Shown in pieces: positions 1-64,000 of a stretch of 64,000 bases of DNA (position 1 is its first letter; each line of letters starts with the position of its first letter). The position numbers and the translations under genes are program-made. Source of the stretch: Pseudidiomarina aquimaris. GTDB lineage: Bacteria; Pseudomonadota; Gammaproteobacteria; Enterobacterales; Alteromonadaceae. The notes beneath the pieces were generated by a model that searched no databases, was not told the DNA's origin, and saw only the letters and a list, made by a program, of their open reading frames with translations. The stretch is taken from the NCBI RefSeq assembly GCF_003987395.1, contig NZ_PIPT01000001.1:248001-312000 (forward strand). Reading direction: 5' to 3'.

Positions 1-1
1 G

Positions 2-667
2 AGCTACACCGGTTCGGATTCAGCAAATTTAATCGAGGGAATCGAAGTTGAGCCAGGTAGCTATGGTCAGTTACGTCTCGTTATGAGTGAAGGTTCTTAC
101 GTGCAGGTTGGCGACGAGCAACTGCCACTGCAGGTACCTTCCAATGAGCTTAAATTTGACAGCTTAACGCTTGATATCAACGGTAATGCTTCATATACCG
201 TTGAATTTGATTTGCGTCAGGCGATGGTTGACCCAGTAGGTATCGCTGGTTATTTCCTTAAGCCACGTGGAGTGCGTTTGGTGAATAACCTTGAAATTGG
301 CCATATCGAAGGGACGCTTGCTGAAGAGCTGTTAATTAATAATTCATGCACGGTCGCACCAAGCGACGTGTCTGAGCCAGTGGCTGTGGTGTATCTCTAT
401 GAAGGAACTGACTTAGAGCTCACCACCCTGGCAGATGTGGGTGGGGCAGAGACCCATCAACCGTATGCCGTTGCAGCGGTGTACTTTGATGGCGTTTCTG
501 CCTACACCTTTTCTGTCGGTTACGTAGCGGCAGCTGATTACTCCGCTGCGTGGAGCTGCCAGACGGATGACGATCCTGAGGCAGACGATGACCTAACATT
601 TAATGGAGTTGTAAATGTTAGCGTTGATGGGGATGGTGCAGTGACGGCTGTAGACATCTCTGGATAA
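2..667 (+). CDS. DUF4382 family protein, C-terminal part (5' end outside window)
   Basis: The reading frame is open from base 2, so the gene starts upstream of the window and only the last 221 codons are present. The text before the first internal Met (residues reading SYTGSDSANLIEGIEVEPG and then YGQLRLVM) and the part with PLQVPSNELK match the style of DUF4382 proteins, which are secreted or lipid-anchored beta-rich proteins of unknown role. The tail is acidic (QTDDDPEADDDL). There is no membrane segment in the visible part. The family call is from recall of the pattern; the function is unknown. Confidence 0.7.
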   Translation, partial: SYTGSDSANLIEGIEVEPGSYGQLRLVMSEGSYVQVGDEQLPLQVPSNELKFDSLTLDINGNASYTVEFDLRQAMVDPVGIAGYFLKPRGVRLVNNLEIGHIEGTLAEELLINNSCTVAPSDVSEPVAVVYLYEGTDLELTTLADVGGAETHQPYAVAAVYFDGVSAYTFSVGYVAAADYSAAWSCQTDDDPEADDDLTFNGVVNVSVDGDGAVTAVDISG

Positions 668-715
668 ACACGCTGACACTAAGTTAGTGCATGTTTATCA
701 CTTTGTTCTCCAATT

Positions 716-739
716 AAAAGCCCCGCAAGGGGCTTTTTT
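716..739 (+). terminator. Rho-independent terminator after the DUF4382 gene
   Basis: The stem AAGCCCC/GGGGCTT has a short GCAA-type loop and is followed by six T. It lies 49 bases after the stop codon. A second imperfect hairpin (GATAAACA at 663-670 with TGTTTATC at 692-699, and CACTAA/TTAGTG inside) overlaps the stop codon just before it. Confidence 0.9.
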
Positions 740-820
740 GGTTTTCTGCGGCAATGGCTTTTTTTTCCCTGCTATTCAGGCCATACTTAGCCTCATTCTA
801 TTTTAATCAAGCGATGCAGT

Positions 821-1348
821 ATGAAACTGAAATCAACTCTGTTAACCACAGTTGCGCTGGTTTTTTCAGGTTTAAGTACTCAAGTTTACGCGCAACATGC
901 GCAAGATGAGTGCGGCACTGACGCCAAACAGACCTGCAGCTATGAAGTTACACAACTCTGTGTTGCCGAACACAAGCAACCGATGATGCAGGTCGAAATA
1001 GCCGACACTTTTGGCAAGCGCGCCCGCGGTCTAATGCATCGCGAGCAGCTTGCGCAAGATCAAGGAATGTGGTTTGTGTACCCAACCGAACGCCCCGGCT
1101 ATTCTGGCTTTTGGATGCACAACACTCTTATCCCACTGGATATTGCTTATCTCGATAAAGACTTACGTGTTGTGAAAACCTTCACAATGCAACCCTGTAC
1201 CAGTAAGAATCCACGCAATTGTCCCTCGTATCGACCTGATGCAAATTACTGGTCGGCGCTGGAAATGAGTGCTGGATATTTTGCTACCCATGACATTAAA
1301 GTCGGAACCCAACTACAACAATGCCAACAACAGGAGAGTAACCGATGA
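821..1348 (+). CDS. DUF192 family secreted protein
   Basis: This is a 175-residue protein with a signal peptide (residues 1-24, ending VYA). The DUF192 domain follows at about 50-165: QVEIADTFGKRARGLMHRE, then GMWFVYP, FWMHNTLIPLDIAYLD and a C-terminal ALEMSAGYF. DUF192 proteins are small periplasmic or exported proteins of unknown biochemical role. Extra cysteines occur (DECGTDAKQTCSYEVTQLC near the N terminus, and PCTSKNPRNC), which could form disulfides in the periplasm. The stop overlaps the start of the following M28 peptidase by four bases (ATGA), so the two are translationally coupled. Confidence 0.85.
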   Translation: MKLKSTLLTTVALVFSGLSTQVYAQHAQDECGTDAKQTCSYEVTQLCVAEHKQPMMQVEIADTFGKRARGLMHREQLAQDQGMWFVYPTERPGYSGFWMHNTLIPLDIAYLDKDLRVVKTFTMQPCTSKNPRNCPSYRPDANYWSALEMSAGYFATHDIKVGTQLQQCQQQESNR

Positions 1349-3009
1349 AGAAGCTTTCGGTACTGGCTGCGAGCATGCTCGTGATTGCGTGCAGTCCTGC
1401 CAGTGAACCTGAATCTACAACGTCACCGCAGGTGGATGTTGATCCTTATAGTTTCAATGAAAACTACCGTGACTATCTTGCCACGCTAAGTTCTGACGAA
1501 TTTGAGGGCAGGGCACCGGCCAGTAAAGGCGAGCAATTGACCGTGGCTTTTGTTGAGGAGAAATTCCGCAGTTGGGGGCTCAAGCCATACAACCAAGAAG
1601 AAAACAATTATCAGCAGCAAGTCCCGTTAGTCAAAATGACGCCTTATAGCGTTTCTAACATGACCTTCTCAAATAATGACCTGGGTGAGTTCGCTTACAA
1701 ACAAGACATGATGGCTTGGTCACCGCGCGTGCAAGAAAGCGTCGAGTTAGCGGATAGCGAGATGGTTTTTGCGGGCTACGGTATCGTCGCACCAGAATAT
1801 GGCTGGAATGACTACGAAGGACTCGATGTCGAAGGCAAAACCGTGGTGGTACTGGTAAATGATCCAGGCTATGACTCAGGCGATCCTGAAGTCTTCAATG
1901 GTAAAGCAATGACCTACTATGGCCGCTGGACCTATAAATTTGAAGAAGCTTCGCGTCAGGGCGCAGCCGGTATCATCGTTGTTCATGAAACCGGACCAGC
2001 AGGGTATGGCTGGGGCGTGATTGCCGGTGGTTCTCCGGTACGCTTTGATTTGGCGCGCGAAAATAAAAATATGGATCGCACCGAAATTGAAGGTTGGATC
2101 ACCACCGAAGCCGCGGACAAGCTCTTTGCGCGTGTTGGCTCATCTTACGCGGAAATGCGTGAGCGTGCGCAACAAGCAGACTTTGCACCTGTGCCGTTAG
2201 AAACAGCGATGTCGGTTAGCGTGCAAACAGACTTTGAATACCTTGATTCGCCAAATTTGATTGGTTATATCGAGGGTAAAACCAATCCAGAAGAGCATGT
2301 TATCTACATGGCACATTGGGATCATATGGGTATGAATCCGATTGCCAGCGATGACCAGATTTACAATGGAGCGCAAGATAACGCTTCTGGTACTGCAGGG
2401 GTTATGGCGATTGCGGAATTCTTTGCAAGCCAGCCACAGCCGAACCGTTCAGTGCTTTTCATCTTAGTTACGGCTGAAGAACGTGGTCTGTTAGGCTCTC
2501 AATGGTACGCGAACAACCCGATGTTGCCGCTTGGTAAAGCTGTAGCTGGAGTTAACATGGATGTTCTGAACGTTTATGGACCGATGCGTGACATGGTGGT
2601 CGTTGGCCATGGTAATTCAGAGCTTGAAGAGTACTTGGCTAAGTATGTTGAACAGCAGGATCGTTACGTAGCACCTGAACCAACACCTGAAGCAGGTTCA
2701 TTCTACCGCTCAGATCATTTCAATCTAGCGAAGAAAGGCGTGCCGATGCTGTACGCAAAAGGTGGTAACGATCATGTTGAGCATGGTGAAGCTTACGGTA
2801 AAGAAAAACGTGCCGAATACGTGCAAATTGCTTACCACAAGCCGGCCGACGAGTATGATCCGGAGTGGGATCTGCGTGGTATTCAGCAAGACCTGTGGCT
2901 GTATTACTGGATTGGTGATGAGTTAGCTAACTCCGACGCTTGGCCGAATTGGTATGCTGGAAATGAGTTCCGCGCAATTCGGGATGAAACTGCGAGCGAA
3001 CGCCAGTAA
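1345..3009 (+). CDS. M28 family metallopeptidase, lipoprotein, with PA-domain insert
   Basis: This is a 554-residue zinc peptidase. The N terminus is a lipoprotein signal with lipobox VIAC (Cys16), so the enzyme is probably membrane-anchored facing the periplasm or surface. A protease-associated insert occupies about 120-260 (VFAGYGIVAPEYGWNDYEGLD). The M28 catalytic part follows: AHWDHMGM (zinc His and Asp), QDNASGTAG (bridging Asp), LVTAEERGLLGS (catalytic Glu and zinc Glu), VNMDV (zinc Asp) and SDHFNLAKKGVPM (zinc His). All expected ligands appear present. It starts inside the stop of the DUF192 gene, so the pair forms an operon closed by a terminator. The substrate is unknown; family members are aminopeptidases. 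Confidence 0.9.
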   Translation: MKKLSVLAASMLVIACSPASEPESTTSPQVDVDPYSFNENYRDYLATLSSDEFEGRAPASKGEQLTVAFVEEKFRSWGLKPYNQEENNYQQQVPLVKMTPYSVSNMTFSNNDLGEFAYKQDMMAWSPRVQESVELADSEMVFAGYGIVAPEYGWNDYEGLDVEGKTVVVLVNDPGYDSGDPEVFNGKAMTYYGRWTYKFEEASRQGAAGIIVVHETGPAGYGWGVIAGGSPVRFDLARENKNMDRTEIEGWITTEAADKLFARVGSSYAEMRERAQQADFAPVPLETAMSVSVQTDFEYLDSPNLIGYIEGKTNPEEHVIYMAHWDHMGMNPIASDDQIYNGAQDNASGTAGVMAIAEFFASQPQPNRSVLFILVTAEERGLLGSQWYANNPMLPLGKAVAGVNMDVLNVYGPMRDMVVVGHGNSELEEYLAKYVEQQDRYVAPEPTPEAGSFYRSDHFNLAKKGVPMLYAKGGNDHVEHGEAYGKEKRAEYVQIAYHKPADEYDPEWDLRGIQQDLWLYYWIGDELANSDAWPNWYAGNEFRAIRDETASERQ

Positions 3010-3030
3010 ACTATTAGCTCTAGGTGAAGT

Positions 3031-3066
3031 ACGGCGGCGACTTAAAGCAGTTGCCGCCGTTTTTTA
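3031..3066 (+). terminator. Rho-independent terminator after the M28 gene
   Basis: ACGGCGGCGAC pairs with GTTGCCGCCGT across a short AT-rich loop, and a run of T follows. It lies 21 bases after the stop codon. Confidence 0.9.
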
Positions 3067-3113
3067 TGGTCACCAAGCAAGTTGGTGAAGGAAGACCTTA
3101 AGGAACCAATGTT

Positions 3114-3671
3114 TTGAGTTATACGGCAGAGATTTTTGGCGTCATTGCGTTAATCACGAATTTTATTGCTTATCGTCAGCCCACGGCAGACCGTTACCGC
3201 ATCGTTTCGGCCGTGGCCCTTGGTGCCTTGTCGATACATTTCTTTATGCTCGACGCCATTGCCGGCGGGATTGTTACCGGTATTGCGGTATTACGTAACT
3301 TCATTGCCTTGCGCTGGCAGGGCGCCATCGTATTGTGGAGTTTCGTGGCGATCCATGTAGTTTTCCTCTTTATCGAATGGCAATTTCCGATCACGGCACT
3401 CCACTTCAGCGACGGCTTTCACATTGAGTTCTCAGATCAGCCCAGTCACTGGTCGATTTGGATTGCCTACGCATCGTCGATTATTTTTACCGTAGGCTCG
3501 ATAAAACTGAATGACCCAAGCTTGATTCGCCGCTGGTTTATCTTAGCCGAATTACTCGGGCTTGCTTATGCGATCATCGTTGGAAGTGTTTCAGGCACGG
3601 TATTCAACATCGTGAATTTATCTAGCATTATTCTTAAATTGTTACAGGATAGACGCCCACAACGCTTGTAA
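3114..3671 (+). CDS. YgjV-family inner membrane protein
   Basis: This is a 185-residue polytopic membrane protein with about five or six hydrophobic segments. The early part (IFGVIALITNFIAYRQPTADRYR, then LSIHFFMLDAIAGGIVTG and LRNFIALRW) follows the pattern of E. coli YgjV, whose function is unknown. The start is TTG at 3114, preceded by AAGGA about nine bases upstream; the ATG at 3109 is out of frame and closes at once. The gene stands alone, with a terminator upstream. Confidence 0.75.
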   Translation: MSYTAEIFGVIALITNFIAYRQPTADRYRIVSAVALGALSIHFFMLDAIAGGIVTGIAVLRNFIALRWQGAIVLWSFVAIHVVFLFIEWQFPITALHFSDGFHIEFSDQPSHWSIWIAYASSIIFTVGSIKLNDPSLIRRWFILAELLGLAYAIIVGSVSGTVFNIVNLSSIILKLLQDRRPQRL

Positions 3672-3719
3672 TTTGCACTATTCGCCACAATAGTAAGATT
3701 AAGTTCCGAAGTAGAAGAT

Positions 3720-4070
3720 ATGAGACCTATGCTTATTTACATTCGCCAATGGCAAGAAAAAATGAAACCACAACCCAGCGCGAATCCGCTTGTCGTGCTG
3801 TTCAGCTGGTTGGTTTTTGGTTTCTTCTTACTATTGGCTTTAGGGTTGGGCCTGTTGTTTTTACTGGTCGGCTGGATTCTTTTGCTACCCGTTATGTGGC
3901 GTAAACGCCGTGAGCTGAAGCAAATGTGGCAATTCAAGAAAGCCGCCCAACAAGCGCAACGCGATGCGCAACAGCGTTATCAGCAGCAGCGGCAACAAGC
4001 GCAAGACCGTAATGATAACTCCGTTATTGACGGCGAATATACCGTTAAGGACGACGACCGCTCACGTTAG
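3720..4070 (+). CDS. Small membrane protein of unknown function
   Basis: This 116-residue protein has two closely spaced hydrophobic segments (about 24-60) and a Gln/Arg-rich, probably helical cytoplasmic tail (KAAQQAQRDAQQRYQQQRQQ), ending in an acidic-basic mix. I do not recognise a named family. The low-complexity Gln tail may form a coiled coil. Its 3' end overlaps the convergent DUF2937 gene by 26 bases, so the two transcripts are antisense at their ends. Confidence 0.6.
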   Translation: MRPMLIYIRQWQEKMKPQPSANPLVVLFSWLVFGFFLLLALGLGLLFLLVGWILLLPVMWRKRRELKQMWQFKKAAQQAQRDAQQRYQQQRQQAQDRNDNSVIDGEYTVKDDDRSR

Positions 4071-4569
4071 TGAAGGTGCGGCGGCGAGTGAATAGACGTT
4101 TACTCGCTGCCCATAGCAAATCAATCAAAACAGCTACGGCCAGTGCAAACAAGGCACCGGTAGCCAACGCCCGTTGGTTAAGTGGCACATTAAAGCTGTA
4201 CTCCGTAAGCGTACCTTGTAGTAATTCCTCATTATTTTGCCAGGCGAGCGCCCACAACTGTGCTGGATAGCTTTGTTGGTGCAGTTGGAGCTGCTGTTCA
4301 AATAAAGCCACGCGGGTAACGAGTTTTTCAATAATGGCAGCCTCTTCCTGAAATGCTGGTTCGTTACTCTGCCGATGTGCCTCGATGAGGCGTTGTAGAT
4401 CGCCTTGGTAGTGGCGGTCAGCAAGTGCTTGATAATCTCGATAGTAGACCATGGCTTCAGCGTATTGTGCTGCAAGACGTTGCTGATATTGGGTCAGGAG
4501 ATTTGGAGCTTGAATGCCGACAAGTAGGGCGGTAGTGGCAATCAGTAGTATAAAGTAGCGGTAAATCAT
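4045..4569 (-). CDS. DUF2937 family membrane protein
   Basis: This is a 174-residue protein with an N-terminal membrane segment (RYFILLIATTALLVGIQ), a long helical middle (about 20-125, rich in Gln and Leu) and a second membrane segment (ATGALFALAVAVLIDLLW). That layout and the motif NLLTQYQQRL match DUF2937, of unknown function. I chose the ATG at 4569 (MIYRYF) because a GAGGT ribosome binding site lies about 12 bases upstream. A longer frame starting at 4608 would run through the hairpin described next. It is the last gene behind the RND efflux pair on the same strand and may be co-transcribed. Confidence 0.75.
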   Translation of the reverse strand: MIYRYFILLIATTALLVGIQAPNLLTQYQQRLAAQYAEAMVYYRDYQALADRHYQGDLQRLIEAHRQSNEPAFQEEAAIIEKLVTRVALFEQQLQLHQQSYPAQLWALAWQNNEELLQGTLTEYSFNVPLNQRALATGALFALAVAVLIDLLWAASKRLFTRRRTFTNVSGRRP

Positions 4570-4571
4570 GA

Positions 4572-4605
4572 CTAAGGTTACCTCAATGGCTCGAGGTAAC
4601 CTTAG
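4572..4605 (-). promoter_or_regulatory. Perfect 13-bp hairpin covering the DUF2937 ribosome binding site
   Basis: CTAAGGTTACCTC at 4572-4584 is exactly complementary to GAGGTAACCTTAG at 4593-4605, with an eight-base loop. On the minus-strand transcript the 3' arm contains GAGGT, the ribosome binding site of the DUF2937 gene, and ends two bases before its ATG. There is no T run, so it does not look like a simple terminator. It sits between the RND pump stop (4626) and the next start. Confidence 0.75.
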
Positions 4606-4625
4606 CATGATGCTGTGGTACCAGC

Positions 4626-7600
4626 CTAATCTTCTTCGCGGACCTTTGGTGGGAAGGTGCGACGAACGATGTAGAACAGCAGCGGTACAAAGAAAATCGC
4701 TAAGATTGTGCCGCCGATCATACCGCCAATGACGCCGGTACCAATTGCCTGACGACTCACCGCACCGGCACCTGTAGAAAGCGCGAGCGGCAATACGCCA
4801 AAGGTAAAGGCGAGCGATGTCATCAAAATCGGACGCAAACGCAACCGTACCGCTTCCAAGGTCGCAGCCAGTAGCTCTTTTCCTTGTGCCTGAAGGTCTT
4901 TGGCGAACTCAACAATAAGAATTGCGTTTCGGGCCGAAACACCTACCGTGGTCAAGAGACCAACCTGGAAGTAAACGTCGTTCTCTAGGCCACGCATGGT
5001 TGCCGCAATGACGGCACCTAGCACCCCTAGCGGTACCACTAGCATAACCGCGAAGGGAATCGACCAGCTTTCATAAAGTGCTGAAAGACACAAGAAAACA
5101 ATCAATAGCGACAGGGCATAGAGCAGCGGCGCTTGATTTCCGGAGACCTTTTCTTCCAATGAAATACCGCTCCATTCATAGCCGACGCCACTTGGTAACT
5201 GCTCGATCATCGCCTCCATGGCCATCATCGCGTCACCAGAGGATTTGCCTGGAGCTGCTTCACCTTGAATATTCATGGCAGGCACGCCGTTGTAACGCTC
5301 AAGACGCTGCGGACCAAAGGTCCAGCTGGAGGTTGCAAAAGCCGAAAATGGAACCATTTCGCCTTGGTCATTGCGTACGTACCATTGCTCTAGGTCTTCA
5401 GGCGTCATACGGCTCTCCGCAACCCCTTGTACATAGACTTTCTTTACCCGACCGCGGTCGATAAAGTCATTGACGTACGTCGAGCCGAAGCCGTTGGCTA
5501 AGGTCGCATTGATTTGCTCAATCGATAGTCCAAGTGCTTTGGCTTTCTGGAAGTCGACGTTAATTTTGAATTGTGAAGTGTCTTCCAAGCCATTCGGGCG
5601 CACACCGACTACGTCAGGGTTTTGCGCGGCCATACCGAGCAGTTGGTTGCGCGCTTGGAGTAAACCTTCATGACCTAAACCACCACGATCCTGCAAGTAG
5701 AGGTTGAAGCCACTCGCGTTACCCAATGACGGAATGGATGGCAAGTTGAAAGCAAAGATCATGGCTTCGCGAACTTGGCTGAAGTATCCCATCGCTTGGC
5801 CAATAATGGCCTCAATTTGCAGCTCAGGTGTGGTTCGTTCAGACCAATCGGTCATGCGCACGAAAGCGAGACCGGCATTTTGGCCTTGACCACTAAAGCT
5901 AAAACCTACCACCGAGAAAATTGAGCGAATCCCCGAAGCTTGATCGAGGTAGTAGTCCTCGATTTTCTTCATGGTTTGCATGGATTGGTCTTGCGTGGCA
6001 CCTGCAGGCAACTGCATCTGCGTTAGGAATACACCGCGATCTTCGTTCGGGATGAACGAGCTTGGCATACGCATAAACATATAAACGAGCACTGCAACAA
6101 GGGCGAGGTAAATTGCCACGAAGCGCAAACTACGTTTAATAATACTGCCTACGCCGTTGGTATACTTTTCGGTGAGGCGATTGAGACCGCGATTGAAGCC
6201 ACCAAGAAGACCTTTAGCTTTCTTCTCTTCGTCAATTGGCTTCAGCAACGTCGCACACAAGGCGGGGCTGAAGATAATCGCCACCATGACCGAGAGTCCC
6301 ATGGCGGAGATGATCGTCACTGAGAATTGACGATAGACCGCACCGGTGGAGCCACCAAAGAAGGCCATCGGTACGAATACCGCAGCCATCACCAAACCAA
6401 TAGCGATAAGGGCGCCAGTAATTTGCCCCATTGATTTAATGGTTGCCTTGCGTGGTGAGAGTCCCTCATCGTGCATCAAGCGCTCAACGTTCTCGACCAC
6501 GACGATCGCGTCATCCACGAGCAAGCCGATGGCAAGCACTAAGCCAAACATGGTAAGCGTGTTAATACTGAAGCCGAACGCTGACATGATGCCAAAGGTA
6601 CCCAACACGACCACTGGAATAGCGAGGGTAGGGATCAACGTGGCACGCAAATTCTGCAGGAATAGCAGCATCAGCAAGAACACCAAGACAAAGGCCTCGA
6701 AAAGGATCTTAACCACTTCAGTAATCGAGGTCTCAACAAATGGCGTGGTGTCATAAGGGATGACCAATTCAACTCCCGGAGGGAAGAATTGCTCGAGTTC
6801 GGCCACACGCTCTTTTACCGCAGCGGCAGTATCTAAGGCGTTCGCTCCGGTAGCTAGATTAATTGCTAAGCCAGTTGCAGCTTGGCGATTATAGCGTGCG
6901 ATGGTGGTGTAGTTTTCGCCACCCAGCTCGACCTTAGCGACATCTTTGACCTTCACTGCCGAGCCATCATTGTTCACCCGCAAAAGAATGTTTTCGAATT
7001 CTTCAACGGTTTCTAAACGGGTTTGGGCAATGATAGATGAGGTTAAGCGTTGACCTTCAACCGCTGGTGTGCCCCCAAGTTGACCTGCGGCGACTTGGTT
7101 GTTTTGTTCCCGCAACGCAAGCACCACATCGGTGGTGGTTAGGTTATAACGGGTTAGTTTTTGCGGATCGAGCCAAATACGCATGGCATAGGGTGAACCG
7201 AAAAGTTGTACATTACCCACACCAGGGGTCCGCGCAATCGGGTCTTTAATGTTACTTGAAATATAATCGCCAAGGTCGATTTGATTGATTTCAGGATTGC
7301 TCGAAATCAAAGCAAGTACCATCAAGAACGAGTTATTCGACTTGGCGACCACCAAGCCTTGATCTTGCACCGCTTGTGGTAACAACGGTACCACCAACTG
7401 CAACTTGTTCTGTACCTGTACTTGCGCAATGTCGGGGTCGGTACCTGCGGCGAAGGTGAGGGTAATACTGGCATTGCCCGCAGAATCACTCGCCGACGAG
7501 AAATACATCAGGTTATCGATACCGTTTAAGTTCTGCTCGATAACCTGAGTCACACTTTCCTCAAGTGTTTCCGCAGTCGCACCTGGATAGGTTGCATTAA

Positions 7601-7733
7601 TTTGCACCGACGGTGGGGCAATCTCAGGGTATTGCTCGACCGGCAGTTGCGTGACGGCGAGACCACCCGCAAGCATAATTACGATTGCAATCACCCATGC
7701 GAAAATTGGGCGATCGATAAAAAATTTAGCCAT
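4626..7733 (-). CDS. RND multidrug efflux transporter, inner membrane pump (AcrB/MexB, HAE1 type)
   Basis: This 1035-residue pump has the usual AcrB length. It begins [17 protein letters not shown], typical of HAE1 pumps. The two halves each have a large periplasmic loop. The charged pair [16 protein letters not shown] in TM4 carries the two proton-relay Asp residues, and the C-terminal half has [22 protein letters not shown] with the TM10 Lys replaced in register by the usual N/A pattern of this family. It acts as a proton-driven trimer with the adaptor encoded three bases upstream and an outer-membrane TolC-type channel that is not encoded here. The substrate range cannot be read from the sequence. 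Confidence 0.95.
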
Positions 7734-7736
7734 AGG

Positions 7737-8885
7737 TTACTTCACTTCTTCCGTTTGCACTGGCGCACCAGGTTGAATTTTCTGTAGACCTTCAACAATG
7801 ACTTGGTCTCCCGCCTCAAGGCCACTGCGGACAATCCATGATTTTCCGCTGGTGCCGTCGAGTTCGAGGTAACGTTGTTCGACTTTACCTTCTTGGTTAA
7901 CTACCATGGCCACGGCACGCCCACGAGGGTCACGCGAGACACCGGTTTGCGGGGCTAGCAGCGCGCCTTGCAGTGAGCCAGAGGCAACTTCGGCGGTGAC
8001 GTACATGCCAGGTAAGATGCGTCGCTCAGGATTAGCGAATTGCGCACGCAAGGTAATTGAGCTGGTGGTTGGATCTACAGTCACTTCGTTGAAAAGCAGC
8101 TTGCCTTCGGCGAGCACTTCTTTGCTGCCATTGGCAAATAAACGCACTTGCGGCTGATTATCAGCCGTCATACTAATACGCCCAGCGGCAATCGCTTGTT
8201 GGAGTTGTAAATACGCTTCACTACCTTGTTGAATATCAACGTAGATGGGATCCAATTGATGAATCATGGTTAAGGCTTGCGCCTGACCCACACTTACTAA
8301 AGCACCTTCAGTCAGTAAAGAACGACCAATACGACCACTAATCGGGGCTTTTACTTTGGTGTATTCGAGATTGAGTTGCGCACGTTCAAGCTCCGCCTCA
8401 GCAACCTTAAGTGCTGCTTTGGCTTGTAAATAAGCGGCTTCGGCTTCGTCAAACTCTTGTTGGCTGACGGCTTTCTTTTCGAGCAGGCCCTGGAATCGCT
8501 CGAAGCGCGCACTACTTGCCGCCAACGTTGCTTGCGTTTGCGCCACTGCGGCTGCAGCTGCACTTACGTCCGCCTCATAGGTGGCCGCATCAATTTGATA
8601 CAACGACTGGCCAGCTTTGACCTCGCTGCCTTCGGTGAAGAGTTGCTGCTCGAGGATACCACTTACTTGTGGACGCACTTCTGCGCTGCGATAAGCAGTC
8701 GCACGACCGGGTAACGTGACATTGATCGCAACATCTTGTGGTTGCAGTGTGACGACGCCCACAGTTTGCTGTGGTTGCGCTTGCTGTTGTTGTGCAGCAC
8801 CTTCATTGTTGTCGCTACAGCCGCTAATAAAGAGCGCGCTAGCCAAGACAGCTGCGGCGATTGGTGATAGGTTACGTTGACGCAT
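7737..8885 (-). CDS. RND efflux periplasmic adaptor subunit (AcrA/MexA type)
   Basis: This is a 382-residue lipoprotein; the lipobox is LFISGC (Cys23). It has a Gln-rich linker, then half-lipoyl motifs flanking a helical hairpin (RPQVSGILEQQLFTEGSEVKAGQSLYQID, then coiled coil at about 100-170, then VKAPISGRIGRSLLTEGALV), and a beta-barrel/membrane-proximal end. It links the pump to an outer-membrane channel. It is first in the operon, with the pump gene three bases behind. The promoter and a probable TetR-type operator lie directly upstream (see 8932-8960). Confidence 0.95.
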   Translation of the reverse strand: MRQRNLSPIAAAVLASALFISGCSDNNEGAAQQQQAQPQQTVGVVTLQPQDVAINVTLPGRATAYRSAEVRPQVSGILEQQLFTEGSEVKAGQSLYQIDAATYEADVSAAAAAVAQTQATLAASSARFERFQGLLEKKAVSQQEFDEAEAAYLQAKAALKVAEAELERAQLNLEYTKVKAPISGRIGRSLLTEGALVSVGQAQALTMIHQLDPIYVDIQQGSEAYLQLQQAIAAGRISMTADNQPQVRLFANGSKEVLAEGKLLFNEVTVDPTTSSITLRAQFANPERRILPGMYVTAEVASGSLQGALLAPQTGVSRDPRGRAVAMVVNQEGKVEQRYLELDGTSGKSWIVRSGLEAGDQVIVEGLQKIQPGAPVQTEEVK

Positions 8886-8931
8886 TAAAATCTACCTCAT
8901 ACATTTGGGGTGCGTTTTTTTTAGGTGCTCA

Positions 8932-8960
8932 ATTATACATACATACATGAATGTTTGTAA
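8932..8960 (-). promoter_or_regulatory. Sigma-70 promoter for the RND efflux operon
   Basis: Read on the minus strand, TTACAA (8960-8955) is followed after exactly 17 bases by a perfect TATAAT (8937-8932). The -10 box is about 45 bases upstream of the adaptor start at 8885. Confidence 0.8.
8936..8959. promoter_or_regulatory. AcrR-like operator overlapping the RND promoter
   Basis: The plus strand reads TACATACATACA then TGAATGTTTGTA. The known E. coli AcrR site reads TACATACATTTG then TGAATGTATGTA, so 20 of 24 positions agree (comparison from memory). It is an imperfect inverted repeat that covers the -35 to -10 spacer of the efflux promoter. No tetR/acrR gene lies next to it, so the repressor would be encoded elsewhere. 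Confidence 0.75.
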
Positions 8961-9010
8961 GTGTGAATCGCATTTTTATTAGTGGTACGTCGACTTATTG
9001 GTAAAAGTTT

Positions 9011-9457
9011 ATGTCATTAACCTTTCGCAAGAGTTTAATTGTTGGGGCTGTGGTTCTCATTGTCGGATTGATTGCTATTTGGTGGTGGCACAGCGCAATT
9101 GATAGCCAAGGCTCGCGCCAACGTAACGCCCAATACACTGAGTTGCTAGAGCTCTCTGGCCAGTTAAATCGCGACTTACCGCGTCTTTTGGATCGTCAGA
9201 CGCGTTTTGAGCGCGCCGAAGTCGTCAATTATGGTATGCGTTTTTACTACAGCCTCGTGAGTGTGGACCGCTTTACCCATGACGAAGCGGCACTGGCAGA
9301 GCAAGTCGAGCCGCAATTACGTGAGGCCTATTGCAACGATGACAACCTCGCTTTTTATCGGGAGCGAGCGGACTTCATTGAGTTTCAGTACTTAGATCAG
9401 AATGAGCTAAAGATTTTTCATTTCCGTTTTAGTCCAGACGACTGTCGGACAGACTAA
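9011..9457 (+). CDS. Single-pass membrane protein of unknown function
   Basis: This 148-residue protein has an N-terminal signal-anchor (residues 8-26, LIVGAVVLIVGLIAIWWW) followed by a hydrophilic, mostly helical periplasmic domain with two cysteines (EAYCNDDN and SPDDCRTD). I do not recognise the family. It is divergent from the RND operon and shares the intergenic region with it. The following M28 gene starts 11 bases behind the stop, so they may be one transcript. The ribosome binding site is weak. Confidence 0.6.
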   Translation: MSLTFRKSLIVGAVVLIVGLIAIWWWHSAIDSQGSRQRNAQYTELLELSGQLNRDLPRLLDRQTRFERAEVVNYGMRFYYSLVSVDRFTHDEAALAEQVEPQLREAYCNDDNLAFYRERADFIEFQYLDQNELKIFHFRFSPDDCRTD

Positions 9458-9468
9458 AGGTAGATAGT

Positions 9469-10839
9469 ATGAAATTAACAACCTCTCTAGCGCTACTGAG
9501 CGTGCTCGTGACCTCTAGCGCAATGGCTGAGACGCCAAGTTACCAAGACCAAGAACAACTGCATGCTATTGCCGCAGCGGTTTCCGCAGATCGTATCGAA
9601 CAAGACATCACCAAGTTGGTTAGCTTTGGTACGCGCCATACGCTGTCCCAAACAGATTCAGATACGCGTGGTATTGGTGCCGCGCGACGCTGGATAAAGG
9701 CAGAGTTCGAAAAGATATCTGCAGCTTGTGGAGGCTGCTTAGAGGTTTATTACCAAAGCGATGTGATTAGCGGTGAAACGCGTATTCCTGAAGCAACTGA
9801 AGTGGTGAGCGTAATCGCTGTACAACGTGGCTCAGTCGACCCGAGCCGGTATGTCATTATGTCGGGCGATATTGACTCACGCGTTTCCGATGTGATGGAT
9901 GCCGTTTCAGATGCACCGGGTGCGAACGATAACGCCTCAGGTGTTGCGGGAACGCTTGAGGCCGCGCGCGTGCTGAGCCAATACGAGTTCGCTGGCAGCA
10001 TTGTATACGCTGCGTTAGCAGGTGAAGAACAAGGCCTATTCGGCGGCAGAATCATGGCTGAACAAGCGCAAAAAGATGGCTGGCGGATCAAAGCGGTGTT
10101 AAACAACGACATGATCGGTAATATTGAAGGTATCAATGGCGTCATCAACAACACTACGGCGCGCATTTTCGCCGAAGGAACGCGTATGGATGAAACTGAT
10201 GCTGACGAGCGCCGCCGTCGTTTCACCGGTGGCGAAGTTGACTCACCAAGCCGCAATTTAGCGCGTTACATTGATTGGATGGCTGATCGTTACATTCCGA
10301 ACCTCGATACCATGGTTATATACCGCTTGGACCGTTTTGGTCGCGGCGGCCATCATCGGCCGTTCAACGATTTAGGTTATCCGGGTGTACGGATCATGGA
10401 AACTAACGAGAACTACCACCGCCAGCATCAAGATATTCGTGTTGAAGACGGTATCCGTTATGGCGATACCCTTGATGGCGTTGATTTTGACTACGCTGCC
10501 AAACTCACCGCATTAAACGCCGTGTCCTTGGCGAGTATGGCATGGGCACCCAGTCCACCTGCAAATGTTCAAATCAAAGGCGCGGTGAGTCCCGACACTT
10601 CGTTGTCATGGAACGCAGCGAGTGCTGCCGAAGAAGACCTTATTGCCGGCTATCGAATTTACTGGCGCCACACCGATGCTCCTAACTGGGAGTTTAGTCG
10701 TGACGTAGGTAAAGTGAACGAGTACACCCTCGAGAACATCGTTATCGACAATTACTTCTTTGGTGTTGCCAGCGTGAGTAAAGACGGCTTTGAAAGCCCG
10801 GTCGTCTTTCCTGGACCTGCCGGAGCCTTCGGTGAATGA
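9469..10839 (+). CDS. Secreted M28 family aminopeptidase with C-terminal fibronectin-like domain
   Basis: This 456-residue protein has a signal peptide (1-20, cut after AMA). The catalytic M28 domain shows MSGDIDSRVSD (where other members have a zinc His/Asp), GANDNASGVAG (bridging Asp), ALAGEEQGLFGG (catalytic and zinc Glu), LNNDMIGN (zinc Asp) and GGHHRPFNDLGYPGVRI (zinc His). The first ligand motif lacks the usual H-x-D and reads GDIDSR, which is seen in some subfamilies. After about residue 365 comes a beta-sandwich-like tail (SLSWNAASAAEEDLIAGYRIYWR) like a fibronectin type III fold. It overlaps the next gene by four bases (ATGA). Confidence 0.85.
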   Translation: MKLTTSLALLSVLVTSSAMAETPSYQDQEQLHAIAAAVSADRIEQDITKLVSFGTRHTLSQTDSDTRGIGAARRWIKAEFEKISAACGGCLEVYYQSDVISGETRIPEATEVVSVIAVQRGSVDPSRYVIMSGDIDSRVSDVMDAVSDAPGANDNASGVAGTLEAARVLSQYEFAGSIVYAALAGEEQGLFGGRIMAEQAQKDGWRIKAVLNNDMIGNIEGINGVINNTTARIFAEGTRMDETDADERRRRFTGGEVDSPSRNLARYIDWMADRYIPNLDTMVIYRLDRFGRGGHHRPFNDLGYPGVRIMETNENYHRQHQDIRVEDGIRYGDTLDGVDFDYAAKLTALNAVSLASMAWAPSPPANVQIKGAVSPDTSLSWNAASAAEEDLIAGYRIYWRHTDAPNWEFSRDVGKVNEYTLENIVIDNYFFGVASVSKDGFESPVVFPGPAGAFGE

Positions 10840-11438
10840 ACCCAAAGCCGCCTAAAAGTGACAACGCTCAAGCCAATAAATGGCTTGAGCGTATTTTAGA
10901 TTCTAATCATATTCTCTGGATGATCTTCGTCCTGTCGATGCTGGAAGCGACGATTATTCCTGTCCCACTTGAGCTTGTACTTATTCCCTTATTGCTGCAT
11001 GAGCGCGAACGTTGGTTTGCGATTGCCACGGCGACACTTGCGGGCTGTTTAGTTGGCGCCGCAATTGGCTACAGTATCGGTTACTTTTTATTTGATAGCG
11101 TGGGGCAGTGGGCACTCAGTCTCTTGGGTTACGAACAAGCTTTTGCGGAGTTCAGTAGTGAGTTCAAAAGCGACGGTTTTGTGACCTTGCTGTTGGTGGG
11201 GATCACGCCCATACCGTTTCAAGTGGGTATGTTGACCGCGGGCAGCACCGGCTATTCATTCATGTTGTTCATGTTTGCCGCATTCATAGCTCGTGGCATT
11301 CGCTACTACGGTCTCGCACTGCTCGTCAATTGGTTGGGGGAGCGGGTTCTATCGTGGTGGCAAGAACAACAAAAGCAACTGGGGTGGGGCGTGCTGGTCG
11401 TTGGCCTGCTGATTTATCTGTTAGTCATTTTTGTCTGA
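10836..11438 (+). CDS. YqaA-like VTT/SNARE-associated (DedA superfamily) membrane protein
   Basis: This 200-residue protein has four or five membrane segments. The pattern SMLEATIIPVPLELVLIPLLL, then AGCLVGAAIGYSIGYFLFD and LVGITPIPFQVGMLTAGSTGYSFMLF, is that of YqaA-type VTT domain proteins. Related DedA proteins are lipid flippases or help membrane homeostasis; a lipid role here is inference only. It is coupled to the M28 gene by an ATGA overlap, and its 3' end faces the ArsA-like gene ten bases away. Confidence 0.8.
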   Translation: MNPKPPKSDNAQANKWLERILDSNHILWMIFVLSMLEATIIPVPLELVLIPLLLHERERWFAIATATLAGCLVGAAIGYSIGYFLFDSVGQWALSLLGYEQAFAEFSSEFKSDGFVTLLLVGITPIPFQVGMLTAGSTGYSFMLFMFAAFIARGIRYYGLALLVNWLGERVLSWWQEQQKQLGWGVLVVGLLIYLLVIFV

Positions 11439-11448
11439 AGGCACAGGT

Positions 11449-12477
11449 TCATAGGCGCTCTAAGGGATGTTCCGCGAGTGCTTTAACCAAAAGCTCTAGG
11501 CCAGCCACCCCCTCTAAATCGCGTTCAAACAGCGGCAGAAACGCAGCGGGTAGCCCCACAAAGGTCGCATGAATTTGCTCACGGTACAGTTGTTCTTGCT
11601 GCCGTCGCTGCGCCATAAAATCGCCGTCAGCGTGCGCTGGAATATTGCGATTCACCCACAATGCCGCAAGGGGGAGTCGCTGTTCCTGTAATTGTCGTAC
11701 CGCTCGCTCAGTCTCAAGTAACGGTAACTTTTCTGGCGTCAACACCAATGCAATCGCTGTTTGCTGCGGATCCTTGATGACATCGCGGGTCCGTTGAAAA
11801 AGTTGTTGGCGTCGCCGCAACCGATCAGCGATGCGTTGATTACGCTCCGACAAATCGGCAACATCGTGTTGCTTGGGTTCTGCAAGTGGGTGTTGCGGGG
11901 CCCGCTGGCGAGAACTTGATAAATGATCGACGACGCCTTGTAACTGATGTGCTTTTTGCGACGTCTGCAGCATACCTTGGGTCCACGCCGACATAGCTTC
12001 AGGCAGTGTCAATAGTCGTAGCGTATGACCGGTAGGCGCGGTATCAAAGATGATCAAGTCATAACCAAGCTGTTCCCGTTCATCGATGAGACGCGCAATA
12101 CTCTCCAGTAGGGCGGCTTCTTGCGTGCCTGGTGACTGTGCGGTAAGCCTCAGTTGCTTCTCGATTTGCGGGTAGAGTGTTGGTTTCACCATGCTTTTCA
12201 TACTGGCAAGCACTTCGGCGATATGCTCGTCGACCTGAGTGTCAGGGTCGATTTCTAAGCCATCTAACCGCGCGTTTAGCGCCGTTATTTTACCACCAAT
12301 CGGCTGCGCATAGGCGTCGCTTAAACTGTGTGCCGGATCGGTCGAGACCACCAAGGTTTTTCGCCCAAGCGCAGCGTGGTGCAAGGCGAGGGCCGCGGCG
12401 ATAGAAGTCTTGCCAACGCCACCTTTTCCACCAACGAAGATGACTTTGGGAGGATGAGTTAATAGATCTGGACTCAT
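11449..12477 (-). CDS. ArsA/Get3-type ATPase associated with CstA
   Basis: This 342-residue ATPase has the deviant Walker A motif GGKGGVGKTS near the N terminus, the switch I-like STDPAHSLSDAY and the switch II-like FDTAPTGHTLRLL, all typical of ArsA/Get3/ArsA-HSP20 ATPases. I see no arsenic operon nearby and no tandem duplication, so arsenite pumping is unlikely. I chose the ATG at 12477 (MSPDLL), whose A overlaps the stop codon of the previous gene (TAATG); an ATG nine bases upstream is possible. Together with the two upstream genes it forms a CstA - small protein - ATPase cassette. Confidence 0.85.
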   Translation of the reverse strand: MSPDLLTHPPKVIFVGGKGGVGKTSIAAALALHHAALGRKTLVVSTDPAHSLSDAYAQPIGGKITALNARLDGLEIDPDTQVDEHIAEVLASMKSMVKPTLYPQIEKQLRLTAQSPGTQEAALLESIARLIDEREQLGYDLIIFDTAPTGHTLRLLTLPEAMSAWTQGMLQTSQKAHQLQGVVDHLSSSRQRAPQHPLAEPKQHDVADLSERNQRIADRLRRRQQLFQRTRDVIKDPQQTAIALVLTPEKLPLLETERAVRQLQEQRLPLAALWVNRNIPAHADGDFMAQRRQQEQLYREQIHATFVGLPAAFLPLFERDLEGVAGLELLVKALAEHPLERL

Positions 12478-12749
12478 TAGCAACAACGAAACTCATCAAA
12501 GGGCGAATGTTCCATACCCATGCGCAAATGCCACTCATGAAATTGCTCCAGTAACAGCGGCTGCAATTCCAGCGTATAATAGCTTGCGGGATTGGGTATG
12601 CCCATCATCTCGGAATAAACATACAGCATAAACAAGTCTTCTTGTTCTCGCTTAGCCCGCGCTACCGCGGCGCGGTAGGGGGCATTGTAATATTCATTAG
12701 CGAATTGGCCAGCTTTCGCTAGCCAACCTTTAATCGCGCGAATTCGCAT
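12477..12749 (-). CDS. cory-CC-star protein
   Basis: This is a 90-residue protein with the pattern NEYYNAPYRAAVARAKREQEDLFMLYVYSEMMGIPNP, then FHEWHLRMGMEHSPFDEF and an extreme C-terminal RCC before the stop. That CC ending is what the name cory-CC-star describes; the family is known beside ArsA-type ATPases and carbon starvation transporters, but its role is not known. It takes the place that YbdD/YjiX occupies behind cstA in E. coli, but it is a different protein. It overlaps cstA by 20 bases and the ATPase gene by one base, so all three are translationally coupled. Confidence 0.75.
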   Translation of the reverse strand: MRIRAIKGWLAKAGQFANEYYNAPYRAAVARAKREQEDLFMLYVYSEMMGIPNPASYYTLELQPLLLEQFHEWHLRMGMEHSPFDEFRCC

Positions 12750-14406
12750 TTTCTTTCCGTAGTCGCGTCAGCGTTGAGGCCGCCTCTAAAGCGATCCAAA
12801 TGGCGGCGATAAGCACCAGCAAGTCAAGACTGAAGAGGAACCAATCGGACGCATCATAGAAACCTTTCAACTGAATCAGCAGAGCGAAGATGGTCATTAC
12901 CAAGAGGAATAGTAATGGTAACAAGGTCACATACATAGGCCGTTTGAGCTTCACCAACATGGTTGTGACGACCAGTAAAGTAAGCCCCGCCAACAGCTGA
13001 TTGGTGGTACCAAACAATGGCCAGATAGCTAAGCCGCCTGAGCCATCGGCGCCGCCAGCACCAAAGGCGAGAAGCAAACAGGAACCCACAGCAAGCAAGG
13101 TGGCGGGGGCGGCTTTTTCCATCCATTTGATGTTATAGATTGAGCCCCACTCTTGAAAGATATAACGTTGCAGACGTAAGCCAGTATCCATAGTAGTACC
13201 GGCAAACAAGACTGCCATGACGGTTAGCAATGTCTCGGCAATACCGACATTAAAACCGAGGCCTTCTTGTAAGATCCGCGCGCCACCAGAGACGAATGCG
13301 GTAACGCCACCTTGGCCAAAGCTGTGATAAACCGCTTGCCAATCAGCCAGCGTCGCGAAACCCGCGGTGACGGCGATGATGGTCGCTAAGGACAACGAAC
13401 CTTCGCCAATGGCACCAAAATAACCCACAAACCGAGCATCGGTTTCTTTATCGAGCTGTTTCGACGTCGTACCTGAAGCAACCAGACCATGAAAACCAGA
13501 AATGGCACCGCAGGCAATGGTCACGAACAGCAAAGGAACTAAAGAAGGGGTCCCCTCCGGTGTTGCCGTATTAAAGGCCGGGGCAACCAGTTCTGGACCG
13601 CTAATTAATACCGCGCCATAAATCAGAATCAGACCAATAAAGAGCTGCAAACCGTTGATGTAATCGCGGGGTTGCAGAAGCATCCAAACTGGCAGCAGTG
13701 AAGCAATCGCGGCATAAAGGAACAGAATGATAATCCATGTCGCATTGTCAGAAAGTCCCATGACCGTCTCAGGGAGGGCTAGGGGAGCTTCAGGTCCAAC
13801 AACAATCAACGCATAAAGTGCGATGACACCGAGCACCGAGACGGTACCCAAGTTTAACCATTTACGGAAGATAAACTGACCAATGATAAGCGCAACGAAG
13901 ATAGCACCCCAAACCGGCACAACAGAACTAGGGAAGTTGATTAACAACCCGGAAATGGCAGTGGCGAATACTGCATTCACCATCAACAGGACTAAAAAGA
14001 TAACAATCATAAACAGCGATTGCGAGCGGCGCCCGACCACATCGCCCGTCAAGGCGCCGATAGAGCGCGCGCGATTACGGTTCGAGGCCCAGATAGCGCC
14101 CGCATCATGCACACCGGCAAAAAAGATAGTACCGAAAATCACCCATAAGAACGCCGGAACCCAGCCCCAAATGACCGCTATCGCCGGACCAATAATAGGC
14201 GCAGCGCCGGCAACCGAGGTAAAGTGGTGGCCCCAGAGGACGTATTTGTTAGTGGGGACAAAGTCGACGCCATCCTCAAATTCGTGCGCTGGTGTACGAA
14301 AATTAGGGTCGAGCTTATATATCTTCTCGGCAACGAATTTTGAGTAAAAAACATAGCCGAGAAACATTCCGCCTAAACCGAGTAGCATCAGTAAAATAGC
14401 GTTCAT
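12730..14406 (-). CDS. CstA-family carbon starvation/peptide-pyruvate transporter
   Basis: This is a 558-residue protein with about 15 to 16 membrane segments. It carries CstA signatures: YVLWGHHFTSVAGAAPIIGPAIAVIWGW near the N terminus, FFAGVHDAGAIWASNRNRARSIG, PVWMLLQPRDYINGLQLFIGL and GAISGFHGLVASGTTSKQL. E. coli CstA and BtsT import peptides or pyruvate during carbon limitation. I chose the ATG at 14406 (MNAILLM), which has AAGGTG just upstream; the frame extends to 14466 without a good start. It is first in a three-gene minus-strand operon with the cory-CC-star and ArsA-like genes. Confidence 0.9.
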   Translation of the reverse strand: MNAILLMLLGLGGMFLGYVFYSKFVAEKIYKLDPNFRTPAHEFEDGVDFVPTNKYVLWGHHFTSVAGAAPIIGPAIAVIWGWVPAFLWVIFGTIFFAGVHDAGAIWASNRNRARSIGALTGDVVGRRSQSLFMIVIFLVLLMVNAVFATAISGLLINFPSSVVPVWGAIFVALIIGQFIFRKWLNLGTVSVLGVIALYALIVVGPEAPLALPETVMGLSDNATWIIILFLYAAIASLLPVWMLLQPRDYINGLQLFIGLILIYGAVLISGPELVAPAFNTATPEGTPSLVPLLFVTIACGAISGFHGLVASGTTSKQLDKETDARFVGYFGAIGEGSLSLATIIAVTAGFATLADWQAVYHSFGQGGVTAFVSGGARILQEGLGFNVGIAETLLTVMAVLFAGTTMDTGLRLQRYIFQEWGSIYNIKWMEKAAPATLLAVGSCLLLAFGAGGADGSGGLAIWPLFGTTNQLLAGLTLLVVTTMLVKLKRPMYVTLLPLLFLLVMTIFALLIQLKGFYDASDWFLFSLDLLVLIAAIWIALEAASTLTRLRKENANSRD

Positions 14407-14541
14407 GTGGCACCTTTTTAGTTTATGATGAGTCGCAATCCATCTCATTAAAGTGCGCCAGATCATAAGCTCAAAGGCGCATGCAAAACATTCGACAAAG
14501 GTCTAGCTTTAGCCGGTACAGTAACAAATTAAAGGATAGTT

Positions 14542-16368
14542 ATGTTTCGTTGGTTTGAAAACCGTTTAAATCCTTTTCCGCCCGCAACGGGAGAACAACC
14601 GCCAACAGGTTTGGTTGCTTTCTGTCGTTACTTCACTCGCGGTGCCTGGCCCTATATCTTCGCAACCGGCTGCTTAATGACGCTGATTGCACTCACCGAA
14701 GTCTGGTTGTTCAGTTTCATCGGTAATATCGTTGACTGGCTGAGCGTGCAGTCTCGTGAAACCTTCGTTGCGGAACAGAAATGGTGGCTCATCGGGATGG
14801 CGGCGATTGTGCTTCTTGGACTACCGCTACTGGTTGTATTGCACTCATTAGTGACCTATCAATCGTTGCTGGGGAATTACCCCATGCGCATTCGTTGGTT
14901 AGTGCACAACTATCTGCTTCGGCAATCGCTGACCTTTTATCAAGATGAATTCGCTGGACGTATCGCAACCAAGGTTATGCAGACCGCGTTGGCGGTCCGT
15001 GAGAGTGTGATCAAATTATTTGATGTACTGAACTACGTCAGTGTCTATTTTATCGGTACCGTGGTCATTGTCGCGAGCGCCGATTGGCGCCTGGCGATGC
15101 CGTTGCTTGCGTGGTTGCTGTGTTACCTAGTGTTATTGCGCTATTTTGTCCCGCGCTTGGGGCAAGTTGCAGCCAAACAGGCAGATGCGCGCTCGGTGAT
15201 GACAGGGCGAGTGGTTGATAGTTACACCAATATCCAAACCGTAAAATTATTTTCCCACGCTCAACGCGAAAGTGCCTTTGCCCGTGAAGGAATGGAACAG
15301 TTTCTTGGCACCGTCCATCAGCAAATGCGCCTAGTCACCAAGCTCTATACTTGCCTGTATCTCTTGAATTCATTGTTGTTGTTTTCGGTCGCGGCGCTGG
15401 CGATTTGGCTGTGGCTCGGCAGTCTGATTACGGTCGGCGCAATAGCGGTGGCGCTGAGTTTGGTTCTGCGCTTGTGGGGGATGAGCCAATGGATCATGTG
15501 GGAGGTTTCAGCTTTATTCGAGAACCTCGGCACCGTCCAAGATGGCATCAAAACCATCGCTGTACCCCAACATATTCAGGATCACGCCGACGCTAAAGCG
15601 CTCTCGGTACCGCGCGGAGAAGTTGCGTTTCAGCAGGTGAATTTCGACTACACCGACGACAAAACCGTGTTGCGCGACCTAACTCTGCGCATTAAAGCCG
15701 GTGAGAAGATAGGTCTTGTCGGACGTTCGGGGGCCGGCAAATCGACATTAGTGAATTTGCTGTTGCGCTTCTATGAAGTCAATAACGGACAGATTCTGAT
15801 TGACGGGCAGGATATCGCCTCGGTGACGCAAGACAGTCTGCGTGAGCACATTGGCATGGTCACGCAAGATACTTCGCTGTTACATCGCTCAGTACGCGGC
15901 AATATTGCCTATGGCCGGCCTAATGCCACGGATGCCGAAATCGAACAGGCTGCGGCTCGGGCAGAAGCGACGCAGTTCATCGCTGAATTAGAGGACTCGC
16001 AAGGACGACGTGGCTATGACGCTCATGTCGGTGAGCGCGGCGTAAAACTCTCTGGAGGTCAACGTCAGCGCATTGCTATCGCACGTGTCATGCTTAAGGA
16101 CGCGCCGATTCTAATACTTGATGAAGCGACTTCGGCGCTGGACTCGGAAGTGGAAGCTGCAATTCAAGAAAACCTCTATCGGCTCATGGAAGGCAAGACG
16201 GTCATTGCTATTGCGCACCGTTTATCAACCATAGCAGCCATGGATCGCCTCGTCGTGATGGATGAAGGTCGCATTATTGAAGAGGGGACCCACCAAGAGT
16301 TGTTGGCTAAAAATGGCTTGTACGCGAGCCTATGGGCACGTCAGTCAGGTGGCTTTATCGCGGATTAG
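14542..16368 (+). CDS. ABC transporter, fused permease and ATPase (exporter type)
   Basis: This 608-residue half-transporter has an N-terminal six-helix permease (about 35-320) and a C-terminal ATPase: Walker A GRSGAGKST, signature LSGGQRQRIAIARV, Walker B ILILDEATSALDSE and the H-loop AHRLSTI. It should work as a homodimeric exporter in the inner membrane, or as a dimer with a partner encoded elsewhere. The substrate cannot be told. It is divergent from cstA and stands alone. Confidence 0.9.
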   Translation: MFRWFENRLNPFPPATGEQPPTGLVAFCRYFTRGAWPYIFATGCLMTLIALTEVWLFSFIGNIVDWLSVQSRETFVAEQKWWLIGMAAIVLLGLPLLVVLHSLVTYQSLLGNYPMRIRWLVHNYLLRQSLTFYQDEFAGRIATKVMQTALAVRESVIKLFDVLNYVSVYFIGTVVIVASADWRLAMPLLAWLLCYLVLLRYFVPRLGQVAAKQADARSVMTGRVVDSYTNIQTVKLFSHAQRESAFAREGMEQFLGTVHQQMRLVTKLYTCLYLLNSLLLFSVAALAIWLWLGSLITVGAIAVALSLVLRLWGMSQWIMWEVSALFENLGTVQDGIKTIAVPQHIQDHADAKALSVPRGEVAFQQVNFDYTDDKTVLRDLTLRIKAGEKIGLVGRSGAGKSTLVNLLLRFYEVNNGQILIDGQDIASVTQDSLREHIGMVTQDTSLLHRSVRGNIAYGRPNATDAEIEQAAARAEATQFIAELEDSQGRRGYDAHVGERGVKLSGGQRQRIAIARVMLKDAPILILDEATSALDSEVEAAIQENLYRLMEGKTVIAIAHRLSTIAAMDRLVVMDEGRIIEEGTHQELLAKNGLYASLWARQSGGFIAD

Positions 16369-16456
16369 AGATGACCGATTAAAAATAAATTGGAATAAAA
16401 CAAAAGCGCGCTTCGTCTAATCTATGAAAACCTAGCAACGGCTATTGAGCACACCT

Positions 16457-16975
16457 ATGACGCAATTTGATTCCATGCCACAAAACAGTGCTGACGCACA
16501 GCAACGTTATCGGGTAATCGCTCCCTACGTTGCCGGTGCCCAGGTACTAGCGGTGCAATTTATGCGCTGCCCGCAACGTGGTAAGGACATGGTGCAAGAT
16601 GCCTTGGAAAAAGCGTTACAAACGTCTCATTTTCCTGCAGCTCAAAAAGCCAAGCCATGGTTTTTACAGGTAGTACGCCATCGGTGCCTGGATGAGTTAC
16701 GACTTTTACAGCGTCATAGTGATGACACTGCTTTAGCTGAATTCATTGCACCGCAACCAGATCCCTTGCAGGCGCACCGACAAAACTTGGTCCAGCAAGC
16801 GTTGGCGTTGCTGCCGCAAGAACAAAGTGATTTGTTGGTACTGCGAGAATTCAACGATTGTAGTTATGCAGATATTGCCATGATCGTAGGCATCCCAGAA
16901 GGTACCGTAATGTCGCGTCTACACCGAGCACGAATGGCAATGCGTTCAGCGTTGCAACAACTAGGAGAGCGTTGA
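16457..16975 (+). CDS. ECF-family RNA polymerase sigma factor
   Basis: This 172-residue protein has sigma region 2 (RCPQRGKDMVQDALEKALQ, then AKPWFLQVVRHRCLDELRLLQR) and region 4 (ALALLPQEQSDLLVLREFNDCSYADIA followed by the helix-turn-helix GIPEGTVMSRLHRARMAMR). It is about the standard length for a group IV sigma factor. I chose the ATG at 16457; a TTG at 16445 adds four residues and neither has a strong ribosome binding site. The next gene, a zinc-finger anti-sigma factor, overlaps it by four bases. The promoter it reads is unknown. Confidence 0.9.
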   Translation: MTQFDSMPQNSADAQQRYRVIAPYVAGAQVLAVQFMRCPQRGKDMVQDALEKALQTSHFPAAQKAKPWFLQVVRHRCLDELRLLQRHSDDTALAEFIAPQPDPLQAHRQNLVQQALALLPQEQSDLLVLREFNDCSYADIAMIVGIPEGTVMSRLHRARMAMRSALQQLGER

Positions 16976-17406
16976 TGACACAGCGAGATCCAGCATGTCG
17001 AGCCATTGAACCGCTTATCAGTGGTGCGCTTGATAATGAATTGACCCAACAGCAAAGACAGCAACTGCATCTGCACCTCGGCAGTTGTGAGGCATGCGCC
17101 AACTTGTATCGCGAACTCGCGGAGCAACGAGGAGCAGTGAAACTCGGCATGCTCCCGCCTGAGAGTGATGCCGAGACGCCAAGCGTTCGACTTTGGAATC
17201 GCTTTGGCTTTGGTTTACTTGTATTAGGCCTGATTCCGCTAGTTCTGTATGCGATTTATCAGTTCAGCCAAGACGCTACTATCCCATGGTGGATAAAACT
17301 CACTACCGCAGCGACGATTCTTGGGCTGTTACTATTATTTATCAACGTTTTACGTCAGCGGCTAAAAGCAGCAAAAACCGACCCGTATAAAAAGGTAAAA
17401 CTATGA
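16972..17406 (+). CDS. Membrane anti-sigma factor with zf-HC2 domain
   Basis: This 144-residue protein has a zinc-binding motif HLHLGSCEACANLY (H-x3-C-x2-C, residues about 33-41) in the pattern of anti-sigma factors of the ZAS group. It continues with two membrane segments (about 76-96 and 105-125) and a short basic C-terminal tail. It should bind the sigma factor encoded just upstream at the inner membrane. The gene overlaps the sigma gene by four bases (ATGA) and the next gene also starts within its stop codon. Confidence 0.85.
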   Translation: MMTQRDPACRAIEPLISGALDNELTQQQRQQLHLHLGSCEACANLYRELAEQRGAVKLGMLPPESDAETPSVRLWNRFGFGLLVLGLIPLVLYAIYQFSQDATIPWWIKLTTAATILGLLLLFINVLRQRLKAAKTDPYKKVKL

Positions 17407-17744
17407 AACATATTCCTGTAGTCACCACTGAAACTGTTGCCGGCGCAACAATCGCAGCGCACCTTGGTATCGTAAGAGGTAATACCATTCGTGCACGTCA
17501 CGTTGGTCGCGATATTTTGGCCGCGTTTCGAAACCTAGTGGGTGGAGAAATCACCGATTATACGAAGCTCATGGCAGAAAGCCGCGAGCAAGCGTTGGAT
17601 CGGCTCCAGGCAGAAGCTGAGAGCCTAGGTGCCGATGCTGTTGTAAGTGTGAGATTTACCACCTCTATGCTAGCGCACGGTGCTGCGGAGCTTCTCGTTT
17701 ATGGCACTGCGGTAAAATTAAGCGCTGATAAGTCAGATAATTAG
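17403..17744 (+). CDS. YbjQ family (DUF74) protein
   Basis: This 113-residue protein shows the YbjQ pattern throughout: VVTTETVAGATIAAHLGIVRGNTIRARHVGRDI, then GGEITDYTKLMAESREQALDRLQAEAESLGADAVVSVRF. YbjQ proteins form pentameric rings; their function is unknown. Here the gene starts within the stop of the anti-sigma gene (ATGA), which makes it part of the sigma/anti-sigma operon and a candidate member of the response it controls. Confidence 0.85.
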   Translation: MKHIPVVTTETVAGATIAAHLGIVRGNTIRARHVGRDILAAFRNLVGGEITDYTKLMAESREQALDRLQAEAESLGADAVVSVRFTTSMLAHGAAELLVYGTAVKLSADKSDN

Positions 17745-17882
17745 CATCTACAACGGGTATCTTTACCTTAACTTTACGGACAGATTTGCGCTTTTTGCTT
17801 ACTCTGCTAATAATTGAACAGTTGTCGTTGTGTTACGAAGGGCGTGGCACAGCGGCAAAGTTAAAGAACGTGGAGTGAACTC

Positions 17883-18122
17883 ATGATGCGTAAATTGCTG
17901 ATTTTAGCTATTTTCGCGGCTGCTTTTTATCAGTATTACTACGGCTTCGGTGCACACATGATGCCAGATATCGATCTTGGTGAAGTTGCGGGTGACTTGA
18001 AGCGAAAAGCGGTAGAAAAACGCGATCCTACTTTGTTGAAGCTTGAATGTCCGGCAGGAACCTATGTTGCGGTAGATGAAACGCTACAATCTGCCAATTG
18101 TCAGCCGCGCACACGATTTTAA
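17883..18122 (+). CDS. Small exported or membrane-anchored protein of unknown function
   Basis: This 79-residue protein has a short N-terminal hydrophobic segment (LLILAIFAAAFYQYYYGF) with no clear signal peptidase site, a basic middle (DLKRKAVEKRD) and a C-terminal motif LECPAGTYVAVDETLQSANC with two cysteines that could pair in the periplasm. I do not recognise the family. GTGGAG lies about eight bases before the start, and a second ATG directly after the first is an equally good start. Confidence 0.55.
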   Translation: MMRKLLILAIFAAAFYQYYYGFGAHMMPDIDLGEVAGDLKRKAVEKRDPTLLKLECPAGTYVAVDETLQSANCQPRTRF

Positions 18123-18209
18123 GCAGCCATTAACAACACTTTACCTTCATCAAGCTCTCCAGTAATCTAAGCCTTTCGATCTCTAAGCTGACCAGCGGAT
18201 AGGCTACTC

Positions 18210-19499
18210 TTGAATTTAACTCGCTTTGAACAGTTTTGGCTTGCCGAGCACCAGCGCTTGCGTGACATCACTGATCCTCAATTACAGCAAGCGCAATTTA
18301 AGTTCAGTGAGGTTTCCGCCGCCACACCCCAAGCGCAGCTATTGCAGCGCGCAGTGCGACTGAGCGAACGCCAAGGCGTCTTGACCCAGTTGCGGCATTG
18401 GCAGCAACTCAGACGTCTGCTATCAGTTATTTTTGCCCTGCTTGCGCTGCTAGCGGGTATCGGGACCAGTCAGGCCGTATTAAGTCAGCCACAACCGATC
18501 TCGTTGTTGTTTGCAGTGAGTTTATTGCTACTGCCGAACCTCTTACTTTTCGTCTTTTGGGTTGTTTTTGCGCTGCGACGCCCGCGACCAACGGGCGTCA
18601 CCGGCGTTGCTTATACGTTATTGACGCTCTTGCAACGCAAGCGAGGCGAGGGTGCACTTGAGCAAAGTTGGCTTAACCACGTGCAGCAACAACGCTTGTT
18701 ACAACCCTTGATGGCACTTACCACCCATGGTTTCTGGCTGTTACTTTCCAGCGCTGCGTGGCTTACCTTAATCATTTACTTGAGCTTTAATGACTATAGC
18801 TTTCAATGGGCGACGACGATCTTAGTAACTGACCAAGTGCAAGGCATTGCCCAGCTGATCAATAGTGTTCCGAACCTACTCTTCGCTGCAACGCTGCCAC
18901 CGGTGACGGATTCTGCCGCGACTCTAACCGATGCCAACGCCGCTGGGCGTTGGTTAACGTTGTGTGTATTGACCTATGGCGTGCTACCGCGGGCCTTGGC
19001 GGCATTCGGTGCATTACTGTTGTTGGTTTGGCGGAGCCAACAAATGCAATTACCAGTGCAGTTAGAAGGACACGCTGCGGTGGTGCAAGCTATCGCCCAT
19101 GCACAACAGCGCGGAACCACAGTGGATGCCGATAGCGGTGATGGGAGGGCACGCCCACGCTTCCAATATGCGACACATGGCAGCGGTCACTATACCGTGA
19201 GTATGGATTACGAAGCCGATCCGCATGCCACAGTAAGTGACGATTATCTCGGTGTCGTTGCCAGCTATGCCGATAAACAAGCCTTAGTCACACGTTTTAC
19301 AGCTGTGCCTAGCGCCCAGTTGCAGGTTCGCATTGCCGCACAACTCACGCCGGACCGGAGTAGTTTACGTTATTTAGCTCAACTCGCTGCGACCACGCAG
19401 CAGCTTACGGTGGTTTTGGTTCGCGGTCAGCAAGCGACCTACTTAACGCAGTGGCAACAACAACTCGATCAGTATGGAGTAGACTATGTCGTTGCTTAA
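18210..19499 (+). CDS. DUF2868 family membrane protein
   Basis: This 429-residue protein begins with TTG. It has membrane segments at about 70-90, 100-120, 175-195 and 260-280, and a soluble C-terminal part with alpha/beta character. The order and the coupled GTPase gene behind it fit the DUF2868/DUF3482 pair known in gammaproteobacteria and betaproteobacteria. The function is unknown; a membrane partner for the GTPase is a reasonable guess. It overlaps the GTPase gene by 14 bases. Confidence 0.75.
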   Translation: MNLTRFEQFWLAEHQRLRDITDPQLQQAQFKFSEVSAATPQAQLLQRAVRLSERQGVLTQLRHWQQLRRLLSVIFALLALLAGIGTSQAVLSQPQPISLLFAVSLLLLPNLLLFVFWVVFALRRPRPTGVTGVAYTLLTLLQRKRGEGALEQSWLNHVQQQRLLQPLMALTTHGFWLLLSSAAWLTLIIYLSFNDYSFQWATTILVTDQVQGIAQLINSVPNLLFAATLPPVTDSAATLTDANAAGRWLTLCVLTYGVLPRALAAFGALLLLVWRSQQMQLPVQLEGHAAVVQAIAHAQQRGTTVDADSGDGRARPRFQYATHGSGHYTVSMDYEADPHATVSDDYLGVVASYADKQALVTRFTAVPSAQLQVRIAAQLTPDRSSLRYLAQLAATTQQLTVVLVRGQQATYLTQWQQQLDQYGVDYVVA

Positions 19500-20838
19500 A
19501 ATCGCTGTCGTTGGCCATACCAATGCGGGTAAAACCTCGTTACTCCGCACACTCTTGCATGCGCGCGAATTTGGAGAAGTAGATCAACGGCCGAGCACCA
19601 CGCGTAGCGTATTGGAACAGGGCGTTTGGCTTGAAGGACAACAGTTATTAGCGTTTTACGATACGCCTGGGTTGGAATCGGGTTCGGAACTGTTTGTTGA
19701 AGTCGAATCCTATGTTGCGCAGTATCGCCATGATGGGCCAGGGCAAATTAAGGCGTTCCTCGAAAGCTCAGCGAGCGAAGCGAATTTTGCTCAAGAAGCC
19801 AAAGTGTTACGGCAGCTATTACAGTCAGATGCTGCTTTCTATGTTATTGATTGCCGCGATCCGGTATTGCCAAAATATCAAGACGAATTGCACTTATTAA
19901 CGCGCTGTGGCAAGCCACTCATCCCAGTTTTGAACTATACAGCAGCGCCGGAACAGCAAGAACAAGCTTGGCGTGATGCGCTAGCGAAATTGAGTTTGCA
20001 TGCAGTGGTGGCCTTCGACACTGTGACGCCGCCAGAGGGCGGTGAAGCCTATTTGCTGGAAAGCTTAGCGACCGTGGTGCCTGCCGCAGCTCAACCGCTC
20101 AAACAACTCATTGCATGGCGTAAACAAGAACGGAAGCAACGCGTAACAGGTGCCTTAAGTGCAATCGCTGCACTACTGGTTGAGGTTGCAGGGTATCGCG
20201 AAGTGGTTGCGGATAGCGCGACTGACTCCGAGGTTGCTGTAGCTGTATCGCGCCTGCAGCAACGGATTCGTGAACGTGAACAAGAGACAGTACGCAGCCT
20301 CTTGGGGCGCTTTGCATTTTTGCCTGAAGATGCGGTCACTGAGCAACTTGATAGTGAAAGCGGTCAATGGCAGGACGATCTTTTTGCTCCAGAAGTCTTA
20401 AAGGCGTGGAGTAAGGATGCCGGCTTTGGTATTGGTGCCGGCGCTGCCGCCGGGGCAGGCATTGATCTTATGGTCGGCGGGCTAAGCTTGGGCGCCGCGA
20501 CAGCTCTTGGCGCGGCAGCAGGAGGCCTTTATCAGAGTTGGCGACATTTAGGGGATAAACTTAAGCAACGTTGGCGTGGCCAGCGTGAACTCACTGTAGA
20601 TCACGCGACCCTCGCGACTTTGGCGGGGCGACAGTTGTATTTATTGCAACAATTGGCACGGCGCGGTCATGCCGCAACCGAAACGCTTACGATAGCCAAG
20701 CATCACCGCTTAAGCCGCACGCAATTTAAAGATATTCAGAAAGCCTTGGCTCCCATCAGCAGTCATTCGCCTGATGTCGACCAACAGAAGGTTATTAGGG
20801 AAGTTATGGCAAAGCTAGAAGAGAATTGGTCGGCGTGA
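19486..20838 (+). CDS. DUF3482-containing GTPase
   Basis: This 450-residue protein has a GTPase domain at the N terminus: G1 VVGHTNAGKTSLLR, G2 region PSTTRSV, G3 YDTPGLE and a probable G4 LNYT in place of NKxD, as in this family. The C-terminal part (DUF3482) is helical with a Gly/Ala-rich stretch (about 310-355, GIGAGAAAGAGIDLMVGGLSLG) that could insert in membrane, like glycine-zipper segments. It pairs with the DUF2868 gene upstream. Its last 12 bases are also the 3' end of tRNA-Pro on the other strand. Confidence 0.8.
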   Translation: MSLLKIAVVGHTNAGKTSLLRTLLHAREFGEVDQRPSTTRSVLEQGVWLEGQQLLAFYDTPGLESGSELFVEVESYVAQYRHDGPGQIKAFLESSASEANFAQEAKVLRQLLQSDAAFYVIDCRDPVLPKYQDELHLLTRCGKPLIPVLNYTAAPEQQEQAWRDALAKLSLHAVVAFDTVTPPEGGEAYLLESLATVVPAAAQPLKQLIAWRKQERKQRVTGALSAIAALLVEVAGYREVVADSATDSEVAVAVSRLQQRIREREQETVRSLLGRFAFLPEDAVTEQLDSESGQWQDDLFAPEVLKAWSKDAGFGIGAGAAAGAGIDLMVGGLSLGAATALGAAAGGLYQSWRHLGDKLKQRWRGQRELTVDHATLATLAGRQLYLLQQLARRGHAATETLTIAKHHRLSRTQFKDIQKALAPISSHSPDVDQQKVIREVMAKLEENWSA

Positions 20839-20903
20839 CTGGATTTGAACCAGCGACCCCTGACACCCCATGACAGTGCGCTACCAAGCTGCGCTACACG
20901 CCG
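20827..20903 (-). tRNA. tRNA-Pro (anticodon GGG)
   Basis: The minus-strand sequence folds as a full cloverleaf. The acceptor stem is CGGCGTG/CACGCCG, the D arm is AGCGCAGCTTGGTAGCGC, and the anticodon arm CTGTC-ATGGGGT-GTCAG gives anticodon GGG. The T arm contains GGTTCAAATCC, and CCA is encoded. It follows E. coli proL closely. The 3' end overlaps the last 12 bases of the convergent GTPase gene. Confidence 0.95.
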
Positions 20904-20915
20904 ACCGAGCTCGTT

Positions 20916-20943
20916 ATATTACTGCTTTTTTCTAATTTAACAA
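20916..20943 (-). promoter_or_regulatory. Promoter of tRNA-Pro
   Basis: On the minus strand TTGTTA is followed after 16 bases by TAATAT, and a GC-rich stretch (CGAGCTCGG) leads into the tRNA 13 bases later. That discriminator suits stringent control; this is inference. Confidence 0.65.
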
Positions 20944-20977
20944 GCCATGAAGCACCGCTTAGGGTTTAACTGGCGAT

Positions 20978-22582
20978 TTATTCGTCGCTTTGCTTACTAA
21001 AGCGCTGTAAGTGCTTTATGCCATCGACTAAGATTGGTGTTGCGGGAGCCACATTGGGCATTGTTTCGAGTGTCGTATTGGCAAAACTTCGTACACGACC
21101 ATCAGTGCTTATCACCGTTGTCGCATCGACATCGTAGACCACAAGATCACGGCCAAAACTGGTCATTACCGGGAACTCACGTTCTTGCGTAAGGAAGATA
21201 TTCCGGCCCGTCGCAAAACTCTCAACACCGCCAGCACAGGTCATATAACGCTGCGTAAGAGTTGGCGCAAGATCGGTTAACAACGCTAAGTCTTGTTGTG
21301 CGAACGGCAGGTTAGAGGTGTAGAGAAGCGGTACCTGCACGGCCGCCAAGCTATAGCTCTCGCTATTTGCTTGCGTTGTCGCGGCGTTGTTTAACGCTGT
21401 GACGACGACTTGGTGACCCGCGACAATCTCAGTTGCCAAACGCTCCAATACTGCATTCGATACTTCGGTATGTAATGCGAAGGTCAGGCTGTCGCGATAG
21501 CTTTCTGCGGGTGTCGCGCGCAAATAATCGCCCACAGTAAAGGCTTCGAGCTCGCCCGTTACTGTGACGCTGACTTGGTAGTCGTTGAGTTGCTGCCAGA
21601 ACGCTGGTGGTTGCTGCTGCGCCGCGATCGGTTCACGATAGATATCCGCCAAACCATAAAGCAGCTCAAATAGACCTCCGGAGCGCGTGGTGTGCCCAAC
21701 CAGTGGCGATTCAAAGCGCTCAAGTTGCGGCAAAATCCCCATTAAACGTTGTTGTTCTGCCGCTGTGAGAGCATCGAAAACCACTACGTAGGTATTGTTT
21801 GTGGTGCCTTGGCGTGCGCACATCAGGTTTTGTGGTGGATAATTGAGGTTAATTTGTTCAGTCCCTTTCAGTAACCGATCGGTGGCTTGTGAGCGCTCCT
21901 CCGCCAGCCAACCATGCTTGCTCATAAGCGTTTGCGCGGTAGTGGGATAAGACAATGGGAACAAGTCGTCTTGTTTGGTGATCGGCGTATAGAATACTGC
22001 GTCAGCCCAAATGTGAATGCTGTGACTGGCTAAAAAACACAGCACAAAGACGGCACTAAATGAGGCCCCCCAATGTTTCTCACGCAAACGGTCAAGACGC
22101 TTCCAGGCGATGTTGGCGAGGGCAAGCTCAAACACCAGTAGCACCACGAATACCAACAACATACCCAATAGAAGAACGAAGCTGGCACCGGCAAAGGCAG
22201 TTTCAGCATCGAGCGCCAACTGTGACAACGAGTAAGTATTTAGATGATAACCGTATTGACGGAAGAACAGCGCGTCAGCCACTAGGGCAATAAGCCCAAA
22301 GGCGGCAACGAGGGTCGCAACTCCTTTCAGAAAACGCGAGAACGGAATAATCAAACAAAACGGAAAAATCAGAATGATAAAGGTAATGAAAGGCAAAAAC
22401 GCAAAATGGCCCAGCCAGCTGATAAGCATGTAGAAGCCACCTAGGAAAGTCGAGGGTGTTTCCGCAGCTTCAATGTAGAGCGTGCCAATGGCAAGCGCCA
22501 ACAGAATATTGAAGAAGGTGAACCAGTGTCCCCAACTGATCAAGCGAGCAATTTTGTCTCGGCGCTGTTTGCGTTGTCTCAT
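20978..22582 (-). CDS. yejM: YejM/PbgA/LapC-type inner membrane protein
   Basis: This 534-residue protein has an N-terminal DUF3413 membrane domain with five helices (RLISWGHWFTFFNILLALAIGTLY and so on; then FLASHSIHIWADAVFYTPITKQDDLFPLSYPTTA, which closely matches E. coli YejM). A periplasmic sulfatase-like domain follows but, as in YejM, without the catalytic sulfatase residues. E. coli YejM (LapC) controls LpxC turnover with LapB and so sets lipopolysaccharide synthesis. This copy is shorter than the 586 residues of E. coli, mainly in the periplasmic part. yejL lies 18 bases upstream, as in E. coli. Confidence 0.9.
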   Translation of the reverse strand: MRQRKQRRDKIARLISWGHWFTFFNILLALAIGTLYIEAAETPSTFLGGFYMLISWLGHFAFLPFITFIILIFPFCLIIPFSRFLKGVATLVAAFGLIALVADALFFRQYGYHLNTYSLSQLALDAETAFAGASFVLLLGMLLVFVVLLVFELALANIAWKRLDRLREKHWGASFSAVFVLCFLASHSIHIWADAVFYTPITKQDDLFPLSYPTTAQTLMSKHGWLAEERSQATDRLLKGTEQINLNYPPQNLMCARQGTTNNTYVVVFDALTAAEQQRLMGILPQLERFESPLVGHTTRSGGLFELLYGLADIYREPIAAQQQPPAFWQQLNDYQVSVTVTGELEAFTVGDYLRATPAESYRDSLTFALHTEVSNAVLERLATEIVAGHQVVVTALNNAATTQANSESYSLAAVQVPLLYTSNLPFAQQDLALLTDLAPTLTQRYMTCAGGVESFATGRNIFLTQEREFPVMTSFGRDLVVYDVDATTVISTDGRVRSFANTTLETMPNVAPATPILVDGIKHLQRFSKQSDE

Positions 22583-22600
22583 GCGTGGCCTAAAAAAATC

Positions 22601-22816
22601 TTATTTAGTCAACGATTGTAGCAGGACTTTACCAAATTGTTCAGCCACTTGCTGCGCTTGTTGTGGTGCGTAGTGCTGGGAAAGGATATGCGTCACCGCA
22701 TTGCCAAGGGTCATAAGTGCAAGGTCCACCGGCACGTTTTCTTTGTGTAACGTGTCGAGCACGTCATTGAGAAGTTTTTCCTGCTGGGCAGCATCATATT
22801 TTGACACGATTGGCAT
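22601..22816 (-). CDS. yejL: YejL family protein (DUF1414)
   Basis: This is a 71-residue soluble, helical protein (VSKYDAAQQEKLLNDVLDTLHKENVPVDLALMTLGN) with the YejL pattern along its length. The function is unknown. It keeps the E. coli context: upstream of yejM on the same strand and divergent from yejK. Confidence 0.9.
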   Translation of the reverse strand: MPIVSKYDAAQQEKLLNDVLDTLHKENVPVDLALMTLGNAVTHILSQHYAPQQAQQVAEQFGKVLLQSLTK

Positions 22817-22897
22817 CGATTTTTTTCCTTACATGTTAGAATGCCCGCAATCTTATCACAGGCGCAACCATTTGCAGTAAGAAAGGAATGCAGCACC

Positions 22898-23941
22898 ATG
22901 CAAGCAGACGTACAGCACAGTATCATCCATCAGTTTTATACCAATGACGGCCAAGTAGGCCTGCGCGTAGCACCTGCGACCTTAGCCATTAATGATGAGG
23001 TGGGCCAGTTACTGGATGAGTTAACAGAAGTTTACCAAGCTAAACCAAGTAAAGGTTATGCACGTTTTTTGCGTCCTGAAGATGATCACGAACGCAGTGT
23101 TGAGAGCAACTTTCCTGAATTGCTAGAAAAGTGGCGACAGGGCAACGAGGAATTCGTTAATTTTTCGCAAGAGAGTGCCAAATTACTGCACCAGCAATTA
23201 CAACACTATGGGATCTTAGAAGCCGGCTTCTTACTGGTGGCCAGCTATCGTGAACGTGGCCAAGATTTTCTTGTTGTGGCATTTCTGCCAAGCCAAGAGG
23301 GGGTCACTATTGCGCCGGACTTAAGCGTCGATAAATCTTCGCAATTAGCGATAAGCAAGGTCCAATTGGCGGCAACGATCAATTTAACCGAATGGCAAGA
23401 CGAACCTGAATCGACGACTTATATTTCCTTTATTAAAGGTCGCGCAGGACGCAAAGTTTCCGACTTCTTTCTCGATTTTCTCGGCTGTGCCGAGGGCTTG
23501 AATGCTAAGAAGCAGTCGCAGCAGCTCATCGAGAGTGTCAGTCGTTATGCGCAAGAAGAGCAACTCGAAAACGAACAAGCTCGGCAATTGCGTAAATCCG
23601 TGTATGACATCTGTGACAATCAATGGCAGCAAGGCGAGCCAGTTCGCATTAAAGATTTGTCAGAGCAATTACGCGATGCTGTCCCGGTCGAGCGGAGTTT
23701 TGCTGACTTTAACCAAAGCCAAGAAGAACGTGCTCTCGTTGCGGAGTTTCCGACGGATCGTTCGACGCTAAAAAAGCTGGTGAAGTTTCAGGGGCAGGGC
23801 GGCGGTTTAAGCGTTGGCTTTGATCAGGACCTTTTAGGCGAACGTGTCGAATATGATCCTCACAGTGATAAATTGACGATTCATGGTACCCCACCGAACC
23901 TGCGTGATCAGTTGCGTCGTTATTTTGGCATTGATAGTTGA
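22898..23941 (+). CDS. yejK: Nucleoid-associated protein YejK (NdpA)
   Basis: This 347-residue protein follows YejK/NdpA throughout: HQFYTNDGQVGLRV near the start, INLTEWQDEPESTTYISFIKGRAGRKVSDFF in the middle, DFLGCAEGLNAKKQ and the C-terminal TIHGTPPNLRDQLRRYF. YejK binds the nucleoid and topoisomerases. I chose the ATG at 22898; the frame is open further upstream, but AAGGAA lies about a dozen bases before this ATG. It is the last host gene before the acquired region. Confidence 0.9.
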   Translation: MQADVQHSIIHQFYTNDGQVGLRVAPATLAINDEVGQLLDELTEVYQAKPSKGYARFLRPEDDHERSVESNFPELLEKWRQGNEEFVNFSQESAKLLHQQLQHYGILEAGFLLVASYRERGQDFLVVAFLPSQEGVTIAPDLSVDKSSQLAISKVQLAATINLTEWQDEPESTTYISFIKGRAGRKVSDFFLDFLGCAEGLNAKKQSQQLIESVSRYAQEEQLENEQARQLRKSVYDICDNQWQQGEPVRIKDLSEQLRDAVPVERSFADFNQSQEERALVAEFPTDRSTLKKLVKFQGQGGGLSVGFDQDLLGERVEYDPHSDKLTIHGTPPNLRDQLRRYFGIDS

Positions 23942-24197
23942 TTTACCCGCAAAACAGGTAATAAAAAACGGGGTATACGGAATATCTGGTTGATAGCTTA
24001 TGTGCGTAAAACCTTTATTTTCATTTTCTCTACGGAAAAAATGGTTGGTGGAGGTCTCCTGAGGTAGCTGTGCAGCAACTAACTTGCCATACGTAAGAAA
24101 ATTCATAGTCAACTAAGAATCGTGCGGCTAGCCGAATTAAAGACAACAATGCCCACTGCATGAGCGAAAAATTGATTATTAGCAAATAACTTTCGAT
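23942..24197. other. AT-rich intergenic stretch at the island's left border, no gene seen
   Basis: No convincing coding frame, RNA or terminator is visible. The composition is AT-rich like the host and differs from the GC-rich sequence that begins further right. A 92-codon minus-strand frame covers part of it but has no family features and also runs into yejK antisense. Confidence 0.5.
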
Positions 24198-24314
24198 CTA
24201 TATCTTTTTTGAAACAGACTGTCGTAAATGCTTAATGTCGCGCAGTGGTGGTGCGCCGAATACTTGGTTATATTCACGGCTGAATTGCGTGGCGCTGTTA
24301 TAGAGGGCTGGCAG
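24198..24314 (-). pseudogene. Remnant of an AraC-family regulator (C-terminal tail only)
   Basis: Minus-strand translation gives LPALYNSATQFSREYNQVFG and then APPLRDIKHLRQS before a TAG at 24198. This is the second helix-turn-helix of an AraC-type regulator (the GY-x-S-x-S-QFSREYKRLFG-x-PP pattern). Upstream the frame meets a stop at 24345 with no start and no similarity, so only about 38 codons survive. The base composition is host-like, so this could be the cut end of a host gene or older debris. Confidence 0.75.
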
Positions 24315-24710
24315 ACAAACGCGAAAAATAGCGCAAAAACACTCTCAACCTATTGAACTACTGATTTTTTGGTCACCCAACCTCCCGAGTACATGCCATT
24401 CTGGCCGATAAGCGGAACTTGGCCTTGTTGTCGACCCCGCATACTCTACCCGACTGGGGACTGACCTTAGCGGATGCGGATTGCCTGGAAGACGTCGTGC
24501 CGAAGACCGGGCTGGTTTGAGTGAAGATGCTACAGCGTTGTGGAGCGCTCGGCGCCAGCTTTTTTAAGCCGGTTGCCGGTCACGGTGCAAGGGTGTCTAC
24601 CAGGGCGACAATACGCTGAAGGCCTCCTGTCTCTGAAAAAGTGAGGAGTTACCTGTCTCACTGGAAGGAGAAGTTCCTTAGCTAGCCTCGGAATCCGCGT
24701 GATGTTGCAT
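24315..24710. other. Unassigned degenerate sequence
   Basis: A short plus-strand frame at about 24367-24520 reads ILADKRNLALLSTPHTLPDW and then GLTLADADCLEDVVPKTGLV before TGA. It has coding-like character but no start, and I cannot assign a family; it may be the tail of a lost gene. The rest, to 24710, shows no frame I can support. Confidence 0.35.
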
Positions 24711-24743
24711 ATTGATCTGGCGCAAGCCTGATCCCAGATCAAT
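24711..24743. promoter_or_regulatory. Inverted repeat upstream of the MarR remnant
   Basis: ATTGATCTGG at 24711-24720 pairs exactly with CCAGATCAAT at 24734-24743, extendable by two pairs past one G-T. It lies about 75 bases before the ATG of the MarR remnant. The left part TTGATCTGGCGCAA also resembles an Fnr/Anr box with a weak right half. It may be a leftover operator. Confidence 0.45.
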
Positions 24744-24816
24744 GTGTGACTTATGTTGGCCTCAATGATTAGCTTACGATTTACTGTTACTGAGTCAGCA
24801 ATAGCAGGACAGCGAT

Positions 24817-24988
24817 ATGGACCCACAAATCCCTCGAGATCAGTTTCCTTTCACCAGTGCTCGGGTGGCAAGGCGCTGGCGCAAGTTTACTGGATGAGCG
24901 CTTGAAAGACCTTGGGGTTACCCAGGCTCGATGGTTCACCATGGTCTGCCTGCAGCGTGGTGGTGGAGGATTGACCCAGCGGGAGTTA
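24817..24988 (+). pseudogene. Broken MarR-family regulator (frameshifted and cut by the IS630-type element)
   Basis: The ATG at 24817 gives MDPQIPRDQFPFTSARVARRWRKF and then stops. One extra base near 24886-24889 explains this: in the neighbouring frame the text continues LDERLKDLGVTQARWFTMV and LQRGGGGLTQRELS, the start of a MarR winged-helix protein. Similarity ends at about 24988, where the transposase remnant begins. In the donor it probably regulated an efflux cluster such as the one downstream; this is inference. Confidence 0.7.
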
Positions 24989-25681
24989 AGTGGCTATTCA
25001 AAATTTATCGTGCGCTCAGACCCGTAGCCGCCGAGTAGGCGACAGACCTCCTTGCTGAGGTGGTCAAATGAGAGATAGGCACTCAACGGTAGCCATGCGT
25101 ACTTCATCTGCCGCCACAGAATCTCTATCAGGTTAAGCTCCGGCGAGTAAGCCGATAGGTAGACCAGATGCACACGATGCGACATCCACTCCATAATCTT
25201 CCTTCTGAAGGCCTTGGAGCGATGCATGCTGGCATTGTCGAGCACCACGATGGCGAAGGTATCGGGGTCTTTCTGGGCCACAAATTGATCAAATGCTTCG
25301 ATGACTGTCTCGGTAGTCACCGGCTCCGTGGAGGTATGGTAGACCAGCTTCCCGGCTCGGCTGAGGAACCCCAGTACGTTCAACCTTCGGCTATGGGAGT
25401 AGGCGGTCATCTCAAAGGGCTGCCCAATGGGACTCCACGCGTATGGAACCGGTGACGACTGCGAAAAGCCCGACTCATCGAAGTAATAGAGCTCGTGCTC
25501 ACCCAGGTCTTCCCGCTCCTGAAGCACCTTGAGAAGGCCTTGAGTGTTGCGGAAATCCGTTTCGTCGCGCCGTGCCTTTAGTGAATGCCGAATACGCTTG
25601 AAGCTGAGCCTATTTTTTTTTCAGCGCCCTGCGGAGCGTCACCATGCTGATGTTTTTCCCGGTCTCTTCCTGAAAGCGGGC
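24989..25681 (-). mobile_element. IS630-family element, 5'-truncated, with frameshifted transposase
   Basis: On the minus strand the transposase C-terminal half is intact at 25527-24994: YYFDESGFSQ (first catalytic Asp), VVLDNASMHRS (second Asp) and LSAYSPELNLIEILWRQMK (catalytic Glu), which is the DDE set of IS630/Tc1 elements. Upstream, the text ARFQEETGKNISMVTLRRAL runs into a tract of nine A (25621-25613), where one base too many changes frame; with eight A it reads on as KKNRLSFKRIRHSLKARRDE. Beyond about 25681 the similarity stops abruptly and a metallo-hydrolase fragment begins on the other strand. The DNA-binding N terminus and the right end of the element are lost, so it is immobile. 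Confidence 0.8.
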
Positions 25682-25942
25682 ATGCAAGGAGCGGAAAGGA
25701 TCAAGATCCACGGTGACTGGTTTCCTGTCAAAGCCAGATTGGAAGTGTTGAGTGGGCTTTCCGGGCACGGGGATTTCGCAGAGATTGAACAGTGGCTTGC
25801 TCAGAGTGACCTGGCCCCCGAAACGCCGATCAACCTGATCCACGGTGATCCGGAGGCGCTGGAGGCGCTGAGGGATCACTTGCGTCAGAACACCCGGTTT
25901 GAGGTGGATGTGGCAGGCTACCAATCCATTTTGCGTCTTTGA
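25682..25942 (+). pseudogene. C-terminal fragment of a beta-CASP metallo-beta-lactamase-fold hydrolase
   Basis: The frame reads MQGAERIKIHGDWFPVKARL and LSGLSGHGDFAEIEQWL, then INLIHGDPEALEALRDHL and ends FEVDVAGYQSILRL. The IKIHG and the SGHGD (usual SAHAD) motifs, and the late HGDPEALEAL, are the end of MBL-fold RNA/DNA-processing enzymes of the beta-CASP group. The catalytic N-terminal part is missing; the truncated IS630-type element abuts it. Homologues in other species are often found in front of HlyD/ABC exporter genes, as here. Confidence 0.75.
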
Positions 25943-26005
25943 CGATGCCCTGACGGCCATCTTCGAGGGCGACCTGAATGAGCCGCTTAAGATCCGGCAA
26001 CGACC

Positions 26006-26035
26006 TTGACCGCGGCGGCTGCCGAGTGCTATAGT
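26006..26035 (+). promoter_or_regulatory. Probable promoter of the HlyD/ABC exporter operon
   Basis: TTGACC is followed after 18 bases by TATAGT. It lies about 80 bases before the HlyD start, downstream of the metallo-hydrolase fragment, so the exporter operon may still be transcribed although its upstream neighbours are broken. Confidence 0.55.
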
Positions 26036-26117
26036 GGACAATCTCATTGGCTGGAGTGAGAGGCAGTGGCCCTGATCCCGGCTCCAACCTGAACAGTAAT
26101 GTCATAAGGAGTGTTTG

Positions 26118-27080
26118 GTGAAATCCCAATCCTGGCTCTGGTCTCTGATAGCGGTGTTGGTGCTCGCCGGCGGTTCTTATGGGGTTTTTGTTCTGTTTGG
26201 GGAAGAGCCCTTGCCGCAGGGAATCGTCTATGGCAATGGCCATATCGAGGGGCGGGAAGTGCGGATCGCGGCCGAAGTGGCCGGTCGGGTCATCGAGCAC
26301 CATCTCGCGGAAGGCAGCAAGGTTTCGGCTGGCGACACGGTAGCCGTGATCGACCCCGCCGATGCCAGAGACCGCCTGCGCTCGGCACAGGCCGAGCTGG
26401 CCTCGGCGCGGGAAGTCCGTGACGGCTTCGACAGCCAAATCACCACCTGGCGTCATCATCTCAAGAATGCCGAGAAACAACGGCAGCGGATCCGGGACTT
26501 GCGGTCCCGCAATCTGGCCAGCTCGAGTGATCTGGATCAGGAGGAAAATGCCGTCAGTGAGGCCCGGGGCCGACTTGAGTCTCTCCAGCGGCAGAAGGAT
26601 GCCGCCGAAGAACAGGTGGCTGCAAGGGCGGCGCAGGTGGCACTGGCTGAATCGCAACTGGACAAAGCGGAGGTTGCCGCTCCGCTCTCCGGAACCATCC
26701 TGATCCGGGCGGTGGAGACGGGAGAGGTTGTCGATACCGGCCAGCCGCTGGCCACGATGGTGAATCTGCAGCAGCTCGAACTCAAGGTCTATGTCCCCGG
26801 TGATATCCTCAACCGGATCAGCTTGGGGGATCCCGCCAGAATCCGCGTGGACGGTTTGCCCGGGGACTTTTCCGCCAAAGTCGGCAGGATTGACGATTTC
26901 GCCCAGTTCACCCCCCGCGATGTCCACATGCCCGACGAGAGAGTTCGGATGGTCTATGGCGTTACCCTGGTGCTGGATAATCCGGCCGATGCTCTGAAAC
27001 TGGGTATGCCGGCAGATGCCTGGATTCGCTGGGATCCGGACGCCGAGTGGCCAGCGACCCTCTCGGTTCCGGCGCGCTGA
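26118..27080 (+). CDS. HlyD-family membrane fusion protein (YhiI type)
   Basis: This 320-residue protein has an N-terminal membrane anchor (about 5-25), a first half-lipoyl segment (VEGREVRIAAEVAGRV-like, with LAEGSKVSAGDTVAVIDP), a helical hairpin at about 85-190, a second lipoyl half (VAAPLSGTILIRAVETGEVVD) and a beta-barrel end. I chose the GTG at 26118, six bases after AGGAG; a TTG at 26115 is an alternative. It should be the periplasmic adaptor of the ABC exporter encoded directly behind. Composition is clearly GC-rich compared with the host genes. Confidence 0.85.
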   Translation: MKSQSWLWSLIAVLVLAGGSYGVFVLFGEEPLPQGIVYGNGHIEGREVRIAAEVAGRVIEHHLAEGSKVSAGDTVAVIDPADARDRLRSAQAELASAREVRDGFDSQITTWRHHLKNAEKQRQRIRDLRSRNLASSSDLDQEENAVSEARGRLESLQRQKDAAEEQVAARAAQVALAESQLDKAEVAAPLSGTILIRAVETGEVVDTGQPLATMVNLQQLELKVYVPGDILNRISLGDPARIRVDGLPGDFSAKVGRIDDFAQFTPRDVHMPDERVRMVYGVTLVLDNPADALKLGMPADAWIRWDPDAEWPATLSVPAR

Positions 27081-27086
27081 GCCGTC

Positions 27087-28817
27087 ATGTCTTCCCCGGA
27101 ACCCATCGTCGCCAAAGGCCTTGGCCGCCAATTCGGAGACAATGTTGTCATCGAGCCACTGGATGTTTCCGTTGATCGCGGCCAACGAGTGGGCATTGTC
27201 GGTGCTGATGGCGCTGGCAAGACGACGCTGTTACAGATGTTGGCTGGCATCCTGGACCCCACTGTGGGGGAATGCCGGGTCCTGGGCTTCGATACCCGTC
27301 GTGAGGCCAAGCAGGTTGCTGCCCAGATTGGCTATATGTCCCAGGGATTTACGCTTTACGATCGACTCAGCGTCAAGGAAAACCTGAGCTTTGCCGCTCG
27401 CATCCGGGATGTGCCCGACGAACTCTATCGGGAGCGTTCAGAAAGGTTGCTATCCATGTCGGGGCTTGGCCGCTTTACTGACAGGCCCGCCGCCAAACTG
27501 TCCGGTGGCATGCAGAAAAAGTTGTCGCTATGTACCAATCTGGTCCATGAACCGGAGCTGCTGATCCTTGACGAACCGGGGCTCGGCGTCGACCCCCTGT
27601 CCCGGCGCCATCTCTGGACCATGCTCGACCGCTTCCGGTCGCAGGGCCTGACCATGGTTGTGGCTACCTCCTACATGGACGAGGCGGAGCGCTGCGACAG
27701 GATACTGCTGCTGGAACAGGGCCGCGTTCTTGCGGATGGGTCGCTGGAAGAGCTGCTGAGGCCCGCCGCCGGAAGGGTGTTCACTGTAAATGCTGGAGAT
27801 ACCGGACGAGGCTTGCGGGAGTTGTCCGGCATCCTGGCTCAAATTGACAGCGTCCATTCAGTGCAGTGGTTGCCGGATCACCTGCGACTGGTGATGAACG
27901 CGGACATCGCTGAAAACCAGCTCGCCGAGTTATTGCCCGAGGGAACCCACCTGGCGGCGGCCGAGCCCCGGCTCGAGGATCTGTTTGTGCTGCGGACGGA
28001 CAGGAGGGCCGGCGAGCAGCAGTTTCCGGAATTGGCCCGGCAAGACAGGGGAAAAGAGGAAGGGCTGGTGGCCACCGGCCTGAGCGTCCGCTTCGGACAT
28101 TTCAAGGCCGTTGACCGGGTGAGTTTCGAGGCGCCATCTGGCGAACTGCTTGCGTTGCTGGGGCCCAACGGGGCGGGCAAGACAACCCTGATCAGGGCCT
28201 TGTGCGGGCTGGTGGCCATCGATGAGGGCAACGCCCGGGTGGCCGGGGTGAGCTCCGGCGGGGGTAGCACCGCATTGCGCCGGCAAATTGGTTATATGTC
28301 ACAACGGTTTTCACTCTATCTGGAACTGACCCCCTGGGAGAATCTCCGCTTCTTTGCCAATGCCTACGGCCTGGCCGGAGGCGCGGCGCGGGCTGCGATC
28401 GACTGGGCCAGGGAAGTAACGGGGCTGACAGATATTCCCGACAAGCTCACCGGTGATCTTTCAAGTGCCTTGCGCCAGCGTCTGGCGCTGGCCTGCAGCC
28501 TGCTTCACCGGCCCCGGGTCTTGTTCCTTGATGAGCCCACCTCGGGTGTCGATCCCGTCGCCCGGTACCGTTTCTGGCGGGTTATCCGTGAGCTGGCCGC
28601 CAGCGGTATGACCGTGCTGGTCACTACCCACTACCTGGAGGAAGCGGCCTATTGTGATCGTTTGGCGTTAATGCTGGACGGGCGGCTGCTTGCACACGGT
28701 AGCCGATCATCGCTGAATCATTCGCTCGGCCTCGAAGCCGACGCCACGGTGGAGATGCTCTTCACGGCGGCCATAGAACAGGCGGGAACGGCCAATTCCC
28801 GGGCGTTGGGACCATGA
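27087..28817 (+). CDS. ABC transporter ATPase with two nucleotide-binding domains (RbbA-like, no permease part)
   Basis: This 576-residue protein has two ATPase domains. The first has Walker A GADGAGKTT (39-47), signature LSGGMQKKLSL and Walker B LLILDEPGLGVD. The second (from about 325) has GPNGAGKTT and LFLDEPTSGVD, but its signature reads DLSSALRQRLALA instead of LSGGxxQR. The E. coli RbbA homologue carries an added permease half that is absent here; two separate permease genes follow instead. The permease start overlaps its stop by four bases. It should power export by the adaptor/permease complex. Confidence 0.9.
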   Translation: MSSPEPIVAKGLGRQFGDNVVIEPLDVSVDRGQRVGIVGADGAGKTTLLQMLAGILDPTVGECRVLGFDTRREAKQVAAQIGYMSQGFTLYDRLSVKENLSFAARIRDVPDELYRERSERLLSMSGLGRFTDRPAAKLSGGMQKKLSLCTNLVHEPELLILDEPGLGVDPLSRRHLWTMLDRFRSQGLTMVVATSYMDEAERCDRILLLEQGRVLADGSLEELLRPAAGRVFTVNAGDTGRGLRELSGILAQIDSVHSVQWLPDHLRLVMNADIAENQLAELLPEGTHLAAAEPRLEDLFVLRTDRRAGEQQFPELARQDRGKEEGLVATGLSVRFGHFKAVDRVSFEAPSGELLALLGPNGAGKTTLIRALCGLVAIDEGNARVAGVSSGGGSTALRRQIGYMSQRFSLYLELTPWENLRFFANAYGLAGGAARAAIDWAREVTGLTDIPDKLTGDLSSALRQRLALACSLLHRPRVLFLDEPTSGVDPVARYRFWRVIRELAASGMTVLVTTHYLEEAAYCDRLALMLDGRLLAHGSRSSLNHSLGLEADATVEMLFTAAIEQAGTANSRALGP

Positions 28818-29908
28818 AGGCTCATCGGCTTGGAGCCCTCATCGTCAAGGAAAGTCGCGAGCTGATTCGCGACCCGGTTACCATTGCGTTGGCCGTGATC
28901 ATGCCGCTGATCATGCTTTTTCTGTTCGGCTATGCGGTCAATCTGGATGTGGAACAGGTTGCCGTGGGCATTTACGATCTGGACAACACGCCGGCAAGCC
29001 GCGACCTGTCAGCCCGTTTCGACAGCTCACGGTATTTTCAATTAGAGCAGAAAACGACCGATCTCCGCGATCTGGAGTCGGCACTGCAAAGCTCGACCAT
29101 CAGCATGGGCGTGGTGATTCCAGCCGGCTTCGCCCGGCAACTGCTCAGAGGCGACGAGGCGCCTGTCCAGGTGATCGTGGACGGCGGCTATCCTGTTCTG
29201 GGTCGATTGGCATCGGCCTATGCCGAGGCGGTAATCGCAAATTTCCCCGCCCCGCGTCAGAGCGCCGTCCGGGTCCAGGCCAGGGTCTGGTTCAATCCCT
29301 CCCTGCGCAGCGTCAATTTCGTCATCCCCGGGTTATTTGCCGTGATCCTGATGGCGTTCCCACCCCTGCTGACCGCCCTGGCGATCGTGCGTGAGAAAGA
29401 GACCGGTACGATTGAGCAGATCTATGCATCGCCGGTCACCTCAACCGAGTTTGTTGTCGGCAAGCTGGTGCCCTACGGTCTGGTGGCTTTCCTGGAGATT
29501 CTTATGGTCATGGTGGTGGGGTTTGCCTGGTTTCAGGTCCCCATTGCCGGCAGCCCGATACTGCTGCTGACGTCCGCTTTCGTTTATGTGCTGACCACGG
29601 TGGGTATCGGCCTGTTGGTCTCATCCCTGGTCCGTACCCAGTTGGCGGCCATGTTGATAACGCTGATTGTCACCTTGATGCCGTCGTTTTTGTTTTCCGG
29701 TTTTCTGTTCCCTCTGTTCACCATGCCTCTTGCCCTGCAACTGTATAGCTGGCTTTTCCCTGCCGGTTATTTTATGGAAATCTCCCGGGGCATCGTACTG
29801 AAATCAGCCGGCCTTGAAGCCGTTCTGCCAAATCTGATGATGTTGATCGTCTATACGGTCCTGGTATTTGTCTTCGCGGCCTGGCGAATGAAGCAGAAGG
29901 TGGCCTGA
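28814..29908 (+). CDS. ABC-2 type permease (YhhJ family), first copy
   Basis: This 364-residue protein has one N-terminal membrane segment (ALAVIMPLIMLFLFGYAVNL), a periplasmic domain (about 45-170) and five C-terminal membrane segments with the ABC-2 motif VREKETGTIEQIYASPV. The N-terminal KESRELIRDP and the layout match YhhJ. It overlaps the ATPase gene by four bases and the second permease by one base, so all should be made together. The two permeases probably form a heterodimer. Confidence 0.9.
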   Translation: MKAHRLGALIVKESRELIRDPVTIALAVIMPLIMLFLFGYAVNLDVEQVAVGIYDLDNTPASRDLSARFDSSRYFQLEQKTTDLRDLESALQSSTISMGVVIPAGFARQLLRGDEAPVQVIVDGGYPVLGRLASAYAEAVIANFPAPRQSAVRVQARVWFNPSLRSVNFVIPGLFAVILMAFPPLLTALAIVREKETGTIEQIYASPVTSTEFVVGKLVPYGLVAFLEILMVMVVGFAWFQVPIAGSPILLLTSAFVYVLTTVGIGLLVSSLVRTQLAAMLITLIVTLMPSFLFSGFLFPLFTMPLALQLYSWLFPAGYFMEISRGIVLKSAGLEAVLPNLMMLIVYTVLVFVFAAWRMKQKVA

Positions 29909-31011
29909 TGGGAATTGCCTTATTTGGTTTGTTGCGCAAGGAGCTCGTGCAGTTCTTTCGTGACCGGTTGATACTGACCCTGATACTTTGGCTTTACACC
30001 ATTGAAGTCGTCATTTGTGCCGTTGCGCTCAGTTTTGATGTAAGCCACCTGCCCCTGGCGGTGGTGGACGAGGATCGCAGCGCCTTGAGTCGCTCGTTGA
30101 TCCAGAAATTTGCGGTGAGCGAAACCTTCGACCTGAAATTTCAGGAAACCCGTGTGGCAACCGCCACTGACCTCCTGGAGAAAGGCGATGCCACCATGGT
30201 GTTGGTCGTTCCCGCCGGGTTCGAAGGTGCTCTTCTCGCTGGTAAGAGTGCTCAGCTCCAGTTGCTCCAGGACGGCACCAATTCCAACATTGCCGCCAAT
30301 GCCGTCAATGATGCTCTGCAGATCGTCCAGCGCCAGGAGCGCGAAGCGCTCCCTGCTGCCGGGAAGAAGGGGGTCGCGGTACCCCTGATCCGTATCTGGT
30401 ATAACCCCGATCTGACAACATCGGGTTTTATCGTGTTATCGATGATTGCTCTGGCCGGTATGATGGTGGGCGTTATTCACCCGGCCGCCTCTATTGTCCG
30501 GGAAAAGGAGCGAGGCACTATCGAGCAGCTGCTGGTGACGCCCATTTCCACCCTGGAACTGTTCCTGGCCAAGGTCACACCCACGCTGATCATGGGCGTA
30601 CTGTCCATCTTTCCGAGTTTGGTGATTGTCAGAGTCTTTGATGTGCCCCTTCAGGGCAGTCTGCTTTTATTTCTGGTGCTGACCGCCATCTTTTTGCTCA
30701 GTGCGATTGCGCTGGGCGTACTGATTGCCGCCTACAGCCGGACCCTTCAGCAGGCGTTGCTGCTCTCCTTTTTCGGACTTTTCCCGCTGATGTTCCTGTC
30801 GGGCAGTTTGACGCCGGTAGAAGCCATGCCGCCTTTCCTGCAAAGCCTCTCCCTGCTGAGTCCACTGCGTTATTACATGGATATCATCGTCGGTATTTTC
30901 CTCAAAGGCGCCGGCCTGGCGGTTCTCTGGGATGAGGCTCTCGCCTTGCTGGTAATCGGTGTCACGCTGTTTATTTTCTCCCTTTGGGTCTTTCGACGCC
31001 GGGTACAATGA
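29908..31011 (+). CDS. ABC-2 type permease (YhhJ family), second copy
   Basis: This 367-residue protein has the same layout as the preceding permease, with which it is clearly paralogous: RKELVQFFRDRLILTLILWLYTIEVVI at the N terminus, a periplasmic part, and the motif VREKERGTIEQLLVTPISTLELFLAK followed by five membrane segments. It is the last intact gene of the four-gene exporter. The substrate is unknown; related systems have been linked to drug or solvent export. Confidence 0.9.
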   Translation: MGIALFGLLRKELVQFFRDRLILTLILWLYTIEVVICAVALSFDVSHLPLAVVDEDRSALSRSLIQKFAVSETFDLKFQETRVATATDLLEKGDATMVLVVPAGFEGALLAGKSAQLQLLQDGTNSNIAANAVNDALQIVQRQEREALPAAGKKGVAVPLIRIWYNPDLTTSGFIVLSMIALAGMMVGVIHPAASIVREKERGTIEQLLVTPISTLELFLAKVTPTLIMGVLSIFPSLVIVRVFDVPLQGSLLLFLVLTAIFLLSAIALGVLIAAYSRTLQQALLLSFFGLFPLMFLSGSLTPVEAMPPFLQSLSLLSPLRYYMDIIVGIFLKGAGLAVLWDEALALLVIGVTLFIFSLWVFRRRVQ

Positions 31012-31173
31012 GATCGGTTGGGTGAGTGCCTGACGTTTGTCGCTACACGGCCAAGAGGATACGGCGCATAGGCATCAGGATTACCGTGATTATTCATTTT
31101 CATCAGTAACCTGAATCAATGGGATGGACTCCTCCTCACCTCACCGGCATCTACGTGCCAAAATGGTGAGTGA

Positions 31174-31461
31174 TTTGGCGAGAGTCAGTGGGGCGATTTC
31201 ATCCATGAACTCAACCATCATCCCTGTGTTGATTTTGCCGAGCGCAAACCGAACAACCAGCTGCATGTCGTCTACGATGGAACCCATTGGTCTCTTGACG
31301 AGTTAATGGAACTGATCAAAACCCACGGAGGCGGGTTGCAGGCCGGGTGGTGGACCCAGCGGAAACTGGCGTGGTGTCGGTTTACAGACGACAATGTTCG
31401 GGCCAACGCAAAACATGATCCGTTTTGCTGTTCCAAAATCCCACCTATGAAGCGTAAATAG
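31174..31461 (+). pseudogene. Gene remnant of uncertain family (possible metal-binding domain protein)
   Basis: In the gap between the exporter and the permease remnant (31012-31484), one frame is coding-like but has no start and begins after a stop: ESQWGDFIHELNHHPCVDF, then NNQLHVVYDGTHWSLDELMEL and WWTQRKLAWCRF, ending CCSKIPPMKRK. The middle part resembles the second half of a heavy-metal-associated domain, but this is a weak match by eye. The remainder of the gap shows nothing I can name. Confidence 0.35.
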
Positions 31462-31484
31462 AAACGACAATAACCGGAGGTTGA

Positions 31485-32290
31485 ATGAGCAGGGAGCAAG
31501 ACAGAACCACTCGCTATCAGGAAGGCAGTCTCACCCTGCCAGGAACCGTCATGCTGGGTACCGGCGTCATGATAGGCGCTGGTATTTTTGCGTTGACCGG
31601 ACAGATGGCACAGATGACGGGCGTTCTGTTCCCCCTGGCGTTTCTGGCGGCCGCCGTGATCGTCAGCTTCAGTGCTTATTCCTACATCAAAATTTCCGAT
31701 GCGTACCCGTCTGCGGGCGGTATCGGCATGTACTTACACAAGGCCTACGGAAACCGGCTGCCGACCGCATTTAACGCCTTGCTGATGTACTTTTCCATGG
31801 TGATCGCCCAGAGTTTTCTGGCCCGCACGTTCGGCTCCTACACCATGCAGCTCTTCGGTGGCGACGAAAGCGGGCGAATGGTGCCCATTCTCGGGGTGTC
31901 ACTGATCCTGGCAGCGTTTCTCATAAATCTGCTGGGTAACCGGATGATTCAGGGTGTGGCTTCCTTTATCGGCGTCCTGAAAATCGGCGGCATACTGATT
32001 TTCGGGTTGGTGGGGGTATGGGTCGCCGACTCCATATCGGTTGACTTCTCGAATCCCGGAGAGGCCGGAACTGTGGGCAACTTCCTTGGAGCAACCGCGC
32101 TCGGAATTCTAGCTTTCAAGGGCTTCACCATACCATTACCAACAGCGGCTCCGAAGTAATAGACCCCAAGCGGAACGTAGGACGGGCGATCATTATTTCC
32201 ATTGCAGCCTGCGTGGTGATCTATACGTTGGTGGGCTGCCGGACTTCGCAGAGGAACTCAACTACGGGGTCGATCTATCAACCATCTGAC
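31485..32290 (+). pseudogene. Broken APC-family amino-acid permease (N-terminal part)
   Basis: A good ribosome binding site (GGAGG) precedes the ATG at 31485. The frame gives 208 or so residues of an amino-acid permease: LGTGVMIGAGIFALTGQMAQ (the APC glycine-rich first helix) and YSYIKISDAYPSAGGIGMYL. At about 32131 the frame changes; the true continuation is in another frame (TITNSGSEVIDPKRNVGRAI, then ISIAACVVIYTLVG). Similarity ends near 32230, after which unrelated sequence follows. So one small indel and a large 3' deletion have destroyed it. Confidence 0.8.
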
Positions 32291-32349
32291 GGCGGTATCA
32301 GGTTGGTGGGGTGAGAGAGCTCAATCAACCATTAAATCCGTATACCCAA

Positions 32350-32383
32350 AAAACGCCAGCTCAGAACCCTGAACTGGCGTTTT
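32350..32383. terminator. Terminator downstream of cspD (possibly bidirectional)
   Basis: AAAACGCCAG at 32350-32359 pairs with CTGGCGTTTT at 32374-32383, with an inner TCAG/CTGA. Runs of A on the left and T on the right let it act on both strands. It ends the minus-strand cspD transcript and marks the right border of the acquired region. Confidence 0.85.
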
Positions 32384-32412
32384 AGCTTTAAAGTTTGCTA
32401 TTTCTGCACGGG

Positions 32413-32622
32413 TTATTTCTGCACAGGAGTTATATTCGTGGCGTGAAGACCCTTTGGCCCTTCTTCGAGTTGAAACTCGACATCTTGGCCTGCTTTGAGA
32501 GTGCGATAACCTTCCATCTCAATCGTTGAATAGTGCGCGAAGATATCACCTTCACGGTCTTCTGCTTCAATGAATCCAAAACCTTTTGAGTTATTGAACC
32601 ATTTCACTTTACCGGTTGCCAT
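32413..32622 (-). CDS. cspD: Cold shock domain protein, CspD type
   Basis: This is a 69-residue cold-shock fold protein with RNA-binding motifs KWFNNSKGFGFIE and DIFAHYSTIEM. The sequence and its place divergent to clpS match E. coli CspD, a stationary-phase inhibitor of replication. The C terminus is shorter than that of E. coli. The last 15 bases (32413-32427) are repeated almost exactly just after the stop (32398-32412), so read-through would add four residues. Confidence 0.9.
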   Translation of the reverse strand: MATGKVKWFNNSKGFGFIEAEDREGDIFAHYSTIEMEGYRTLKAGQDVEFQLEEGPKGLHATNITPVQK

Positions 32623-32859
32623 ACTTCTACTTCCTTTAATTCTGCAGTTACTATTTAATTATTGTTAGAATGACGTCGAGGCCTTTAAAAAGCCATTTGT
32701 TAACGCCATGTTTTACTCTAGGTGAGTTCTGTGGAGTGTCAAGCCAAATTTGCTGATTTTATAATCGACGCGCACAAATAATGAGCACCTGCTGAGTAAA
32801 ATTAATCGGAAAGTGAGCGAAATTCTCGTTTTCTAGCTATAAATAGGTTAAGCATAGTT

Positions 32860-33180
32860 ATGAGTAGTATGGACCAACAGCAACATGGAGCGGTACATGA
32901 TCGACAGAGCGAAAAAGAGAAGCTCGCACCACCGCCCATGTATAAGGTGATTTTGAACAACGATGACTACACGCCCATGGATTTTGTGGTTGAAGTACTC
33001 ATTAAGTTCTTTCGGATGGATCAAGAACGGGCCACCGACACCATGTTGACCATTCATTATAAAGGCCGTGCGGTATGCGGGGTCTACTCGGCGGAAATCG
33101 CCGAAACCAAAGTAGTACAAGTGAACCAGTATGCGCGTGAACATGAACATCCTTTGTTATGTTCCATGGAAAAAGCCTAA
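32860..33180 (+). CDS. clpS: ATP-dependent Clp protease adaptor ClpS
   Basis: This 106-residue adaptor shows the ClpS core: [24 protein letters not shown] with the N-degron pocket residues ([10 protein letters not shown]) and [19 protein letters not shown]. It delivers N-end rule substrates to ClpAP. The gene is followed by clpA, as in E. coli. The aat gene for the transferase that makes such substrates lies 2.7 kb downstream. Confidence 0.95.
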
Positions 33181-33230
33181 ATGGCTGTCTCACCTGCGTT
33201 GTCGTGGTCTGGTCCGAATGAGGAGTGCGT

Positions 33231-35504
33231 ATGTTAAATAAAGCTCTAGAAATTACCCTGAACGATGCCTTTCGCATAGCTCGCGATCGTCGGCACGAAC
33301 TGATGACGGTTGAGCATCTCTTGCTAGCACTCCTTGATAATCCTGAAGCCTCGAAAGCGCTACGCGCCTGCGGCCTCGAATTTACCAAGCTCAAACAAGA
33401 ATTGCTCGCTTATATTGATCGCAGCACTCCCAGCTTCGATAGCGAAACAGCCGAAAGCGAAACCCAACCCACACTAGGTTTTCAGCGCGTTTTACAACGT
33501 GCGGTGTTTCATGTGCAGTCGTCGGGCAACAGCGAAGTAACCGGCGCCAACGTGTTGGTAGCGATATTCAGTGAGCAAGAATCCCATGCGGTTTATTTGT
33601 TGAACAAGCACGATATTACGCGCTTGGACGTCGTGCATTTTCTTTCGCACGGCTTATCAAAAGTTGATGACCCAATTATTCGTCAGGATGAAGAAGAAAT
33701 TGAGCAGCAAGAGGGCGGTAAAGAAGAGCAGGAAAGCTACCTTAAACGCTTTTGTACCAACTTAAATGCACGTGCCAAAGAGGGCAAAATTGATCCACTT
33801 ATTGGCCGTGATTTAGAGCTCGAGCGTTGCGTACAAGTGCTGTGTCGGCGCCGCAAGAACAATCCATTGTTGGTTGGTGAGGCTGGCGTCGGTAAAACCG
33901 CAATAGCTGAAGGTTTAGCTTACCGCATCGTCAACAATGACGTGCCCGAAGTGATGGCTGATGCAACCATTTATTCATTAGACATGGGCGGCTTGTTGGC
34001 CGGCACTAAGTACCGTGGTGACTTTGAAAAGCGTTTCAAGGCGCTGTTGAAAGAAGTGAAAGCGAAAACACACGCTATTTTGTTTATCGATGAGATCCAC
34101 ACCATTGTCGGTGCCGGAGCTGCAAGCGGCGGCGTGCTGGATGCTTCTAACCTACTCAAACCCTTGCTCAGTAGTGGTGAGCTGAAATGCATTGGTTCAA
34201 CAACCTATAGTGAGTTCAAGAATATTTTTGAGAAAGACCGAGCTTTGGTACGTCGTTTTCAGAAAATCGACATCACTGAGCCGTCAGTGGATGATACGAC
34301 CAAGATTCTAATGGGCCTCAAAGAGCGTTACGAAGCGCATCATGGTATTCGTTACACACAACCTGCGATTCGAGCTGCAGCGGAGCTTTCTGCGCGTTAT
34401 ATCAACGAGCGTCACTTGCCCGACAAAGCGATTGACGTTATTGATGAGGCGGGCGCGAGCCAACGCTTGGTAGCACCGTCAAAACGTAAAAAGACGATAA
34501 ACGTCGGCGATATAGAGCAAATCATCGCGAAGATTGCACGGATTCCAGAGCAAAGCGTTTCGCGCTCTGATCAACAATTACTGAAGCAACTCGACCGCAA
34601 CTTAAAATTAGTGGTGTTTGGTCAAGACCAAGCCATCGACCAGTTGAGTGCCGCCATCAGGCTTTCACGTTCCGGTTTGGGTGCTGAACATAAACCGATT
34701 GGCTCATTTTTGTTCGCCGGGCCAACGGGCGTTGGTAAAACTGAGATCACCCAACAATTAGCGAAAGCGCTGGGTATCGAGTTCTTGCGCTTTGATATGT
34801 CGGAGTATATGGAACGCCATGCGGTCAGCCGTTTAATTGGCGCACCTCCAGGTTATGTTGGCTTTGACCAAGGCGGTTTGCTCACCGAAGGGGTCATTAA
34901 ACATCCCCATGCGGTGGTATTACTGGACGAAATCGAAAAGGCCCACAGCGATATCTACAATATACTGTTGCAAGTCATGGATCACGGTACGCTCACTGAT
35001 AACAACGGTCGTAAGGCTGATTTCCGTAATGTGATTTTAGTCATGACCACCAATGCCGGGGTGCAAGAAACGGTGCGCCAGTCGATTGGCTTTAAACAGC
35101 AAGATCACGCGCCGGATGCTATGTTGGAAATCAACCGCACCTTTAGTCCTGAATTCCGTAACCGTCTCGATGGGGTCGTGTGGTTTAATCACTTGAGCCC
35201 TGAAGTTATCGCCCAAGTCGTTGATAAGTTTGTGACCGAACTGCAAGCGCAACTGGATCGCAAGCAAGTTACCTTAGAGCTAGACGAGGCGGCACGTAAA
35301 TGGCTTGCGACGAAGGGGTACGACAAAGCAATGGGCGCTCGGCCGATGGCGCGAGTGATTCAAGAGCACCTGAAGAAGCCGCTCGCCAATGAAATTCTCT
35401 TTGGCAAACTAACCCATGGTGGTGATGTGTTGGTGAGCGTCGCGGGTGATGAATTGACGCTTAAAATTGAAGAGCGCGAAGCCCGTAGCTCAACTACGGG
35501 CTAA
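33231..35504 (+). CDS. clpA: ATP-dependent Clp protease ATPase subunit ClpA
   Basis: This 757-residue AAA+ unfoldase has a Clp N-terminal repeat domain (1-145), first ATPase domain with Walker [10 protein letters not shown] and Walker [11 protein letters not shown], and second ATPase domain with [20 protein letters not shown] and the C-terminal D2-small domain. The ClpP-binding loop IGF-like motif occurs as QSIGFKQQ. I chose the ATG at 33231, five bases after AGGAG. The end of the gene forms a hairpin (AGCCCGTAG at 35480 with CTACGGGCT) that includes the stop codon but lacks a T run. Confidence 0.95.
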
Positions 35505-35517
35505 CGGCAGGCGCGTG

Positions 35518-35736
<219 letters not shown>

Positions 35737-35792
35737 TCAAATCCTCGATTTTTTGCTAAGCTCGGAAAAAGTGGTCAGAATTCTAGCTGTTT

Positions 35793-36517
35793 TTAAGCTG
35801 AATTACCACTCGATTTATGGTTTAGCTCTCTCGGGAGCCAGAAATCGGGTGCTACGCTTTGCTTTTTGGCGGCGTAACGTCGTATTAGGTAAAGAAACTG
35901 GCTACGTGGTAGATCGATTTGTCCAAGCGATGCCAAATGCTCATTCGGTACTTGCGCATCCAGAAGTTGTCCGCCAGCGGCGAAAAACGCCTCGCTAAAG
36001 GTCAAAAATGCGAGTTTCGAGGCATTGGTCGCATGGTGAAACATACTTTCGCCACAGAATACACCTGCAATCGCGACGCCATACATACCTCCGACAAGCT
36101 GCTGCTGGTCCCACACTTCAATGGAATGGGCATGACCCAAATGGTGGAGCTCGTTATACGCTGCTTGCATTTCCGCAGTGATCCAGGTGCCTTCGCGGCT
36201 GGAGTGAGTTGCGGCACAGTGCGCGATAACCTCGGTAAAGGCGTGATTAAGGGTGACCCGAAGCGAGGTTCGGCGGCGAAAGCGGCGCATTGAACGACTT
36301 TCGTGAAGCGTCTCAGGCGTAATCACAGCCCGCGGATCAGGACTCCACCACAAAGGTGGGTCATCTTCAGTAAACCAAGGAAAAATACCGTTACGGTAAG
36401 CGTTGAGCAGGCGCTCAACGCTTAAGTCACCGCCAACGGCAAGGAGACCGTTCGGCTCTTGCAACGCAAGTTCGGGCCGCGGGAAGCTGACTCCTTGCGT
36501 TGCAAGTCGATAGACCA

Positions 36518-36518
<1 letters not shown>
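35793..36518 (-). CDS. aat: Leucyl/phenylalanyl-tRNA--protein transferase
   Basis: This 241-residue enzyme has the Aat motifs FPRPELALQEPNGLLAVGGDL, YRNGIFPWF, PPLWWSPDPRAVI and GMYGVAIAGVFCGESMFH. It adds Leu or Phe to proteins with N-terminal Arg or Lys, marking them for ClpS-ClpAP. Its start overlaps the stop of trxB (TGATG), so it is coupled to the upstream gene. Confidence 0.97.
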
Positions 36519-37495
<977 letters not shown>

Positions 37496-37566
37496 TTAAC
37501 TATTAAATTCGTTGATTGATTCATTACATTGGGATTGATTGTATGGATTACAACGGCCACAAACAA

Positions 37567-37593
37567 GAGACCCGCAACAAATGTGCGGGTCTC
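37567..37593 (-). terminator. Terminator downstream of ald
   Basis: GAGACCCGCA at 37567-37576 pairs with TGCGGGTCTC at 37584-37593. On the minus strand the hairpin follows the ald stop by about 20 bases. The following tract (TTGTTTGTGG) is only moderately T-rich. Confidence 0.7.
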
Positions 37594-37615
37594 AAAACGG
37601 GGGGTAACTGTAAAC

Positions 37616-38743
37616 TTAGCTGCGAATCGCTTCGAGCGGATCTTGATAATCCAAGCCAAGTTTTTCACCTAAATCATCGTGTACTGCTTTATAGGTGATT
37701 TTACCTTTGTGCATGTTTAAGCCATTGCGCAAGTGCTCATTGGTTTCCATTGCTTTCAGACCGTGGTTGGCCAGCGCTAAGCCGAACGGCAAGGTAGCGT
37801 TGTTCAAAGCAATAGTTGACGTACGGGCTACGCCGCCTGGCATGTTGGCAACACAATAATGCACGATATCATCTACGACATAAGTCGGTTCTTGGTGGGT
37901 GGTCGCTTTTGAAGTTTCAAAACAACCGCCTTGGTCGATGGCAACGTCAACGACTACAGAACCAGGCTTCATGTTTTTCAGGTGTTCACGGGTTAATAGT
38001 TTCGGAGCTGCTGCGCCAGGGATAAGAACGGCACCTACAACAAGGTCAGCTTCACGCGAGAACTTATCAACCGCATCAACAGTTGAATAAATCGTTTTCA
38101 CGCGACCACCAAAGATATCGTCAAGTTGACGTAAACGCGGTAATGAACGATCCAAAATAGTTACGTCAGCGCCCATGCCAACCGCCATTTTAGCTGCTTG
38201 GGTACCGACCACGCCGCCACCGATCACCAATACTTTGCCTGGCTCTACGCCTGGTACGCCACCGAGTAATACGCCGCTACCGCCGTTTGCTTTCTCAAGG
38301 TTATGCGCACCGGCTTGAATCGACATACGACCGGCAACTTCACTCATTGGAGCCAACAGTGGCAAACCACCGTTACGGTCCGTTACGGTTTCATAAGCAA
38401 TGGCTGTAACGCCTGCTTTGCCCAACAGGTCTGTTTGCGTCGGGTCTGGGGCAAGGTGAAGGTAGGTATAAAGGATTTGACCTTCACGTAATTGCACACA
38501 CTCATTTGGCTGCGGTTCTTTAACCTTGATGATCATTTCTGCTTTCGCAAAAATTTCAGCTGGATCATCAACGATGGTTGCACCGGCAAGCTCGTAATCT
38601 TCGTTGGTAAAACCGATGGCCGCACCACCGTTGTTTTCCACTAAAACATCGTGACCATGCGCAACGTATTCACGCACTGCAGCAGGGGTAAGACCGATAC
38701 GATATTCGTGGTTTTTAATTTCTTTAGGTACACCAATTAGCAT
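37616..38743 (-). CDS. ald: Alanine dehydrogenase
   Basis: This 375-residue enzyme has the Ald start [23 protein letters not shown], substrate-binding VKEPQPNE, nucleotide-binding [21 protein letters not shown] and the end region [20 protein letters not shown]. It converts alanine and NAD to pyruvate and ammonia. It is divergent from the Lrp/AsnC-type regulator gene, a common pairing for ald. Confidence 0.97.
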
Positions 38744-38843
38744 GCTTTCATTCCCGTTAAGGTTGGCGGTTTCACATAAGGATTTACGGCGAGCATTATA
38801 GGCGAAACCCTAGCCGTGTTTCGTACTTTTTTTATAGTTTATT

Positions 38844-38860
38844 ACCGTATATACTACGGT
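38844..38860. promoter_or_regulatory. Inverted repeat in the ald-lrp intergenic region
   Basis: ACCGTA pairs exactly with TACGGT across a TATAC spacer, 28 bases before the lrp start. It is AT-flanked and could be an operator for the shared promoter region. It does not match the published Lrp consensus in any obvious way. Confidence 0.4.
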
Positions 38861-38887
38861 GAAATACAGATAAAAACGTGAAATGTG

Positions 38888-39379
38888 ATGTTTAACGCCG
38901 AAGAACCCGTACGAATCACTATTGACAGAATTGACCGTAAAATACTACGACTATTGCAGGACGACGGACGCTTGTCGAACGTCGCATTAGCGCAGCGAGT
39001 CGGGTTGAGTGCATCGGCGTGTAACGAGCGCGTGCGTAAGCTAGAGCAAGAAGGGGTTATCGAAAGCTATCATGCGCGCATCAACCCGAGTAAACTCGGT
39101 GCTAACTTGATGGTTTTCGTCGAGATCACGCTCACACGAACGTCTTCTGATTCGTTCGCGGAATTCAGTGATGCGGTGCGTAAAACGCCAGAAATACTCG
39201 AGTGTCACTTAGTCGCAGGGGACTTTGATTTTCTAATCAAAGCTCGGGTCCCCGATATGCCGTCCTATCGCAAGCTGTTGGGTGAAACCTTGTTGACCAT
39301 GCCAGGGGTGAATGAATCACGGACCTACGTGGTCATGGAAGAAGTGAAGAACGACAATAAAGTTCTGATAAAAGGTTAG
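38888..39379 (+). CDS. lrp: Leucine-responsive regulatory protein (Lrp/AsnC family)
   Basis: This 163-residue regulator has an N-terminal helix-turn-helix (DRIDRKILRLLQDDGRLSNVALAQRVGLSASACNERVRKLE) and a C-terminal RAM domain (MVFVEITLTR, ECHLVAGDFDFLIKARV, TYVVMEEVKNDNK). Similarity to E. coli Lrp is high at the C terminus. It lies before ftsK, as in E. coli, and divergent from ald, which it may control. I chose the ATG at 38888; a GTG sits one codon upstream. Confidence 0.9.
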   Translation: MFNAEEPVRITIDRIDRKILRLLQDDGRLSNVALAQRVGLSASACNERVRKLEQEGVIESYHARINPSKLGANLMVFVEITLTRTSSDSFAEFSDAVRKTPEILECHLVAGDFDFLIKARVPDMPSYRKLLGETLLTMPGVNESRTYVVMEEVKNDNKVLIKG

Positions 39380-39526
39380 CAAAGGCAGGGTAAAACAGCT
39401 GAATATCATGCGCTGACACGCTACACTAGTAAGCATTAGAATAACGATACAAGAATAAGAACGACGCTAACAGGGAAATGACATGCACAAGACACGTGGT
39501 TACATCACGCAAGCGCAGGGTGACTT

Positions 39527-41947
39527 ATGAGCGGTGCGCAACGCGTTTTAGAAGTCGGCCTCATCCTTTGTGGGGCGTTCGCCATTTTCTTGTTCTTGGC
39601 TTTAGTCAGTTTTAATCCTGCCGATCCAAGCTGGTCGCAAACGGGATATCAAGGCACCATCGAAAACGCCGCGGGTGCAATAGGGGCCTGGTTTGCCGAC
39701 GCACTGTTATTCGCTTTTGGCTTTGTCGCCTACGTCATACCCTTTGGCCTAGCGGGGCTCGGTTATGTCATGTTCCGCCAGCCGCATCGCTTACTTGAAC
39801 TCGATTACCTTGCGCTAGGTCTGCGCTTAATTGGCCTGATTCTGACGTTAGTTGGAGCCTCTGCATTAGCGTCGTTAAATTTTACAGCACTATATTCATT
39901 CTCGGCGGGCGGTGTCGTAGGTGATGTGATCAGCAGCTCCTTGCTACCGTATTTTAATCTCATTGGCACCACGCTTCTGTTGCTAACATTTTTGTGTACC
40001 GGTTTGACCTTGGTAACTGGCATTTCGTGGGTATGGTTGGCCGATAAACTAGGTGAATGGACCATTCAAGGAACCTCATGGCTGTATAGCAAGGTGCGGG
40101 AGCAAGTTGCTCAGTGGCGCGAGCGTGACCCTAGTGTTAGCACCTCGGATGAACCTGCGGCGGCCATCGAAAGTCGCAAAGAAAGCCGTAAAGAACGTCG
40201 TAAAGAGCGTAAGAAGCTCAAAGCATTTGCCGCGACCGAGAACTTTGAGCGTCAGGAGCCCGATTTAGATCTTGATTTGACGATCACTACCGACGAGGAG
40301 CCAGAGCCTGATTTAGGAATCTTTGCAGAGGTCGAAAATAAATCGCCGGCCCCTAAACCGTCAGCATCAGCAGCCAAGGAGCCCGCTCGGCCAGCGCCTG
40401 TCACGAACGATGACGACGACGAGGACGATGCCGAAGTAGTGAGAACGCCGATTGATCCGTTGCCATCAATTGCCTTACTCGATAAACCGGCGCAAACCGG
40501 CAATCCATTGACACCTGCCGAGCTCGACCAAATTAGCCAGACGGTAGAAGCCGTACTGCAAGACTTTGGCGTTGAAGTGAAAGTCGCCAACGTACAACCT
40601 GGCCCGGTAATCACGCGTTTTGAATTGGATTTAGCGCCGGGTGTCAAAGTATCTAAGATTTCTAATTTAGATAAGGATATCGCCCGTTCACTGTCCGCGA
40701 TCTCGGTCCGCGTGGTTGAGGTGATTCCCGGCAAATCCTATGTTGGCCTAGAGTTGCCAAATAAGAGTCGCGAGACTGTGTTCTTCAGCGACGTTATCGC
40801 CTGTGATGCCTTCCAACAAAGCCAATCACCGCTGACGATGGTGCTTGGTAAAGGTATTTCCGGCCAACCCGTGATTGTCGATCTCGCCAAAATGCCACAC
40901 TTGCTCGTCGCAGGTACAACGGGATCTGGTAAGTCGGTAGGGGTGAACGTCATGATTCTGAGTTTGCTCTATAAGAGCACGCCAGAAGAAGTACGCCTGA
41001 TTATGATCGATCCGAAGATGCTCGAGCTCTCCGTTTACGAGGGCATTCCGCACCTTCTGACCGAGGTGGTTACCGACATGAAAGATGCAGCCAATGCCTT
41101 GCGTTGGTGCGTCGGCGAAATGGAACGTCGTTATAAATTGATGTCTGCGCTTGGCGTGCGGAATCTGAAAGGCTATAACGCCAAGGTTGCTGAGGCGCGT
41201 GACCGTGGTGAGCCGTTGCGCGATCCGCTTTGGAAGCCGGGTGATTCGATGGATGAATTACCGCCGTATTTAGATACCTTACCGAGCATCGTGGTGGTCA
41301 TCGACGAATTTGCCGATATGATGATGATAGTCGGTAAGAAAGTCGAAGAATTAATCGCTCGTATCGCGCAAAAAGCCCGTGCGGCAGGAATTCACTTAGT
41401 TCTTGCCACACAGCGGCCATCGGTGGATGTTATCACCGGTCTTATCAAGGCCAACATTCCCACGCGGATTGCCTTCCAAGTGCAGTCCAAGATTGACTCA
41501 CGCACCATCTTAGACCAACCCGGTGCGGACCAACTTTTGGGGCAGGGCGATATGCTCTACTTACCGCCTGGTAGTGGTGTACCAACCCGTGTGCATGGGG
41601 CTTTTGTTGACGACCATGAGGTCCACGCTGTAGTGGCAGACTGGAAGAAGCGCGGTAAGCCGAATTACCTCGAGGAAATTCTCAACGGTGACCCGTCCGA
41701 AGATGCGCTGTTACCTGGTGAAAGCCTCGATGACGACGATGGCGAGAGTGATCCGCTCTATGACGAAGCAGTCGCTTTTGTCACAGAAACCCAGCGTGTT
41801 TCCGTCTCAAGTGTACAGCGCAAATTCAGAATTGGTTACAATCGCGCGGCGCGTATTGTTGAACAAATGGAACACAGCGGTGTCGTTAGTAGTGCAGCTA
41901 GTAACGGCCAACGCGATGTCTTAGCACCGCGTCCGCCACGCGATTAA
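39527..41947 (+). CDS. ftsK: DNA translocase FtsK
   Basis: This 806-residue protein has four N-terminal membrane segments (to about residue 165), a short linker rich in Lys/Arg then acidic residues, and the motor: Walker [16 protein letters not shown], Walker [14 protein letters not shown], and [24 protein letters not shown]. The C-terminal gamma domain ([31 protein letters not shown]) reads KOPS sites. It moves chromosome ends at the septum and activates XerCD. The linker is much shorter than the E. coli one. Confidence 0.97.
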
Positions 41948-41967
41948 TTAAGGAAGAAGGTTTACCT

Positions 41968-42603
41968 ATGCAGTTACCACGTACAGCTATCGCCATTGCC
42001 TTATTTGCCGCTAGTGGCAGTGTATTCGCCCTCGATGCAAAAAGCGATTTGCAGGAGTTATTGGCGCCCATCAGCACATTAAAAGCGGAGTTTCAGCAAC
42101 ATGTGTTGGATGCTGACGGCGAACTGGTGCAGGAGCTGCAAGGAGAGCTCGCTCTCGCGCGGCCGAACAAATTTTATTGGCACAGCGATGCACCTGATGA
42201 ATTAGTTCTTGTCGCCGATGGCCAAGCCGTTTACTACTTTGACCCATTCGTGGAGCAGGTGACCGTCAGTGCACAAAGTGAAGCGGCGAATCAAAGCCCG
42301 TTTTTACTATTGCTCGATGCTGAAGCCAGTGCGTGGGCTGACTATGAGGTCAGCAACGAGGGGCTTAGCTTCCAACTCGAACCGCTTGCCAGTGCACAGC
42401 AACAGCAAAGCCTGCAAGTTAATTTTGTCGCTCATGAAGACACGCCGGCGCAGCTCAATGAGTTGGTGTTAGACGACGGGCAAGGGCAAATCACCCGTAT
42501 TCAACTACGTGATGTCAAAACCAACGTCGCCTTACCCTATACCACTTTTAGTTTTCAGATCCCGGAAAACGCAGTGGTCGATGATCAACGTCCAACACAG
42601 TAA
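41968..42603 (+). CDS. lolA: Outer membrane lipoprotein carrier protein LolA
   Basis: This 211-residue periplasmic protein has a signal peptide (1-21, cut after VFA) and the LolA pattern STLKAEFQQHVLDADGELVQELQGELALARPNKFYWHS, then YYFDPFVEQVTV. It carries lipoproteins from LolCDE to LolB. It lies 20 bases behind ftsK and 9 bases before rarA, as in E. coli. Confidence 0.95.
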   Translation: MQLPRTAIAIALFAASGSVFALDAKSDLQELLAPISTLKAEFQQHVLDADGELVQELQGELALARPNKFYWHSDAPDELVLVADGQAVYYFDPFVEQVTVSAQSEAANQSPFLLLLDAEASAWADYEVSNEGLSFQLEPLASAQQQQSLQVNFVAHEDTPAQLNELVLDDGQGQITRIQLRDVKTNVALPYTTFSFQIPENAVVDDQRPTQ

Positions 42604-42612
42604 GAGGGGCGT

Positions 42613-43942
42613 GTGGCCAACCAAAGTTTCGATTTCGCTCCCGACTTTCGCCCTTTAGCCGCACGCATGCGGCCGCTGACGCTCGACGACTACGTGGGGC
42701 AAGAGCAATTGCTAGGTCCCGGCAAACCGCTGCGCGACGCGATTGAGCGTGGCCAATTACACTCAATGATTCTTTGGGGCCCACCGGGCACCGGCAAAAC
42801 CACTCTCGCCGAGATTATTGCCCAATCAGGGGCCGCTGCTATCGAACGCGTCAGCGCGGTTACCTCTGGTGTGAAAGAAATTCGAGCAGCTATCGCCAAA
42901 GCTAAGGAGAACCAGCAACAGGGCCGCCGTACTTTACTGTTTGTTGATGAGGTGCATCGTTTTAATAAAAGCCAACAAGATGCTTTTTTGCCGCATATTG
43001 AAGACGGGACCGTGGTTTTTATTGGCGCAACGACCGAAAATCCAGCGTTTGAGCTCAATGGCGCCTTGCTTTCTCGCGCCCGCGTCTATCGACTCAAAGC
43101 TCTCGATGACGCAGCGATTCGGCAATTATTAGAGTTGGCGCTAACGGATAGCGAACGAGGCCTCGGTGAACGTGCACTGCAGTTGACCGCTGAAGCATTG
43201 GATTATCTTGTTCATGCGGCCGGTGGCGACGCACGACGTGCACTCAATTACTTAGAAATTAGCGCTGATACTGTCGCCGACGGCGAACCCCTCGAACGCG
43301 CCATGGTTGTAGAAGCGATAGGCGGTCGCCAAACGGGCTTCGATAAACAGGGTGATGTTTACTACGATCTTCTTTCAGCCTTACATAAATCTGTGCGAGG
43401 CTCGTCGGCGGATGGCGCGCTTTATTGGTATGCCCGTATTTTGCAAGGTGGCGGCGACCCGTTAATTGTCGCACGAAGGTTGCTGGCGATTGCCTCTGAA
43501 GACATTGGCAATGCTGACCCGAGGGCCATACAGCTGGCGTTAAACGCTTGGGATACCTTTCATCGTGTAGGCCCTGCCGAAGGTGAGCGTGCCATCGCTC
43601 AAGCCTTGGTTTATTGTGCTCTAGCAGCAAAAAGCAATGCCGTTTATCGGGCTTTCAGTGCGGCGAAAAAACTCGCTGCTGACTACCCTGATGCGCCCGT
43701 ACCACACCACCTTCGGAACGCACCTACCAAGGTTCATAAACAAGAGGGCTTTGGCGATGATTATCGCTACGCCCATGATTTCCCCAATGCCATTGTTGCT
43801 GGGGAGCGTTATTTACCCTCGGTGGTAGGCGAGGTGAATCTCTATCAACCGAGCGATCGGGGGCTTGAAAAGCAGCTCAAAGCAAAGTTGGATTGGCTAC
43901 AGCAACATGACCAGCAAAGTAACTGGCAACGAGGCGATGACC

Positions 43943-43950
<8 letters not shown>
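42613..43950 (+). CDS. rarA: Replication-associated recombination protein A (RarA/MgsA)
   Basis: This 445-residue AAA+ ATPase has an N-terminal [24 protein letters not shown], Walker [13 protein letters not shown], Walker [24 protein letters not shown] and sensor [22 protein letters not shown]. It acts at stalled forks. The start is GTG at 42613 after GAGGGG. Its last eight bases overlap the start of crcB. Confidence 0.96.
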
Positions 43951-45626
<1,676 letters not shown>

Positions 45627-45640
45627 ACAACCGTCTCAGC

Positions 45641-45970
45641 TTAGATACATTTCGCCGGTTTAGGCAAGCCTGCAATACGCGTGGCTTGCTTAGCCGGTCC
45701 TTTCGGAAACAAACGATACAAATAACGGCTATTGGCTTTATCTGGGCCGAGGCGTTGCCCAATGGCTTTGACTAGAACGCGCATTGCGGGGCTGGTGTCG
45801 AACTCCTGATAGAAATCGCGGACAAAATGAACCACTTCCCAGTGTGCATCCGTCAACTCAATTCCCTCCAACTCAGCTATGTAAGCGGCTAGCTCCGGGC
45901 TCCACTCCGCAAAGTTGGCGAGATATTCGTGTTTGTCAGTAGCGTAAGTACGGCCATTTAATTCAAACAT
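45641..45970 (-). CDS. tusE: Sulfurtransferase TusE (DsrC family)
   Basis: This 109-residue protein shows the TusE pattern, with [29 protein letters not shown] and the C-terminal swinging arm [19 protein letters not shown], whose penultimate Cys receives sulfur from TusBCD and passes it to MnmA for 2-thiouridine in tRNA. It is last in the tusDCBE group. Confidence 0.95.
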
Positions 45971-45977
45971 AATTGCT

Positions 45978-46316
45978 TCAACCTAGAAAGGTGACCGGTT
46001 GTGCATCGAGTGTCATGGTTACCCAACTGGCATCGTTCAACTGTAATACAAAAGCTGGCAACTGTTCAGCTTGTTCACCATGCAAAGCAAGCTCCGTTTG
46101 CAAGACATAGGCAGGATAGGGGAAGTCATCGAGTAAACGAGGCTCTTCCAGCAGCTTAGCTAAAGCTTCTTCAGTAAAGATCGTTGTTAAGTCATGCGTC
46201 TGTGCTGAACTCACCAAGCAGGCCTGGTCACTGGCTTGCAGTGGCCAACTGCGCACATAGTACAGCGCTCGCGTGGCTGGGCTTGACTCTGTCAATAAGG
46301 TCTCAGTATCGCTCAT
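45978..46316 (-). CDS. tusB: Divergent TusB (DsrH-like) subunit
   Basis: This 112-residue protein is placed between tusC and tusE. The second half ([20 protein letters not shown], then [15 protein letters not shown]) lines up with the end of TusB by eye, while the N-terminal third is longer and different from E. coli. The name rests on position plus weak similarity. It lies 7 bases before tusE. Confidence 0.65.
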
Positions 46317-46325
46317 AAGTTACTC

Positions 46326-46664
46326 TTAAAAACGCAGGACTTTGCCGGCACAAGCGAGGCGTGCGGCAAGCTCAGAATGATTTAACTGTGCAACGGGCTG
46401 TACCCAATCGCTGGGGGTAGTCTCATGAGCTTCAGTGACCACGAGCGGCGTTGGACACTCATACAAATCGAGCAGGGCATAGCGCTTTTGCAGTGATCGA
46501 TCATTGTGCAGCGCATCATGACCTTGCTGTAAATGCGTCAGGCCGTCTCCCATGAGCACGAGCTGCGGGTTCAGCTCCATGGTCGCAAGAGCTAAATACA
46601 TTGCTTGCCCATGCCAACTTGTGGGGCTGTCTGCGGCTTGCGTTTGGATTACATAGATAGTCAT
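46326..46664 (-). CDS. tusC: Sulfur relay protein TusC (DsrF-like)
   Basis: This 112-residue protein has a DsrE/F-like fold pattern (ATMELNPQLVLMGDGLTHLQQ), LLDLYECPTPLVV and the typical C-terminal end GKVLRF. It overlaps tusD by one base (TAATG). It should form the TusBCD hexamer core. Confidence 0.8.
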   Translation of the reverse strand: MTIYVIQTQAADSPTSWHGQAMYLALATMELNPQLVLMGDGLTHLQQGHDALHNDRSLQKRYALLDLYECPTPLVVTEAHETTPSDWVQPVAQLNHSELAARLACAGKVLRF

Positions 46665-47011
46665 TAGAACTGCATTACTCGTTCTGCTTGCGCGGCCGCC
46701 ATACTAAACTCAGTCAGACCGCCTAAGGCGAAGTCTTGGTGTAGTTCGCTTTCACTCAGCTGATAATCTTGCTCAACGACCGTCGCGCAGAGGACCAATG
46801 AAAGATCATGTTGCTTGGCGAGTTTCTGCCATTCCGCGGCAATCGGCGCAAGCTGTTGGCCGGCCAAGCGGCCGTGCAAAACGCCAGCCTCGTAAAAGAA
46901 AACTTGCTGTATACGATGCCCTAAAGCAAGCGCAGCCTGCGCGTAATGGAACGCTAACAGGCTGCGGGGTTCGTCAGGTGCACTGTGCACCGATAGAACT
47001 ATATCAGTCAC
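46664..47011 (-). CDS. tusD: Sulfurtransferase TusD (DsrE-like)
   Basis: This 115-residue protein has the TusD pattern: FHYAQAALALGHRIQQVFFYEAGV, SLVLCATVVEQ with the conserved active Cys, and FALGGLTEFSMAAAQAERVMQF at the end. It accepts sulfur from TusA. It lies four bases behind yccA on the same strand. Confidence 0.9.
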   Translation of the reverse strand: MTDIVLSVHSAPDEPRSLLAFHYAQAALALGHRIQQVFFYEAGVLHGRLAGQQLAPIAAEWQKLAKQHDLSLVLCATVVEQDYQLSESELHQDFALGGLTEFSMAAAQAERVMQF

Positions 47012-47015
47012 AGTA

Positions 47016-47690
47016 TTATTCGTCGCCGCCGAATGCCATTAGGAGATTCAACAAGCTAACGAAAATGTTGTAGATCGAAACGTACAAGGTCACGGTTGCA
47101 AGTACATAGTTGCGTTCACCACCATGGATGATCGCACTGGTTTGCATCAAGATCGCGCCGGCCGAGAACAAGATGAACAGACCCGACAAGGCAAGGCCGA
47201 TTGCAGGCATATTCAAGAACAAGTTGGCAATAAACAACGCGATTAGAACAAAGAAACCAGCTACCATCATACCACCCAAGAACGACATGTCTTTCTTAGT
47301 GGTTAGGACGTAGGCGGACAGGGCAAAGAAAATCAATGCGGTACCACCTAATGCGGTCATGATGATTTCGGCACCTTGCGGGCCAATCGCATTAATCATG
47401 CCGAGGATTGGACCCAAGGTGTAGCCCATGAAGCCGGTCAAGGCGAATACCGAAAGTAAGCCCATAGCACTATTGGCGGTTTTATGAACCAAGAATAGCA
47501 GGCCATAGAAACCAACCAAAGTAATGATCAAGCCAGGATGCGGCAGATTCATACTTGCGGCAATAAATGCGGTAAAGGCACTAAAGGCCAACGTTAAACC
47601 AAGCAACATATAAGTGTTGCGTAAAACTTTGTTGGTCTGTAGAACTGATTCGCCACGTTGAGTAGACGAAACGTGAACTTGATTGTTCAT
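47016..47690 (-). CDS. yccA: Bax inhibitor-1 family protein, YccA type
   Basis: This 224-residue protein has seven membrane segments and the family motifs [20 protein letters not shown] and [25 protein letters not shown]. coli YccA is a modulator and substrate of FtsH. It precedes tusD here and lies next to tRNA-Ser(UGA), as in E. coli, where tusE follows it. Confidence 0.93.
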
Positions 47691-47823
47691 GGACTTCTCC
47701 GTTGATTAACAAACTGCAAGCAGTGTATCCCAAAAGTGGGGGTAACAAGCAATGCTTTCAAGCTAATTTTGTTGCTAATTGTATAAAATGACAGCAAACG
47801 AACCAAATGATTCAAATTTTTGC

Positions 47824-47852
47824 TTTACAAGCCGATTCAGGCTCTTTATCAT
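47824..47852 (+). promoter_or_regulatory. Promoter of tRNA-Ser
   Basis: TTTACA is followed after 17 bases by TATCAT, about 35 bases before the tRNA. Confidence 0.6.
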
Positions 47853-47886
47853 TCGCTTCGTCTTGAGGCACATAGCCAAAGACAAC

Positions 47887-47978
47887 GGAGAGATGGCAGA
47901 GTCCGGTTGAATGCACCTGACTTGAAATCAGGCGTGGGTTCACACCCACCGGGGGTTCGAATCCCTCTCTCTCCGCCA
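47887..47978 (+). tRNA. tRNA-Ser (anticodon TGA)
   Basis: A type II tRNA with acceptor stem GGAGAGA/TCTCTCC, anticodon loop CTTGAAA within CTGA/TCAG, a long variable arm (GTGGGTTCACACCCAC) and T arm GGGGGTTCGAATCCC; CCA is encoded. It corresponds to E. coli serT and keeps its neighbour yccA. Confidence 0.97.
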
Positions 47979-47986
47979 AATTCCGG

Positions 47987-48017
47987 AAAGCCCGCTAGTT
48001 CGCTAGCGGGCTTTTTT
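47987..48017 (+). terminator. Terminator after tRNA-Ser
   Basis: AAGCCCGCTAG pairs with CTAGCGGGCTT across a TTCG loop, and six T follow. Confidence 0.95.
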
Positions 48018-48135
48018 GTTTGCGCATTTCAAAAAATGCGGCTTTATCATCTGGTCGTACCTGTTTATACTAAGTTTTTGATTCATCTTGCTTGTACGTA
48101 AAAAACGCTAGGTAGGTTTAATTAACGAGGATGGT

Positions 48136-48927
48136 ATGGAAGCTTTCGATCAGGTACTCCAACGTATTACCCCAGCAGCCGAACAACAACTTGAACTGCC
48201 TGAGGGCTGGGGGCAAGGGCGTGCTCTCTTTGGCGGGCTAACCGCCGCGATAGCCTGGCAACATGGCCAAGCTGGTGCCGCAGCAGGGCAGCAACTTCGC
48301 GCTATGACCGTTTCCTTTGTCGCGCCAGTGCTTGCCGGGCAAGCCACATTGCAGCGTCGCATACTACGACAAGGAAAAAACGTTACCCAGATCGCGGTCG
48401 ACATTTTGCAAGAGAGCGAAGTGGTGCTTGCCGCATTACTCACCTATGGCTCGGCTCGCACCTCGCAAGTCAGCGTAACTGATACTCCAGAACCGCGTAG
48501 CGTTGCACCTGAAGCTGGCACACCTTTTCCACCGGTGAAGCTGCTACCTGAATTTGCCCGCGCGTTTGAATACAGCGTCACCGTCGGCGGCTTGCCTTTC
48601 AGCGGCAATAAGAGTCGTGAATTTGGTGGCTTTATGCGCTTTCGTGATTTAGCTCAACCAGTTTCTATCGGTACCTTTTTAGGCTTAGTTGATGCTTGGC
48701 CGCCAGCATTGCTTCCGCATCTGACCGAATTGGCGCCGGCAAGTTCGCTGACCTGGACCATTGAGTTTCCCTGTGAGTTACCGCAACAGCTCACCAATGA
48801 GTGGTGGCACTATGTCGCGACCATTGATTATGCCGCAGAAGGCTATGGCCACACACACGCGCACATTTGGGATAAGCATGGCCAACTTGTGGCGATAAGC
48901 CGACAGACCGTAACCGTGTTTGCTTAG
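48136..48927 (+). CDS. Acyl-CoA thioesterase family protein (double hot-dog, TesB-like)
   Basis: This 263-residue protein has two hot-dog halves: GRALFGGLTAAIAWQHG and VSFVAPVLAGQATLQRRILRQGKNVTQ in the first, and FGGFMRFRDLAQPVSIGTFLGLVDAWPPA with DYAAEGYGHTHAHIWDKHGQLVA in the second. The pattern is of the thioesterase-like group (4HBT_3). It should hydrolyse acyl-CoA; the substrate is unknown. It stands alone. Confidence 0.85.
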   Translation: MEAFDQVLQRITPAAEQQLELPEGWGQGRALFGGLTAAIAWQHGQAGAAAGQQLRAMTVSFVAPVLAGQATLQRRILRQGKNVTQIAVDILQESEVVLAALLTYGSARTSQVSVTDTPEPRSVAPEAGTPFPPVKLLPEFARAFEYSVTVGGLPFSGNKSREFGGFMRFRDLAQPVSIGTFLGLVDAWPPALLPHLTELAPASSLTWTIEFPCELPQQLTNEWWHYVATIDYAAEGYGHTHAHIWDKHGQLVAISRQTVTVFA

Positions 48928-49128
48928 TCTGAATGATGCCAAGTAGTTGATTATGAAACTAGAAAGGTCTTTTTTGAATACCCTAGCATAAGAAAATACT
49001 GACTTATGTCATTATTGTTGAATTTTTGCTTGCGCTCTTAACTTTACTGGTGCATATCTTGGAACACACCGACATGGGGTTGGTGTGCTTACACCGAAAT
49101 TTTTCGGTATCTTCAAAAGGAAGCGAAG
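48928..49128. other. Intergenic region with two hairpins before the UvrY-like gene
   Basis: CACACC at 49065-49070 can pair with GGTGTG at 49082-49087. A 16-base palindrome follows at 49093 (listed separately). No other feature is seen. Confidence 0.45.
49093..49108. promoter_or_regulatory. Palindrome in the leader of the UvrY-like gene
   Basis: ACCGAAA and TTTCGGT are separated by two T, making a perfect 7-bp inverted repeat that ends 20 bases before the ATG. It could be an operator or a leader hairpin near the ribosome binding site (AGGAAGCGAAG). Confidence 0.45.
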
Positions 49129-49821
49129 ATGACGGAGTTCATCATAGCTGTACCCTCACAACTTGTGGGGCTAGGTATGGAAACACTCATAAACCAACAA
49201 CCCAACTTTTCCGTAGTGGCTAGCGTGAATAACCAGCAGCAGTTACGCGACGCCATAGCCCGCTATCCATTCGCCACAGTAATCTTAGGTAGTCAATTTT
49301 GTAACGACGGCACCATAGAAATCTGGCGCAGGATTCAACGCCGTCAGCCAGATGTACATATGTTACTCTGGGCTGCAAAGTTTCAGGACGTTCTCGACTT
49401 TCAATGCAACTTAGAACGGGTTGAAGGCTACTTACTTGCGAATGCCCATAAGGAGGAACTGCTTAGTGCGTGCCATATGCTAAGCAAAGGGCGGATGTAC
49501 GTGGCTGCGAGTGTCGCAGAATATTTAGCAAAGAATCCAGCGCGCCAACGACAAGGCGAGTTACTGGCTAAATTAAGTAAACGGGAAATCCAAGTGGCCC
49601 AGATGATCGCGCAAGGAAGGCGCTCAGCGGTGATCGCACGGCTACTTAATATCAGTAGTAAAACCGTAAATACCTTTCGCTATCGAATTTTTGATAAACT
49701 CGGAATTAGTGGCGATGTCGAACTGACGCATTTAGCGTTACAAATGAAACTAGTAGATCTTGAAGAAGAGGTAGTAGTACAAGACGATGACGAAAGCAGA
49801 GAAGGAGGCGTTCGACGCTAA
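49129..49821 (+). CDS. UvrY/GacA-type regulator with a degenerate receiver domain
   Basis: This 230-residue protein sits directly before uvrC and pgsA, the place of uvrY in E. coli. The C-terminal LuxR helix-turn-helix (about 147-210: LSKREIQVAQMIAQGRR, ISSKTVNTFRYRIFDKLGIS, GDVELTHLALQMKLV) closely matches UvrY. The N-terminal part aligns with a receiver, but the acidic pair reads Val-Pro (residues 8-9), the phospho-acceptor Asp position is Gly54, the Thr/Ser is Ala82 and the Lys is Ala104. So it cannot be phosphorylated in the normal way. The acidic C-terminal tail overlaps uvrC by 35 bases. It may still act in the Csr pathway, but through another signal; this is inference. Confidence 0.85.
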   Translation: MTEFIIAVPSQLVGLGMETLINQQPNFSVVASVNNQQQLRDAIARYPFATVILGSQFCNDGTIEIWRRIQRRQPDVHMLLWAAKFQDVLDFQCNLERVEGYLLANAHKEELLSACHMLSKGRMYVAASVAEYLAKNPARQRQGELLAKLSKREIQVAQMIAQGRRSAVIARLLNISSKTVNTFRYRIFDKLGISGDVELTHLALQMKLVDLEEEVVVQDDDESREGGVRR

Positions 49822-51661
49822 GCAATTCCTAAAAAGTCTGACGCATCAACCCGGTGTGTATCGGATGTATGATGCGTCAGGCGACATTATTTACGTTGGT
49901 AAAGCGAAAGACTTGCGCAAGCGCGTCAGTAGCTACTTTCGCAGTCAGGTCGATAGCCCGAAAACCCAAACCCTCGTCAAACAGATCTGCAATATTGAAG
50001 TGACGGTCACCAATACCGAAGCAGAAGCTCTGATCCTCGAAAACAATTTCATCAAAAAGTATCGTCCACGCTACAACGTATTATTACGCGATGATAAGTC
50101 GTATCCGTATATCCTAGTGAGTGACCATCAGCACCCCCGTTTAGCCTTTCATCGCGGCACCCGTCGCGAAAAAGGCCGCTATTTTGGCCCGTTCCCGAAT
50201 GGTGTTGCCGTACGCAATAGCTTGCGTCTATTACAAAAATTATTTCCGATTCGCCAATGCGAGGACTCGTATTATCGGGCGCGGAGCCGACCCTGCTTGC
50301 AATATCAATTGAAGCGCTGCCTTGCGCCCTGCGTAAAAGGTTATTGTAGCGACGACGAATACACTGAACAGGTCGACTTGGCGAAACGTTTCCTTGAGGG
50401 CAAGAATCAAGAAGTCATTGACCAACTCGTGAGCAAAATGGAAGCGGCCAGCGAAGCACTCGATTTCGAGCGTGCCGCGCGCTTTCGTGACCAAATTGCT
50501 GCTTTGCGCCAAGTCCAGGAACGCAATGCGGTGACTGGCAATCAGCAGTCGCTCGACGTGATCGGTTACGCTCGGCAAGGCGGAATTGCCGCGGTGCATT
50601 TGCTGTTTGTGCGCGACGGCGCAGTGCAGGGCAGTCGCAGTTATTTCCCTAAGGTCCCGGCGAACACCGAAGACGCTGAAGTGTTGTTAGCGTTTTTACT
50701 GCAATTTTATTTGAATGACCAAGTGGAACGGCGTTTACCTCGCGAGATTATTTTGCCGGAGCAAAATGCTGCCAATGTGCTGGATCCTGAGCAAGAATTG
50801 CAAACACTCGAGCAAGCCTTAGCACAAAAAATTCGTATGACGCACAACGTCCGCGGCGAGCGCAAGCAATACCAAGTACTTGCGCAGAAGAACGCGATGA
50901 ATGCGCTCGATAGTAAGGCGAACCAAGCCAGCACCATGATGATGCGGGTGAGGGCACTCGAGCAGGAGCTTGATTTTGGCCGCCCGATCACCCGTATGGA
51001 ATGCTTCGATATCAGCCATACGATGGGCCAAGAAACAGTCGCTTCGTGTGTGGTATTCGACCAACAGGGGCCGAAAAAAAGCGACTATCGCCGTTACAAC
51101 ATCAAAGGGATCACGCCAGGCGACGATTACGCGGCTATGGCGCAAGCCTTGCAACGTCGTTTCGACCCACTAAAATTCGGCAAAGACGACGCTGCGCCCA
51201 TGCCTGATATTCTATTTATCGACGGTGGTAAAGGCCAACTGAGCCAAGCTGAGAGTTATTTTGCTTACTGGCCAACTGAGTCTGCAAAAGCCGCGCCGTT
51301 GCTCGTTGGCGTGGCGAAAGGCGAGTCACGTAAACCCGGGTTAGAGACGCTTATTCTAGCGGGTAGTCACGCGACGATTCCTCTCGCGGCTGATGCGCCG
51401 GCATTGCACCTGGTCCAGCATATTCGCGATGAATCACATCGCTTTGCCATTACCGGTCACCGTCAGCGTCGTGCCAAAGTACGACGCACGTCAAGATTAG
51501 AGGACATTCCGGGCATCGGTGCTAAGCGTCGGCAGCGTTTATTGCAAAATCTAGGTGGATTACAACAGGTAAAACAGGCTAGTATTGAGCAACTCGCAGC
51601 GGTACCTGGCGTCAGCCATGAATTAGCTGAAACCATCTATCACGCGTTTCGTGACGAATAA
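49787..51661 (+). CDS. uvrC: Excinuclease ABC subunit C
   Basis: This 624-residue nuclease has a GIY-YIG domain (about 20-95: QPGVYRMYD, DIIYVGKAKDLRKRVSSYF), the Cys-rich segment (RQCEDSYYRARSRPCLQYQLKRCLAPC), the UvrB-binding motif (LDFERAARFRDQIAALRQ), the RNase H-like endonuclease part (MECFDISHTMGQETVAS, FIDGGKGQLSQA) and the helix-hairpin-helix end (LEDIPGIGAKRRQRLLQNLGG). It makes both incisions in nucleotide excision repair. The start lies inside the previous gene. Confidence 0.98.
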   Translation: MTKAEKEAFDAKQFLKSLTHQPGVYRMYDASGDIIYVGKAKDLRKRVSSYFRSQVDSPKTQTLVKQICNIEVTVTNTEAEALILENNFIKKYRPRYNVLLRDDKSYPYILVSDHQHPRLAFHRGTRREKGRYFGPFPNGVAVRNSLRLLQKLFPIRQCEDSYYRARSRPCLQYQLKRCLAPCVKGYCSDDEYTEQVDLAKRFLEGKNQEVIDQLVSKMEAASEALDFERAARFRDQIAALRQVQERNAVTGNQQSLDVIGYARQGGIAAVHLLFVRDGAVQGSRSYFPKVPANTEDAEVLLAFLLQFYLNDQVERRLPREIILPEQNAANVLDPEQELQTLEQALAQKIRMTHNVRGERKQYQVLAQKNAMNALDSKANQASTMMMRVRALEQELDFGRPITRMECFDISHTMGQETVASCVVFDQQGPKKSDYRRYNIKGITPGDDYAAMAQALQRRFDPLKFGKDDAAPMPDILFIDGGKGQLSQAESYFAYWPTESAKAAPLLVGVAKGESRKPGLETLILAGSHATIPLAADAPALHLVQHIRDESHRFAITGHRQRRAKVRRTSRLEDIPGIGAKRRQRLLQNLGGLQQVKQASIEQLAAVPGVSHELAETIYHAFRDE

Positions 51662-51679
51662 CAAGGGACTCTTTGTCGC

Positions 51680-52228
51680 ATGTGGAATATTCCCAACCTG
51701 CTGACCAGCTTTCGTATTCTGTTAATTCCCGTATTTCTAGGGATTTACTATGTTCCGGACAGTGATGCGCACTTCTGGGCTGCATTTGTGTTTGCCTTAG
51801 CCGCGATTACTGATGGTTTAGACGGTTATGTCGCACGACGTTTTAATCAATTTACCAAGTTCGGCGCGTTTTTAGACCCAGTGGCGGATAAAGTCATGGT
51901 TGCCGCGTCTTTGATTGTCGTCGTTGAGAACTATGCAGTATGGTGGATTAGCGTGCCAGCACTCGCTATCGTAAGCCGCGAACTGGTAGTATCAGCGTTA
52001 CGCGAGTGGATGGCTCAAATTGGCTCACAAGCCAAGGTACAAGTTTCAAATCTTGGCAAAATCAAAACCACCGCACAAATGGTCGCGATAGGGGGCCTCA
52101 TTTGGGAGGCGAATACCTTCGTTATCGTGACGGCCACCATTTTACTCTATGTCGCATTCGTGCTGACGCTGTGGTCGATGTGGGAATATTTGCGCGCCGC
52201 TTGGTCAGATTTAAGCCAAGTGGATTAA
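51680..52228 (+). CDS. pgsA: CDP-diacylglycerol--glycerol-3-phosphate 3-phosphatidyltransferase
   Basis: This 182-residue membrane enzyme has the CDP-alcohol phosphotransferase motif DGLDGYVARRFNQFTKFGAFLDPVADK (D-G-x2-A-R-x8-G-x3-D-x3-D type). It makes phosphatidylglycerol phosphate. It lies 18 bases behind uvrC and before the Gly-Cys-Leu tRNA cluster, as in E. coli. Confidence 0.97.
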   Translation: MWNIPNLLTSFRILLIPVFLGIYYVPDSDAHFWAAFVFALAAITDGLDGYVARRFNQFTKFGAFLDPVADKVMVAASLIVVVENYAVWWISVPALAIVSRELVVSALREWMAQIGSQAKVQVSNLGKIKTTAQMVAIGGLIWEANTFVIVTATILLYVAFVLTLWSMWEYLRAAWSDLSQVD

Positions 52229-52264
52229 AAATAAGCAAACAAACAGGTTCACGGCAAAAAATCG

Positions 52265-52292
52265 TTGACCTTGCCGAAATAGACAGTAGAAT
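52265..52292 (+). promoter_or_regulatory. Promoter of the tRNA-Gly-Cys-Leu cluster
   Basis: TTGACC is followed after 16 bases by TAGAAT, with a GC-rich discriminator (GCGTCGGC) and the first tRNA 15 bases further on. The layout suits a stringently controlled tRNA promoter. Confidence 0.7.
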
Positions 52293-52307
52293 GCGTCGGC
52301 ACTGGAT

Positions 52308-52383
52308 GCGGGAATAGCTCAGCTGGTAGAGCACAACCTTGCCAAGGTTGGGGTCGCGAGTTCGAATCTCGTTTCCCGCTCCA
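52308..52383 (+). tRNA. tRNA-Gly (anticodon GCC)
   Basis: Cloverleaf with acceptor GCGGGAA/TTCCCGC, anticodon loop TTGCCAA in CAACC/GGTTG, T arm GAGTTCGAATCTC and encoded CCA. It corresponds to E. coli glyW. Confidence 0.97.
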
Positions 52384-52392
52384 AATTCCGAT

Positions 52393-52466
52393 GGCGGGAT
52401 GGCAGAATGGCTATGCAGCGGATTGCAAATCCGTGGATCTCGGTTCGACTCCGGGTCCCGCCTCCA
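52393..52466 (+). tRNA. tRNA-Cys (anticodon GCA)
   Basis: Cloverleaf with acceptor GGCGGGA/TCCCGCC, anticodon loop TTGCAAA in GGA/TCC, T arm CGGTTCGACTCCG and encoded CCA. It corresponds to cysT. Confidence 0.97.
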
Positions 52467-52496
52467 TCGGAGTCTCAGGTACTACATCTATGATGT

Positions 52497-52583
52497 GCCC
52501 GGGTGGTGAAATTGGTAGACACAAGGGATTTAAAATCCCTCGCTGGTAACAGCGTGCCGGTTCAAGTCCGGCCCCGGGCACCA
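52497..52583 (+). tRNA. tRNA-Leu (anticodon TAA)
   Basis: Type II tRNA with acceptor GCCCGGG/CCCGGGC, anticodon loop TTTAAAA in AGGGA/TCCCT, a variable arm (CGCTGGTAACAGCG), T arm CCGGTTCAAGTCCGG and encoded CCA. It corresponds to leuZ. Confidence 0.97.
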
Positions 52584-52601
52584 TTCCTCAATGCAAGTCA
52601 G

Positions 52602-53051
52602 CTATTCTTCAAATACCAGCGAATCTGCTTCTATACCGAGCGCTTTAAGTGCATCAATGATGTCATCATTGAACGCCTCTGGTCCACAAACATAGAAAGC
52701 ATCACCTTTACCACTGATATGGCTCGCCAGAAAGTTTTCATCAATATGGCCATCTAAAAAGAGGCTGTCTCCCGCAGGTTTCTCGCGCGTCACGACGTTA
52801 ATAAATTTATCGCCAAGCAGCGTCACACCATCGTGCTCTGGGTATACTTTAATTGTGAACTCGAGCCACGGGTCGCTGTTGAGCGAAGTAAAGGTGAAAG
52901 GGCGCTTTTCATCACGCCAACCTTCCCGGTCGAGTGCAACTTCGGTGGCTTGCCCCGGCGTAAATTGATAGCCATCTGGTTTCGCTAAACGGATTCGTTT
53001 GACGTCATGGGTCACGTCTTCAATAGATTGAATCTCAAGTTTATAGCTCAT
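52602..53051 (-). CDS. Flavodoxin reductase-like protein with an internal deletion
   Basis: This 149-residue protein begins like a ferredoxin/flavodoxin NAD(P)H reductase: IEDVTHDVKRIRLAKPDGYQFTPGQATEVAL, the FAD motif RPFTFTS (50-56) and FTIKVYPEHDGVT (to 77). It then jumps to LLGDKFINVVTREKP and ends with the NADPH-side motif FYVCGPEAF and DSLVFEE. Typical homologues are about 215-220 residues and have, in between, the end of the FAD domain and the GGAGVTPF pyridine nucleotide loop; here about 65-70 residues are missing in frame. An FAD-only or inactive form is likely. An AGGAGGT ribosome binding site precedes the ATG. Confidence 0.8.
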   Translation of the reverse strand: MSYKLEIQSIEDVTHDVKRIRLAKPDGYQFTPGQATEVALDREGWRDEKRPFTFTSLNSDPWLEFTIKVYPEHDGVTLLGDKFINVVTREKPAGDSLFLDGHIDENFLASHISGKGDAFYVCGPEAFNDDIIDALKALGIEADSLVFEE

Positions 53052-53176
53052 ACCTAACCTCCTTTTATTAGCTCTGTACTTTGTAGACGGGCTAGCTTAG
53101 AGAATAGATCACTCATGTACTTGCGCTAATAGAATCGCTACTATTAATCGACTTGGGTAAGTTAGGGCGCTGAATA

Positions 53177-53911
53177 ATGGGAATAAGAGCATGGCTTGGC
53201 GAGAAAGTCGCAGGTTATTTACAAAAGCCTGGAAATGCCAGTCCCACCCCGCCGACGTCGTCATTTGCAGCACTAGAGCAAGCGATAGAAGTGGGGGACG
53301 TACTGCTGGTCGACGGTAATAGCCGTATCGCCACAGCGATTAAATATCTAACACAGTCGACTTGGTCGCACGCTGCGTTTTGTGTGGCAAAAGACGCCAC
53401 AGAAGGGGTCATGTTGTTGGAGGCTGACGTCGTTGCAGGAGTGCGGTTGGTGCCGCTGTCCTTCTATCAGTCGTCGCACACGCGGATTTGTCGTCCCGTT
53501 GGGATTCGCCTCGAAGACATGAGCAAGGCCGTCGAATACGCCAAGAGTCGGCTCGGTCATCAGTACGATACAGGGCATATCTTAGATTTAGCTCGCTATC
53601 TTATCAGCACGCCACCGGTGCCAGTGGAATGGCGACGCAGCTTACTCACTTTCGGTAGCGGCGACCCTACCAAAGCCATTTGCTCATCGTTGATTGCGCA
53701 GGCCTTCCAATCGATTCATTACCCGATACTACCGCACGCGATGGAAGAAAAGCTTATCAGGCGTCATCACAGCCAATACGTGCCCGGTGATTTTGATATT
53801 TCGCCGTATTTCGCCATCATTAAACCGAACCTGCACGAAACGTTTGACCCGTATCAACTGCAATGGCATGAACCGAGCGCGGACCCAAAAGAGGGTGACC
53901 GCGCTCCATAA
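53177..53911 (+). CDS. YiiX/YebB-like NlpC/P60-type cysteine hydrolase
   Basis: This 244-residue protein has the permuted papain-like pattern: EVGDVLLVDG, then TWSHAAFCV with the catalytic His, and AICSSLIAQAFQS with the catalytic Cys, followed by a short C-terminal extension. There is no signal peptide. Such enzymes act on lipids or peptides; the substrate is unknown. It is convergent with the amidohydrolase gene five bases away. Confidence 0.8.
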   Translation: MGIRAWLGEKVAGYLQKPGNASPTPPTSSFAALEQAIEVGDVLLVDGNSRIATAIKYLTQSTWSHAAFCVAKDATEGVMLLEADVVAGVRLVPLSFYQSSHTRICRPVGIRLEDMSKAVEYAKSRLGHQYDTGHILDLARYLISTPPVPVEWRRSLLTFGSGDPTKAICSSLIAQAFQSIHYPILPHAMEEKLIRRHHSQYVPGDFDISPYFAIIKPNLHETFDPYQLQWHEPSADPKEGDRAP

Positions 53912-53916
53912 CAGGG

Positions 53917-55311
53917 TTACTCCATCCGCAAGCTTTCAGGTAATAGTTCTTCGTTCACCTGGCCATCTTGCTTATACACCACACCTTTGCGCATGACAAA
54001 ATCAACGTCTTGCAGCAAGTTGATGTATTTTAGTACGTCACCGTTTACCGCAATGATGTCAGCAACTTTACCTGGTGTGACCGAACCATATTGGTCTTGT
54101 ACACCCATCATGACGGCTGGCCAATAAGTGGCGGCACGGATGGTTTCCATGGGTGAAAAGTCCATTTCGTAAACCCAGGTCGCCATTTCGCGCCATGTGG
54201 TTTGGCAATGGAATTTCATAGGAATACCAACGTCGGTGCCCACCAGCATGACGACGCCGGTCTCTTTCAATTGCGCAATTTTGTTTTTGAGGGTTGGTTT
54301 ACGCAATGGCACGAGTTGCGAATAACTTAAATGGCCTGGCTTTTCGATAGACTGTTTAATGTCGGCAATGGTGTCTTCTTTCAAGCCACGATGCCAACAG
54401 CTGTTGTCGAAATGCTCATGATTCTGCACGGTGGTTTCGTAGTTATACAAACCTTCAACGGTCGGTGTCCAGAACACGAGTCCATCAAAAATCCCGGTGG
54501 CGGTGCGCTCTTTGAGTGCATCAAGTACGTCATCTGGATAGCCTGGCGCGGTGGTTAGGCCGGTGTGCTCAAAGTTATCAACGCCAACTTCAACGCCTAA
54601 GCGAATTTCATCAGGTTTGTGGGCATGGGCAACCACTTTCATACCGCGCTTGTGGGCTTGCTGTACGATGGTTTCCATCACCTCACGCGGCATGTCGTCT
54701 TGGTCAATAAGCTTCACGATTTCCATGCCTGCATCGGCGAGTTGATTGACTTTCTCAATGGCTTGCGCAGGTGTTTTGATGGGCCAACGGTAATGGCTTT
54801 GCCACTCGTCGGTTTCCCACTGCAAAAATGGGCCTGAAGTGTAGAGGTTAGGGCTTGGGATTTCGCCCGCAGCCACGGCTTCTTTGATTTCAACCGTATC
54901 ACTTAACGGGGCACCGAGATCGCGGACCGAGGTAACACCGGACAGCAACAACTGAACGAGTGCCGCAGGCATCACCTCGTCAACGAAGCGGTCGGCATAC
55001 TCTGCTTGCCAATGCGGATAGTCGGCATGGCCGGTCAATTGAATATGCGCATGGTTTTCCCACAGGCCTGGCAGTACGTCGTGGCCCTCAGTCGAAATAA
55101 CTCGGTAGCCGTTTGGAACTTCAAGCGTACCGACACTGCCGACTTTTTCAATGACACCGTCTTTAATGAGGATCACACTATCGGCAATGGGCTGCTCGGC
55201 AGTGCCATCGATCAGTCGACCACCCACCAGTGCAATAGATTCAGCATAAACCGCCTGACTAACGCCCAAAGCGAGAGCACTTGAGACGAAAAGTTTTGTT
55301 ATCGTTTTCAT
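53917..55311 (-). CDS. Secreted amidohydrolase family protein
   Basis: This 464-residue enzyme has a signal peptide (1-23, cut after VYA). Metal-binding motifs follow: LPGLWENHAHIQLTGHADYPHW (H-x-H), VVAHAHKPDEI with the later VDNFEHTGL, and VGTDVGIPMKFH (Asp). The pattern is that of imidazolonepropionase-like amidohydrolases, often prolidase-like or of unknown substrate in marine bacteria. The gene stands alone, with about 180 bases upstream before the next plus-strand gene. Confidence 0.85.
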   Translation of the reverse strand: MKTITKLFVSSALALGVSQAVYAESIALVGGRLIDGTAEQPIADSVILIKDGVIEKVGSVGTLEVPNGYRVISTEGHDVLPGLWENHAHIQLTGHADYPHWQAEYADRFVDEVMPAALVQLLLSGVTSVRDLGAPLSDTVEIKEAVAAGEIPSPNLYTSGPFLQWETDEWQSHYRWPIKTPAQAIEKVNQLADAGMEIVKLIDQDDMPREVMETIVQQAHKRGMKVVAHAHKPDEIRLGVEVGVDNFEHTGLTTAPGYPDDVLDALKERTATGIFDGLVFWTPTVEGLYNYETTVQNHEHFDNSCWHRGLKEDTIADIKQSIEKPGHLSYSQLVPLRKPTLKNKIAQLKETGVVMLVGTDVGIPMKFHCQTTWREMATWVYEMDFSPMETIRAATYWPAVMMGVQDQYGSVTPGKVADIIAVNGDVLKYINLLQDVDFVMRKGVVYKQDGQVNEELLPESLRME

Positions 55312-55490
55312 TGGCGCTTCCTTCTTGTTTTGTTTTACGTCGCTTTCAAGCTACGCCTCTGCATTTTTGCTTGCAAGGCAAGACGAGTGATTTCCGCCCA
55401 AGTTGCAAAAAATTACGGCTAATTACCTTGAGAACCTCGGTCCGGCACACCATAGTAATTGATATGCATCAAAACTAGGTTGTACTTACC

Positions 55491-55787
55491 GTGTCATTTC
55501 GTCTGTTATTAACATTGCTCGTGTTCGGTTTGGGTGGTACTGAGTGCCATTCAAACAGTGCTCCAGCGTGGGTTAAACAGACCGATACTGTGGTAAGCCA
55601 GGTATTGGCTGCAGAAGTATCCTGTAGCGAAAATACCGAACACGATGATTTTGACCATGATGCACTGCCAACGCAGCTAAAAGATCTGTCTTTGCGGCGG
55701 AGCAGCGCAGTCGCGGCGACAGCGCCACAAACTGCCCGCTATTCTGCACTCACTCCGCAGGCGCGCGCACCACCTTCTCTTGTTTAG
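55491..55787 (+). CDS. Small exported protein of unknown function
   Basis: This 98-residue frame starts with GTG. The N terminus is a signal peptide (RLLLTLLVFGLGG, cut near TEC or later). The mature part has two cysteines, an acidic patch (SENTEHDDFDHDA) and a Ser/Ala-rich end. I do not recognise it. The next gene follows after 48 bases. It may be real, as the signal peptide is good, but coding evidence is modest. Confidence 0.45.
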   Translation: MSFRLLLTLLVFGLGGTECHSNSAPAWVKQTDTVVSQVLAAEVSCSENTEHDDFDHDALPTQLKDLSLRRSSAVAATAPQTARYSALTPQARAPPSLV

Positions 55788-55835
55788 AAAATAGTTCGTC
55801 GAATTCATTATTTTCCATACAAGAGAGAGGCCCTT

Positions 55836-56426
55836 ATGGCTACTTTTCATGCATTAGATTGGCATCGTGCACAAGCCGGTGTGCGTTTGCCCGAAGACCC
55901 TTTAAAACCGTTACAGCGCTTAAGCTGGCATCATGCGGCAACAGCGGTAATGGAACATTTTCAGCAACAAACCTTAGTACTCAGTGAGTCGACCCGTTTG
56001 CCCGATGCCGAAGTTCGCATTGACCAGACCGGTAACCGCTATGTCTGTATTCTCGATGCACAGCGCAATCTTAGTGGCTTGTTGCTTGCGCGTGAACTTC
56101 ACAGTCGCCATACCGGCGCCTTGAGCAGTGCCTTGCAGTTACCCTGGAGCCAGATTGAAGTTCGCCATGTGATGGTGCCCATCACGCAGTTGCCAGTTAT
56201 CGAACGCCAACAACTCGAGCATGCACGGATCGGTGATATCGCTGCGACGATGCAGGCTGCAGGTAAAGACTTTGTGTTAGTTGAAGAAGAAGGGCGCTTG
56301 CTCGGCTTTATCGCAAGTCTACGAATACTCGAGTTAACCGGTGAGTCGGTGCGTCTGTATCCGCGTGCAACAACCTTTGCAGAAGTGTTTACCGCACTAA
56401 AACATCCAGAAATTACCGAGAGTTAG
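55836..56426 (+). CDS. CBS domain-containing protein
   Basis: This 196-residue protein has a CBS-like pair: the first, degenerate, at about 45-95 (VRIDQTGNRYVCILDAQRNLSGLLLARELHS), the second at about 108-175 (VRHVMVPITQLPVIERQQLEHARIGDIAATMQAAGKDFVLVEEEGRLLGFIASLRI). CBS pairs bind adenosyl ligands. The partner is unknown. AAGAGAG lies before the ATG. Confidence 0.75.
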   Translation: MATFHALDWHRAQAGVRLPEDPLKPLQRLSWHHAATAVMEHFQQQTLVLSESTRLPDAEVRIDQTGNRYVCILDAQRNLSGLLLARELHSRHTGALSSALQLPWSQIEVRHVMVPITQLPVIERQQLEHARIGDIAATMQAAGKDFVLVEEEGRLLGFIASLRILELTGESVRLYPRATTFAEVFTALKHPEITES

Positions 56427-56488
56427 GCTTGTCGCTATGACCATGGCACGCTACATTAGAGTCAGCTTGAATTTCTAAGGGGCGTGCT

Positions 56489-58003
56489 ATGGTCGAGAAT
56501 GCGTGGATGAACAGTGAAACCCTATTAGTCGTTGCACAGTGGTTGCTCGGCCTGTTTGTGTTACTGCTGATCGTGGGATTGATCAGTATTATCGTCATGT
56601 ACATTGTCGATAAGACACAAACCAAACACACCATCCGTCGAAATTTCCCAGTCATTGGTAGATTTCGCTACGTTTTTGAAAACCTAGGTGAGTTTTTCCG
56701 CCAGTATTTCTTTGCCATGGACCGCGAAGAAATGCCTTTCAATCGTGCGCAACGCAGTTGGGTCTACCGTGCAGCTAAAAACGCCGACCGTACGCTGGCC
56801 TTTGGTTCGACTCGCGACCTAACCAAAAACGGCACCATTATATTCGCCAACGCACCTTATCCGCGACAAACCGAAGAAAAAACCCAGCCAGAGGCGGTAG
56901 AAATCGGTCCTTATTGCGACAATCCTTACAAGCCCGTTTCCTATTTTCATATTTCCGGCATGAGTTATGGCGCCTTATCACCTGTCGCCGTGCGCGCTTT
57001 GTCAAAAGGCGCGAAATTGGCGGGTTGCTGGATGAATACCGGCGAGGGCGGTTTGAGTCCTTATCATCTCGAAGGTGAATGTGATGTGGTCTTCCAAATC
57101 GGTACCGCCAAGTATGGTGTGCGAAATAAAGACGGCAGCTTGAATGAACTGCGCTTAAAAGAACTTGGCGAGCACAAGCTGATTAAGATGTTTGAGCTCA
57201 AACTGAGTCAGGGGGCGAAGCCAGGCAAAGGCGGCATATTGCCAGGTATTAAAGTGAACAAAGAGATTGCTGAAATTCGCGGTATTCCGGAAGGCGAGGA
57301 TTCGATTAGCCCAAACCGCCATCCAGAAATCAAAAACGATGACGAGCTGCTCGATTTTATTGGCAAAATTCGCACCATTACCAACAAGCCGGTGGGCATT
57401 AAGTTTGTGATGGGGGACCCTGGCTGGATCGATCAACTCATCGATACGATTTTACGGCGCGGAATTGAGTCCGCACCGGACTTTATCACCTTAGACAGTG
57501 CCGATGGCGGCACCGGTTCGGCCCCGCAACCGTTGATGGATTACGTGGGTCTAAAGCTTTCGGAAAGCCTGCCGATTTTGGTTGATAAACTAATTGCCGC
57601 TGGGCTGAAGGATCGCGTACGGGTGATTGCTTCAGGGAAAATGATTTCCCCAGCAGATGTGGCTTGGGCGCTGGCTATGGGCGCAGACTTTATCGTTTCG
57701 GCCCGCGGCTTCATGTTTTCGCTGGGCTGTATTCAAGCGATGCAATGTAACAAAAACACCTGCCCAACAGGGGTCACTACCCACGATAAAGACCTACAGA
57801 AAGGTCTTGATCCCGCAGATAAGTCGGTGCGTGTCGCGGACTATCACAAGTATCTTGAATATGGCGTTAATATCATCGCCCACTCTTGTGGCGTTTCCGA
57901 TCCACGTCAATTGAACCGCCGGCACGCACGGGTGGTCACGCATACCGGCGATAGTGTCAGTCTTGCGGAGCGTTATCCACCGCAGGCGCCGCGACAGTCA
58001 TAA
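56489..58003 (+). CDS. FMN-binding glutamate synthase family protein
   Basis: This 504-residue protein has an N-terminal membrane segment (about 14-42) and a glutamate-synthase-like TIM barrel: ISGMSYGALSPVAVRALSKGAKLAG, NTGEGGLSPYH, QGAKPGKGGILPG, TLDSADGGTGSAPQPLMDYVG, and the Cys cluster CIQAMQCNKNTCPTGVTTHD, which in glutamate synthase holds an iron-sulfur cluster. The amidotransferase domain is absent, so a role in ammonia-dependent glutamate synthesis is not established. It may oxidise or reduce another substrate at the membrane. AAGGGG lies well placed before the ATG. Confidence 0.88.
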   Translation: MVENAWMNSETLLVVAQWLLGLFVLLLIVGLISIIVMYIVDKTQTKHTIRRNFPVIGRFRYVFENLGEFFRQYFFAMDREEMPFNRAQRSWVYRAAKNADRTLAFGSTRDLTKNGTIIFANAPYPRQTEEKTQPEAVEIGPYCDNPYKPVSYFHISGMSYGALSPVAVRALSKGAKLAGCWMNTGEGGLSPYHLEGECDVVFQIGTAKYGVRNKDGSLNELRLKELGEHKLIKMFELKLSQGAKPGKGGILPGIKVNKEIAEIRGIPEGEDSISPNRHPEIKNDDELLDFIGKIRTITNKPVGIKFVMGDPGWIDQLIDTILRRGIESAPDFITLDSADGGTGSAPQPLMDYVGLKLSESLPILVDKLIAAGLKDRVRVIASGKMISPADVAWALAMGADFIVSARGFMFSLGCIQAMQCNKNTCPTGVTTHDKDLQKGLDPADKSVRVADYHKYLEYGVNIIAHSCGVSDPRQLNRRHARVVTHTGDSVSLAERYPPQAPRQS

Positions 58004-58903
58004 CGACTGCTGCACGCGATTTTGTAGCCACTTGCTGAAGGCGACCACCGCCACTGGGTGACGTGCCGCTTGCTTGGTAACGTAAAACACATCCTGCTTG
58101 CTGACAATGCTCGTTGCCTCATTGGCTTGCAGATTTTGTAAGCTGGCATGTTGCAAATAAAGCGTGTCGACCAGCGTCGCACCGGTACCATTACTCACCA
58201 GTTCGAGACCAATACTGGGTTTTGCGACCGCTTGAACCGGTAGGCGTTGCGCTTGGTCTGGGTAAGCACTCCGAAACGCTTGCCAAATCGCGCTCTGCGG
58301 TTGTACCCACCAGTTACCACTGGCGTTTTCGCTAGAACTTGCCTGCACGGGTGCGTAGCGTGGCGTATACAAACTTTGTTGTTTCAGGTTGCGATCTTTA
58401 ATGCGTCCGTGCACTAGCGCTAAATCAAAAGCGCCTTGCTGCACACCTTGCGCAATCGCTGCTTGTTGCTGCTCCGCAAGTGCTTCATCATAAGTATCGA
58501 GTTGCAGGCGAATGTGCGGATAAATTGCGGTAAAATCCGCGAGTCGACTGGCTAACCACCAACGTAGAAAGCTATTCGGCACGTAAATTCGCAAGGTCGT
58601 TAGCGCTTCATCGCCACTGACCCGAGCCCGTTCAACGCTTTGCTCGAGTTGCTGAAATAGGGCCAGTAACTGGCCGCCCAAGAGTTCGCCAGCTGGGGTG
58701 AGGGCATGGACACGATTGTCGCGATGAAAAAGTTGCGTTCCCAGTTGCTCTTCGAGGGTCTGAATATGCCGAGTGACTGCAGACTGCGACAGGCCTAGTT
58801 GCTGTGCGGCGTGCTTGAATGAGTTGGTATTAGCTGCCACAGCGAACACACGTAAGGCATTGAGTGAGTAATTTTTTAATAACACAATAACAGACCTCAG
58901 CAA
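57998..58903 (-). CDS. LysR-family transcriptional regulator
   Basis: This 301-residue regulator has an N-terminal helix-turn-helix (NALRVFAVAANTNSFKHAAQQLGLSQSAVTRHIQTLEEQLGTQLFHR) and an effector-binding domain. It is divergent from a LysE exporter gene, which it probably controls. Its 3' end overlaps the previous gene by six bases in convergent orientation. The exact start is uncertain; an alternative start would lie a few codons downstream. Confidence 0.88.
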   Translation of the reverse strand: MLRSVIVLLKNYSLNALRVFAVAANTNSFKHAAQQLGLSQSAVTRHIQTLEEQLGTQLFHRDNRVHALTPAGELLGGQLLALFQQLEQSVERARVSGDEALTTLRIYVPNSFLRWWLASRLADFTAIYPHIRLQLDTYDEALAEQQQAAIAQGVQQGAFDLALVHGRIKDRNLKQQSLYTPRYAPVQASSSENASGNWWVQPQSAIWQAFRSAYPDQAQRLPVQAVAKPSIGLELVSNGTGATLVDTLYLQHASLQNLQANEATSIVSKQDVFYVTKQAARHPVAVVAFSKWLQNRVQQSL

Positions 58904-58911
58904 TTTGGGGG

Positions 58912-58940
58912 TTGCGTAAACGTAAACTTGGTTTGCGCAA
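58912..58940. promoter_or_regulatory. Inverted repeat between lysR-type and lysE-type genes
   Basis: TTGCGTAAA at 58912-58920 pairs with TTTGCGCAA at 58932-58940, eight of nine positions matching, in the 74-base divergent gap. LysR proteins bind such dyads, so it is a good operator candidate. Confidence 0.6.
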
Positions 58941-58977
58941 ATAAGAATAGATTATCGACGAACGAGAACCAATAGCA

Positions 58978-59631
58978 ATGTATTTACGTGAATTTATCGA
59001 AATCGCGATTTTGCACTTTTTAGCGGTTGCCTCGCCAGGCCCAGACTTTGCTGTGACCGCGCGCTATAGCCTTGCCTACGGGCGCCGTATAGGCCGTTAC
59101 GTTGCCTTAGGTATTGGTACAGGCATCCTCATTCACGTGGCCTATTCGCTGCTCGGGGTTACCTTGATTATTCACCGTTATCAGTGGGTCTACGCGGCAT
59201 TGTTATTGCTCGGCGCGCTCTACTTAGGCTGGGTTGGCTGGCAGGCCATTCAAGCGAAACCCGCACAGCAGGCGCCCGCAGCCGCGGCAGCTGCGGGTCA
59301 GCTGAGTCGCGGCAAAGCCTTTCGAGTCGGCTTTATCACCAACGGTCTCAACGTTAAAGCGACCTTATTTTTTATGGCGCTGTTCACCGCGGTTATCGAT
59401 CCGTCCACACCGACTTGGGTTAAAAGCAGTTATGGGCTGTACATGGCCATCGCAACCGCGGCATGGTTTATGTTATTGGCCACTGCACTCACGGTGGGGC
59501 CGATATACGAACGCATTTGGCGCTTCGGCCACTGGCTCGATCGACTGATGGGCGCCATTTTGCTGTTACTCTGTGGCAAGCTTGTCATCGATTGGTGGCA
59601 GGTAATTCAAGTTCTCGTCAGCGGCGAATAA
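58978..59631 (+). CDS. LysE-family amino-acid exporter
   Basis: This 217-residue protein has six membrane segments and the LysE/RhtB pattern: LHFLAVASPGPDFAVTARYSLAYGRRIGRYVALGIGTGI, then LYLGWVGWQAIQ and FRVGFITNGLNVKATLFFMALFTAVID. It exports an amino acid or related compound. It is divergent from a LysR regulator. Confidence 0.9.
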   Translation: MYLREFIEIAILHFLAVASPGPDFAVTARYSLAYGRRIGRYVALGIGTGILIHVAYSLLGVTLIIHRYQWVYAALLLLGALYLGWVGWQAIQAKPAQQAPAAAAAAGQLSRGKAFRVGFITNGLNVKATLFFMALFTAVIDPSTPTWVKSSYGLYMAIATAAWFMLLATALTVGPIYERIWRFGHWLDRLMGAILLLLCGKLVIDWWQVIQVLVSGE

Positions 59632-59676
59632 TGCTATGATCCCGAAGGTGAATTTGGAGTGGGTAAAGAGACACTT

Positions 59677-60561
59677 ATGCAGTTATTTGTAAACGATCTA
59701 ACGGTCATTGATTTTTCGTATTTGTGCGCAGAACGCGGCATTGTCGGTGAAAGTTGGATCGTCGATATCATTCTAGACGGTAGCTTGAACGAGCAGTCGA
59801 TGGTGCTCGATTTTGGTAAAGTCAAAAAGCAAATTAAGCGTATTATTGATGATGCCGTTGATCATAAGTTAGCAGTCCCAGCCGACCATGCCTATACGCG
59901 TGTTACCCACACCGACGATGACAGCAGCTACTGGGTAGACTTTTTACGTCCAGAAGGTCGCTCGATCCATCTTTTCTGTCCAGCCGATGCGTTTGCCTTT
60001 ATCGATGCCGAAAGCGTTTCGATGGAAAGTGTCAATGCCTACCTGCGTGCAGTAATAAAACGCGAATTGCCCGGCAACGTAGCGGGGCTTGAAGTTATTC
60101 TGCGCGAAGAGGCGATCCCAGGCGCGTACTACCACTACACGCACGGTTTAAAAAAGCATGACGGTAATTGTCAGCGCATTGCGCATGGCCATCGCTCGCA
60201 GTTGCAAGTGTTTATTGATAGCGAGCGGGCAACGCAGGTTGAACAACGCTGGGCCAAACGCTGGCAAGACATCTACTTAGGCTCGCAGGAAGATACTTGC
60301 AGCGTCGAAGACTTGAGCCGTTCAGATGCTGCGCTAGCAATTAATGATGCGAGCCACCAAAGCTATCGTTACATTGCCGATCAGGGACTGTTTGAGTTGG
60401 CGGTACCGCACAGCGAAAATGATCTTATTGCGAGCGATTCGACGGTTGAATGCATCGCTGATTATCTAGCACAAACGATTGCCCGCGAAGAGCAGGCTGC
60501 AGGTCGTGTGAAAGTCATGGCTTACGAAGGTGTCGGTAAAGGGGCGATAGGTTATGCGTAA
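59677..60561 (+). CDS. Two-domain 6-carboxytetrahydropterin synthase-like protein (QueD/PTPS fold)
   Basis: This 294-residue protein looks like two fused QueD-type domains. The first keeps the MVLDFGKVKKQI (Asp45, Phe46) and DAVDHK (Asp62, His63) signatures but lacks the zinc histidines. The second keeps a zinc site HDGNCQRIAHGH (His161, Cys165, His170, His172) and an end YEGVGKGAIGYA but has no clear DF-x2-LK. So the motif sets are split between the halves. Whether it makes 6-carboxytetrahydropterin for queuosine is unknown; no other queuosine gene is nearby. I chose the ATG at 59677 behind AAAGAG; a GTG at 59659 is possible. It overlaps the next gene by eight bases. Confidence 0.75.
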   Translation: MQLFVNDLTVIDFSYLCAERGIVGESWIVDIILDGSLNEQSMVLDFGKVKKQIKRIIDDAVDHKLAVPADHAYTRVTHTDDDSSYWVDFLRPEGRSIHLFCPADAFAFIDAESVSMESVNAYLRAVIKRELPGNVAGLEVILREEAIPGAYYHYTHGLKKHDGNCQRIAHGHRSQLQVFIDSERATQVEQRWAKRWQDIYLGSQEDTCSVEDLSRSDAALAINDASHQSYRYIADQGLFELAVPHSENDLIASDSTVECIADYLAQTIAREEQAAGRVKVMAYEGVGKGAIGYA

Positions 60562-61393
60562 AGTCATTAAAACAGCACTGCTGTTGGGTTTCGCGCTTAA
60601 TATGGCGAGCGCCACCGCCGTGACAGACACCATCATTGAGCTGCATGGAGCAAAAACCGCGGGTGGTTTGCTTATTGGTAAAACTGCACCGTCGAACCAA
60701 GTGAAACTTAACGAGCAAACCCTTAAGGTTTCGCCAGAAGGCGTTGTGGTTTTTGGCTTCGAACGTGACGCTCAAGGTGTGCAGAAGTTAACCATTCAAC
60801 TGGCTGATGGGACGCAGCATGAGCAGTTGATAGAACTCGCACCGCGCGAATACAAAATCGATCGGGTTGAGGGCGTTCCGCAACGCACCGTCACGCCAGA
60901 TCCTGAGCAGGTTGCGCGCGCACGGAAAGAGGCGGCTGCGGTTTGGCAAGCACGCCAGACACAAACCGACGATCTGCATTTTTTAACACCTGTGGTAGCT
61001 CCAGCGAAAGGCCGCATTAGTGGTGTTTATGGTAGCCAACGCATCTTTAATGGTGAGCCGCGCAATCCGCACTTTGGCTTGGATGTCGCAGCGCCAAAGG
61101 GGACTCCGGTGAAAGTTGTTTGGCCGGGAGAAGTTGTTTTTGCCGATCCTGATTTGTTCTATTCGGGCGGCACCATCATCGTCAATCACGGCTTGGGGGT
61201 GACAACCACATACATCCATTTAAGTGCGGTCGATGTCGAAGTCGGCCAGCAATTGAAACAAGGCGAGGTCATTGGTGCAATTGGCGCCACCGGTCGTGCG
61301 ACAGGTCCACATCTCGACTGGCGAGTGAACTGGGGTAATGTTCGGCTCGATCCGGCGCTAGTATTAGAGCACTTCGACCAACCGATCTTCTAA
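60554..61393 (+). CDS. M23-family peptidase (LytM domain)
   Basis: This 279-residue protein has a signal peptide (1-22), a beta-rich N-terminal part and a LytM domain: HFGLDVAAPKGTPV (His173, Asp177), GLGVTTTYIHLS (His222) and TGRATGPHLDW (His253, Asp255). In most LytM enzymes the last motif is H-x-H and its second His is a zinc ligand; here it is Asp. Some M23 families with the HLDW form are known. It should cut or sense peptidoglycan in the periplasm. Confidence 0.88.
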   Translation: MRKVIKTALLLGFALNMASATAVTDTIIELHGAKTAGGLLIGKTAPSNQVKLNEQTLKVSPEGVVVFGFERDAQGVQKLTIQLADGTQHEQLIELAPREYKIDRVEGVPQRTVTPDPEQVARARKEAAAVWQARQTQTDDLHFLTPVVAPAKGRISGVYGSQRIFNGEPRNPHFGLDVAAPKGTPVKVVWPGEVVFADPDLFYSGGTIIVNHGLGVTTTYIHLSAVDVEVGQQLKQGEVIGAIGATGRATGPHLDWRVNWGNVRLDPALVLEHFDQPIF

Positions 61394-61401
61394 ATTTACG
61401 T

Positions 61402-63174
61402 TTAGAGCCGCAGCCACCGTTTTGCCTGCATTGGTTCAACAACCTTGAGAAGATAGTTATTGCGCTTAGGTTCCTGCCAGATAAGCTCCATCTGTAAAAG
61501 CTCATCGCGGCGAAACGCATGTACTTGCACCACATCTCCAGGTTGATAACGCTCAAAAATTTCGCGCATGTTGCTGTCAGTGACTTGCAATCGGTCAATT
61601 GCAATGACGCGGTCTTGGGCGCTCAACCCTGCCATCTGTGCGGCTTCATCGGCAAACACAACTTGCAACTCCAAGCCTTGGCTGGAGGCCTTAAATTTAG
61701 CTCCCAACGCTACCGGCAACGGCGCTGCCGCTGGGCGACCGCCAAAACCATTGTCATCCTGCGCCGCTTTGCGTTCTGCATTGACGCCAAATTGCTCCAG
61801 CAGCTCAATTACCGGTAACGGTTCAGTGGTATTTACCGCACGGTCGATGAATGCGTGGAGGTGAAGACCGAACTCTTCTTGCATAAACTCAGCGAAAGAA
61901 TTATCCGACGTGCCAATTTGTTCGGCACCATAGCGCCGCCAAAACTTCGCCATACTTTGACCGAGGGTGAGATCACCGTGGCTTTCAGAGCGAATCAGCA
62001 AATCGAGACAGAGTGCTATTAAGGCGCCTTTGGCGTAATAGCTGACAATCGCATTCGGCGCATTCTCGTCTTGTTTATAAAAACGGTTCCACGCCTGCAA
62101 ACTTGAATCACCAACCGTATGACGGTCAACGCCGACGCCACGATGCACGCGAGCTAGGGTATCGCCCAGCAAGCTCAAGTAGGTCGGGGCATCAATTAAC
62201 CCAGCTTCGTGTAGGATGAAATCATCAAAATAGGAGGTGATGCCTTCATAAAACCACAACTGCCGCGTGTATTGCTCCGCGTCGAGCTCGTAAGGTATGA
62301 AATCCTTTGGCTTCAGGGTTTTAATGTTCCAACTGTGAAAATACTCGTGACTACACAGGCTTAAAAACGTGCGGTAGTCGCTATCAATGGCAGTGCGTGT
62401 ACCTGGACTCACGAGATCTTTACGAGAACACATCAGTGCTGTTGAATTTCGATGTTCAAGGCCGCCAAAACCTTTACCCACCACCATAGTTAGAAACAAA
62501 TACTCTTTAAATGGCACTTGCTTTTCAAACATGGAGATCTGTTGTTCACAGATACGCGCGAGGTCGCCACAGATACGCTCAACATCGGCAAAGTTTCGCC
62601 CAGCGGTGACAAAGGAGTGTTTGATACCGCCGGCGATGAACTCATGAATACCGAGATCGCCCAAGAGGAAAGGGTAGTCAATCAACTCTTCATAGCTCTG
62701 CGCTCGGAACCTACCGGCACCGAAGCTTTCACCTGACACGCGCGGCATGCCTGTTGCGACACGCCAATGCTGACAGCTGTCATGCAGTTCGAGTGTTAAC
62801 TCGATGGCCTCGTTGGTTCGCCCCGCGACAGCGAGACACAAGCTGCTGTTATTGAAAAAGCCCCAGAGCTGGTCGAGATAGGCACTACGCACCGATAAAT
62901 CGAACGCATAGACTTGATAGTGCACGGTTATTTCTTGTGCTTCAGGGCACTCAATTCGCCACGTCTGTTTATCGCGTGCCGTAATATCAAGTACCTTGCC
63001 GTTAGCTTCGGCACGCAAATCAAGAATATTACGCGCGAAATCACGGATCATATAGCTTCCAGGAATCCACGCGGGGAGTTTCAGGTCAATATGTGTAGCG
63101 TTGCTGACGTCAAGCTCTAAACGCACCGCAAATTGATGGCCATGTGGATCGAGGGGAGAAATATGAAAATGCAT
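61402..63174 (-). CDS. M61-family peptidase with PDZ domain (glycyl aminopeptidase type)
   Basis: This 590-residue enzyme has an N-terminal beta domain (M61 N), the zinc site HEYFH (276-280, in SHEYFHSWNIKTLKP) with the downstream Glu in WFYEGITSYFDDFIL, and a C-terminal PDZ domain (about 490-575: LQVVFADEAAQMAGLSAQDRVIAIDRLQV). No signal peptide is seen. It should cleave N-terminal residues of peptides. It is convergent with the M23 gene. Confidence 0.9.
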   Translation of the reverse strand: MHFHISPLDPHGHQFAVRLELDVSNATHIDLKLPAWIPGSYMIRDFARNILDLRAEANGKVLDITARDKQTWRIECPEAQEITVHYQVYAFDLSVRSAYLDQLWGFFNNSSLCLAVAGRTNEAIELTLELHDSCQHWRVATGMPRVSGESFGAGRFRAQSYEELIDYPFLLGDLGIHEFIAGGIKHSFVTAGRNFADVERICGDLARICEQQISMFEKQVPFKEYLFLTMVVGKGFGGLEHRNSTALMCSRKDLVSPGTRTAIDSDYRTFLSLCSHEYFHSWNIKTLKPKDFIPYELDAEQYTRQLWFYEGITSYFDDFILHEAGLIDAPTYLSLLGDTLARVHRGVGVDRHTVGDSSLQAWNRFYKQDENAPNAIVSYYAKGALIALCLDLLIRSESHGDLTLGQSMAKFWRRYGAEQIGTSDNSFAEFMQEEFGLHLHAFIDRAVNTTEPLPVIELLEQFGVNAERKAAQDDNGFGGRPAAAPLPVALGAKFKASSQGLELQVVFADEAAQMAGLSAQDRVIAIDRLQVTDSNMREIFERYQPGDVVQVHAFRRDELLQMELIWQEPKRNNYLLKVVEPMQAKRWLRL

Positions 63175-63331
63175 CGTTGCAACCTTGTCGTTGAAAATTC
63201 CAGCGAGTCAATGCCGTCATGTTAGCATGCGGCGATTTCGCTATGTAGTATTTTGCATGCGATAAATGGACCGACAGCAAGACCATGAAAGGGTATAATC
63301 GATGTCACTAAGTCGTTAAATCAGGTGAGAA

Positions 63332-64000
63332 ATGCCGGTCATAGGACGTTGGAAAGCATTATTAGACGATCGCAACCGATTTTTCTGGGTGCTGCAAGCA
63401 GCTGGATGGTTGGGCTATGCGCTCGTGCAATACATCGGTTCATTGATGCACGAGATGCGTGATGTCTACATTCTTATTATCTTACTAGGCGCCTATGCTG
63501 GCTTTTTGTTGACGGTACCTTTGCGCTATCTGTATCGTCGGATTTGGGATAGCCCACCGTGGCTATTGGTCCTTATTGTGCTTGCCGCCGCCTATTTTTC
63601 AGCGAGTATTTGGGCAGTTATCGATAACGCGACCTATTGGGAAATATATAAATTTGGCTTTCGCCCCGAAAACAATTGGTTCTATTTCAAAAATACCCTA
63701 GCCAAGTTCTACATTATGTTGAGCTGGAGCGGTCTTTATTTCGGTATTAAATATTACCAAATGCTGCAAGACGAAAAGCAAAAGGCATTGATGGCTACTT
63801 CGATGGCTCACCAAGCACAGTTAAAAATGCTGCGTTATCAATTAAACCCTCACTTTTTGTTTAATACCTTGAATGCTATTTCAACGCTTATTCTGATTAA
63901 AGAGAATGACTTAGCTAACAAAATGATGAGTAAATTGAGCTCGTTCTTGCGCTTCTCACTTGATAACGAGCCGATTAAGAAAATACCTTTAGCACGCGAA
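63332..64000 (+). CDS. LytS/YehU-type sensor histidine kinase, N-terminal part (continues beyond window)
   Basis: The frame starts at an ATG (MPVIGRWKALLDDRNRFF) and is open to the last base of the window, giving 223 residues. There are four membrane segments (to about residue 145), then a helix and the His-kinase motif LKMLRYQLNPHFLFNTLNAISTLI with the phospho-accepting His, followed by FLRFSLDNE. It belongs to the HisKA_7TM-free LytS/YehU (His_kinase) group, which usually works with a LytTR-type response regulator encoded next to it. Confidence 0.9.
   Translation, partial: MPVIGRWKALLDDRNRFFWVLQAAGWLGYALVQYIGSLMHEMRDVYILIILLGAYAGFLLTVPLRYLYRRIWDSPPWLLVLIVLAAAYFSASIWAVIDNATYWEIYKFGFRPENNWFYFKNTLAKFYIMLSWSGLYFGIKYYQMLQDEKQKALMATSMAHQAQLKMLRYQLNPHFLFNTLNAISTLILIKENDLANKMMSKLSSFLRFSLDNEPIKKIPLARE

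Follow-up and report, generated by a model that had tools for sequence, protein, structure and literature searches.

A uvrY/gacA-type gene was identified in Pseudidiomarina aquimaris within a window of 64,000 nucleotides (assembly GCF_003987395.1, contig NZ_PIPT01000001.1, positions 248,001 to 312,000 of the forward strand). The features of the locus are listed in Table 1. The gene order uvrY-uvrC-pgsA-tRNA-Gly(gcc)-Cys(gca)-Leu(taa) matches that of E. coli K-12, which bears out the conserved uvrY position claimed in an earlier sequence-only reading, and uvrC is located 3' of uvrY in 69/69 loci, 42 of which carry pseudo-receivers.

Table 1. Features of the uvrY locus, in positions of the window
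Feature	Position	Strand	Remarks
uvrY pseudo-receiver gene	49129..49821	+	ATG start, open reading frame, 230 aa
Residues 1-120, receiver-homologous domain with V8, P9, G54, A82 and A104	49129..49488	+	alignment and profile comparison
Residues 61-93, predicted alpha3-beta4-alpha4 with the new conserved set	49309..49407	+	helix and strand names inferred via NarL-family receiver alignment
Residues 148-203, intact LuxR/GerE-type helix-turn-helix output domain	49570..49737	+	Pfam GerE
Leader hairpin CACACCGAC-ATGGG-GTTGGTGTG	49065..49087	+	paired in 25/26 genus genomes, letters differ
Second small leader hairpin ACCGAAA-TT-TTTCGGT	49093..49108	+	seen by eye in the alignment
Possible CsrA-site-like hairpin spanning start codon and ribosome-binding site, loop with AGGA	49108..49131	+	lead only
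uvrC	49787..51661	+	overlaps the uvrY end by 35 bases
pgsA	51680..52228	+	
tRNA-Gly(gcc), tRNA-Cys(gca), tRNA-Leu(taa)	52308..52583	+	
Acyl-CoA thioesterase gene (4HBT_3/4HBT_3C), 5' of uvrY	48136..48927	+	

Residues D8, D9, D54, T82 and K104 of E. coli K-12 UvrY are replaced in the alignment by V8, P9, G54, A82 and A104, respectively. The loss of the phosphorylation residues that had been read by eye was thus confirmed against the E. coli UvrY record. The helix-turn-helix (HTH) half (residues 146-208; 63 positions) shows 52% identity to E. coli UvrY, a range of 52-57% when UvrY of relatives is included, whereas the receiver half (residues 1-120) shares 18% of its residues with the E. coli protein and 15-18% with canonical UvrY proteins. 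In two relatives from the same family that have a canonical UvrY, identity to E. coli UvrY is 65-76% for the HTH half and 54-68% for the receiver half. The Pfam GerE model scores 60.4 bits (cut-off 23.5) and agrees with the 52% identity in upholding the UvrY-like DNA-binding half noted earlier, whereas Response_reg (cut-off 30.2), scored on the single sequence, gives 15.4 bits. The top NCBIfam model is NF007018 (UvrY/SirA/GacA) with 120.6 bits, under its cut-off of 280; the next model scores 80.7 bits. No second UvrY was found in a search of the whole genome, where the four other matches share 25-29% identity and have E values of 2.4e-12 or weaker, and the supposition that this is the only UvrY here is thereby supported. 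By tree, synteny and HTH identity, the gene is a vertically inherited uvrY/gacA orthologue.

The receiver half was compared with receiver domains at the level of profiles. Twenty-nine pseudo-receivers and 18 canonical-type UvrY receivers were aligned by hhalign over 124 columns across the domain, with 98.3% probability and an E value of 1.2e-14. Residues 1-120 are therefore a receiver homologue in register, and a mere shift of the Asp, Thr and Lys residues is ruled out because the profiles align along the whole domain. A PDB search with the pseudo-receiver profile also recovered receivers of the NarL family, the best at E 1.1e-8, and Response_reg matches 22/29 pseudo-receivers weakly versus 18/18 canonical receivers strongly. 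An AlphaFold model computed from six sequences contains a beta-alpha-beta-alpha-beta order over residues 1-53; the model is poor (mean pLDDT 53.9, pTM 0.34), with confidence only at about residues 1-60 and values below 50 at residues 67-146. The protein would fold as a receiver-HTH regulator.

Orthologues were taken from 59 relatives and the genome itself, and from 246 genomes of the GTDB family. Three genera carry the pseudo-receiver, namely Pseudidiomarina (g1; 26 genomes including this one), its sister genus (g52; 10 genomes) and a third genus (g35; 9 genomes). The name Pseudidiomarina comes from records (five same-genus loci), and g52 and g35 are probably Idiomarina and Aliidiomarina, respectively. 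The Asp pair, D54 and K104 are absent in 26/26 genomes of Pseudidiomarina and 10/10 of the sister genus, and a sequencing error as the source of these losses is thereby ruled out. Position 54 is occupied by G, S, C, H or F in these two genera and position 82 by A, G or C. Six of the nine g35 genomes were read (UvrY is unread in G168, G243 and G270); the Asp pair and K104 are absent in all six and D54 in five, and T82 is kept in one. The exception at position 54 (locus L093 of genome G227) is a pseudo-receiver that keeps Asp54 without the Asp pair or the Lys, so that some weak phosphorylation within the clade is possible. Taken together, D54 is absent in 41/42 pseudo-receiver genes, and the Asp pair and Lys in 42/42. 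The canonical residue set is present in 10 genes of genus g7, one of them cut at a contig end before D8, and in 17 others, with the exception of L062 (genome G032). In that gene the Asp pair, Thr and Lys are intact, D54 is replaced by Gly and the genome contains a BarA-type Hpt domain; it may be a gac-type mutant, either of natural origin or selected in culture.

In a tree of 70 sequences, from which 15 loci were omitted (duplicates, one Bacteroidia hit and one kinase locus), the 42 pseudo-receivers form one clade with support of 100/100. The stem of this clade has a length of 2.88 changes per site, a value for which the program warns of long branches. The reading frame is open in all 42 pseudo-receiver genes read. 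The dN/dS ratio of residues 1-120, estimated between near relatives, is 0.011-0.066 in 7/10 pseudo-receiver pairs, dS being saturated in the other three, versus 0.015 in one canonical pair. The view that the change is one of input, not decay, is supported by this single clade of 42 genes and by the strong purifying selection acting on their receiver half. A set of new residues (T62, W66, R67, R68, R72, W81, Q86, D87, L89, D90, F91, Q92, C93 and V98) is fixed in 34-36 of the 36 genes of Pseudidiomarina and the sister genus. Placed via the NarL-family receiver alignment, these residues would fall in alpha3, beta4 and alpha4. According to PMC12632262, the FrzS pseudo-receiver binds its partner at the alpha3-beta4-alpha4 face, which no true receiver is known to use, and the dimer face of the NarL family is formed by alpha1-alpha5.

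The cut-off of the BarA model NF008318 is reached in 18/59 relatives, none of them in Pseudidiomarina, and in 0/30 genomes comprising this one and those of g52, g35 and g7. Because the BarA-like kinases of g7 score below that cut-off, 15 BarA-type Hpt domains were combined into a profile. Among the 63 genomes scored, the profile gives 114.9-147.0 bits in 18/18 canonical-type UvrY genomes (10 of g7 and 8 of other family genera, the D54G case included). No BarA-type Hpt above 44.8 bits was found in the 45 genomes of the three pseudo-receiver genera, in three of which UvrY is unread. In this genome the BarA model matches best to a soluble kinase of 688 aa (HisKA-HATPase-REC-REC-Hpt) encoded near gshA. 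As a possible shortened BarA, this kinase was set aside: its Hpt motif is generic (HTLKGAAANLG, without the BarA-type HKLHG...YxGVP), it forms its own clade with its g52 and g35 counterparts in a kinase tree that omits two duplicates, and no rlmD-relA neighbours occur in the stretches searched. In genus g7, BarA-type Hpt domains occur in short open frames of 271-341 codons, and not within a full-length BarA kinase, at loci L151, L153, L155, L156 and L157 (genomes G240, G268, G137, G031 and G255, respectively), and BarA may be split in part of this genus.

The sequence-only reading had also proposed that, with a single UvrY, the BarA/Csr pathway works without phosphorelay. This proposal was not borne out as worded in its BarA part, since no protein here reached the BarA cut-off and the three genera yielded no BarA-type Hpt. 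On the Csr side, CsrA is present as a protein of 63 aa encoded after alaS, but no CsrB-type RNA or exact GacA box was found here, with tests that overlook some genuine CsrB RNAs. The exact box TGTAAGN6CTTACA, absent from the genome, occurs in 14/58 genomes (4/26 of g1, 2/10 of g52, 2/9 of g35, 2/5 of g7 and 4/8 others), and the window contains one box with up to two mismatches versus 1.87 expected. Three canonical-type genomes (G026, G029 and G030) have a GacA box beside a GGA-rich CsrB-like RNA. The model RF00018, which misses these three RNAs, matches in 4/18 canonical-type genomes and 2/9 of g35 and has no match in g1 or g52. A pattern of AGGA triples recovers E. coli csrB and 7/7 CsrB-like RNAs from the canonical genera, but 0/3 of those in g35. 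With this pattern a CsrB cluster was seen in G030 and none in this genome, G018 or G177, an absence that is weak because the pattern misses the g35 type.

A CsrB-like RNA that has a terminator and numerous GGA hairpins is located directly before tadA in the g35 genomes G227, G258 and G281 (L210, about 1500-1730 on the + strand, and L214 and L215). It was not seen before tadA in the other six g35 genomes or in the 14 g1, six g52 and one g7 genomes inspected. Genome G227 contains both this RNA and the pseudo-receiver that keeps Asp54. As three g35 genomes have such an RNA, some members of the clade may have kept the Csr link, and a remaining link of the pseudo-receiver UvrY to CsrA is possible. 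A palindrome TGTAAGT-N4-ACTTACA (TGTAAGTAAGCACTTACA or close to it) occurs in genomes of g35, g52, g7 and g1 at loci L161, L164, L166, L171 and L175, with no CsrB-like RNA adjacent; it is perhaps the operator of another regulator.

The leader of uvrY contains a hairpin in 25/26 Pseudidiomarina genomes, with a stem of 7-13, a pairing score of at least 15 and a position 23-45 bases before the start codon. Its score is reached by a fraction of 0 to 0.115 of 200 shuffles. The threshold is reached elsewhere in 1/10 g52, 0/6 g35, 0/6 g7 and 0/6 other canonical leaders, and in 4/35 other window open reading frames of at least 200 aa, none of which scores 18, versus 21.5 here. Pairing at seven stem pairs is kept in 99.2% of cells versus 27.8-43.5% for slid controls, a count that leans to structure as the hairpins were picked for pairing. 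All seven pairs have changed on both sides across the hairpins. The count covers 18 distinct sequences for 24/26 Pseudidiomarina genomes, L008 (six-base loop) and L030 (no hairpin) being left out. This pairing supports a structured leader upstream of the pseudo-receiver uvrY in the genus. The loop often reads ATGGG or ATGGT. The hairpin cannot be a clade-wide input because it is absent in L030, 9/10 of g52 and 6/6 of g35. The AGGA hairpin at the ribosome site (stem of at least 4) occurs in 18/26 g1, 6/10 g52 and 1/6 g35 genomes. It was ruled out as a mark of pseudo-receivers by its occurrence in 5/6 g7 leaders and 5/36 window open reading frames (0/6 other canonical leaders).

The comparison establishes, at the level of sequence, the loss of the residues, the single clade, the kept slot, the purifying selection and the missing BarA-type Hpt. 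From these it is likely that an ancestral uvrY was converted once, in the ancestor of the three genera, and that alongside the loss of the BarA phosphorelay it became a pseudo-receiver regulator independent of phosphorylation. The regulator would bind DNA unphosphorylated through its conserved HTH domain and would act by its concentration, by a partner or ligand on the alpha3-beta4-alpha4 face, or by both. In Pseudidiomarina, the covarying 5' leader hairpin would set or read translation of uvrY or stability of its mRNA. UvrY can act unphosphorylated in at least one assay, as plasmid-borne D54A and D54E forms both complemented in Aeromonas dhakensis (PMC7250320). For Shewanella, PMC3171408 reports that D54N UvrY takes no phosphate from BarA and that csrB levels drop over 100-fold without barA or uvrY. 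Idiomarina genomes are described as reduced, with trophic specialisation, in PMC6336423, and it is a conjecture that the loss of a metabolic-state sensor fits such genomes. A more specific scheme is put forward tentatively, in which BarA was deleted, UvrY was rebuilt as a partner-sensing pseudo-receiver that has gained a binding face, its dose in Pseudidiomarina is set by the structured leader and CsrA possibly closes the loop at the ribosome-site hairpin.

A gene whose signalling half has drifted since the loss of BarA, and which is heading for loss itself, would agree with the reduced genomes of the family reported in PMC6336423 and with the very long stem branch (2.88). Such decay is very improbable, as the frame is open throughout the clade, the receiver dN/dS is low in seven of ten pairs (three saturated) and a new residue set has become fixed where the canonical set was lost. 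It is even harder to credit that a different LuxR-type regulator has taken the uvrY slot. The low identity of the receiver half to canonical UvrY and the long stem would agree with such a replacement, but the HTH half is clearly UvrY-like, the slot is the same in every locus and the UvrY/SirA/GacA model leads the next NCBIfam model by 120.6 to 80.7 bits.

A constitutive DNA-binder, with the receiver as a dimerisation scaffold only and control exerted through transcription or translation of the gene alone, is possible, if somewhat doubtful. Constitutively active pseudo-receivers controlled by amount are known from PMC12632262, and the covarying hairpin of Pseudidiomarina agrees with this arrangement. 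However, most leaders of the other two genera lack the hairpin, and conservation falls on alpha3-beta4-alpha4, not on the NarL-family dimer face of alpha1-alpha5 given in that paper. Binding of a small ligand to the pseudo-receiver, such as an acyl-CoA or acyl chain tied to the adjacent thioesterase, was also considered and appears improbable. Ligand-binding pseudo-receivers are described in the same paper, and in 26/26 g1 and 10/10 g52 genomes, versus 0/27 canonical-type loci, the 4HBT_3 thioesterase gene directly adjoins uvrY on its 5' side in the same orientation. Nevertheless, it does so in 0/6 g35 loci (two of the 33 g35 and canonical-type loci have short upstream DNA), about 200 bases separate the two genes, and descent alone predicts a shared gene order in two sister genera.

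The conversion proposed here as likely can be compared with several known systems. The regulators UvrY, SirA, GacA, VarA and LetA (NF007018) share with this protein the slot, length, HTH domain and orthology by tree and synteny, whereas here the Asp pair, phospho-acceptor, Thr and Lys are missing, no BarA was found and the model score is under the cut-off. ChxR, HP1043, NblR, RitR, VpsT, CsgD and FrzS, as described in PMC12632262, are alike in receiver homology, lost catalytic residues and intact output, whereas in this case the hub of a known pathway was converted in three genera and its kinase was co-lost. The conserved face, a putative partner site, resembles the partner face of FrzS in its place (alpha3-beta4-alpha4, by that paper). 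The BarA/UvrY-CsrB-CsrA cascade of Shewanella oneidensis (PMC3171408) has CsrA and the uvrY orthologue in common with this genome, in which, unlike the cascade, neither BarA nor a GacA box with CsrB was found; three comparison genomes have the box-CsrB pair. No description of this UvrY conversion was found in the open-access literature searched, subscription papers being outside the scope of the search.

By the estimate in PMC12632262, pseudo-receivers make up several percent of receivers, and the switching of the bacterial ones is called a mystery there. In this case the ancestral protein has a known function and partner, the conversion maps to a single branch, sister genera with the canonical form are available for comparison and the residues fixed afterwards can be read from dozens of genomes. 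The question of what replaces phosphorylation can therefore be tested in bacteria that are culturable and non-pathogenic. In this salt-loving marine group, a switch protein without its phosphorylation parts and usual sensor is nonetheless preserved and probably works in another way. The case also warns that orthology-based annotation overstates BarA/UvrY signalling in the family. GacS and GacA are listed from KEGG for Idiomarina in PMC7366521, a listing that disagrees with the missing BarA-type Hpt if the sister genus is Idiomarina.
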